DNA of 36,438 nt from a bacterium (lineage in GTDB: Bacteria > UBP15 > UBA6099 > JAJRTR01): contig JAJRTR010000105.1 in the NCBI GenBank assembly GCA_024278215.1, positions 1 through 36,438 on the forward strand, written 5' to 3'. Positions 1-36,438 of this stretch are shown piece after piece. Each line of letters starts with the position of its first letter. Positions within the stretch are counted from its first letter, which is position 1. Position numbers and translations under genes: made by a program. The notes beneath the pieces were generated by a model. The model was not told the DNA's origin and ran no database searches. It saw only the letters and a list, made by a program, of their open reading frames with translations.

Positions 1-2
1 CA

Positions 3-965
3 AAAGACCTTACGATGAAATTGCTCACCTTCGCAAGGAAAGACAAGTTGAACGTACGTCCGTATCCTATCGATATTCTTGTCGGCGACGTGGTGACAAT
101 GCTCGAAAGAAGCATCTCGAAAAAGATCGAAATCAAGACGAACATCGAAGAGAACCTGCCGGACCTGCTGATGGATACGAATCAGATACACCAGGCTTTG
201 CTTAATATATGCACGAACGCCGCAGACGCGATGCCCGACGGCGGCACTCTCTCGATAGATGCGAGAACCTACGATGTAGACAGCAATTTCTGTTCGATCC
301 ATGATAATCTTTCACCGGGCTCATATTGCAGACTATCGGTCAGGGATAACGGTGTTGGAATATCGAAAAACATTATCGACAAGATATTCGATCCTTTTTT
401 CACCACAAAAAGCAGCGAAAAGGGCACCGGGCTGGGCCTTTCCGTTACACACGGTATTATAAAGAATCATAACGGCGATATCGGTGTATACAGCGAGATG
501 GGACACGGCACGGAGTTCAGAATATTCCTTCCTTTCGCCGAATATGAAAGGCCGGAAAGCACAAAAGCGGTCGAGAAGAAAATTGCCGGCGGTAGCGAAA
601 CCATAATGGTTGTCGACGATGAAGTGTCGATTCTCAGCTTTGTCGACAGACTGCTTTCCGACCTGGGATACAAAGTGATTACGGCGAACAGCGGGATGGA
701 GGCCTTTGATCTTTATCGTGACAGGAATGATAAGATTGATCTCGTTATTCTTGATATTATGATGCCGAAAATGGACGGCAATGATGTTTACGCCGCTTTG
801 AAAAAGATGAGGCCCGATGTGAAATGTGTGATTTCATCCGGGTTCAGTGTGGACAGGAAAGCCGACAAGTTGATAAAAAGCGGCGCGAATATATTTGTGC
901 AGAAACCTTTTCGGATAGAAGAACTGGCTGATGCTGTACGGCAGGTACTGGATAATAAAAGGTAG
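3..965 (+). CDS. Hybrid sensor histidine kinase/response regulator, 3' part (5' end outside window)
   Basis: About 320 residues of a two-component hybrid kinase are visible. The frame is open to the window start and the first residues (KDLTMKLLTFAR) match the end of a dimerisation helix, so the ATG at 15 is almost certainly internal and the H-box lies upstream. Counting from that ATG, a HATPase_c domain covers roughly residues 20-175 with N-box (NICTNAADAM), G1 (DNGVGI), F (DPFFTTK) and G2 (GTGLGL) motifs. A C-terminal receiver domain covers about 195-316 with an acidic pocket (VVDDE), the phospho-acceptor Asp near 247 (LVILDIMMP) and the conserved Lys (QKPF). The ligand sensed is unknown because the input domain is missing. 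No partner gene follows; a repeat-rich spacer begins at the stop codon. Confidence 0.9.
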   Translation, partial: KDLTMKLLTFARKDKLNVRPYPIDILVGDVVTMLERSISKKIEIKTNIEENLPDLLMDTNQIHQALLNICTNAADAMPDGGTLSIDARTYDVDSNFCSIHDNLSPGSYCRLSVRDNGVGISKNIIDKIFDPFFTTKSSEKGTGLGLSVTHGIIKNHNGDIGVYSEMGHGTEFRIFLPFAEYERPESTKAVEKKIAGGSETIMVVDDEVSILSFVDRLLSDLGYKVITANSGMEAFDLYRDRNDKIDLVILDIMMPKMDGNDVYAALKKMRPDVKCVISSGFSVDRKADKLIKSGANIFVQKPFRIEELADAVRQVLDNKR

Positions 966-1040
966 TGTCGTGTTAATGCTGAAAAGACGTAAGGCAATAG
1001 GTACCCGTTCACGGGTAACTGTTCGCAATGGGACATCTGA

Positions 1041-1192
1041 AATTCCTGGAATGCAACGACCTGTCGAAAAGCATACTCGCAAACTTCGCGTTTTCTGGGA
1101 ACGATAACAAATTCCTGGAATGCAACGACTATGTCGTTGCAACTGTGAAGAATCGCATTTCGCAAAAACTAACGTTTTTGCATTCCAGGATT
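1041..1192. repeat. Direct and inverted copies of AATTCCTGGAATGCAACGAC
   Basis: AATTCCTGGAATGCAACGAC occurs at 1041-1060 and again at 1110-1129. An inverted partial copy (TTGCATTCCAGGAT) lies at 1178-1191. The second copy and the inverted copy can pair over about 14 bases, and a small hairpin AACGAC/GTCGTT (1124-1138) sits just inside. Two repeat units plus an inverted one are too few for a CRISPR array. Function unknown. Confidence 0.6.
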
Positions 1193-1267
1193 TTCTGATA
1201 TTGCCGTTAAACTCAAAATCCGTGGGTTGGCATTCTGAGCGAAGCGAAGAATCTCCAGGTGTTTAAT

Positions 1268-1292
1268 CCGGATTTCTCACAAAGAAATCCGG
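1268..1292. repeat. Right-end palindrome of the R1 family, solo copy
   Basis: CCGGATTTCT and AGAAATCCGG form a perfect 10-bp stem around a 5-base loop. The same palindrome ends the R1 copies at 2961-2985 and 24594-24618, and a diverged copy is at 20432-20457. No T-run follows on either strand, so a terminator role is not shown. Confidence 0.65.
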
Positions 1293-1479
1293 AAAAGTGG
1301 CTATCCCTTTAGAGCAAGTTAGATTTATCAGACATTTTGTTTGGCGGGACACCACTCACAATATCACAATATGTTATCGGAATGTTCGTGGATAATCCTT
1401 TTCTGGTATAGGCCGGTTCTGTTTCTGCATGCTTTCATGTTTCTCTACGCCCTTACTTGCGTAAAGTGGATAGCCACTT

Positions 1480-1603
1480 CCGGAAAATCGCGATAATGCC
1501 TGTTCTACTGCGTTGCTGCGGCGATTCGGGATCGGTCACATACCGGCATTTTGCGCAAGAGGCCGGCTGGCCGGCTGCTCCCGCACCACTCACTTGCCGC
1601 GCC
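1480..1603 (-). repeat. R1 element, copy lacking the left arm
   Basis: Read on the minus strand, this matches the 24421-24618 copy from the CAAGTGAGTGG region through the GCCGGCCAGCCGG interior hairpin, the CAACGCAG-type core and the right arm ending in CCGG. The left arm and left palindrome are missing; similarity stops near 1603, 22 bases after the stop of the PDZ-protein gene. Confidence 0.65.
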
Positions 1604-1625
1604 CTTTTCCTTCTCCAGTATTGCA

Positions 1626-2720
1626 TCAGGGGCATATCGTATCGAGCCGTACTGTTGTATTCGCATAGTTCCTGCCGCGCAAGTATTCGATAGTCATATA
1701 GTCTCCGTAGCCGAGTTGTCTTATTGCACTTTTCAGATCGGCGTAGTTGTTTATATTCTCTCCGTTCGCCTTGATAATCCTGTCGCTGCTACGCAACCCC
1801 CCACGCCATGCCGGAGAATCATATATTACCCTTGTGACGGGTGCGCCGCTGTATGGCGTGTTCCCGACATATACGCCGATGCCTGTGAAACAATTGCTGT
1901 TGCCGTCGTTCCCGGTATAGTCTCCGTAGCTGTTGTCGTCGAGCGAAGGTGCCCGCGTGGACATATTCGCGGAATACACTACCCTGACAATCTCGACCGG
2001 TTTGTCTGTGAGTTTCCTGAAATCGACGCCTCGCACGCTGCTGTCCACTTCGTCGCCCGCGCCGGTAGCTGTGTCCGGAGCGGCGCGCAGGGACCGGCGA
2101 CCGTCGAATGAATTGTTGCTTCCACCGAATATTTCTCGCCGGGTGCAGGAGCTGTCCTCGAAGAAAACCATCATTTCTATCGCGCCCAGTTCATCCAGGC
2201 TGTCCGAGTGGGCGTTCTCGGGAACTGTCCAGTAAAACTCCATCGCCGTGTCGTTTCCGGACTGAAACCCCTCGATAGTGACATCGTCATACGACGCGAC
2301 CACCCACGCCGCGTCCGCCGCGCTGCCCGCCACATTTGAAGAATTCAGCGTGTTCTTTCCGTCGACACCGACCGTCAGTGCGATGCGGCATTTCGTTTTG
2401 TTCTCGACATTTATCCTGTATCTGCGGCCTTTCCGCGGTCTGACGCGCCACGAACTCGAATAGAAATCCATATCACTTCCATATACATTTTTATAACCGT
2501 AGCCGTGCGACCTGTAATATTTGTTTTCGAGCTCGGGGTGTGGTTCCCGTCTGGAATCGAGGAGTGAAGAGAACAGCGGCTGCCATACGCCCGAAGAGTA
2601 TTCCTCGATCTGCCAGTTGATATATTCACCACGTGAATATCCGTATCCTGCCGCGTTCGACGCCGATGCCGTGCAGACCATGATAAGCAGTGATAGAAGA
2701 ACCGATCCTGTTTTTCTCAT
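1626..2720 (-). CDS. Exported PDZ-domain protein
   Basis: A 364-residue protein with a typical Sec signal peptide (MRKTGSVLLSLLIMV, cleavage near SNA-AG) and a C-terminal PDZ domain in about the last 110 residues (GVYVGNTPYSGAPV, then a GGLRSSDRIIKANGE segment as in peptide-binding PDZ folds). I chose the ATG at 2720, not the one at 2735, because GGAGG lies 8 bases before it and the signal peptide then starts cleanly. The middle is rich in Ser, Tyr and Asn and matches no family I know. No protease domain (no HtrA His-Asp-Ser triad) is visible, so it is probably a periplasmic or surface binding protein. It stands alone between R1 copies. Confidence 0.75.
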   Translation of the reverse strand: MRKTGSVLLSLLIMVCTASASNAAGYGYSRGEYINWQIEEYSSGVWQPLFSSLLDSRREPHPELENKYYRSHGYGYKNVYGSDMDFYSSSWRVRPRKGRRYRINVENKTKCRIALTVGVDGKNTLNSSNVAGSAADAAWVVASYDDVTIEGFQSGNDTAMEFYWTVPENAHSDSLDELGAIEMMVFFEDSSCTRREIFGGSNNSFDGRRSLRAAPDTATGAGDEVDSSVRGVDFRKLTDKPVEIVRVVYSANMSTRAPSLDDNSYGDYTGNDGNSNCFTGIGVYVGNTPYSGAPVTRVIYDSPAWRGGLRSSDRIIKANGENINNYADLKSAIRQLGYGDYMTIEYLRGRNYANTTVRLDTICP

Positions 2721-2811
2721 GTCTTCCGCCTCCATCCATTGCGATTGATTTTGTCTTCAAACACTCAATACAGGATGATGCGGTTTTCTTACAGTGGATG
2801 AAAATATTTAG

Positions 2812-2985
2812 CCCGCATATTTCACCAATGCGGGCCCGAAATCGGGAGAATGCCTGTAATACAAGGCGCGGCAAGTGAGTGGTGAGGAAGCATACTGTTA
2901 GTATGTGACCGATCACGAATCGCCACCGCAACGCAGTAGAATAGGCGTTATCCCGATTTTCCGGATTTCTTTATGAGAAATCCAG
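2812..2985 (+). repeat. R1 compound palindromic element, complete copy A
   Basis: The element has three parts. The left palindrome is CCCGCAT/ATGCGGG with a 9-base loop (2812-2834). The long core has arms 2838-2862 and 2934-2960 that match at 19 of 24 positions and enclose a smaller hairpin (CATACT/AGTATG, 2891-2905). The right palindrome (2961-2985) is CCGGATTTCT paired with AGAAATCC plus two changed bases. The core contains CAAGGCGCGGCAAGTGAG and CGCAACGCAG. It lies about 90 bases upstream of the PDZ-protein start. No coding capacity. Confidence 0.75.
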
Positions 2986-3043
2986 TTTAGTGCTTGCAGG
3001 AATCCATAAAATGGAAAGGGGGCGCCGCAGGGCAACTGAAGTG

Positions 3044-3090
3044 AAAAATAGCATTCATAATGAATGTGGCCAACTGATTCACATTGCTAT
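3044..3090 (-). terminator. Probable terminator of the GT39 gene
   Basis: Just past the stop of the glycosyltransferase on the minus strand, an outer stem ATAGCA/TGCTAT encloses a second pairing (ATGTG/CACAT) and is followed at once by TTTTT. The loop is long and internally structured, so the call is moderate. Confidence 0.45.
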
Positions 3091-3100
3091 CAAAGAGCTG

Positions 3101-4828
3101 TTATTCCCCACTACCCGGCAATGCCCGAATTGTTTTCCGCGGTGTGACAAGGGTGTCGATTCTTGCTACTGATATTGAAGGAGTACCGGCGTTATAAGAA
3201 TATGTTTTTATTTTTTGAAGGCGGAAATATCCATCGGCCCTTTTCTTTTTATAGATGCCTTCAGGCAGGTGCATCGGTCGTGCCAGAACGAGGCCTGAAG
3301 GGTCGGCTGTTTCCATGCAGTTCCTTATGTCGCATATTTCAAAACCGATATTTCGTGCCGTCGCTTCAATATCAACAGCGCCTGTTTTTTCGTCTCTCGA
3401 AATCTGTTCCGGGGTCGGTGGAACGTAGAAAAACAGATAGGTATAAATATACGGAACGGCATCAGATACAATCAACTTATTGTATTCTCCGCGCGCGTTT
3501 GCCATAAGCCTGAAAGCATCGCGAAAACCATAGTTGAAATAAGCCGACGATTTTTCAGGATAGACGTTGAAATAATATTCGTAATATACAAAACAATTCA
3601 CCGCCAGTGCTGCGATCATGGCAACCGCGGCTATTGTGCCCCGGAGCCGACCGCCGTTCTTCTTTTTAACAAGGTCTATTATCGCGCAAAAACCAATAGC
3701 GCATATCATCTGAAGTCCCGGGAGCACCACTATAGAACGAATTGCGTGCTGCCCACCCCAATTCGTCATAGCGGCACCCACAGGAAAGACCAGCAGCCAC
3801 CAGAGCAACAGCAGATGCGGTTTGTCGCGCTTCAGGAATATCGCACACAATCCGGCTGCCAGAAACAACATACATACGGCGTGCATCATTCCGAACGGAC
3901 CGGGGTTGTGCGTAATGGATGTGTTGTCGCCGCGCAGAAAAAGAAAACGCGGACTGAGATAGCCGATGTAGTTCGCGGCAAAACCATAAGCGGTTATCGT
4001 AAGTACGTTTGTTGACAGAAAACGATGAACGGCATCGTCGTGACCGGCGAGATATTCCGCAATATGTGTCCGCGCTGTTTTGCTGTTTATCGACGCGTCT
4101 GCGAGATACCTGTTCATTCCGGTGTCAGGAAAAAAGAAAAGCAGCACAGGAAGATACATAAGTATGAGTATTACGAAAGCGGCGCTCACCCACCCTGCCC
4201 TGCCCCGGATCTCTTTTAGATACAAAAACGAGGCGCCGATCAGAAAAAGAGGCACGAAAACAAGCGAAACCGGGTATGTGTAGAAGCAAAGTCCTGTGAC
4301 AGCAGCGCCGGGAATCAACGCGACTCCACTGCCTTTCAATCCTTTGATTATTAAGAGGAGACCGAATGTAAATACTGCGGGCAGTGCGACCGCTTCGATC
4401 GCAAAACGGCTGAAATGCACATGCCAAGGCGACACCGCAAGCAGCAGCGCCGACATAAGCGCAATTCGGTCGTCGCCGAATAGTTCACGCGCGAGCAGAA
4501 AAGCACCGGTTACCGCAAGCAGTCCAAAAAATACGGAGGGAATCCGGGCCGCTGTTTCGTTGAGGCCAAACAGGGACACCGATACCATAGAAGCGTAAAA
4601 GTATACCGGATGCTTCGGGTTCCAACTCGACTGCGGGTACAGCGGCCATACCACCCCCTTCTCGTCCTGCCCCGTGGAGGCGACAAGATAAGCATCGAAC
4701 GCGATTGACGCTTCATCTACTTGCAGTCCGTTGGGATTGCCGCCTATATGGTAAAATCTTACAGCAAATGCAATCACAACGATCAGCGCAAACGATACAA
4801 CGGTAAAGTTCCCTTTTATTTTCTTCAT
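3101..4828 (-). CDS. GT39/PMT-type membrane glycosyltransferase
   Basis: A 575-residue polytopic protein of the GT-C fold (dolichyl-phosphate-mannose mannosyltransferase/ArnT-like). It opens with a TM helix followed by a first external loop with a conserved acidic pair (GLQVDEAS) where the catalytic acid sits in this family, and then SWNPKHPVYFY. About 11-12 hydrophobic helices fill residues 10-420; the last ~150 residues are a soluble domain. The family moves a sugar from a lipid-phosphate carrier to a lipid or protein on the outer face of the inner membrane; donor and acceptor cannot be read from sequence. AGAAGGT lies about 8 bases before the ATG. It is monocistronic as far as visible. Confidence 0.8.
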   Translation of the reverse strand: MKKIKGNFTVVSFALIVVIAFAVRFYHIGGNPNGLQVDEASIAFDAYLVASTGQDEKGVVWPLYPQSSWNPKHPVYFYASMVSVSLFGLNETAARIPSVFFGLLAVTGAFLLARELFGDDRIALMSALLLAVSPWHVHFSRFAIEAVALPAVFTFGLLLIIKGLKGSGVALIPGAAVTGLCFYTYPVSLVFVPLFLIGASFLYLKEIRGRAGWVSAAFVILILMYLPVLLFFFPDTGMNRYLADASINSKTARTHIAEYLAGHDDAVHRFLSTNVLTITAYGFAANYIGYLSPRFLFLRGDNTSITHNPGPFGMMHAVCMLFLAAGLCAIFLKRDKPHLLLLWWLLVFPVGAAMTNWGGQHAIRSIVVLPGLQMICAIGFCAIIDLVKKKNGGRLRGTIAAVAMIAALAVNCFVYYEYYFNVYPEKSSAYFNYGFRDAFRLMANARGEYNKLIVSDAVPYIYTYLFFYVPPTPEQISRDEKTGAVDIEATARNIGFEICDIRNCMETADPSGLVLARPMHLPEGIYKKKRADGYFRLQKIKTYSYNAGTPSISVARIDTLVTPRKTIRALPGSGE

Positions 4829-5279
4829 TCACTCGACCTTCTGTTTGCAGACAACAATGTGCGTATTGAGGCGCGGCCTGTGATTTACAAATAAAGTAAC
4901 TGTTCACAGGGGTGAAGGCAAGAGGGGCGGAGGAAATGAGCGCGCATGTTTTGAGCAAGCTATGCGGTCGGCAAGCCCTATGTTCCGACAGCGATAACCC
5001 CGCAACACTGTTTGCGCGCTGCTCTGCCGAACGCGGCCCCGGACTCAGAATGAGAAACATTTTACTTGCATCTGTTTATCTCATAATATGTTTGGTATGT
5101 CATTCCGGGCGAAGCGAGGAGTCGCGGCTTCGATCACTATCTTACTGTTCCTGCCATTCACGGCAGGAACGCATAGATTGAATGCTCCGCGTTCACGACA
5201 TTCTTAGGAAGTGACAGGTTTTTTGTCGCGAGATGTTCTTAAGCACCTTAATCCTAAAAGAGAGGAAAAGACAAACAAG
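4829..5279. other. Divergent spacer with small repeats
   Basis: This 451-base region between the divergent glycosyltransferase and dehydrogenase genes has no believable gene. It carries a copy of the common intergenic phrase CATTCCGGGCGAAGCGAGGA (5101-5120), a perfect hairpin at 5147-5170 and the phrase GAATGCTCCGCGTTCAC (5179-5195), which recurs in slightly different form near 22424. Promoters for both genes should lie here, but none is clear. Confidence 0.55.
5147..5170. repeat. Perfect 9-bp stem hairpin
   Basis: GTTCCTGCC and GGCAGGAAC pair perfectly around the 6-base loop ATTCAC, about 110 bases upstream of the dehydrogenase start. No T-run follows. Could be a dispersed repeat fragment or a binding site. 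Confidence 0.5.
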
Positions 5280-6296
5280 ATGAAAGCGATGGTGTACACG
5301 GGAAAAGATGGACTGACTATACGTGATGTGGAGACCCCTGTTGCGGGACCGGGACAGGTGCGGCTGAAGCTTACGAACTGCGGCATCTGCGGCAGCGACC
5401 TGTTTCTGTATAAATCCGGCGGTCTTGCAGACGGTACAATCATGGGACACGAACTGAGCGGCGTTGTGGATACGGTCGGCGACGGCGTCGAGGGGATAAG
5501 CGTGGGAGACCGTGTTATCGCGCGGCCCATCGGGTGCGGCGAGTGCAAGTGGTGCAGGATGAAAATGGAAAATATATGTGTGACGCGCAAGACACTCGGG
5601 CTCGGGCAGCGGCCCGGCGGGTTCGCCGAATACATGGTGGTCGAAAAAGATATGATAATCCCGGTTCCGGAGAATCTCGGACTGGATCAGGCGTCTATGG
5701 CCGACCAGTTCGGCTCGTCGCTGCACGGGCTTTACAGCGCCGGATTCCAGCCGGGCGATACTGTGCTGGTCACTGGTGTGGGGCCCATCGGCCTGTGCGC
5801 CGTCATGCTTCTGAAATATAAAGGGGCAAAGCGCGTTATTGTTTCTGAAGTTATCGAGGAGAGAGCCGTGATCGCAAAGAAGTTCGGCGCGGACGATGTG
5901 GTAAGCCCCGGCAAGAGGCCCCTCGCGTCGCTTCTGTCGGCGCTGCCGGGCTATGAGGGGCTCGATTGTGTTATCGAGTGCTCGGGCAACGCGACCGCTA
6001 CGACCGATGTGATATTGACGGCACCTGTCGGTTGCAGAATCGCACTTGTCGGTATGTGTACACAGCCCGTGACGTTTATGCCGTTTGTTCTTTTCCAGAA
6101 ACACCTTACCATCACCGGCGCGTTCGGCAACAGCCAGAAGGAATGTATCGAATCCATGGACATCATGGCATCCGGCGAAATTCCATCGCAACAACTGATT
6201 ACAAAGAAGGTGTCGCTCGAAGAGATACCCGGCGCATTCCTGCAACTGATGAATTCAAAAACGGAATTGAAAGTAATGATGGAAACTCCGGTGTGA
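5280..6296 (+). CDS. Zinc-dependent medium-chain alcohol dehydrogenase family protein
   Basis: A 338-residue MDR-superfamily oxidoreductase, probably NAD(P)-dependent on a secondary alcohol or polyol (threonine/sorbitol dehydrogenase-like). Catalytic zinc ligands are visible: Cys37 in CGICGSD and His57-Glu58 in GHE. The structural zinc site follows as four Cys spaced C-x2-C-x2-C-x7-C around residue 95. The Rossmann glycine motif is GVGPIG. The frame extends upstream to 5211, but the ATG at 5280 gives the family's normal N-terminus (MKAMVYTGKDG); GAGAGG lies 14 bases before it, rather far. The true substrate cannot be told. It converges with the WYL regulator genes across a 30-bp inverted repeat. 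Confidence 0.85.
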   Translation: MKAMVYTGKDGLTIRDVETPVAGPGQVRLKLTNCGICGSDLFLYKSGGLADGTIMGHELSGVVDTVGDGVEGISVGDRVIARPIGCGECKWCRMKMENICVTRKTLGLGQRPGGFAEYMVVEKDMIIPVPENLGLDQASMADQFGSSLHGLYSAGFQPGDTVLVTGVGPIGLCAVMLLKYKGAKRVIVSEVIEERAVIAKKFGADDVVSPGKRPLASLLSALPGYEGLDCVIECSGNATATTDVILTAPVGCRIALVGMCTQPVTFMPFVLFQKHLTITGAFGNSQKECIESMDIMASGEIPSQQLITKKVSLEEIPGAFLQLMNSKTELKVMMETPV

Positions 6297-6310
6297 ATAC
6301 CGTTCCGGCT

Positions 6311-6337
6311 ATCCCGCATATTTCACCAGTGCGGGAT
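6311..6337. repeat. Left-palindrome (LP) repeat, solo copy
   Basis: ATCCCGCA and TGCGGGAT pair perfectly around an 11-base loop containing ATTTCACCA, the same loop as in other LP copies (2812, 11398, 17995). It starts 14 bases after the dehydrogenase stop codon. It could act as a stem-loop at the mRNA end. Confidence 0.6.
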
Positions 6338-6434
6338 AAAGTTCTGAATGCAAGTTCGCTATTGTTATACATTAACGGTTGACAATCGTCATCTCCGGTT
6401 TTTAAACATGAATCAACTTTGTATTGACGTATTG

Positions 6435-6540
6435 AGTGTATGGCGCGGTCACCGTACCGCGCCTCAACTTTTGACCGTACAAACAGTTATTCGTAATATA
6501 TGCTCAGGCGCGGTACGGTGACCGCGCCATACACTTTTTC
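6435..6540. terminator. 30-bp perfect inverted repeat between convergent genes
   Basis: The 30-base arms at 6435-6464 and 6506-6535 are exact reverse complements, separated by 41 bases. Each arm also contains its own hairpin (GGCGCGG/CCGCGCC). On the plus strand the right arm runs into TTTTTC, which fits a terminator for the dehydrogenase gene; on the minus strand it lies just past the WYL gene stop at 6554. A bidirectional terminator is the simplest reading, though the pair could also be two inverted copies of a dispersed repeat. Confidence 0.55.
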
Positions 6541-6553
6541 TGAAATTATTTTC

Positions 6554-7546
6554 TTAAGTCTTTTCATCGTTGACACGACAGTAGTGCCGCAGTGCCTTCA
6601 ATGCTGTATCGCGGACCATTTGCGCGAGTTCCGGCGGCGAGACGACCGAGACACCCGGCCCGTACTGAAGCACGGTGGAAACGAAGTTTTCGAGCCGGTC
6701 GATTTTGAATTTTACGCAGACCGAGCCGTCCTTGTTTTTCACAGAACGGTCCGCCCACTGTTCGGACACCCTCGCCGCCGCCGGGCCTGCGAATCTGAGT
6801 GTCACTTCATGCGGCCTGTCGATAAAACGGAAAAGACGATTCCTGCGAAAGTCGTCGAGATCGAAATCGTCGGGCGTCGCGAACGGCTCGTCCGTCGCCA
6901 CCGCCATTTTCATCCTGTCGAGTCTGAAGACCCGGATGTCGCCACGCAGTTCGCAATAACCGACGCAATACCACTGATCCACATAATAAATCAGTCCGTA
7001 TGGACATATCACTCTTTCCGTGACCGAATGTTGTGATGCCGCGTAATACTCGATATTCACCTTCGAGCGGCCGCAGGCGGGTTTTAGTGTGTTGAGGATA
7101 TGCACGAGGTATTTCTGCTCGGGTGCCAGCTCGATACGCCGGGAGACATCGTCGATCTGCGCGGCCTCTGCCGAATTGATGACGCCGCGTATTTTATCGA
7201 GCGCGGACCCGAGCGCGCCGTCCGCGGTGCCGTCCGCGGCCTCCGCCACACGCGCCGCCAGCAGCAGCGCGATGGCTTCGTCCTTCTGCAGCCGCACCGG
7301 GCGCTGGAACATGCCGGGCGCGTCGTTTATCGTCACCGTGTCGCCATCGATATAGGCGTCGATAAGCGTGTCGGCAGTGTATGGCGGCAGCCCCACCATG
7401 CTGATGCGCTCGAGCGCAAGCTGAAGCTGCTCGCGTGTAATGTCGAGCAGCGCGGTGACGACATCGACCGACTGCCCGTTGTACATCGACACTTTCGCCG
7501 CGATATCGATGAGTTCTTTCATTTTATCGGCAGTACTTCGCCGCAT
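6554..7546 (-). CDS. WYL-domain transcriptional regulator (PafC-like)
   Basis: About 330 residues with the layout of PafC-type regulators: an N-terminal winged-helix region (roughly 1-80), a WYL domain (about 140-210; here the signature reads DQWYCVGYC, Cys replacing the usual Leu) and a C-terminal WCX extension. WYL domains are ligand- or nucleic-acid-sensing modules, and paired PafB/PafC proteins regulate DNA-damage genes in actinobacteria; the target here is unknown. The frame can be read from a TTG at 7555, but the ATG at 7546 has GAGGAG 10 bases upstream, and a third ATG at 7522 would start right after the upstream stop. With the 7546 start it overlaps the preceding WYL gene by 23 bases, implying coupled translation. 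Confidence 0.8.
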   Translation of the reverse strand: MRRSTADKMKELIDIAAKVSMYNGQSVDVVTALLDITREQLQLALERISMVGLPPYTADTLIDAYIDGDTVTINDAPGMFQRPVRLQKDEAIALLLAARVAEAADGTADGALGSALDKIRGVINSAEAAQIDDVSRRIELAPEQKYLVHILNTLKPACGRSKVNIEYYAASQHSVTERVICPYGLIYYVDQWYCVGYCELRGDIRVFRLDRMKMAVATDEPFATPDDFDLDDFRRNRLFRFIDRPHEVTLRFAGPAAARVSEQWADRSVKNKDGSVCVKFKIDRLENFVSTVLQYGPGVSVVSPPELAQMVRDTALKALRHYCRVNDEKT

Positions 7547-8549
7547 CGGCTGCAATCTCCTCGAGTGTCGACTTCATTTTTTCGCGCAATTCCGGCGGCG
7601 CGATCACCCACGCGTTTTCTCCCAATCCGAGCAGCCGGCATACCAGTGCGTCGTCGTTCACTGAACGAAGCTCCATCACGCAGGCCGCTTCGTCGAGCCG
7701 CGCCGAGGCCAGCCCGCCCCAGGCGTTGCGCACACGCCAGTATGTGTCCGGGTGGAACTCGACGGTCGCCACCGTTTCCTCCTCGTCGCCGAATTCCCAC
7801 GGCGCGTTGCGTGAAACCTGCGCGGCGAGCGAAAAGTCCGCCGGTATCTCATAGTCGGGTTCGGCGGCCGGCTGCGGCTCCTTCAGCAGTGTCATGCGGT
7901 CGACCCGGAAAGTGCGCAGTCCCTTCCTGAGCCTGCAATAAGCATAGAGATACCAGAACCCGTTCCTGACGAAAAGGCCATAAGGGTCGACTTCTCTCTT
8001 TGTCTTCTTCTTCGAGCCGCCGGGCGGTCGATACGCGATATGAAGTGTTCGCCTCGCGGCGACGGCGTCGATGAGTTTGCCTGTTATATCAGCGCGCTCC
8101 CGGCGCGTTCCTTCGAGTTGAATCAGCATGGGAGCGGATTGGTCACCGGAGAAATCATCCGAAGATGTCAGCTTCATGAGCGCCCAGTCGAGATGTTTGA
8201 ACGGCGATCTGCCTGTGTCCGCAATCCGGCGGCGCAGTCTTTTCAGGGCAAGTGCCTCTTCGGGCGTGAATTGTATTCTGGGAAGATAGAAATCATCGGG
8301 GTCTATCGTGTAACCGTCTACGGCATTGCCCTCGACAGGGTCGCTTGTCTTTGCGGTTTTGATCTCGATGCCGAGAGAAGACAGTTCCTTTTTGTCGCGC
8401 AGGAACATGCGTCGGTTTGTATGGTGGTCCTTCGACGGGGCATAGCCATCTACAGCATTTATAATTTCTTTTAATGTGGCCGGTGACTTGCGGCTGAGCA
8501 GGAAAGCGCTGAGGTTCAACAGCCTCTCTTCGGCCGGTACTCTATTCAT
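7524..8549 (-). CDS. WYL-domain transcriptional regulator (PafB-like)
   Basis: A 341-residue regulator with an N-terminal winged HTH (residues ~5-65, AEERLLNLSAFLL through RRMFLRDKKEL), a WYL domain around 150-220 with the literal signature FWYLYAYC and the following RxFRVDRM segment, and a WCX domain to the end (PPELREKMKSTL). It forms a tandem pair with the next WYL gene, overlapping it by 23 bases, and its own ATG overlaps the stop of the upstream exported-protein gene by 8 bases. Two WYL proteins encoded together usually act as a heteromeric regulator; the regulated genes are not identifiable here. Confidence 0.85.
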   Translation of the reverse strand: MNRVPAEERLLNLSAFLLSRKSPATLKEIINAVDGYAPSKDHHTNRRMFLRDKKELSSLGIEIKTAKTSDPVEGNAVDGYTIDPDDFYLPRIQFTPEEALALKRLRRRIADTGRSPFKHLDWALMKLTSSDDFSGDQSAPMLIQLEGTRRERADITGKLIDAVAARRTLHIAYRPPGGSKKKTKREVDPYGLFVRNGFWYLYAYCRLRKGLRTFRVDRMTLLKEPQPAAEPDYEIPADFSLAAQVSRNAPWEFGDEEETVATVEFHPDTYWRVRNAWGGLASARLDEAACVMELRSVNDDALVCRLLGLGENAWVIAPPELREKMKSTLEEIAADAAKYCR

Positions 8550-9144
8550 CTGCGTTCTTTCGTTTTATTACAGCGTTGCGGCGGCGCGACGATATTGTAG
8601 ACTTGACACCTATCTTCTTCACGCCGTCGTATTCCGCTTTTATCCTTCCGATGCTTTCGAGAAATTCCTGGTCGTCAGTTTTCCCGATATTGTCGTCTTC
8701 CGTCCAGATTTTTATCCGGCCCTCCCGCTTGTCCCGCTCGATCTTTTCTGCTGAACCATAATCCAGCGCCGGAACATAATCGCGTGGCATAAAGCTTTCC
8801 GGTCCGATTGTTTTCGTTATCGTTTTGACTTTTTCCACCGGTTTCTTACGAATACCCGTGATTCGATTGAGGAAAATGCCCGTATCCAGCCTCCGCATGG
8901 CGAGCACGATATATGTTTCCTTCACTTGCAATGCGACAGCGTCACCGACAGGCTTGTCATATTTCATCAGCTCGATCGAATCGCCTTCCGACATACTGTC
9001 CGAGAAAAAACCGTTGACAAGCAGACGCCCGTCACCGATATACATGTCCTCGGTGCCGATCTGTTCCATCTCCTGCGCATACGCCGCGCCGCCGAGAGAA
9101 AACACTACAACCAGCACAATCGCGAAAAAAACTGTCCTTCTCAT
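8542..9144 (-). CDS. Small exported protein of unknown function
   Basis: A 200-residue protein with a clear signal peptide (MRRTVFFAIVLVVVF, cleavage near AYA-QEME). The mature part starts with a ~75-residue segment that may be a small beta domain (SEGDSIELMKYDKPVG) and continues as a charged, Lys/Glu-rich region ending in a basic tail (SSRRRNAVIKRKNADE). I recognise no family. I chose the ATG at 9144 because the signal peptide starts there and GGTGG precedes it; the frame continues upstream to 9297 only by reading through a half copy of repeat R2. It is the first gene of a unit with the two WYL regulators, so it might be linked to their sensing role, which is inference. Confidence 0.65.
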   Translation of the reverse strand: MRRTVFFAIVLVVVFSLGGAAYAQEMEQIGTEDMYIGDGRLLVNGFFSDSMSEGDSIELMKYDKPVGDAVALQVKETYIVLAMRRLDTGIFLNRITGIRKKPVEKVKTITKTIGPESFMPRDYVPALDYGSAEKIERDKREGRIKIWTEDDNIGKTDDQEFLESIGRIKAEYDGVKKIGVKSTISSRRRNAVIKRKNADE

Positions 9145-9174
9145 AAGCCACCCGGAATTACTGTAAATGTTATG

Positions 9175-9242
9175 GAGCCAATTGCAAAATTCTGATTCGG
9201 CTGCGGTCGGCTGCAATTGTCCATAGCTGCATTGTCGGCAGT
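9175..9242 (-). repeat. R2 element, half copy
   Basis: Starts with the terminal repeat GAGCCAATTGCAAAATT and continues through CATAGCTGC to CATTGTCGGC, matching one arm of the full R2 copies; similarity ends in the middle of the element. Its orientation is the reverse of the 15209 and 18038 copies. It lies just upstream of the small exported-protein gene. Confidence 0.7.
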
Positions 9243-9288
9243 CAAACACATTATATTGCAGAATCGTCATCACGGATACAATTATCAG

Positions 9289-9325
9289 AAAAAACACAAC
9301 TCGAGCAGGTGAATAATTCGAGTTG
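9289..9325 (-). terminator. Probable rho-independent terminator after the kinase gene
   Basis: On the minus strand CAACTCGA and TCGAGTTG (9325-9318 and 9304-9297) form an 8-bp perfect stem with a 13-base loop, followed by TG and six T residues. It lies about 130 bases past the kinase stop codon. Confidence 0.55.
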
Positions 9326-9454
9326 ACTCAAAGCGAATCGAATACTTTTTCAAGTTTCTTTTCGACATCTTTCGTTATAGCCGATCATTGTTAGTTGGCA
9401 TTTGTCATCTTCGACTTATTGCACACAAATCAAATATGCAAGCGAATAAAAACG

Positions 9455-11365
9455 CTACATATCCATTATGTCGATTACGCATATAAAACCTACATCGGCA
9501 AATGATTCCAGAGGGTCGGGCCTTTTCGATGTGAACCCGTCGCCGGAAGTATCCGTATTGATAACGACACTTCTGTCAAACTGCGCCTCTTTCCCTGCCG
9601 CGCGCGAATCCCCGGCTGAAAACAATCCGGTCGTCGCCCAGATTCCAGGAATACGGTATGCGCCGCGCTCCGGTTCTTTACTGTATCCGCCGGATGCCGG
9701 CGATCCTTTGTAGCTGTCGTTTTCAAGGCACTCTTCGTCCATCCCCCAGCTGGTTGAGGTGGTGGACTCTTCCGTGCCGGTCCCGTCTGTTATCCGGGTT
9801 GGGGTATATCCGGCCAGGGCAGCGTATCGCCACTCGGATTCCGTGGGCAATGTTTTACTGTAATGCCGGGCGTAGGCGATTGCCCCGTACCATGTAATCC
9901 GGACGACCGGGTCCGCCGCCGTGTCGACATCCTTCAAATGGAAACGGCCATGCTCATATATTATCTGTTCATTTGCACGGGGGTGGTCTCCCACATACAG
10001 CAGTATTTTATCTTCTCTTGTCACAGCGCCGTCCTTGACGACCAGGTATTGTTTTACCTCGTTGAGGAAATTGGAGAAATTGTAATTGGTCACAAATGAT
10101 TCGTCGATATAAAACGGGGCAACCTGTATCTTTTCGGGCTGTGCGCCGGAGGCGGTCTGTATTTCAATTTCCCCACCCGATACGAGGTTCATGGTTGTAC
10201 CGTCTTCACCCATGAGTGTTGCAGGAAAATCGTCACTCGCCGGCAAAAGATTCTCTTTCAGTGCCTTCGTGCTGTTGTTTACGGTGTTTTTTCGACCTGC
10301 GTCTTCTGTTGTGTTGACATCACTGTTTATGTGTCTTTTGCCGGGCTCACCGATAAAATGCCAGACAGACATGCCCACAACGGACAGGATAGCGATTATA
10401 ACGCCCGTAAGTATCAGGCGCGGATTATGTGTTATCAAGGACATCGCTCTGCCGGCGGCGTTTCTTTCGCTTCCTTCTTTTGTATCGCTCACGAGAAGCT
10501 TTTCGAGGGCGGCCCTGAACTCGTCGATGGAATCGTAGCGGTCTTCCTTATTTTCCGCTGTCGATTTCTGTATAACGGCATCGAGTCCTTTTATAAAGGG
10601 CGAGTCGGGATTGTCGATTTTCGCCTGTTTGAAGGGCACCGTTTCCTTGCCGAGTTTTCCCCTTATCGCTTCATAAAGAATTTTCCCCAGGGCATAAATA
10701 TCAGCTCTGCGGTCCGCATATTTGTAATCCATGAATTGTTCCGGCGGCATGTACGCCGGTGTGCCGTAGAACTCCATTGAATCGGTGACCGGTTCCGAGC
10801 GCCCCCAGCGAACGAGGCCGAAGTCCGCGATTTTCGGCGTATCGCCGTCCATAAGAATGTTTTCGGGTTTCAAATCACGGTGAGTTATCCCTTTATCATG
10901 GAGAGCCGCCACGCCGTCGAGCATCGTGAAGAAAGAGCCCTTGAGCCATGATCGCAGTCGCTGCTCGGCATCGGGAGATGGATAGAAGCCCTCCTCGGGC
11001 AAAACATGTCTGAACGTGGCGCCTGGCACGTATTCCATGACAAAATAATCTATCCGGAATTCTTTTCCGGTCTGATCCTTGAGGTATGAGCCATGATCGA
11101 AAATCTGAAGCACGTTCGGGTGACTCATCTGGGCCAGCGACTGCACCTCGCGGCGGAAACGACTCACAGTGGCTTCGAGTTCAGCGTCGTCTAGTTCTTC
11201 CAGAAGTCCGGGAAGTATTATTTTAATAGCCACATCCCGGTTGAGGTTGGTCTGGTGTGCACGGTACACTTCACCCATCGCGCCCTTGCCGATAAATTGC
11301 AGGATCACCCACTTGTCGTTCAGGACCGTACCTGTCCGGAAGTAGCCCGTTTTCTTTTTTGCCAT
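9455..11365 (-). CDS. Membrane Ser/Thr protein kinase with C-terminal FGE/SUMF1-like domain
   Basis: A 636-residue PknB-type kinase. The kinase domain spans about residues 15-295: glycine loop GKGAMG (26-31), catalytic Lys48 (VAIK), HRDLKPEN and ADFG are all present, and GTPAYMPPE fits the activation loop end, so it should be active. One TM helix (LILTGVIIAILSVVGM, ~320-345) follows. The rest, outside the membrane, resembles the formylglycine-generating-enzyme/sulfatase-modifying fold (PFYIDESFVTNYNFSNFL, TWYGAIAYARHYSKTLPTESEWRYAA, ending GFICV). In kinases this domain usually acts as a sensor rather than an enzyme. The ATG at 11365 has GGGGA 7 bases upstream. It is followed from the kinase's viewpoint by a terminator, and preceded by the PP2C gene, its likely antagonist. 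Confidence 0.88.
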   Translation of the reverse strand: MAKKKTGYFRTGTVLNDKWVILQFIGKGAMGEVYRAHQTNLNRDVAIKIILPGLLEELDDAELEATVSRFRREVQSLAQMSHPNVLQIFDHGSYLKDQTGKEFRIDYFVMEYVPGATFRHVLPEEGFYPSPDAEQRLRSWLKGSFFTMLDGVAALHDKGITHRDLKPENILMDGDTPKIADFGLVRWGRSEPVTDSMEFYGTPAYMPPEQFMDYKYADRRADIYALGKILYEAIRGKLGKETVPFKQAKIDNPDSPFIKGLDAVIQKSTAENKEDRYDSIDEFRAALEKLLVSDTKEGSERNAAGRAMSLITHNPRLILTGVIIAILSVVGMSVWHFIGEPGKRHINSDVNTTEDAGRKNTVNNSTKALKENLLPASDDFPATLMGEDGTTMNLVSGGEIEIQTASGAQPEKIQVAPFYIDESFVTNYNFSNFLNEVKQYLVVKDGAVTREDKILLYVGDHPRANEQIIYEHGRFHLKDVDTAADPVVRITWYGAIAYARHYSKTLPTESEWRYAALAGYTPTRITDGTGTEESTTSTSWGMDEECLENDSYKGSPASGGYSKEPERGAYRIPGIWATTGLFSAGDSRAAGKEAQFDRSVVINTDTSGDGFTSKRPDPLESFADVGFICVIDIMDM

Positions 11366-11397
11366 TGATATTCCCCGTATTTCTTCGATGGTGCCGG

Positions 11398-11421
11398 CCC
11401 GCATATTTCACACCGATGCGG
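11398..11421. repeat. LP repeat, slightly diverged copy
   Basis: CCGCAT and ATGCGG flank a loop that includes ATTTCACACC. It lies 33 bases upstream of the kinase start, between the phosphatase and kinase genes. Confidence 0.5.
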
Positions 11422-11443
11422 ACTGAAAGATAATTCTCCTCAT

Positions 11444-11489
11444 GCCGGTTGCGGAGCCGGACCCGGCAAAAGATAATTCTGCAACCGGC
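11444..11489. repeat. Hairpin between phosphatase and kinase genes
   Basis: GCCGGTTGC and GCAACCGGC pair perfectly (9 bp) around 28 bases that contain a nested CCGG pairing. It directly abuts the PP2C stop codon at 11490. AAGATAATTCT occurs twice nearby (from 11427 and from 11470). Could attenuate read-through from phosphatase into kinase. Confidence 0.5.
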
Positions 11490-12260
11490 TCACTTTATAA
11501 TCTGTATTACAATCTCCGTAATATTGTCTTTACCTCCGTTTTTCAGAGCCGTATCGAGCAGTTCGCGGCATTTCACTTCAGGGGTCCCTTCAACTGACAG
11601 AATCCTTTCGATGTCGTGTTCAGGCACTGTATCGTAAAGCCCGTCACTGCACAGGAGAAACTGGTCGCCGGCGCATACGGTTTCCGAGCGAGTGTATATT
11701 TCATCTATATCGACGCCGAGCGCCTGGACCAGTATGTGTCGCATCGGATGTTTCGCCGCTTGTTCGGCGGTAAGATTTCCGGCGTCCACAAGCAATTGCA
11801 CGCCCGTGTCGTCTTTGGTCATGCGGACAAGCCGGTCTTTTCTCATTAAATAAATCCTGCTGTCTCCAATATGGGTAATATATGCTTTATCGTCAAGAAA
11901 CAAGAGGACGGACAATGTCGTCCCCATTATATCGTTGTCGATATTCTCTTCGGAGTAGCTTACTATTCTATCGTGCGCTTTGACAAACAGGCTTTCGAGC
12001 CGCGCCCTGACAGCGTCGGCCCCGTCCGACCCGGCAGGTGGCCCCCTGTCATAGTCGTAGTAATCCAGGATCGTTTCGCACGCCATTTTGCCGGCGATGT
12101 CACCGGCGGTATGCCCCCCCATTCCGTCGGCTACAGCGAACAATTGCCCCAGTTCCCGCGTTTTATAAATACCCGAAGCGTGGTCGATCATTATGAAAAA
12201 GTCTTCATTGACTTTGCGCTTCAATCCGATATCCGTCAATCCACTTGAAAGTATGTTCAA
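11490..12260 (-). CDS. PP2C-family serine/threonine phosphatase (Stp/PrpC-like)
   Basis: A 256-residue PPM phosphatase of normal family length. Metal-binding motifs are intact: NED (18-20), VADGMGGH (~42-49), GTTLSVL, HIGDSRIY, LLCSDGL and the terminal DNIT. It hydrolyses phospho-Ser/Thr with two Mn/Mg ions and is cytosolic (no signal peptide). Bacterial genes of this type are commonly paired with PknB-type kinases, as here, where the kinase lies 124 bases downstream in the same direction. Start at ATG 12260, 43 bases after the stop of the NtrC-type gene, so the four signalling genes may be partly co-transcribed. Confidence 0.9.
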   Translation of the reverse strand: MNILSSGLTDIGLKRKVNEDFFIMIDHASGIYKTRELGQLFAVADGMGGHTAGDIAGKMACETILDYYDYDRGPPAGSDGADAVRARLESLFVKAHDRIVSYSEENIDNDIMGTTLSVLLFLDDKAYITHIGDSRIYLMRKDRLVRMTKDDTGVQLLVDAGNLTAEQAAKHPMRHILVQALGVDIDEIYTRSETVCAGDQFLLCSDGLYDTVPEHDIERILSVEGTPEVKCRELLDTALKNGGKDNITEIVIQIIK

Positions 12261-12303
12261 CTCGGTTCCGTTCCCTTCGGTTCATTATATAAACCCTCGC
12301 GCT

Positions 12304-13668
12304 TCAATGCCCGATTTCATACTTATCCATCCTGTAAAGAAGAGTGTTGCGGGGAATGCTCAAATACCGTGCCGTTGCGGATTGATTGTGATTATTCTTC
12401 TCAAGGGCCGCCGCTATCAGGTTCTTTTCCCACTCCTCGAGCACGATGCCGTCGTCCGGGAGATCGGCGGGAGAAAGCCCGGCCATTTTATATTTGTAAT
12501 CCTGTATTCTGTCCGGAAGGTCCTTCACCCCGACCTCATCAGAAACCGACACGGCCACGAGGCGTTCCACTGCGTTCTGGAGTTCCCGCACGTTGCCCGG
12601 CCAGCGGTAAAGAATCAGCTTTTTCATCGCCTCATCCGAAATTATCAATGGATTGACACCCGCATCATTGCAGTATCCGGCAATAAAATGCTCGAGCAGC
12701 AGCGGAATATCATCCCTGCGCTCGCGCAACGGCGGTATACGGATCGGAACCACGGCCAGTCGGAAATACAGGTCTTCCCTGAACCCGCTTTCCTCGACAA
12801 GCTGCTCCAGATTACGGTTCGAAGCGGATATGATTCTAACGTCCACCGGAACCTGTTCTTCCCCGCCGACCCGTGTGATAATCCCTTCCTGGAGCACACG
12901 CAAAAGCCTGACCTGGTGTTCCGGAAGCATGTCCGCGATCTCGTCCAGAAAAAGAGTACCGCCATGCGCACGCTCGAACGCTCCCCTGTGGCGTGAGACG
13001 GCCCCGGTGAACGCGCCTTTCTCGTGCCCGAACAACTCCGAGTCCACAAGATGCTCGGGAATGGCCCCCACGTTTATCGGTATGAAAGGTTTGTCCTTTC
13101 TCTTACTGTGAAAATGTATCGCTTTAGCAAGCAGCTCCTTGCCCGTTCCGCTTTCACCATAAATCAGCACTGTTGAGTTCCTCGGTGCGATGCGCGACGC
13201 GATTTCATAAACCTTCTGCATCGCCGGAGAACTCCCAACAATGTTTTCAAATTTAAACTTATCCCGCGCCACCTGCCGCAGGTATTTATTTTCCCTTTCA
13301 AGACGGGCCACCCGCAGCGCCTTCTTTACGCTCACTTTCAAAACATCGCCTGAAAAAGGTTTCTCAAGATAATCGCACGCTCCGAGCTGCATGGCCTCAA
13401 CCGCCGACTGGACCGACCCGTGCGCCGTCATCACAATGAACATTGTCTCCGTCGAATAACTTTTTATCTTATTCAGCAATTGTATCCCGTCGATTTCGGG
13501 CATGATGATATCCGAAATAACAAGTTCAGGACTGTGCTCGAGAAAAGCTTCATAGCCGGCCGCTCCGTTTTGCGCCACGACAACCCTGTAGCCCTCCCGC
13601 TCAAGTTGGAACTGCGCCACTTCAAGAATACTCTCATTATCATCTACAACAAGAATCGTATCAGCCAT
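12304..13668 (-). CDS. Sigma54-dependent NtrC-family response regulator
   Basis: A 454-residue activator in three parts: receiver domain (1-120, phospho-acceptor Asp53 in LVISDIIMP), AAA+ sigma54-interaction domain (~145-375) with Walker A GESGTGKE, the GAFTGA loop and GGTLFLDEI, and a C-terminal Fis-type HTH (NHNQSATARYLSIPRNTLL). All motifs needed to open sigma54 promoters are intact. The ATG at 13668 overlaps the stop of the upstream histidine kinase by 8 bases (ATGGCTGA), so the two form a translationally coupled pair; the frame's earlier TTG at 13686 is less likely. Its target promoters were not found in the window. Confidence 0.92.
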   Translation of the reverse strand: MADTILVVDDNESILEVAQFQLEREGYRVVVAQNGAAGYEAFLEHSPELVISDIIMPEIDGIQLLNKIKSYSTETMFIVMTAHGSVQSAVEAMQLGACDYLEKPFSGDVLKVSVKKALRVARLERENKYLRQVARDKFKFENIVGSSPAMQKVYEIASRIAPRNSTVLIYGESGTGKELLAKAIHFHSKRKDKPFIPINVGAIPEHLVDSELFGHEKGAFTGAVSRHRGAFERAHGGTLFLDEIADMLPEHQVRLLRVLQEGIITRVGGEEQVPVDVRIISASNRNLEQLVEESGFREDLYFRLAVVPIRIPPLRERRDDIPLLLEHFIAGYCNDAGVNPLIISDEAMKKLILYRWPGNVRELQNAVERLVAVSVSDEVGVKDLPDRIQDYKYKMAGLSPADLPDDGIVLEEWEKNLIAAALEKNNHNQSATARYLSIPRNTLLYRMDKYEIGH

Positions 13669-14758
13669 CGGCCCCACCCCCTTCAACTGCGGCGGCCCCG
13701 ACAGGGATCTGCACCCTGACTACCGTCCCACGCCTGTCCTGCCTGTTGGATATAACGAATGTTCCTCCGTGCTTTTCCACAATCTTCTTCACTATGGGAA
13801 GTCCGAGCCCGGTACCTGTTTCCTTCGTGGTATAAAAAGGTTCGACAAGAAACTTTTCTTTCCCGGGCTCGATCCCCACACCGCTGTCGATTATCCGAAT
13901 CTTAACGCACTTCCCATTCTCCAATATTTCAGAAACAACTTCAAGGGTTCCTCCATCTTGCATAGCGTCTATTCCATTCAGAATAATATTCAGGAACACC
14001 TGTTTCAGTTGGTTGGGGTCCGCATAGACGCGCGGCATATTATCGGCCATTTCTTTTCTGAGAGTAATCCTGTTGACACTCATCTTTTTTCTGCTGAGGT
14101 CGAGCACGGAGTCTAAAATACCGTTGATATCGACATAAGAAAACTGCGGTTCCGGAGGCCGCGCGAACTTGAGAAAATCGCCGACTATCACTTCCATTCT
14201 CTTTATTTCCTTTTCGACAATCTCAACGAATCGTGTCTTCGGACTATCAGGAGGAATATCCTCCGCGACGAGTTCGAACGCGCCCTTGATGCCTCCCAGC
14301 GGATTCCTTATCTCGTGGGCCACACCCGCCGCGACCATGCCGATAGCGGCCAGCCGCTCCGATTCCTTCGCCTTCTCAAACGAATTCACCAACTGCTCGT
14401 ATGCTCTCTCCGCCTTTCTTCTCTGAGATTTTTCCATGTCCGACAGGACGCCTGTTATCACCCCGACGACAAGGTACATGGCTATTTCGAGATACCGGCC
14501 CGTCAGGTCGATCTCCACGTGTACCCGCCACTGGAACAGAAGATGCAACAACAATATGATCCCAGATATAACAGCGGTAGCCGCTCCGCCTCGAAATCCG
14601 AACAGAAACGCGCTGAATATTATCGGTATATAAAATAGCCGGTCATAAACATTATGATATATCCCCAAATGCACAGGAGTCAGAAAGTGCATCAGGGAAA
14701 CAAGAAGCAATGTCGTCCCGATACCGATTTTCCACCTGGTTCTTATGTCATAATTCAT
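13661..14758 (-). CDS. Membrane sensor histidine kinase (NtrB/AtoS-like), partner of the NtrC regulator
   Basis: A 365-residue kinase. Residues 10-105 hold about four hydrophobic helices with little periplasmic sequence, suggesting a membrane or intracellular signal. A coiled linker (~108-138) leads to the HisKA domain with phosphorylatable His148 (AHEIRNPLGG), then a HATPase domain with NIILNGIDAM, DSGVGI, PFYTTK and GTGLGL. There is no PAS domain. It overlaps the downstream regulator by 8 bases. Start ATG 14758 has GGGCGG about 7 bases before it. The signal is unknown. Confidence 0.9.
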   Translation of the reverse strand: MNYDIRTRWKIGIGTTLLLVSLMHFLTPVHLGIYHNVYDRLFYIPIIFSAFLFGFRGGAATAVISGIILLLHLLFQWRVHVEIDLTGRYLEIAMYLVVGVITGVLSDMEKSQRRKAERAYEQLVNSFEKAKESERLAAIGMVAAGVAHEIRNPLGGIKGAFELVAEDIPPDSPKTRFVEIVEKEIKRMEVIVGDFLKFARPPEPQFSYVDINGILDSVLDLSRKKMSVNRITLRKEMADNMPRVYADPNQLKQVFLNIILNGIDAMQDGGTLEVVSEILENGKCVKIRIIDSGVGIEPGKEKFLVEPFYTTKETGTGLGLPIVKKIVEKHGGTFVISNRQDRRGTVVRVQIPVGAAAVEGGGADG

Positions 14759-14844
14759 TTAAATACCGCCCTGTGTTCAGTCTGTCGGTTATTGTATCAT
14801 TAATAATAAACATTAACTGTTTACGGGGAGATGTATTCCTTCAT

Positions 14845-14930
14845 CTGGAGTGCGGTGATTCATCACCGCTTTGTTTTTGCCGGGAATTAATTCCCGGCCC
14901 TGAAAGCGACAATGAATTGTCGCACTCCAG
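14845..14930. repeat. Cloverleaf-like three-hairpin repeat
   Basis: An outer stem CTGGAGTGCG/CGCACTCCAG (10 bp, perfect) encloses or shares bases with three compact hairpins: GCGGTGATTCATCACCGC (14852-14869), a GCCGGGAATT/AATTCCCGGC pair (14879-14898) and GCGACAATGAATTGTCGC (14906-14923). All three have ATT-type tips. It resembles a tRNA-like fold in outline but has no tRNA sequence features. Confidence 0.7.
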
Positions 14931-15037
14931 ATTCAACATTTCCCCATCATAGTTTGTGCCGTCCCTTGCACTGCTCCCCCGTGAACACGATACGGCATTA
15001 AAGGACAAATTCCGGTCATGTCCCTGGAATTGGTTGC

Positions 15038-15154
15038 GCGACACAAAAGTGGGTTTTTGCGAAAAGCGGTACAGGTACCGCAAAAAACAGCGTTACCAGT
15101 CCCTGTTTTTCGCACATTAACAATATGGTTGTTTTTAACCCACTTTTATATCGC
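15038..15154. repeat. Nested palindromic element
   Basis: Outer arms beginning at 15038 and ending at 15154 match at 16 of 18 positions (AAAAGTGGGTT/AACCCACTTTT at the core). Inside are TGCGAAAA/TTTTCGCA and the perfect GCGGTACAGGTACCGC (15066-15081). Single copy in the window; function unknown. Confidence 0.6.
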
Positions 15155-15208
15155 ACACCCTACGGAATCCCACGACTTTGCTTCAGATGTCTAAAGTGTT
15201 ACACAAAT

Positions 15209-15386
15209 GAGCCAATTGCAAAATTATGTTCGAAGCGAGGTCGAGCGAAATTGTTCAGAGCAAGGCAGAGGTGTAAACTCCTCGCAGGCGTACTTGTAGA
15301 GTACGTCGAGGACGATTTTGTACCGACAACGCAGCTATGGACAATAGCAGCCGACCGCAGCCGAATCAGAATTTTGCAATCGGCTC
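15209..15386 (+). mobile_element. R2 element, complete copy 1 (MITE-like)
   Basis: A 178-bp element that begins GAGCCAATTGCAAAATT and ends with its reverse complement (one change, CGGCTC region). It is flanked by AAAT on both sides (15205-15208 and 15387-15390), a likely 4-bp target duplication. Its arms pair imperfectly over about 60 bases and enclose an inner hairpin GTAC...GTAC within CCTCG/CGAGG. No transposase is encoded, so movement would need an enzyme supplied in trans. Confidence 0.8.
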
Positions 15387-15697
15387 AAATAAATAACGAA
15401 AAACGCACAAGTGCAGGCGCATAAAGCAACAATCCAGGGGCGCGGCTCACAGACCGGACAGGGCTGTTGCCAGAGGTTATGATATAATATACCTATAAAA
15501 TAAAACGATAAACCCCTTTGCGCTTTACCTGATAATATATATAATGTGGAGTAGGGAGAAGTTTGTGAAATGCGGCACAAATAAAAACAATAAATCCGCT
15601 TTTTATGGAGGGGATTTCGCAGTGTTTAATGTTCAGATGAATATGTAAAAAACAGCGAAAAACGGGAAAATATTATAGAGAAAAGGGTTATAAAGTA

Positions 15698-17905
15698 TTG
15701 AAAACGAAGGAAAAGAAACAGGGCGCGGCAGTGGCAGGACACAGGGCGGCAGTATATAAAACCGTGGAAGAGTGTGTCGAGGAAACAATAAGGCGGGTGG
15801 GTAAGAACATCATGCTGGGAATGCCCATCGGTGCCGGTAAGCCCACGATTATCGCCAACGAATTCTACAGGCGTGCCAAAGAAGACCCCGGCTTGAATCT
15901 GAAGCTGATGAGCGGACTGACACTCGAGACGCCAAAGGCGAAGTCGGACCTCGAGAAGCGATTTATCGAACCGCTTGTGAAAAGGATTTTCGAAGATTAT
16001 CCTGATCCACAGTATGTGGCCGACATGCGCGCGAACAAACTGCCGCCGAATGTGGACCTTGTGGAATTTTTCCTCGTGCCCGGCGGCTATCTGAATGTAC
16101 CGAATATCCAGCAGAATTACATATCGTCGAATTATACGCACGTCGCCCGCGACGTGATGGACATGGGCCTGAACGTGGCGGCGAGCATGATCGCGAAAAA
16201 GACAATCGGCGGCGAACAGAAGTACAGTCTGGGCAGCAACGCCGACGCGCCGGCCGACATGATCACCAAACTGGCACAGATGCGCGAGCAGGGCAAGCCT
16301 ATCGCCGTGCTCGGGCAGGTCAACAGCAATATGCCTTTCATGTACGGCGCGGCGCTGAGCGGCCCGGAGGTATACGACGGAATAATCGACAGCCGCGACT
16401 ATTACCACAAGATGTTCGGCCCGCCACGCGAGCCGGTCAGCGATGTCGATTTCCTGATCGGACTCTATGCCGGCGCTCTTTTCAAAGATGGCGGCACGAT
16501 CCAGATAGGCATCGGCACCCTCGGCGATGCCATCGCTTACGCGCTGTCGATGCGCCACAACAACAATCAGGACTTCCGCGACTTGATGGCGCAGCTTGGC
16601 GCACACGGCAAGTTCGGCGAAGCAATAGACAGAATCGGCGGTTTCGGCACCTTCGACCGGGGGCTCTACGGCTGCACCGAGATGATCACCGACGCTTTTA
16701 TCCAACTCATTAACGCTGGTGTCATCAAAAGGAAAGTCTACGACGACTACTATCTGCAAAAACTGATAAATGAAGGAAAAATCACGGAAAAAGTCACAGG
16801 CGAAACACTCGACCTTCTGCTGGAGACTGGAGCGATCAACGAGCGGCTCACCCACAAGGATGTCGAATTCCTTACCAAGTTCGGAATACTCAAACCCGGA
16901 ATACTTTTTGATAAAGGAATGATCAGCCTCAATGGAACATCGGTGAAGGCGGATCTCCGCGTCGGTAAAAACCGCGACGCCATCGAAAAGAATCTCCTCG
17001 GCGACAGGTTGCAAAACGGGCTGCTGGCGCACGCCAGTTTCTTTATAGGCCCCAACAGTTTCTACCAGACCCTCAACGACATGAGCGAAGAAGAACGCCG
17101 GCGGATACAGATGCGCGAGATATCATTCTGCAACCAGATATACGGCCAGGAGGAAATGAAACGCGTGCAGCGCATCGAGGGCCGCTTCGCGAACACCGCC
17201 ATCATGGCTACTCTGATGGGTGCGGCGGTTTCCGACGGACTCGAAAACGGCCAGGTCATCAGCGGCGTGGGCGGGCAATACAACTTCGTCGCCATGGGGC
17301 ACGCGCTTGAAGACGGTCGATCGATCATCTTGCTTCGCAGCACCAAAGATGTCGGGGGCGAGCTCATGTCGAACATTGTCTGGAACTACGGACACACGAC
17401 GATCCCACGCCACCTGCGCGACATCTTTATTACAGAATACGGCATAGCTTCCGTTCGCGGCCGGACGGATAAAGATGTGATCAAGTCAATGATAAATATC
17501 GCGGATTCAAGATACCAGACCGCTCTCCTTAAAAAAGCGAAAGAAGCCGGCAAAATACCTGCGGATTACAAAATACCCGACGCCTTCAAAAACAATTATC
17601 CCGAACGAATCGCCGGAGACCTTTCCGTCTTCAAGGAAAAAGGATATTTCGATTCCTTCCCCTACGGCACGGACCTTACAGACGAAGAACTCGTACTCGG
17701 CAAGGCGCTTCGTGGCCTGAAGTCCGCGCTCTCAACAAAGAGATTCAAGCTGCCGTCCTTCGCGGGCGCGGCAAAGATATTCTCGCCGCCCGCGAGCGCA
17801 ATGCCCTATCTCGAACGCATGAAACTCGACAAACCCGCGTCGACATCGGAAAAGTTCATGCAGAAACTCGTTATCTACGCGCTCACAACCAGCGGCGCGG
17901 TGTGA
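15698..17905 (+). CDS. Acetyl-CoA hydrolase/transferase family protein (large form)
   Basis: A 735-residue member of the family I CoA-transferase superfamily related to acetyl-CoA hydrolase and 4-hydroxybutyrate CoA-transferase; it would move CoA between acyl groups (or hydrolyse it) in the cytosol. The N-terminal part has the GMPIGAGKPT loop and VLGQVNSNMPFMYG. IQIGIGTLGDAIAYAL is followed by an extra region, and the C-terminal hydrolase/transferase domain (about 480-640) shows SGVGGQYNF (~522) and TEYGIASVRGR (~578). It is longer than the common ~430-residue enzymes, with an insertion in the middle and a C-terminal tail. The start is TTG at 15698, preceded by AAAAGGG 10 bases upstream; the next Met lies 38 residues in and would cut conserved sequence. 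Substrate uncertain. Confidence 0.82.
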   Translation: MKTKEKKQGAAVAGHRAAVYKTVEECVEETIRRVGKNIMLGMPIGAGKPTIIANEFYRRAKEDPGLNLKLMSGLTLETPKAKSDLEKRFIEPLVKRIFEDYPDPQYVADMRANKLPPNVDLVEFFLVPGGYLNVPNIQQNYISSNYTHVARDVMDMGLNVAASMIAKKTIGGEQKYSLGSNADAPADMITKLAQMREQGKPIAVLGQVNSNMPFMYGAALSGPEVYDGIIDSRDYYHKMFGPPREPVSDVDFLIGLYAGALFKDGGTIQIGIGTLGDAIAYALSMRHNNNQDFRDLMAQLGAHGKFGEAIDRIGGFGTFDRGLYGCTEMITDAFIQLINAGVIKRKVYDDYYLQKLINEGKITEKVTGETLDLLLETGAINERLTHKDVEFLTKFGILKPGILFDKGMISLNGTSVKADLRVGKNRDAIEKNLLGDRLQNGLLAHASFFIGPNSFYQTLNDMSEEERRRIQMREISFCNQIYGQEEMKRVQRIEGRFANTAIMATLMGAAVSDGLENGQVISGVGGQYNFVAMGHALEDGRSIILLRSTKDVGGELMSNIVWNYGHTTIPRHLRDIFITEYGIASVRGRTDKDVIKSMINIADSRYQTALLKKAKEAGKIPADYKIPDAFKNNYPERIAGDLSVFKEKGYFDSFPYGTDLTDEELVLGKALRGLKSALSTKRFKLPSFAGAAKIFSPPASAMPYLERMKLDKPASTSEKFMQKLVIYALTTSGAV

Positions 17906-17994
17906 TCACTGATCAGCCACACCAATGAAAAAGGGGGCAATAGTAAGGCCCGGGTCCAAAGTCCTTTTTTATAATGTTTTCAGGTTGCCCTTAT

Positions 17995-18017
17995 CCCGCA
18001 TATTTCACCAATGCGGG
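17995..18017. repeat. LP repeat, perfect copy
   Basis: CCCGCAT and ATGCGGG with the loop ATTTCACCA, identical to the copy at 2812-2834. It lies 90 bases after the CoA-transferase stop and 20 bases before an R2 element. Confidence 0.65.
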
Positions 18018-18037
18018 CCAAATATCGCAAGAATACG

Positions 18038-18215
18038 GAGCCAATTGCAAAATTATGTTCGTAGCGAAGTCGAGCGAAATTATTCAGAGCAAGACGGAGG
18101 TGTAAAATCCTCGCAGGCGTACTTGTAGAGTACGTCGAGGACGATTTCGCGCCAACAACGCAGCTATGGACAATAGCAGCCGACTGCGGCAGAATCATAA
18201 TTTTGCAATTGGCTC
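18038..18215 (+). mobile_element. R2 element, complete copy 2 (MITE-like)
   Basis: Exactly 178 bp, same orientation as copy 1. Its ends GAGCCAATTGCAAAATTATG and the reverse complement are perfect for 20 bases. TACG flanks it on both sides (18034-18037 and 18216-18219), the expected 4-bp target duplication. Internal CTCGCAGGCGTACTTGTAGA and CAACAACGCAGCTATGGAC are shared with copy 1. Confidence 0.85.
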
Positions 18216-18412
18216 TACGAAATATGGCAATAAAAAAACGCGGCCTTCGCAATAGTTTCGGCATCTCACGACACAACATCTAACCCGGCATGGCCGGAAC
18301 CAAACAGGCCGCATTTTCGTGCCCAAACAAATGCGGTTCGAGCACGGCACACAGAGGTTCATCGTTCCCAAGGTCTACCCTGGAAACGCCTGTAACTGGA
18401 AGTTCCGGCTTT

Positions 18413-18470
18413 CACCGATCTCTTTTCAGCATTTCTTTACCATCCTGCGTAGCATTTCAGTCGTAAGATA
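18413..18470 (+). repeat. 58-base repeat upstream of Na/Pi gene
   Basis: The last 50 bases (18421-18470) match 22446-22495 at 46 positions, and weaker similarity extends about 8 bases further upstream (TTCACC). This copy ends about 210 bases before the Na/Pi start; the other ends about 185 bases before the LOG gene. No strong internal palindrome. Confidence 0.65.
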
Positions 18471-18508
18471 ATATATCGTGTCACAAGTAGAATGAGCCGC
18501 GCGCTTTC

Positions 18509-18530
18509 CGCCGTTTCCGCGAAAACGGCG
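18509..18530. repeat. Hairpin upstream of Na/Pi gene
   Basis: CGCCGTTT and AAACGGCG form a perfect 8-bp stem with a 6-base loop. No T-run follows directly on the plus strand. Confidence 0.4.
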
Positions 18531-18623
18531 AGGTGATACGTTATTGACTTTTCTTCAATATTCAGCGATTCGCCACTATCGACGGCAATTAATAATCTTG
18601 AGGGTATCCTGTTGAATCCGCAT

Positions 18624-18651
18624 TAGACAAATGATTGTTTTATGTTACAAT
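18624..18651 (+). promoter_or_regulatory. Predicted sigma70-type promoter of the Na/Pi gene
   Basis: TAGACA (one change from TTGACA) and TACAAT (one change from TATAAT) are separated by 16 bases. The start would be near 18658, giving a leader of about 25 bases before the ATG at 18683. Confidence 0.5.
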
Positions 18652-18682
18652 ACAGTGCTTGAAATAACTTAAGATTCGGTAC

Positions 18683-20359
18683 ATGAATATGACGCTTGAC
18701 TGGAAAGATGTGATTTTTAATCTGATCGGCGGACTGGGGATTTTCCTGTTTGGAATGAAAACCATGTCTTCCGGAATGCAGCAGCTTGCCGGCAACAGGA
18801 TCAAGAAATTTTTTGATATGCTGACAAACAACAGGTTGATGGGAGTGGGTGTCGGGCTCGTCGTAACGGCAATAATCCAATCGAGTTCGGCGACAACAGT
18901 GATGCTGGTCGGTTTCATCAACGCCGGGCTGATGGACCTTCAACAGGCGGTCGGCATTATCATGGGCGCCAATATCGGCACAACGATCACATCATGGATC
19001 ATCGCGATAAAGATAACGAAATTCGCGCTCCCGGTGCTTGGCGTCGGCTCGATAATGGCGATGTTTTCCAAGAACAGGAAAGTAAACAATTGGGGATACA
19101 TATTTCTTGGTTTCGGAATGCTCTTTTTCGGACTCAAGCTGATGGAAACCGCATTTCATCCCCTGCGTGAAAGTCAGGAATTCATAACATTCTTTGCGCA
19201 GTTCGGCGCCGACAGTACCCTGCAAATCATCAAGAGCGCATTCGCCGGCATGTTGCTGACCTGCATTATCCAGTCGAGCTCGGCGACAATAGGGATCACC
19301 ATCGCTCTTGCCAACCAGGGCCTTCTGACATACCCGGCAGCGGCCGCGCTGGTGCTCGGCGAAAACATCGGCACTACGATCACCATGAATCTCGCGGCAA
19401 TAGGTGCAAACGTCGCCGCGCGGCGTGCGGGCAGGGTTCACATGCTTTTTAATACTTTCGGCACGGTCGTCATGATCGCAATCTTCCCGTGGTTCGTTAA
19501 GTTTGTGGATTACATCGTACCGGGCGGGATGGACGCGGTCGGTGCGGACGGCACGAAAATATATATCGCGGCCCACATCGCCGCAGGCCATTCGCTGTTC
19601 AACATCACTAACACACTTCTCTTTTTCTTTCTCACCGGCTTCCTCGTGAAGATTGCCATCTGGATGGTGCCCGACGAGGGCGATAAGCCCGACAAACAAC
19701 TCGAATATATCGACTACAGTTTTATCTCGACGCCTTCGATCGCACTCGGGCAGGCCAAAAAAGAGATCATCAAAATGTCGCAGATGGACAGCAATATGCT
19801 GGACTGGAGCAGGACGCTGCTGCTCGAACAGCCTATTGATGAAAAGCTTAAAGAACGTCTCTTCAAATATGAGATTATTACAGATACATTGCAGACGGAA
19901 ATATCGAAATTCTGCGCAACTCTGCTGCAAAAGAAACCCGGCCCCGAGGACGCCGAGAGCGCGCGGCGCTACCTGCGAATTTCCGACGAGTACGAATCCA
20001 TCGGCGATATGTGCGAACAGCTTGCCAAATACGCGATAAGGCGTGAAGAACAGAACCTTGACTTCAGCGATGAAGCGCTCGAGGGGCTCGAAGAGGCCTA
20101 TCGTTCACTTCAGGAATATTTTCAGCTTTGCACATTGTGTTTTATTGATGAAAAGAATCGCACTTTTCATGAGGCCGACGCAAAGAATAATTCACTGCAG
20201 AAAATGATAAAGAAATTGCGCAGAGGACATCTGGAACGACTGAACAACAGGGAATGTGATGTCATGACGGGCCTTCTGCTGAGCGATATACTCGCCACTT
20301 TCCAGAGCATCAGGGGCCATGCACACAATATCGTCGAAACAGTCGCCGGTCTTAAGTAA
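18683..20359 (+). CDS. Na/Pi cotransporter family protein with PhoU-like tail
   Basis: A 558-residue inner-membrane transporter of the NptA/YjbB type. The membrane part (1-~340) consists of an inverted duplication, each half carrying the signature QSSSAT (66-71 and 197-202), thought to line the Na and phosphate site, followed by GANIGTT/GENIGTT segments. The C-terminal ~200 residues are helical and PhoU-like (ISDEYESIGDMCEQLAKYA), a cytosolic regulatory domain typical of the bacterial family. It would move phosphate with sodium; direction in the cell is not evident. No clear ribosome site precedes the ATG at 18683, but a good promoter does. No pho-box was recognised. Confidence 0.88.
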   Translation: MNMTLDWKDVIFNLIGGLGIFLFGMKTMSSGMQQLAGNRIKKFFDMLTNNRLMGVGVGLVVTAIIQSSSATTVMLVGFINAGLMDLQQAVGIIMGANIGTTITSWIIAIKITKFALPVLGVGSIMAMFSKNRKVNNWGYIFLGFGMLFFGLKLMETAFHPLRESQEFITFFAQFGADSTLQIIKSAFAGMLLTCIIQSSSATIGITIALANQGLLTYPAAAALVLGENIGTTITMNLAAIGANVAARRAGRVHMLFNTFGTVVMIAIFPWFVKFVDYIVPGGMDAVGADGTKIYIAAHIAAGHSLFNITNTLLFFFLTGFLVKIAIWMVPDEGDKPDKQLEYIDYSFISTPSIALGQAKKEIIKMSQMDSNMLDWSRTLLLEQPIDEKLKERLFKYEIITDTLQTEISKFCATLLQKKPGPEDAESARRYLRISDEYESIGDMCEQLAKYAIRREEQNLDFSDEALEGLEEAYRSLQEYFQLCTLCFIDEKNRTFHEADAKNNSLQKMIKKLRRGHLERLNNRECDVMTGLLLSDILATFQSIRGHAHNIVETVAGLK

Positions 20360-20422
20360 ACGATGTTGTCAGAGATGCGTCACCGACACGCGCCGCTCGA
20401 CCTGTGTTCGCCAAACAGTCGT

Positions 20423-20457
20423 CGCGATTTTCCGGGTTTCTTTGTGAGACATCCGGG
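20423..20457. repeat. R1 right end, solo copy abutting a stop codon
   Basis: CGCGATTTTCCGG followed by an imperfect CCGGGTTTC/GACATCCGGG palindrome matches the right end of R1 (compare 1480-1492 reversed and 24594-24618). It ends on the base next to the amidohydrolase stop codon, so it may form the 3' stem-loop of that mRNA. Confidence 0.55.
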
Positions 20458-21528
20458 CTATACGCCGGCTTTCGCTCTCTTCCTGAGCGGGGTGACTTCC
20501 AGCCCGAGCAGCCGCGCCGCGTTCGCATGAAGCACTTTCCAGCGGAGTTCAGGGTGGCCCTCGGTGGCAATCAGCGGTTTTGCAAACTGGTATATCAGCG
20601 GGTAGACCGGCCAGTCGCTACCCGCCACAATGCGGTCGTTATCGACTTCCGCGAAGAACTCCTCGAGCTGGTGCGGCGGTTGTCCGTCTATCTCGCAAAT
20701 ACAGTTCGGATATTTCTGCGCCAGCTTGATCAGTGTCCGGTATTCCATCATGCCGCCGTGTCCCATTATAAACGTCACATCACCAAAATCGTCGAGCGCT
20801 TTTTCGAACCTGTCGAGTTTCGACCTCGCTTCTTTCTTTCCCTTCACAGCATCAGGTTCCACAGGTGAAACACTCGTGTGCGAAAGCACAAGCAGATTGT
20901 GTTCACGGCAGAACTCGAATATCGGCTCCCACTTCTTATTGTCGAAAGCCACCATTTGCAGTTCCGGATGTGTCTTGATGCCCATCGCACCGCGCTTCAC
21001 ATACCGCTCCATCTTTCTCCGCCAGAACGGGTCCATCGGATGCACACTGACAAACGGGAGCAGGCGGTCGGTTTTTTCGTGGACATCGAGCACATGGTCG
21101 CTGTTGCTGCTGACAAAAGGGAAGTCGATAGCGAGGTTCACCGTGTGCGACACTCCCGCGAGGTCCATCTCACGCAACAGGTTGGCCGCCGAATGATGCT
21201 GCATCGCGCCGAACTTGTTGGTCAACACACTCTGCACATAATAGAAATGATTAAAAGAATCGTTCTCGTTCATGTTGTAGCCGCTGTAAACCGACAGGTC
21301 GACCGGCATTCCGAGAATCTGAAAAAGCGTGTTGCTGTGCGCTGTCCTTCTCCAGAAATCAATAGGAGCGGCGAAAAGGAAATTGTTCGCCAGGTGACCG
21401 TGGCAGTCGATTATCGAATATCCGAGATCGAGCGAAAGGCGCGGCGTGCCGTCTTCATCGACATCGAAATAAGGCAACTCACGCGCCATATGGATCACAC
21501 TCTTGAATTTCAGCTTTTGTTTCTTCAT
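20458..21528 (-). CDS. Amidohydrolase family protein (amidohydro-rel 2 type)
   Basis: A 356-residue TIM-barrel metal-dependent hydrolase or decarboxylase of the amidohydrolase-2 group. Visible metal and active-site motifs are DCHGHL (Asp41, His43, His45), GIKTHP, LSHTS, MGHGG and GSDWPV near the end, then HANAARLLGL, which is typical of this group. The substrate is not predictable; relatives act on aromatic acids, lactones or related small molecules. GGGGTGA lies about 7 bases before the ATG. It sits 62 bases downstream of the TetR gene on the same strand and probably shares its regulated promoter. Cytosolic, no signal peptide. Confidence 0.82.
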   Translation of the reverse strand: MKKQKLKFKSVIHMARELPYFDVDEDGTPRLSLDLGYSIIDCHGHLANNFLFAAPIDFWRRTAHSNTLFQILGMPVDLSVYSGYNMNENDSFNHFYYVQSVLTNKFGAMQHHSAANLLREMDLAGVSHTVNLAIDFPFVSSNSDHVLDVHEKTDRLLPFVSVHPMDPFWRRKMERYVKRGAMGIKTHPELQMVAFDNKKWEPIFEFCREHNLLVLSHTSVSPVEPDAVKGKKEARSKLDRFEKALDDFGDVTFIMGHGGMMEYRTLIKLAQKYPNCICEIDGQPPHQLEEFFAEVDNDRIVAGSDWPVYPLIYQFAKPLIATEGHPELRWKVLHANAARLLGLEVTPLRKRAKAGV

Positions 21529-21590
21529 TAGACTTCACCCCGTTTGTCTGGTTTTCGTTCTTGCGTTGTTACAGAGCAGCTCGCGGCACA

Positions 21591-22304
21591 TCATATCTTG
21601 CTTATAACCTTTTTTCTTTTTCTACCCGCTTTTGCTTTTTTCTTAACATTTTTAACCGGCATTTGTGAAATATGCGTATCCGATTTGTCGATACCCAGCA
21701 TCAGCACAGCAGCGCGTGTTATCTCCGACTTCGCCATAGCGACATTGCCTGGTACAGTCATTTTTCTGCCGGAGAAATACACCGAACCTTTCCTGTTTAC
21801 AAATGCGAAAACAACAATGGTATTCAGCATCGTAAGTATAGCCTCATAGTTCAGGTCCGGTCGTATGTTTCCCTTCCGCACCTGGATATTCAGATACTCG
21901 AGGCCCAGTTTTTCGAGAGGTTGGAATTGCGTTTTTGTCGTTTCGTAGTCGTCGAAGGTGTCCGCCTCACGATTTATCCACGAGACAATACGCAGAAGTT
22001 CCGGCTGCTCCAGCAGGGCATCCACCAGCGCATCGACAAATTCCGGAACTGCCTCGGCCGGCGGTTTCTTAAAATCCATCGACTCGGTGATTATGTGCTT
22101 AAGACTGTCGCTCGTGTACTCGCATACCGCCTGCCAGAGTTGTTCTTTGGAGCCGAAATGATAATTCACAGCGCAGACATTCATCTTCGCGCCGGCGCAG
22201 ATGTCCCTTACGGATGTTCCATGATAGCCATGCTTCGCGCAACATTTTAATGCCGCAAGAAGTATCTTTTGCCTGCTCTCGCTGGTCTTGAATCTCTTTC
22301 TCAT
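21591..22304 (-). CDS. TetR/AcrR-family repressor
   Basis: A 237-residue regulator with the N-terminal HTH of TetR proteins (residues ~9-55: ILLAALKCCAKHGYHGTSVR then VNYHFGSKEQLW) and a helical ligand domain. The last ~25 residues are strongly basic (VKKKAKAGRKRKKVISKI), longer than usual and of unknown purpose. A perfect 9-bp inverted repeat overlaps its own promoter just upstream, pointing to self-repression. The amidohydrolase follows 62 bases downstream and is the likely co-regulated gene; the effector may be its substrate, which is inference. Confidence 0.88.
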   Translation of the reverse strand: MRKRFKTSESRQKILLAALKCCAKHGYHGTSVRDICAGAKMNVCAVNYHFGSKEQLWQAVCEYTSDSLKHIITESMDFKKPPAEAVPEFVDALVDALLEQPELLRIVSWINREADTFDDYETTKTQFQPLEKLGLEYLNIQVRKGNIRPDLNYEAILTMLNTIVVFAFVNRKGSVYFSGRKMTVPGNVAMAKSEITRAAVLMLGIDKSDTHISQMPVKNVKKKAKAGRKRKKVISKI

Positions 22305-22320
22305 AAATTAGGCGCCCAAT

Positions 22321-22366
22321 ATTCAAACATGTAATTAAAACGTATATTTAAAACAACTGTTTGAAT
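22321..22366 (-). promoter_or_regulatory. Putative TetR operator
   Basis: ATTCAAACA (22321-22329) and TGTTTGAAT (22358-22366) are perfect reverse complements separated by 28 bases. The right arm overlaps the first two bases of the -10 box and covers the expected start site, so binding would block transcription. The spacing is longer than for a simple TetR dimer site; two dimers or DNA looping are possible. Confidence 0.55.
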
Positions 22367-22394
22367 TATAACATTATCAATATTCTTTTGTCAA
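22365..22394 (-). promoter_or_regulatory. Consensus sigma70-type promoter of the TetR-amidohydrolase unit
   Basis: On the minus strand TTGACA (22394-22389) and TATAAT (22370-22365) both match the consensus at every base, with an 18-base spacer. Transcription would start near 22358, about 54 bases before the TetR ATG. Confidence 0.75.
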
Positions 22395-22436
22395 CGGATA
22401 ATTGTGAAGTGGTCGCACAGACTGCATGCTCCGCGT

Positions 22437-22495
22437 TCACCAATATCTTTTCAGCATTTCTTTACCATCCCGAGTAGCGTTTCAGTCGTATGATA
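22437..22495 (+). repeat. 58-base repeat upstream of LOG gene
   Basis: Second copy of the repeat at 18413-18470: 46 of the last 50 bases are identical, including TTTTCAGCATTTCTTTACCA. It is followed after 7 bases by an R2 half element, whereas the other copy is preceded by a full R2. Confidence 0.65.
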
Positions 22496-22502
22496 CTATT
22501 GC

Positions 22503-22578
22503 GCCAATTGCAAAAATATGTTCGTAGCAAGGTCGAGCGAAATTGTTCGGAGCAAGGCGGAAAAGTAAAATCTACGTA
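22503..22578 (+). repeat. R2 element, half copy
   Basis: Begins CGCCAATTGCAAAA (first bases diverged from GAGCC) and follows the left arm of R2 through GTCGAGCGAAATTGTTC to AAAGTAAAATC, then stops near the element's midpoint. The opposite arm is absent, as in the 9175 half copy, which keeps the other arm. Confidence 0.65.
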
Positions 22579-22680
22579 TAGCAGGTTCCAGAAGATATTG
22601 TAATAAAATCGTAATATGTTTAAAAACAGTCGCCGGATGATTACAATAACAGAATTGACTCAAACTTTCCGGAGGAAGCA

Positions 22681-23340
22681 ATGGTATACAGAGAGATGAT
22701 GCAGGAAGACACATGGCGGATATTCAAGATCATGGCAGAGTTCGTTGAAGGATTCGATCAGCTGTCAAAACACGGACCTCTTGTCACGATATTCGGGTCG
22801 GCGAGAACAAAGAAAAGCGATCCAATGTACAAGCTGGCGCAGAAGACGGCAAAGTTGTTCGCCGGGAACGGGTTCGGCATCGTGACAGGCGCGGGGGGCG
22901 GTATCATGGAAGCGGCCAACAGGGGAGCAGTCGACGCGGGCGGCGCTTCGGTCGGCCTCAACATCGACCTGCCTCATGAACAATCATCGAACGAATATGT
23001 TCAGCACCTGATTAATTTCCACTACTTCTTTGTGCGTAAAGTCATGTTTGTGAAATATGCGCATGGTACAATAATCATGCCCGGCGGTTTCGGCACGATG
23101 GACGAGTTGTGCGAAGTCCTGACGCTTGTGCAAACCCACAAGACACACCGTTTCCCCATTGTTCTTATGGGCGAAGAGCACTGGAGCGGTTATATCGCAT
23201 GGGTGAAAAACAAGTTGCTCGGAAGCGGATACATCAGCGAGAGCGATATAAACCTGTTTCACGTGACGGACGACCCGAAGGAAGCCCTGCGGATTGTGAA
23301 AGACAATCCGGTCGATATCAACAGCATGAAATTGCAGTGA
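22681..23340 (+). CDS. LOG-family protein (TIGR00730-type nucleoside 5'-monophosphate phosphoribohydrolase)
   Basis: A 219-residue Rossmann-fold protein of the LOG/lysine-decarboxylase-like family. The signature PGGFGTMDE (residues ~134-142) and the earlier VTGAGGGIMEAANRGA loop form the nucleotide site. Characterised members release the base from cytokinin riboside monophosphates or other nucleoside monophosphates; in most bacteria the physiological role is not settled, and it is not a lysine decarboxylase despite older labels. An excellent ribosome site, GGAGG six bases before the ATG, fixes the start. It lies about 100 bases upstream of the queD gene in the same direction. Confidence 0.88.
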   Translation: MVYREMMQEDTWRIFKIMAEFVEGFDQLSKHGPLVTIFGSARTKKSDPMYKLAQKTAKLFAGNGFGIVTGAGGGIMEAANRGAVDAGGASVGLNIDLPHEQSSNEYVQHLINFHYFFVRKVMFVKYAHGTIIMPGGFGTMDELCEVLTLVQTHKTHRFPIVLMGEEHWSGYIAWVKNKLLGSGYISESDINLFHVTDDPKEALRIVKDNPVDINSMKLQ

Positions 23341-23448
23341 GCCCCGCCGGATGTCCTGTGGAACTGATGTCATAAGGAAGTTGTTTCAATAGCGAGAACA
23401 GCAAGTACGTGTCCGCATGTATTTGATAAACGAAAAACGGTGATACAA

Positions 23449-23820
23449 ATGCACGAAGTATTTAAGGAAAAGTTTTTCTCGGGTGCGCACAGGCTGCGCG
23501 GATATGAGGGCAAATGCGAGTCGCTGCACGGCCACAACTGGAAAGTGCGTGTGTTTGCAGGGTCTGAAACCCTCGACTCTCTCGGCATGGTCATCGATTT
23601 TAAAAAGCTCAAAAAGTGCCTCGCGGATGTTGTGGAAAGGCTGGACCACAAGGACCTCAACGCAGTGCCGCCTTTCGACGAGTTGAATCCATCGGCTGAG
23701 AATATTGCGCGCTACTTCTACGATGAACTCGGCAGGCAGATTAATGATGATCGTGTTCGCGTTATTCGCGTTATGGTGTGGGAATCTGAAGGTTCGTGCG
23801 CGACATATTATGAAAGCTGA
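23449..23820 (+). CDS. queD: 6-carboxy-5,6,7,8-tetrahydropterin synthase (QueD) family
   Basis: A 123-residue 6-pyruvoyl-tetrahydropterin-synthase-fold enzyme. Zinc ligands His14 (GAHRL), His27 and His29 (HGHNW) and the catalytic Cys23 (KCESLHGH) are in place, as are DHKDLN and the terminal Glu in WESEG. It would convert dihydroneopterin triphosphate to carboxytetrahydropterin in the queuosine/7-deazaguanine pathway; no queE, queC or folE is in the window. The frame can start at GTG 23440, but the ATG at 23449 has GGTGA 5 bases upstream and gives the usual N-terminus. Family length normal. Confidence 0.88.
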   Translation: MHEVFKEKFFSGAHRLRGYEGKCESLHGHNWKVRVFAGSETLDSLGMVIDFKKLKKCLADVVERLDHKDLNAVPPFDELNPSAENIARYFYDELGRQINDDRVRVIRVMVWESEGSCATYYES

Positions 23821-23893
23821 ATTGTAATCGCGGAGACACTTTGTCGGCGAATCGAGATTAAGCACCCGTGGATCGGGATCGACACTATTTACT

Positions 23894-24274
23894 ATGGCAC
23901 CACATGCAATCATCTATCTTCAGATCGCCACCGGCGCGGGGCTTATCCTGTTCTGGATTCTTTTCTTCACTGTCGGCCTTGCTCCTGACAATGCACCGGA
24001 CAGCTACGATGATTTCGAGCATTCGTTTCCAATTCCGGATATCATCCTGGCCATCGCACTGACAGCATCGTCGCTGCTCATGATGAAGAACATTCAGGCG
24101 GGTATCACACTGAGCCATGCCGCAGGCGGCGCACTGATTTTTCTCGGTGTTCTCGACATCAGCTATAACCTCCGGAACATGTTTGCCGGACAATCGTTGA
24201 AAGAAAAACTTTTCAGCAGTTTTATAAATCTGTGGTGCGTGGGATTCGGCATCGCAATTCTTTTATCGGTGTGA
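23894..24274 (+). CDS. Small integral membrane protein, unknown function
   Basis: A 126-residue protein with three or four hydrophobic helices (about 6-28, 47-64, 72-92 and 108-126) and an acidic loop (APDNAPDSYDDFEHS). I recognise no family. It starts 73 bases after the queD stop in the same direction, so it may be co-transcribed. The high share of hydrophobic residues with sensible loops supports a real gene; the ribosome site is weak. Confidence 0.6.
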   Translation: MAPHAIIYLQIATGAGLILFWILFFTVGLAPDNAPDSYDDFEHSFPIPDIILAIALTASSLLMMKNIQAGITLSHAAGGALIFLGVLDISYNLRNMFAGQSLKEKLFSSFINLWCVGFGIAILLSV

Positions 24275-24645
24275 GAGCCGCTTTCCTGTCTATCACCGGT
24301 ACAGTGCGATAGGAGCGACACTGCAAAATCGGTTCGAGTACGGCACACATATCAGCCTCGTCTGAACATTTTTCCTTCGCTACTGTCATAATATACATAC
24401 GCCATATCATGGAATACTAACCCGCATATTGCACAAATGCGGGTGAAAAACCGAAAGAATGCCCATAATACAAGGCGCGGCAAGTGAGTGGTGAGGGAGC
24501 AGCCGGCCAGCCGGCCTCTTGCGCAAAATGCAGGTATGTGACCGATCCCGAATCGCCGCCGCAACGCAGTAGAATGGGGGTTCTCACGGTTTTCCGGATT
24601 TTTTTGTGAGAAATCCGGGTTAAAAGACAAACAGGGAGTGTTCCT
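24275..24645. other. Spacer dominated by an R1 element
   Basis: The 371 bases before the VIT/VWA gene carry the phrase GGTTCGAGTACGGCACACA (near 24331, a near copy of that at 18336) and the full R1 element at 24421-24618. No gene seen. Confidence 0.6.
24421..24618 (+). repeat. R1 compound palindromic element, complete copy B
   Basis: Left palindrome CCCGCAT/ATGCGGG (24421-24443), long core arms (about 24446-24471 and 24569-24593) and right palindrome (24594-24618; CCGGATT...AATCCGG). The core shares CAAGGCGCGGCAAGTGAGTG and CGCAACGCAGTAGAAT with copy A. The inner hairpin is longer than in copy A because of a GCCGGCCAGCCGGC stretch, as in the truncated copy at 1480. It ends 27 bases before the VIT/VWA start codon. 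Confidence 0.75.
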
Positions 24646-26913
24646 ATGAAGAGCAAAAGATTTCTGTTCCTTATTGTTGCGTTCGCGTTTTTCGGCTTTT
24701 TTTTCGCAGGTGCGAATACGGCGCTTGCCGACGGTATGCTGATCCCCGGCCCCTGGCCGCATCCGCGCCCGCTGCCCCCGGAACCGGCACCTATGTTTTC
24801 CATTAAATACCACCATGTCAATGTTGAAATAAATGACCAGTCGGTGAAAACTGATATCGACCAGGTTTTCAAAAACGAAAGTGGCAGGCGGATGGAAGCG
24901 ACGTATCTTTTTCCTATTCCCGAGACTGCCGCAATCACAGATTTCTCGATGTATGTCGGGAAGGAAAAGGTCAGCGGCAGAGTGCTCGACAAAGACGAAG
25001 CGCGCCGCATATATGAAGATATCGTGCGCAGGCGAAAAGACCCCGCACTCATCGAATACGTGGGCCGCGACCTCTTCAGCGCGCGCGTATTTCCCATCGA
25101 ACCCCACGGCGAAAAACGCATCCGGCTCTCCTATCAGGAGCTCGCCGGCGCGCGCGGCGACACATACCGCTATGTGTATCCGCTCAGCACAGAACGATTC
25201 TCATCGAAAAGTATCGAGTCGGTCTCAGTGCATGTAACAATTAAAACATCATACCCGATAAAGAATATCTATTCGCCGAGCCATGACATATCGGTACACC
25301 GGCTCTCGGAGACCGAGGCCGAGGTCGGCTACGAGGTCTCGAACGAACGCCCCGACAAGGACTTCGAACTCTACTATTCCGTCTCCCGAGACGACGTCGG
25401 CATGACATTGCTCACCTATCAAGAGAAAAGTAAGGATGGCTATTTTCTCATGCTGGCATCGCCGAAAGTCGAATACAAAGACAGCGATGTGCGCGCGAAA
25501 GACATCCTGTTTATTTTCGACCGCACAGGCAGCATGAGCGGCGAAAAGATCGAACAGGCCCGAAACGCACTGAAGTTCTGCCTGAATTCTCTCAGCAGCA
25601 AAGACCGTTTCAATCTTATCGCGTTCAACGAATCGCCCGACCCGCTTTTCAGCGGTCTTGTCACCGCCGATCACGACAATGTCCTGCGCGCTCTGGAACT
25701 CGCCGACAGACTCGACGCCCAGGGCGGCACGAACATCGACGCGGCGCTCACAACATCGTTCCCCATGGCCGACGACCCGGCCCGCCCGACTTATGTCATC
25801 TTTCTCACCGACGGCCTGCCCACCGTCGGCACCACGGACATGTCGCGCATCATCGAGAACGCTGACCGGAACGCGCCGCCACATCTGCACCTCTTCGTTT
25901 TCGGTGTCGGCTACGACGTCAACACGCATCTACTGGACAAACTCAGCGAAAACCACAGCGGCGCAAGCGAATATGTGAAACCGGGTGAAGACATAGAAGT
26001 GAAAGTAAGTAATCTTTTCAGAATGATAAGCAGCCCGGTCCTCACAGACATCGCGCTGGACATGGGCGAGATGGACGCCTACGACACGGCACCGATCAAG
26101 CTTCCCGATATTTTCAAGGGCTCGCAGCTTGTCGTCACCGGCAGATACCGAAACGCGACAACCACAGCCGTGAAACTCACCGGGACCGCCGCGGGCGAAA
26201 AGAAAACATTCGCTCTCGAGCAAAACGTGAAGGAAAGCACACGAAATACATTTATCCCCACACTGTGGGCGGGCCGCCGCATAGGCATATTGCTCGATGA
26301 AATCCGGCTGCACGGCGAAAAGAAAGAACTCATCGACGAAGTTGTCAGGCTCAGCAAACGATACGGAATAATCACGGAATACACATCGTTCCTCGTCGAA
26401 GAACCCGGCGCGGCGCAGATGGCCGAAGATAAAGTATACGAAATGACACTGTTGAGTATGGACGAAGCAATGAACGTGCAGAAAGGCAAATGGGCGGTCG
26501 ATCAGGCTGACGCGATCAGGGCGCGGAAATCCGCGGCGGCACCGATGGCAATGGCCAAAGGATACGTGGACAAAAGCGGCGTCCGGCAGAAGATAACGAC
26601 AATGAACAATGTGCGCGGCAATGCGTTTTTCCTCGACGGCGGCACATGGGTCGACAACCGCTACGACTCGAAAAAGATGAAAGTTATCGACATAAAACCC
26701 TTCAGCAGTGCACAGTTCAGCGTCCTCGAGCGTCTGCCGCGGCTCGGTGCGTTCTTCGCGCAGGGCGACTCGGTATTGATCGTTGTATCGGACAGCCTCG
26801 CCATACGGACAACATCGAAAGGAGTTGAAAAATTGTCGAAGGAAGAAAAGAAGTTGCTTGACGATGACGCGCCGAATTTCTACGATGCACTGAGGCCGGA
26901 AAGCTCGAAATAA
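24646..26913 (+). CDS. Exported VIT/von Willebrand factor A domain protein
   Basis: A 755-residue protein with a signal peptide (residues 1-28, ending ALA-DG), a proline-rich linker, a VIT domain (~45-170: VNVEINDQSVKTDIDQVF, YLFPIPETAAI) and a VWA domain (~285-455). The VWA metal-ion site starts with Asp292 in FDRTGSMSG and includes the later GGTNIDAAL and LTDGLP segments, so the MIDAS looks intact. The C-terminal ~300 residues lack a known domain. VIT+VWA proteins resemble inter-alpha-trypsin inhibitor heavy chains; in bacteria they are envelope or extracellular proteins with unclear roles. No C-terminal anchor or sorting motif is seen. GGGAG precedes the ATG by 9 bases. It is alone and converges on dsrP. 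Confidence 0.85.
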   Translation: MKSKRFLFLIVAFAFFGFFFAGANTALADGMLIPGPWPHPRPLPPEPAPMFSIKYHHVNVEINDQSVKTDIDQVFKNESGRRMEATYLFPIPETAAITDFSMYVGKEKVSGRVLDKDEARRIYEDIVRRRKDPALIEYVGRDLFSARVFPIEPHGEKRIRLSYQELAGARGDTYRYVYPLSTERFSSKSIESVSVHVTIKTSYPIKNIYSPSHDISVHRLSETEAEVGYEVSNERPDKDFELYYSVSRDDVGMTLLTYQEKSKDGYFLMLASPKVEYKDSDVRAKDILFIFDRTGSMSGEKIEQARNALKFCLNSLSSKDRFNLIAFNESPDPLFSGLVTADHDNVLRALELADRLDAQGGTNIDAALTTSFPMADDPARPTYVIFLTDGLPTVGTTDMSRIIENADRNAPPHLHLFVFGVGYDVNTHLLDKLSENHSGASEYVKPGEDIEVKVSNLFRMISSPVLTDIALDMGEMDAYDTAPIKLPDIFKGSQLVVTGRYRNATTTAVKLTGTAAGEKKTFALEQNVKESTRNTFIPTLWAGRRIGILLDEIRLHGEKKELIDEVVRLSKRYGIITEYTSFLVEEPGAAQMAEDKVYEMTLLSMDEAMNVQKGKWAVDQADAIRARKSAAAPMAMAKGYVDKSGVRQKITTMNNVRGNAFFLDGGTWVDNRYDSKKMKVIDIKPFSSAQFSVLERLPRLGAFFAQGDSVLIVVSDSLAIRTTSKGVEKLSKEEKKLLDDDAPNFYDALRPESSK

Positions 26914-27124
26914 TACTCATTGGAAGTAACTGCTCACGGTTATTGGGTGTATGTCCGGCATACAATTTGTTGCGTCTTGCCCAAGGGGAAGATACACTTC
27001 AAATCCCAATGCAGGCATCGGAGAAACTTTCGTGAATGAACCGCCCTGCCGCAAGCAGCGGAGAATAGGCCCCAAAAGAGATTAAAAGCGGAGCGCGTTT
27101 GCTCTCTCCCCTGCCCTTTTTCTG

Positions 27125-28312
27125 CTATTGCGCGTCGGCTCCGTAGCCCGCGCGGCGTTCCCTCACGCCGATGATTATTTTGTAGAGAACCGTCAGCACG
27201 AACGCGCCGATTGCGTAGATTCCGAATGTCACCATCAGTTCGGGTGCAGTAGGCACATACTCGGTGATGTGGCCGAGTGTGGAGGGTATGAATCCTGTAA
27301 TCACGAGTCCAAGCCCTTTTTCTATCCATGTGCCGCAAATAATGAAAACACATACATAGGGCACAACTTTCAGGTTCCATCGTATTCCGGGGAAAAGCAT
27401 GAGGAAGCCGGTGATGAAGGAAAAGACCATTCCTGCGCGCATCCACGGCACGAGAACATCATAAGTTACACCGTTCTCGTGAAGGCCCACGAACATGTAT
27501 TCGAAGGCGTGCAGATGGTGGGGCATGTCGCTGTAGATGCTTGTGAATGCTTCGACAAGGAAGAAGAAGAGGTTGATGAGCATAGAATAAGTAACGATAG
27601 TAGCGAGTGTTCTTATTGCTTTTTCGCCCGGGTCGAACTTCGATATTTTCCTGACAATGACAGCAAGAATGATCAGCAGGCTTGGACCTGTGGCAAAAGC
27701 GGAGGCCAGAAAGCGCGGGGCGAGTATGGCCGTCATCCAGAAGGGCCTTCCTTCGAGTCCCGCATAAAGAAATGCTGTTACAGTATGAATACTGACCGCC
27801 CAGGGGATGGAAAGATAGATGAAAAACTTCAGCCAGTGCGGATAGTGTTTGCCTTTGCGCTCGCAGTCGAGCGTAATGGTGCCGATGAGAAGGTTAAGAA
27901 CGAGGTAGCCCATAAGAACAGACATGTCCCAGAACATAACTGAGTGAAGAGTGGGATGAAGTATTACGTTGAGAACACGTGCGGGCTGGCCCATGTCGAC
28001 AAAGATGAAAAGCATACAGGTGAGAACAGCGGGCACAGCGACGAATTCGCCGAGGATGACTGTTTTGGCGAATGCTTTGTGGTCGTGCAGATAGTATGGC
28101 AGCACGACCATGACGGCGGACGCAGCTACACCGACCATAAACGTGAATTGTGAGATATAGAATCCCCACGACACGTCGCGGCTCATTCCTGTGATGGTTA
28201 GTCCGTCGCGAAGCTGTACAGCGTACGCGCCGGCCCCCATTGCAATAATGATGCCCCAGAAACCCAGGAGAAGCCAGTAATTTTTGCTTCCTTTAAATGC
28301 GTGTTCGAGCAT
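27125..28312 (-). CDS. dsrP: DsrP, NrfD-family membrane subunit of the DsrMKJOP complex
   Basis: A 395-residue polytopic protein with about ten TM helices (for example WLLLGFWGIIIAMGAGAYAV, then FTFMVGVAASAVMVVLPYYL), the NrfD/PsrC fold. In the complex DsrP holds a quinone site and pairs with the periplasmic Fe-S subunit DsrO. AAGGAG sits about 8 bases before the ATG. It is the last gene of the operon, 98 bases after dsrO; that spacer contains a 14-bp R2 remnant. The stop converges on the VIT/VWA gene with 211 bases between. Confidence 0.92.
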   Translation of the reverse strand: MLEHAFKGSKNYWLLLGFWGIIIAMGAGAYAVQLRDGLTITGMSRDVSWGFYISQFTFMVGVAASAVMVVLPYYLHDHKAFAKTVILGEFVAVPAVLTCMLFIFVDMGQPARVLNVILHPTLHSVMFWDMSVLMGYLVLNLLIGTITLDCERKGKHYPHWLKFFIYLSIPWAVSIHTVTAFLYAGLEGRPFWMTAILAPRFLASAFATGPSLLIILAVIVRKISKFDPGEKAIRTLATIVTYSMLINLFFFLVEAFTSIYSDMPHHLHAFEYMFVGLHENGVTYDVLVPWMRAGMVFSFITGFLMLFPGIRWNLKVVPYVCVFIICGTWIEKGLGLVITGFIPSTLGHITEYVPTAPELMVTFGIYAIGAFVLTVLYKIIIGVRERRAGYGADAQ

Positions 28313-28386
28313 ATCTCATACTCCTTGCCTGTTTAGGGCGCGGTCTGCTGAATCCCGCGCGGTTATTGTTTCGATACGTTTTATTA

Positions 28387-28408
28387 CACTGAGCCAATTG
28401 GCTCCACT
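28387..28408. mobile_element. R2 terminal-repeat remnant with 4-bp flanking duplication
   Basis: GAGCCAATTGGCTC (28391-28404) is exactly the two R2 ends joined head to head with the interior gone. It is flanked by CACT on both sides (28387-28390 and 28405-28408), matching the 4-bp duplication of full R2 copies. It starts 2 bases past the dsrO stop codon (at 28411 on the minus strand). Confidence 0.65.
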
Positions 28409-28410
28409 GT

Positions 28411-29229
28411 TCAAATGATGTAATAGATATTCGGTCCGGTGCCGAGGCCGACTTTTCTGCATATTGTGTGTTTCTTATTCAGGATCAGGTTCACTTTGGA
28501 ATTCGGGTCCGAAAGGTCGCCGAACACCAGGGCGTCTTTGCCGCCGGGCACCTTGTTCGCGGCTTCCACACAAGCGGGTTCGAGTCCGTCACTGAGCCTG
28601 TCGGCACAGAATGTGCATTTTTCGACAACGCCCTTTGTCCTGGTCGGATACTCGCCGACGATGCCCCGGCCCTTTTCAAGGAACTTGCGTGGTTCGTTCC
28701 AGTTGAAGCTCCTTGCGCCGTAGGGGCAGGCTGCCATGCAGTAGCGGCAGCCGATGCACCTGTGCATATCCATCATCACTATACCGTCGGTGTCGCGTTT
28801 CCAGGTCGCCTGTGTCGGACAGACCCTGACACACGGCGGCCTCGAGCAATGGTTGCACAGAACGACAACATCTTCGTCAAGAATACTGCGCTCCAGACGC
28901 GCATGCACCTGTTCGGGAAAAGTGTTGGCGAATTTCTCAGTCCATATCCACTTGACTTCTTCTTCCTTATTGATATTGCCTTTCGCATCAGTGATAGTCG
29001 GCACATTGTGTACAGTATGGCAGGCGTTGGCGGCGGCGTCGACAAGCTGTTTGTTCTGACATTTTTTTATGTCGATCACCATGGCCAACTGCTTTTTAGC
29101 AGCGGCTTCGTGGGTGCCTGTCTCTTCAGACATCGCCAGTAGTTTAGCATCGAGGAGCGGCAGGGCGCAGCTTATTCCAAGCGACGCATAGCCGGCTTTT
29201 TTCAGAAACTTTCGCCTGGTATCATCCAT
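28411..29229 (-). CDS. dsrO: DsrO, Tat-exported Fe-S subunit of the DsrMKJOP complex
   Basis: A 272-residue ferredoxin-like protein with a twin-arginine signal (DDTRRKFLKKAGYASLGIS), so it is folded in the cytosol and exported. Complete four-Cys sets occur at 125/128/133/137 and 158/161/164/168. A further cluster can be built from Cys205, 208 and 220 with Cys70; Cys57 is left over and Ala224 sits where related proteins carry a last Cys. That gives three predicted [4Fe-4S] clusters. The C-terminal GLGTGPNIYYII is typical of DsrO. It would pass electrons between DsrJ and DsrP. I chose ATG 29229 over upstream codons because the Tat signal begins there; it starts 4 bases after the dsrJ stop. Confidence 0.92.
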   Translation of the reverse strand: MDDTRRKFLKKAGYASLGISCALPLLDAKLLAMSEETGTHEAAAKKQLAMVIDIKKCQNKQLVDAAANACHTVHNVPTITDAKGNINKEEEVKWIWTEKFANTFPEQVHARLERSILDEDVVVLCNHCSRPPCVRVCPTQATWKRDTDGIVMMDMHRCIGCRYCMAACPYGARSFNWNEPRKFLEKGRGIVGEYPTRTKGVVEKCTFCADRLSDGLEPACVEAANKVPGGKDALVFGDLSDPNSKVNLILNKKHTICRKVGLGTGPNIYYII

Positions 29230-29233
29230 CGCT

Positions 29234-29611
29234 TCAGTCCCCTTTCGGATCGTAATGGCAGTCCCAGCAGTAGGGTTCGACATCTGCGTAAGCATGACAC
29301 TTATCGCAGAATTCTGTCTTTTTGTGGCAGTTCAGACATGTTTTGTTGAGGCTTATCTCGTATGTGTCGCCGTACTCTTTCGAGGTATATTCGTGGATAT
29401 CCTCGCGCACCAGCATGTTGCGCCACTCGTCGAGCATGTTCATGTGGTTGTCAATCATGAACTCTTTAGATTCGATACATTTTGTTTTTCCCTCGGGCAG
29501 TTGCAGTTCGGGCGGTTCGCCTGCTCCGGCGATTGCTCCGCGCCATACAGGGAAGGTCACTGCCGCAAGGAAGACGACCAACCCCAGGATAATTTTCCAT
29601 TTGTCGTTCAT
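29234..29611 (-). CDS. dsrJ: DsrJ, periplasmic triheme cytochrome c of the DsrMKJOP complex
   Basis: A 125-residue protein with an N-terminal membrane anchor/uncleaved signal (WKIILGLVVFLAAVTFPV) and three haem c motifs: CLNCH (92-96), CDKCH (102-106) and CWDCH (115-119). Cys45 (TKCIESKEF) is at the position of the unusual cysteine haem ligand described for DsrJ. It lies between dsrK (18 bases before) and dsrO (4 bases after); CGGGAG precedes its ATG by 8 bases. Cytochrome maturation genes are not in the window. Confidence 0.93.
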   Translation of the reverse strand: MNDKWKIILGLVVFLAAVTFPVWRGAIAGAGEPPELQLPEGKTKCIESKEFMIDNHMNMLDEWRNMLVREDIHEYTSKEYGDTYEISLNKTCLNCHKKTEFCDKCHAYADVEPYCWDCHYDPKGD

Positions 29612-29629
29612 GTCGGATTCTCCCGGTCT

Positions 29630-31246
29630 CTACTTTCCTGGAATTTCTTCCAGTCTGAGATTCAGTTTTCTATCGTTCTCGCCTTTGAGCACCATCGCGT
29701 TGGCGAGCAGTTCAGAAATGCCGGTAACTTCGACACCGGGCGCCCAGTAGTTGCAGACAGTGACGAGCGTCGCCCTGTCAATGGCGCACATGCAGGCAAG
29801 CTGGTTGACATTGAACTGCTCCTGGACATAGCGCACGGCCGCGCCCCTGGGCAATCCGCCCCGCAGGCGCATCTCCATGTTTTCATCCGTCCCGAGCCCC
29901 GCGCCGCCGCCGCAGCAGAATGTCTGCTCGCGGATCGTGTTTTCAGGCATTTCGTAGAAATTATTGCATATATTCTTCAGCACATAGCGGGGCTCTTCGA
30001 TTATGCCCATGCCGCGTGCCGGATTGCACGAGTCGTGGAATGTTACATTTATGTGGTCGTTCCTGCTCGGGTCGAGTTTCAGTTTTTTGTGTTTGATCAG
30101 GTCCGAAACGAACTCCATTATATGCACCATCTTGGTGGATTTCGCGTTTTCGAAGACCGTGCCGGTGATGGGCGATTTCGGCACTTCGAGGAAGTCGGCC
30201 GGACCGTTCATCGTGTCCATATACTGGTTGATCACACGCCACATGTGGCCGCACTCGCCGCCCAGTATCCACTTGACGCCGAGGCGTTCGGCCTCCATAT
30301 ACATCTTCGCGTTCAGGCGTTTGATCATTTCGTGCGAAGTGAACAGCCCGAAGTTTCCGCCCTCGGACGCATACGTGCTCCAAGTGTAGTTCAGTCCGAG
30401 TTCGTGGAACAATATAAGGTAGCCCATGCAGGTGAAGATACCTGGTTCGGCAAAGAAGTCGCCCGAAGGCGTGACGAATAATATGTCCGCGCCTTTCTTA
30501 TTAAAGGGCGGGTCGATCTCGATGCCTGTAGCAGTCTTAATGTCGTCGCAGAGGTCCTCGAAAATATCTTTCAGCGCGTGCGGCTGGATGCCGAGGTGGT
30601 TGCCGGTGCGGAAGCAGTTGGCGCACGGCTCGATTATCCAGTTTACGTAGAGTCCGAGCAGCCCGAGCAACTCGCGTCCCATCATGGTGATCTCGGCGGT
30701 GTCGATGCCGTAGGGGCAGAAGACCGAGCAGCGGCGGCATTCCGTACACTGGAAGAAGTAGTAGAACCACTCCTTTATCACGTCGATGGTGAGTTCGCGG
30801 GCGCCGGCGATCTTGCCGAGAACCTTTCCGACCATCGTAAATTCTTTGCGGTAAATTGACCGGAGCAACTCCGCCCTCAGCACCGGCATGTTCTTCGGGT
30901 CCGCGCTGCCGATGTAGAAGTGGCACTTGTCGGCACACGCGCCGCAACGAACACAAACGTCCATGAAGAGTTTGAACGAGCGATACTTCGTCAGCCGCTC
31001 CGCCATGCCCTCGAGCACGATCTGTTTCCAGTTGTCCTGGAGTTTCCAGTCCTCCTCGAGCACCGACCATTCGCGCGCGTTGGGAAGGTCCAGATACTCG
31101 AGACGCGCCGGTTTGCCGGGATAGATGAACGTACCGGGTCTGAAATCCACCGGTGTGTCCATCCAGTCCGAATCGGGCACCTGATCGTAATCAATATTAA
31201 GCAGTTCCGCCTGCTTGTAATATTCCATTTCATCGAACTTTGCCAT
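29630..31246 (-). CDS. dsrK: DsrK, HdrD-like catalytic subunit of the DsrMKJOP complex
   Basis: A 538-residue cytosolic Fe-S protein related to heterodisulfide reductase HdrD. Two ferredoxin-type [4Fe-4S] sites lie at Cys98/101/104/108 and Cys167/170/173/177. The C-terminal half holds the CCG-type non-cubane cluster site (GGECGHMW; HDSCNPARGMG; FCCGGGAGLG; ACMCAIDRATL). In sulfate reducers this subunit is thought to reduce the DsrC trisulfide, but dsrC is not in the window. AAGGAG lies 5 bases before the ATG, and the gene starts 2 bases after dsrM. Length is normal for DsrK. Confidence 0.94.
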   Translation of the reverse strand: MAKFDEMEYYKQAELLNIDYDQVPDSDWMDTPVDFRPGTFIYPGKPARLEYLDLPNAREWSVLEEDWKLQDNWKQIVLEGMAERLTKYRSFKLFMDVCVRCGACADKCHFYIGSADPKNMPVLRAELLRSIYRKEFTMVGKVLGKIAGARELTIDVIKEWFYYFFQCTECRRCSVFCPYGIDTAEITMMGRELLGLLGLYVNWIIEPCANCFRTGNHLGIQPHALKDIFEDLCDDIKTATGIEIDPPFNKKGADILFVTPSGDFFAEPGIFTCMGYLILFHELGLNYTWSTYASEGGNFGLFTSHEMIKRLNAKMYMEAERLGVKWILGGECGHMWRVINQYMDTMNGPADFLEVPKSPITGTVFENAKSTKMVHIMEFVSDLIKHKKLKLDPSRNDHINVTFHDSCNPARGMGIIEEPRYVLKNICNNFYEMPENTIREQTFCCGGGAGLGTDENMEMRLRGGLPRGAAVRYVQEQFNVNQLACMCAIDRATLVTVCNYWAPGVEVTGISELLANAMVLKGENDRKLNLRLEEIPGK

Positions 31247-31248
31247 GG

Positions 31249-32241
31249 CTACTCCTTTTCAACAGGGAGACCGACCGCTTTCATCAGTTCTCCGAACTCT
31301 TCCTCGTATTCCTCGTAGGTGTGAAGCTTCACGGGGTAGTTCCAGGGATTGATGTGCCTGACCGCCCTATTGTTATTTGCCATATTTCTTGTCGGGCTCA
31401 GGAACACACCGGCAATGTGCATCAGCTTGCTGAACGGGAAATACATCAGCAGCACGCACACCAGGAACAGGTGGCCGAAAAACAGCGGGCTGATGCTGCT
31501 GAGAATCGCCGCGCTGGGCGTGAACGTCACCAGGCCTGTGGCCAGTTCCTTGATGGCTATAACATCGGCCTTGGATATATACCTGAGCCAGAACCCGCTG
31601 ATTCCGATTCCCAGGAGAAGGAAAAGCGGGAAATAATCATTAAGAAGCGAGATGTACCTGACCTGCGGGTTGAAGAGCCTGCGGGCAAGCAGGTAGACAA
31701 GCCCGGCGATCAGCCCGAATGATGTCAGATAGAAAACCGGCACTCCCACCTGGAAGAAACCGTCGGCCCGCTCGATCATCGTCACAAAGGCCGGAGTCGG
31801 CTGTACAAACAGTCTGATGTGCCTCAGCAGAACTACCAGCATGGAATAATGAAACACAATCGCGCCGAGCCAGAGAAATATTTCCGTGGCATATACCGGC
31901 TTGTTGTCGTCACCAGGTTGAGTTTTTGTATTCTTGAGAAGCGAGCGGAAACACAACACTTCTAGAAGCATCCTGATAAATGTTTCCACCGCGTTAGACG
32001 GATTGTCATATTTCGAGCGGGGCAGCCAGTCATGTGTTTTGTGGCCTCCGCATGTCGTCGTGATCCTGAACGGAACCGGCACTTTCGCCCACGCCAACAC
32101 CCTGTAGACGAACCCTGCAAGGAATAAGGCAAAAGCCGCATACGGGATTATCACGCCGAACAGGTACGGCGCCGCGCCGGACAAACCGTATCCTGCTAAA
32201 AACAATACTGAAACAGCAATCAATCCGATTATTACTTTCAC
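31249..32241 (-). CDS. dsrM: DsrM, cytochrome b membrane subunit of the DsrMKJOP complex
   Basis: About 330 residues with five to six TM helices and His residues suited to two b haems (VFHYSMLVVLLRHIR; FGHLFLVCVLLMYFPFSKLMH), the NarI/HdrE-like fold that exchanges electrons with menaquinone and the partner DsrK. I place the start at GTG 32241 because GAGGTG lies six bases upstream; an in-frame GTG at 32250 has no ribosome site. Fourteen to 23 bases separate it from the RsbRD-like gene, and dsrK follows 2 bases after the stop. Confidence 0.9.
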   Translation of the reverse strand: MKVIIGLIAVSVLFLAGYGLSGAAPYLFGVIIPYAAFALFLAGFVYRVLAWAKVPVPFRITTTCGGHKTHDWLPRSKYDNPSNAVETFIRMLLEVLCFRSLLKNTKTQPGDDNKPVYATEIFLWLGAIVFHYSMLVVLLRHIRLFVQPTPAFVTMIERADGFFQVGVPVFYLTSFGLIAGLVYLLARRLFNPQVRYISLLNDYFPLFLLLGIGISGFWLRYISKADVIAIKELATGLVTFTPSAAILSSISPLFFGHLFLVCVLLMYFPFSKLMHIAGVFLSPTRNMANNNRAVRHINPWNYPVKLHTYEEYEEEFGELMKAVGLPVEKE

Positions 32242-32264
32242 TGTCAACACCTCGCCGTTTGCTG

Positions 32265-32801
32265 CTATCCGGCATCAAAGCCGGGCATTTCTCTTCTCGA
32301 TCCGGACTCATTCACCAGCTTGACTACAGAAGCCATGCTTCTCTTCAACTCGTTGATCCTCATATCGTAAATCTGCTGGCGGCATTTCGTAAAAATATCA
32401 AACGCGAAAAGGGCTACCTGATCGACACGATGGTCGTATTCCATTATTGCCGCGACCTCATTTTCATTCTTATCCTTCGTGTCCAGCACATCAGCCATTG
32501 CCTTCCTCAAAAGAAAAACAAACGAAAGCGCCTGCGACGGCGCCATATCCTGTATCGCCCTCATTTTGACAATTTCCTGCAAATGTGCGCAAAGAATCTC
32601 TACATCCATATCACCAAAAACCTGCTCGCAAATCCCGTGCGTACCTGTCCGAATGGCATGGCCCATCGGGTTGGCAAACTGATCCTTCTTGCTCCTGAGA
32701 AATCTTGCCGCTTCATCCTGATAAGTAGCATAAATCTCCTCAAGCCACCTGTCGGCGATTACCGTCTTCTTTTCCTTAATAACATCCACTATAGTCATCA
32801 T
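32265..32801 (-). CDS. RsbRD N-terminal-domain-like protein preceding dsrM
   Basis: A 178-residue all-helical protein (VIKEKKTVIADRWLEEIYAT then LRSKKDQFANPMG) resembling the RsbRD N-terminal domain, a globin-like sensor fold found in stress-response regulators. It has no STAS or output domain. Similar small proteins occur next to dsrM in sulfate reducers, as far as I recall. Here it is the first gene of the dsr operon with a promoter 56 bases upstream, so it may tune the complex or its expression, which is inference. Two ATG codons in tandem open the frame; the ribosome site is weak. Confidence 0.7.
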   Translation of the reverse strand: MMTIVDVIKEKKTVIADRWLEEIYATYQDEAARFLRSKKDQFANPMGHAIRTGTHGICEQVFGDMDVEILCAHLQEIVKMRAIQDMAPSQALSFVFLLRKAMADVLDTKDKNENEVAAIMEYDHRVDQVALFAFDIFTKCRQQIYDMRINELKRSMASVVKLVNESGSRREMPGFDAG

Positions 32802-32856
32802 CTGCTACAACCCATTTTAGCTAATTTGCTAGTACCTTCATAATATTGTCTTGCAT

Positions 32857-32885
32857 ATTCTAAAAATTGCGGACATGCGAGTCAA
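32857..32885 (-). promoter_or_regulatory. dsrM: Predicted sigma70-type promoter of the RsbRD-dsrMKJOP operon
   Basis: On the minus strand TTGACT (32885-32880) and TAGAAT (32862-32857), each one change from consensus, are spaced by exactly 17 bases. Transcription would start near 32850, about 50 bases before the RsbRD-like ATG. Confidence 0.6.
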
Positions 32886-33119
32886 GGAGTTTGGGAAATT
32901 TATCACAAAACATCAATTGCCGGCCATTTCTCTCACAGGCAGCAGACGGTTTCGCGTCTCCTGCCATCATCGTTTTTCCAGTTGTTTGACGGCAATGAGG
33001 TCGGCTTCGGTTCTGAAAGATTTCGCGTGCGCGGCTGCGCGTCGCGCCGGAACTTGCCCGGGGATGGATGTGGTTGCGGATTCTGCTCTGAAGGCGAACC
33101 TGCTTCGAACTCAGGCATT

Positions 33120-33140
33120 TTGACGGTAGTGGACCGTCAA
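33120..33140. repeat. Perfect 8-bp hairpin after korC
   Basis: TTGACGGT and ACCGTCAA pair around AGTGG, starting 4 bases past the korC stop. No T-run follows on the minus strand, so it may protect the mRNA end or be a weak terminator. Confidence 0.45.
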
Positions 33141-33143
33141 CCT

Positions 33144-33743
33144 TCACATCTGGATGAGGCGTGAGATTTTTTCATGGCGCTTTCGATTCATTTTCTCGAA
33201 AGCCTTTTTCCCCTCGCGAAGGCCGATGTCGACAGCGGTCATATTTATCTCTTCAGTGCCTTTCGGGGCGCGGGTTTTGACGGCTTCGCGCAGTGCCTTG
33301 CTGGAGACGATGCCGGTGATGGCGGCAAGCGCGCCGAGAGAGAGGATGTTCATAGTCTGGATCAGGCCGACCTTCTCGCGAGCGAGTGTGGCCATGGGCA
33401 GCTGGTATGCGCTTGAGACGGGCAACTGGCGGCAGGAGTCGGTGTTCACTATCAGGACGCCGTCGGGCTTCAGGTCGTAGTAATACTGGTCGAGAGAGGC
33501 CTGGTTGAGCGCGAGAAGAATATCCAGATTTATCGCCTTCGGAAAGTCGATGGGATGGTTGCTGACAACGACTTCCGCTTTGCAATTGCCGCCGCGCGCC
33601 TCGGGTCCGTAGCTCTGGCTCTGGACCACATAGCGGTCGTCATAAATGCCGGACGCTTCCGCGAGCACGATGGATGCAAGGATTATCCCCTGTCCGCCTG
33701 AACCCGCGAGTCTTATCTTTACTCTTTCTCCGCCGACGCTCAT
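33144..33743 (-). CDS. korC: 2-oxoacid:ferredoxin oxidoreductase, gamma subunit (KorC)
   Basis: A 199-residue gamma subunit with the glycine-rich start (RLAGSGGQGIILASIVLAEA) and the conserved SYGPEARGG (44-52) of pyruvate/2-oxoglutarate oxidoreductases. It belongs to the enzyme formed with korA, korB and korD directly upstream. AAGGAG lies 9 bases before the ATG at 33743, 32 bases after the korB stop. The gene order D-A-B-C is typical of 2-oxoglutarate or related 2-oxoacid enzymes; the exact substrate (2-oxoglutarate or a branched-chain oxoacid) cannot be decided here. Confidence 0.88.
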   Translation of the reverse strand: MSVGGERVKIRLAGSGGQGIILASIVLAEASGIYDDRYVVQSQSYGPEARGGNCKAEVVVSNHPIDFPKAINLDILLALNQASLDQYYYDLKPDGVLIVNTDSCRQLPVSSAYQLPMATLAREKVGLIQTMNILSLGALAAITGIVSSKALREAVKTRAPKGTEEINMTAVDIGLREGKKAFEKMNRKRHEKISRLIQM

Positions 33744-33775
33744 CAGTATATTCTCCTTTTTCGGGCAGGCATCGC

Positions 33776-34624
33776 TTACTTGCCGTGTTCGTGTTCGTGC
33801 GGGTCGTAACCTTCTTTGATCCGCAGTTCGCTGTAGAGTGTGCAGTATTCGGGATCATCTCTGTCGACAAAAATGCCGGTCACGAGTTTGTCGCCGATCT
33901 CCTCGGGAGTCATGTCTTTCGCCTTGTCGACCGGGATGGAATTGTCTTTGATCCAGCGCATGACTTTGGGTGCTGTGCCCATCTTGTTGCGCCGCCCGAA
34001 GTTTGTGGGGCAGTATGAAGTGACCTCGAGCATAGAAAACCCGTCGTGTTCGACAGCTTTGCAGATCAGGTCTGTGAGCCGGCGGACGTGGTAGACGGTG
34101 CTGCGCGCAACCCAGGAGGTACCCGCGCCCATGGCGAGTTTGCAGATGTCGAACGGGCGTTCGAGGTTGCCGAGCACCGAAGTTGTGGACTTCGCGCCGG
34201 AAGGAGTGGTGGGCGAATACTGGCCGCCTGTCATGCCGAACACATTGTTGTTTATTACAATCGCGTTGATGTCTATATTTCTGCGTGCCATGTGGATAAG
34301 ATGGTTGCCGCCGATGGCTGTAGCATCGCCATCGCCCATGATGACGAAGACAACAAGATCGGGATTCGCCAGCTTGATGCCCGTAGCGAAGGCGAGGGCG
34401 CGTCCGTGTGTGGTGTGCAGCGTATTGAAATCGACATAGACCGGAAGTCTGCCCGAGCACCCGATGCCCGAAACCACGACGACATTGTCTTTGTCCAGTT
34501 CCATGCGGTCGATGGCACGGATCAGGCCACCCATAAGTATCCCGTTGCCGCAGCCGGGACACCACAAATGCGGGAACTTCTTGTCCGTCCTCAGATATTT
34601 ATAAAGCAGGTCCGTCTTCTGCAT
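33776..34624 (-). CDS. korB: 2-oxoacid:ferredoxin oxidoreductase, beta subunit (KorB)
   Basis: A 282-residue thiamine-diphosphate-binding subunit. GDGD (97-100) followed by NNN in INNNVFGMTGGQYSPTTP forms the TPP/Mg site; Cys22 and Cys25 (WCPGCGNG), Cys56 (GIGCSGR) and a later Cys (SYCPTNF) can ligate the [4Fe-4S] cluster found in beta subunits. It decarboxylates the 2-oxoacid and sends electrons through this cluster. The ATG at 34624 is preferred because GGAGG, located in the end of korA, lies 9 bases upstream. It starts 4 bases after korA. Confidence 0.9.
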   Translation of the reverse strand: MQKTDLLYKYLRTDKKFPHLWCPGCGNGILMGGLIRAIDRMELDKDNVVVVSGIGCSGRLPVYVDFNTLHTTHGRALAFATGIKLANPDLVVFVIMGDGDATAIGGNHLIHMARRNIDINAIVINNNVFGMTGGQYSPTTPSGAKSTTSVLGNLERPFDICKLAMGAGTSWVARSTVYHVRRLTDLICKAVEHDGFSMLEVTSYCPTNFGRRNKMGTAPKVMRWIKDNSIPVDKAKDMTPEEIGDKLVTGIFVDRDDPEYCTLYSELRIKEGYDPHEHEHGK

Positions 34625-34628
34625 CCTG

Positions 34629-35906
34629 TCATACCTCCAGTATCTCACGCAGGATTTCTTCCGGAGAAATCAGTTTTCCATCGATTCTGTTGAGCGGCAC
34701 GACCCTGCATTTGCCCGCCGCCTTCCTCTCGACCTCCCGGACGATCTGGCCGAGATTCATTTCAGGAACAATGATGACGTCCACATGCGCAGCCAGTTGC
34801 TCGATCGCAACCTCCGGGAACGGCCACAGCGTCTTCGGTCTGACGAGGCCGGCCTTTCTGCCTGTGCTGCGCGCCAGCACTATCGCCCTGCGCGCCGCCC
34901 TCGACACAGAACCGTAAGCAAAGACCGCTATGCGCGCGTCGTCGATCATTTCCGACTCCACCATTACAATCTCGCGTCGATTTTTTTCTATCTTGCTGCG
35001 CAGGCGCAGCAGATGGGCCTTTATTTCGTTCTGCTTATTGGTCGGGAACCCGTGTGTGTCATGCACGAGACCTGTAATGTGGTACCTGTAGCCGTCGCCG
35101 AAAGCAGCCATCGGCGGCACGAGCGACGGGGTGTCTTCGTATGGCTCATACCACTCGGGCGGCACGGTGGGTTTCACGCGGTTGAAAACCGGCGTGTCCT
35201 CTTCGGACGGCAGATGTATCTTTTCGCGCATGTGGGCGATTACTTCGTCGAGGAGGAGTATTACGGGTGTTCTGTATTTTTCGGAAAGATTGAACGCTTT
35301 AACAGTGAGAGTGTAGGCTTCTTCGACGGAATTGGGAGACAGGACGATAATACTGTGTTCGCCGTGTGTGCCCCATCGCGCCTGCATCACGTCGCCCTGG
35401 GATGGTGACGTGGGTGTTCCGGTGCTGGGTCCGCCGCGCATGACATTCACCACAACACAGGGAATTTCCGCAATAATGGAAAAACCGAGATTCTCCTGCA
35501 TGAGCGAAAAGCCGGGTCCACTGGTGGCGGTCATGGCCTTTATGCCTGCAATGCTCGCGCCGATAATGGCCGCCATGCTGGATATCTCATCTTCCATCTG
35601 GATAAATGTACCGCCCCGGGCGGGCAACTCCTGCGACAGCAGTTCCGCAATCTCGGTAGCGGGTGTTATGGGATATCCGGCAAAGAAACCCACGCCTGCG
35701 GCGAGCGCTCCCATCACACAGGCTTCATTGCCGCTCAACAGGACTGCCGGGCGCGATTCTTTTCTCTTATTTTTAGCACGCTTCCGCAGTTTTACAACGG
35801 CTTTTTCTTCCTCGTCGGAAACAACCCTTGGGCCTATCGCCGACTCAGGTTTCTTTCGTGTTTTTTTCTTCTTCTTTGCCGTTTTGCCTGCCGTTTTTTT
35901 TGCCAT
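34629..35906 (-). CDS. korA: 2-oxoacid:ferredoxin oxidoreductase, alpha subunit (KorA) with Lys-rich N-terminal extension
   Basis: A 425-residue alpha subunit. The catalytic PYR-type domain starts near residue 55 (LLSGNEACVMGALAAGVGFF, GYPITPATEI, TSGPGFSLMQENLGFS, RGGPSTGTPT), and the C-terminal part carries the domain II region (LVRPKTLWPFP). The first ~52 residues are an extra, highly basic extension with runs of Lys. I chose ATG 35906 because AAGGAG lies exactly 7 bases before it; the ATG at 35912 is too close to the same site. The start lies inside korD, so the two genes overlap by 62 bases. The extension is odd for this family. Confidence 0.9.
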   Translation of the reverse strand: MAKKTAGKTAKKKKKTRKKPESAIGPRVVSDEEEKAVVKLRKRAKNKRKESRPAVLLSGNEACVMGALAAGVGFFAGYPITPATEIAELLSQELPARGGTFIQMEDEISSMAAIIGASIAGIKAMTATSGPGFSLMQENLGFSIIAEIPCVVVNVMRGGPSTGTPTSPSQGDVMQARWGTHGEHSIIVLSPNSVEEAYTLTVKAFNLSEKYRTPVILLLDEVIAHMREKIHLPSEEDTPVFNRVKPTVPPEWYEPYEDTPSLVPPMAAFGDGYRYHITGLVHDTHGFPTNKQNEIKAHLLRLRSKIEKNRREIVMVESEMIDDARIAVFAYGSVSRAARRAIVLARSTGRKAGLVRPKTLWPFPEVAIEQLAAHVDVIIVPEMNLGQIVREVERKAAGKCRVVPLNRIDGKLISPEEILREILEV

Positions 35907-36177
35907 TGCCATTCTCCTTTTTTACCCGTGTAATCGCAAAATCCGGGCATCTCAACTCGCAGTTGCCGCACTGGATGCAATCGTCGGGCCTGGCCACTAC
36001 CACCCTGTCGGTCCCGGGATCGTACTCGAGCACATTCTTCGGACAGAATTCGACGCATATCCCGCACCTCTTACACCAGTTGTGAAAAATCACCACCGGC
36101 ATACTGCGCCCGTTCTGCTCGTCATGCTCCACACGCCCCACTACAACCGGCTTCTTCTTGTTATCCGTCTTCACCAT
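35845..36177 (-). CDS. korD: Ferredoxin-type delta subunit of the 2-oxoacid oxidoreductase (KorD)
   Basis: A 110-residue 2[4Fe-4S] ferredoxin-like subunit with Cys35/38/41/45 and Cys67/70/73/77. It would carry electrons from KorB to soluble ferredoxin. Residues 86-110 form a polar Lys/Asn/Glu-rich tail (KKENGNGKKNGRQNGKEEE) encoded in the stretch that overlaps the korA start. AAAGGGAAAG precedes the ATG at 36177. It is the first gene of the kor unit. Confidence 0.9.
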   Translation of the reverse strand: MVKTDNKKKPVVVGRVEHDEQNGRSMPVVIFHNWCKRCGICVEFCPKNVLEYDPGTDRVVVARPDDCIQCGNCELRCPDFAITRVKKENGNGKKNGRQNGKEEEKNTKET

Positions 36178-36297
36178 TGCTTCTTTCCCTTTTTCTTTTC
36201 TCTTTATAACAAAAGAGTGAAAAAATAGTTTCCCAAAAAACTTATTCGGGAAAGTTCTCGATGATAATAAAAGCCCGCAACCCGACTCTCTTCTTTA
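36178..36297. other. Upstream region of korD
   Basis: An AT-rich leader with T-runs on the minus strand and a TTATAAA near 36207 that may be a -10 box; the matching -35 is poor. TTCCC and GGGAA (36231-36253) could form a short stem. Confidence 0.35.
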
Positions 36298-36438
36298 GAG
36301 CCAATTGCAAAATTCTGATTCTGCTGCGGTCGGCTGCTATTGTCCATAGCTGCGTTGTCGGCACAAAATCGTCCTCGACGTACTCTACAAGTACGCCTGC
36401 GAGGATTTTACACCTCCGCCTTGCTCTGAACAATTTCG
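36298..36438 (-). mobile_element. R2 element, copy 3, cut by the window end
   Basis: Starts GAGCCAATTGCAAAATT and runs through CCATAGCTGCGTTGTCGG, the inner hairpin and CACCTCCGCCTTGCTCTGA in the reverse orientation to copies 1 and 2. With a normal length of 178 bp it should end about 37 bases beyond the window. The left flank is TTTA, so TTTA is expected after the far end. Confidence 0.8.

Follow-up and report, generated by a model that had tools for sequence, protein, structure and literature searches.

A gene-less palindromic element with 4-bp target duplications shares its interior with a cross-phylum family of bacterial palindromes

In the usual catalogues, each bacterial MITE is treated as the leftover of a particular insertion sequence and as confined to one species or genus. 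Those known include Correia/NEMIS, RUP, Chunjie, and QMITE (reviews PMC10969869, PMC2229807); Chunjie of Geobacter uraniireducens, for instance, is 178–235 bp long, with conserved terminal inverted repeats (TIRs) and direct repeats (PMC10969869). Other small repeats that are palindromic and intergenic include ERIC / IRU (127 bp, enterobacteria), YPAL / RU-2 (about 168 bp), and the REPs, which measure 20–40 bp, carry GTAG or CGTC tags (PMC3733652), and are known from several phyla (PMC3733652, PMC3116915). The element studied here, R2, is like the bacterial MITEs in being short, gene-less, palindromic, and mostly intergenic, with TIRs and target duplications, and like REP and REPIN sequences in being palindromic, high-copy, and intergenic. 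Unlike the latter it is 178 bp long, has 4-bp target-site duplications (TSDs), and lacks a GTAG/CGTC tag; identity with REP or REPIN was ruled out by size and TSDs. Unlike bacterial MITEs generally, R2 has an interior of a type common to several phyla, around which the ends and TSDs differ. R2 as an element is new, and the kind of element, a bacterial MITE, is already known; we found no paper that describes a cross-phylum MITE core, in a literature search that did not include most subscription journals.

R2 was recognized in the window, by which we mean the whole 36,438-bp stretch of DNA analyzed (contig 78 of a host genome of 4.55 Mb in 207 contigs), where its copies and their parts are as follows:

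18038 to 18215, + strand: complete R2 element, 178 bp (main copy), inspected directly in the sequence
18034 to 18037, no strand: TACG, left TSD of the main copy, from the sequence
18216 to 18219, no strand: TACG, right TSD of the main copy, from the sequence
18038 to 18057, + strand: left TIR of the main copy, GAGCCAATTGCAAAATTATG, from the sequence, repeat alignment, and genome count
18196 to 18215, − strand: right TIR of the main copy, the identical 20 bases
15209 to 15386, + strand: second complete copy, 178 bp, with TSD AAAT at 15205–15208 and 15387–15390
36298 to 36438, − strand: third copy, incomplete, cut through by the contig end
9175 to 9239, − strand: fragment corresponding to element positions 114–178
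about 22502 to 22572, + strand: fragment, left part of the element

The preliminary description of this DNA had reported two copies of equal length, TIRs of 17–20 bp, 4-bp direct repeats that differ between the two copies, and a third copy running off the window end, and all of this was confirmed in the sequence, with TIRs present in both complete copies. These two copies are 90% identical across a 187-bp alignment, and the predicted DNA fold of R2 reaches −45.2 kcal/mol, compared with −21.8 kcal/mol in dinucleotide shuffles (z = −7.6). The window holds further repeats: a 67-bp repeat at 18408–18474 and 22433–22499 (88% identity between copies), the second copy of which abuts the truncated R2 fragment at about 22502–22572, and an inverted repeat at 6435–6535 whose 30-bp arms match perfectly across a 41-bp spacer.

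With at most one mismatch allowed, the 20-base R2 terminus matches the host genome 260 times in the forward and 260 times in the reverse orientation, and the reversed terminus pattern, used as a control, has no match. These 520 ends therefore correspond to about 260 R2 copies, or about 1% of the genome; many contig ends lie inside an R2 copy. Whereas copy number comes from terminus searches of the whole genome, flank statistics come from the 1.90 Mb that was fetched (42% of the genome), where 112 hits span the full element; flanks could be read for 108. Of these 108, 71 lie between direct repeats of 4 bp or more (66 of exactly 4 bp and five of 5 bp), as against 2/517 shifted controls (0.4%). 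The 4-bp repeats first seen in the window thus recur across the fetched sequence. Copies diverge from the consensus by a median of 6%, and the TSD is retained in 19/23 copies that are <3% diverged, compared with 7/16 at 10%–20%. Such loss of TSDs with rising divergence is the pattern expected from insertions of different ages, and decay accounts for part of the roughly one-third of full-length copies without a 4-bp TSD. Short derivatives also occur (15 end pairs of 46–122 bp and two of 159–162 bp); their interiors differ and none has been amplified. Most of these short derivatives are consistent with post-insertion deletion across the palindrome, and their failure to amplify is compatible with, without proving, a requirement for the core in amplification. 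With TIRs, a TSD of constant length, multiple copies, and no internal transposase gene, R2 satisfies the criteria for a MITE and is a gene-less palindromic transposable element with about 260 insertions in this genome. Searches of plasmids and phages gave no match to R2; five viral contigs match a 17-base terminus, with one match each, and these were taken as chance.

R2 targets are mostly intergenic and AT-rich, with a C-N4-G preference. Among the 71 copies with a TSD, a C stands at position −1 in 35 and a G at +4 in 38, which together form the symmetric C-N4-G, and both flanks fall within an open reading frame of at least 150 codons for 5/108 copies, compared with 81% of random points. The family is absent from close relatives, and its termini were not found in six genomes of the same order. 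Because no close relative carries R2, the joined flanks of each copy were instead searched against its own genome, and four copies proved to be inserted in other dispersed repeats that have empty paralogues. The expectation that empty sites would show a single 4-bp target was met at three of these four paralogous sites; the fourth is better fit by a 5-bp duplication. Neither outcome that the preliminary description had named as refuting was seen, on evidence that for empty sites comes only from paralogues within the genome. TSDs in 71/108 copies and these empty sites bear out the original claim that R2 is a transposed, nonautonomous element with 4-bp target duplications. The dispersed repeat families that serve as targets for R2 (L115, L116, L114, L174, and their matches) are themselves about 80–170 bp long and abundant in the genome.

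We infer that R2 depends on a DDE-type transposase acting in trans; none bearing R2 ends came to light. The enzyme would cut and paste the ends with 4-bp staggered cuts, and it may have been encoded by an element that is now lost, unassembled, or located in sequence that was not fetched. The preliminary description had proposed looking for a transposase gene bearing R2 ends, and this check was made in part; such a partner would strengthen the classification of R2 as a MITE but is not a condition for it. In 1.9 Mb, no pair of R2 ends 0.3–8 kb apart with matching 4-bp flanks encloses a transposase (a 1,428-bp end pair in L040 was rejected as an autonomous element, since it encloses host genes and its ends are unrelated), and Pfam profile searches of the genome with DDE_Tnp_1, DDE_Tnp_1_4, DDE_Tnp_1_2, DUF772, and Y1_Tnp, which leave many transposase families out of scope, produced no candidate. 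Three DDE_Tnp_1 genes have ends other than those of R2, and neither DDE_Tnp_1_2 nor DUF772 has any gene in the host genome. DDE_Tnp_1_4 (IS1380 type) is represented only by a C-terminal remnant near an R2 copy (L338; contig C44, 16102–16254), which scores 25.7 bits and so falls under the curated cut-off.

The interior of R2 leads beyond this genome. In one genome of the same order, BLAST matched the middle of R2 between different ends, and a first covariance model, made from R2 positions 40–140, matched palindromes that are present in multiple copies in genomes not belonging to this order. A second core model was built on sequences from several genomes and applied at a threshold of E ≤ 0.001 with only ten candidates scored per genome; it matched 31 of 386 sampled genomes and 30 of 327 genera, often in several copies each. 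A control model of reversed sequences, in which hairpins and composition are kept, matched 1/386 genomes with one hit. Statistically, the model search rests chiefly on this single control. Of the 31 matched genomes, seven, that of R2 included, had themselves supplied sequences to the model, which leaves 24 independent hits. The parts of the core and its surroundings, placed on the main copy, are as follows:

18077 to 18177, + strand: conserved core, the modeled region, common to elements of other phyla, from covariance models
18090 to 18094, + strand: middle loop, left side, consensus CAAGG, from alignment and side-by-side reading
18157 to 18163, + strand: middle loop, right side, AACGCAG, from alignment and side-by-side reading
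18112 to 18141, + strand: central hairpin with asymmetric inner loop, CGCAGGCGTAC-N7-GTACGTCGAGGA, found as an exact pattern in named genomes of several phyla
18058 to 18069, + strand: putative outer conserved loop, left, consensus TTCGTAGCGAGG, seen by eye in the class of about 178 bp from other phyla, without statistics
18184 to 18194, + strand: putative outer conserved loop, right, consensus CCGCAGCAGAA (CCGCAGYAGAA), by eye, without statistics

The layout of the core, over about 90 bp, thus reads CAAGG...CGCAGGCGTAC-loop-GTACGTCGAGGA...AACGCAG, and the inner loop of the central hairpin is asymmetric, with CGCAGG on the left and GTCGAGGA on the right. CAAGG-type and AACGCAG-type boxes occur together in 17/35 nonredundant elements versus 3% of shuffles. 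Between the loops, the arms vary in sequence yet remain complementary (60-nt arms with z < −3 in 28/35 elements), and in the cross-genome alignment both sides have changed at seven of the 10 predicted central pairs. At least 89 stretches in the genome collection contain the exact 23-base pattern CGCAGGCGTAC-N(2-9)-GTACGTCGAGGA, compared with a chance expectation of about 0.06 (by arithmetic from 257 Gb, two strands, eight spacers, and 4^23). Among the matches listed, carriers are deltaproteobacterial MAGs, Syntrophobacterales, Geobacter argillaceus ATCC BAA-1139, Acidobacteria, Nitrospira defluvii, another member of the Nitrospirae, Spirochaetaceae, Ca. Aegiribacteria, Eisenbacteria, Sporomusaceae and Anaerovibrio (Negativicutes), Lysobacteraceae, and Pseudomonadales. 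Metagenome bins make up most of these records, and a single genome contributes many of the stretches; ATCC BAA-1139 is a culture-collection strain. No viral contig contains the pattern. The interior of R2 is therefore one member of a cross-phylum family of palindromes with conserved asymmetric loops and variable complementary arms. Another dispersed palindromic family of the window, R1 (CCCGCATATTTCACC.. / AATCCGGATTTCTCAC..; 2808–2989, 24417–24622, and, in reverse, 1262–1603), includes a copy at 2849–2950 that matches the core model at 24 bits; R1 copies in L154, L160, L119, and L095 do not match.

Around the core, different bacteria have different ends and insertion rules:

K_DeepCast deltaproteobacterium element: 178 bp; ends CCTGCATTTCTCACC; CTAG on both sides in 12/13 copies
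G005 element: 179 bp; ends GAGGCTCTAACAAAA; three-base TTA/TAA in 3/3 copies
G092 element: 175–178 bp; ends GAAGCGGTTTCATAAG; TA in 3/4 copies
Syntrophobacterales (Chersky) element: mostly 122–145 bp; ends TACCAATTTGCATTC; TTA/TCA/TGA in six of 11 listed end pairs
R2: 178 bp; ends GAGCCAATTGCAAAATT; varied 4 bp

Core identity between families has a median of 0.69 (shuffled 0.49), and identity over the 20-nt ends a median of 0.40 (shuffled 0.30). Thus, from one bacterium to another, the core sits between ends that are unrelated and that produce different target duplications, a result that, outside the genome of R2, rests on few copies for each TSD class and on element boundaries placed by eye. 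Across phyla, full-length core-bearing elements cluster at 176–184 bp and 114–125 bp, and the sizes of YPAL / RU-2 and ERIC / IRU are near these two classes. By eye, the layout of ERIC (AAGGCGGCAA..CCAGGAGCTTAC-loop-GTAAGTGACTGG..CCAACGCA) also resembles that of the core, although the two differ in the sequence of the central loop. Against the core model, L221, an E. coli ERIC locus, scores 4.9 bits (E = 0.2 over 502 bases) with the register correct, and it gives no hit with a sequence HMM; on these results ERIC has not been filed as a member of the core family. ERIC inserts at TA with TA duplication, whereas R2 duplicates varied 4-bp sites; G092 elements show TA. By its look, one core-model hit (L242, GGAGCTTACTTTAAGAGTAAGTGAGC...GACCAACGCAG) stands midway between E. 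coli ERIC and the core family.

We consider it likely that R2 is a MITE with 4-bp TSDs, mobilized in trans by a DDE-type enzyme, whose interior comes from the cross-phylum core family and is recognized in its folded form; both the mobilization and the recognition are inferred. On this account the core would be kept because something, as yet unidentified, recognizes a cruciform, a single-stranded hairpin, or an RNA, and the outer ends would be exchanged or would drift according to the transposase available. A more far-reaching proposal is that the core, as a nested palindromic module with asymmetric loops of conserved sequence, is an independent passenger found throughout Bacteria and captured repeatedly by unrelated transposons, with a conserved host or replication factor recognizing the fold and aiding the spread or tolerance of its carriers. 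We put this forward only tentatively and regard it as rather unlikely.

The strongest rival, which is not excluded and which we rate as quite possible though short of probable, is simple descent: a single ancient MITE lineage, spread by inheritance and horizontal transfer with related transposases, in which ends and TSDs have drifted and the interior has been retained, so that neither an independent module nor a recognizing factor is needed. The two size clusters shared across phyla fit such a history, as do the CCCGCATTTCTCAC-like ends common to many families, and because identity over the 20-nt ends slightly exceeds that of shuffled sequence, descent with drifting ends cannot be set aside. 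However, the TSDs vary in both length and sequence (CTAG, varied 4 bp, TNA, TA), which implies different transposase groups. Moreover, a transposon is expected to have constrained ends and a drifting passenger interior, and the constraint here is reversed, with the interior conserved and the ends variable.

That the core is instead a functional structured RNA selected by the host (an mRNA stability element, an antisense RNA, or a protein sponge) seems to us unlikely, although conserved loops between variable complementary helices would suit such a role, and ERIC elements are known to alter mRNA decay (PMC2229807). Within R2, 33 both-side Watson-Crick changes were counted versus 10 expected if the sides were independent, a figure inflated by the shared ancestry of the copies. 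Mismatch types, on the other hand, give no consistent strand-specific RNA signal (55 G.T versus 54 A.C in the TIRs, with the arms in conflict), no Rfam family scores above its gathering score anywhere in the window, and there are no expression data. CsrA-like AGGA motifs in the core loops were considered and dropped as speculative.

We give very little credence to R2 as a REPIN-like element moved by a Y1 (HUH) RAYT transposase. R2 is indeed palindromic, high-copy, and intergenic, and the host genome has six Y1_Tnp (IS200/RAYT-type) genes, three of which (L145, L146, L150) adjoin intergenic DNA that contains an R2 copy or fragment, but this association is weak because R2 copies are dense in intergenic DNA, and R2 has no GTAG-tagged REP structure. 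HUH transposition leaves no target duplication, whereas 71/108 R2 copies have clean TSDs and exact ends, and empty sites exist as well. It is equally hard to credit that the core similarity is nonhomologous, with any hairpin that has a GTAC stem scoring in the model, for although the core models weight the palindromic stem and bacterial intergenic DNA is rich in palindromes, the reversed model with hairpin and composition intact found 1/386 rather than 31/386 genomes, the 23-base matches are exact, and the conserved positions are asymmetric and lie partly beyond the stem.

If MITEs with different ends and insertion rules do share one folded core over many phyla, as the preferred reading of R2 holds, then many of these repeats would be one family. 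The long-standing question of why some small palindromes fill genomes could then be tested on a defined sequence, and the loops conserved in the core would point to a common recognizing factor.
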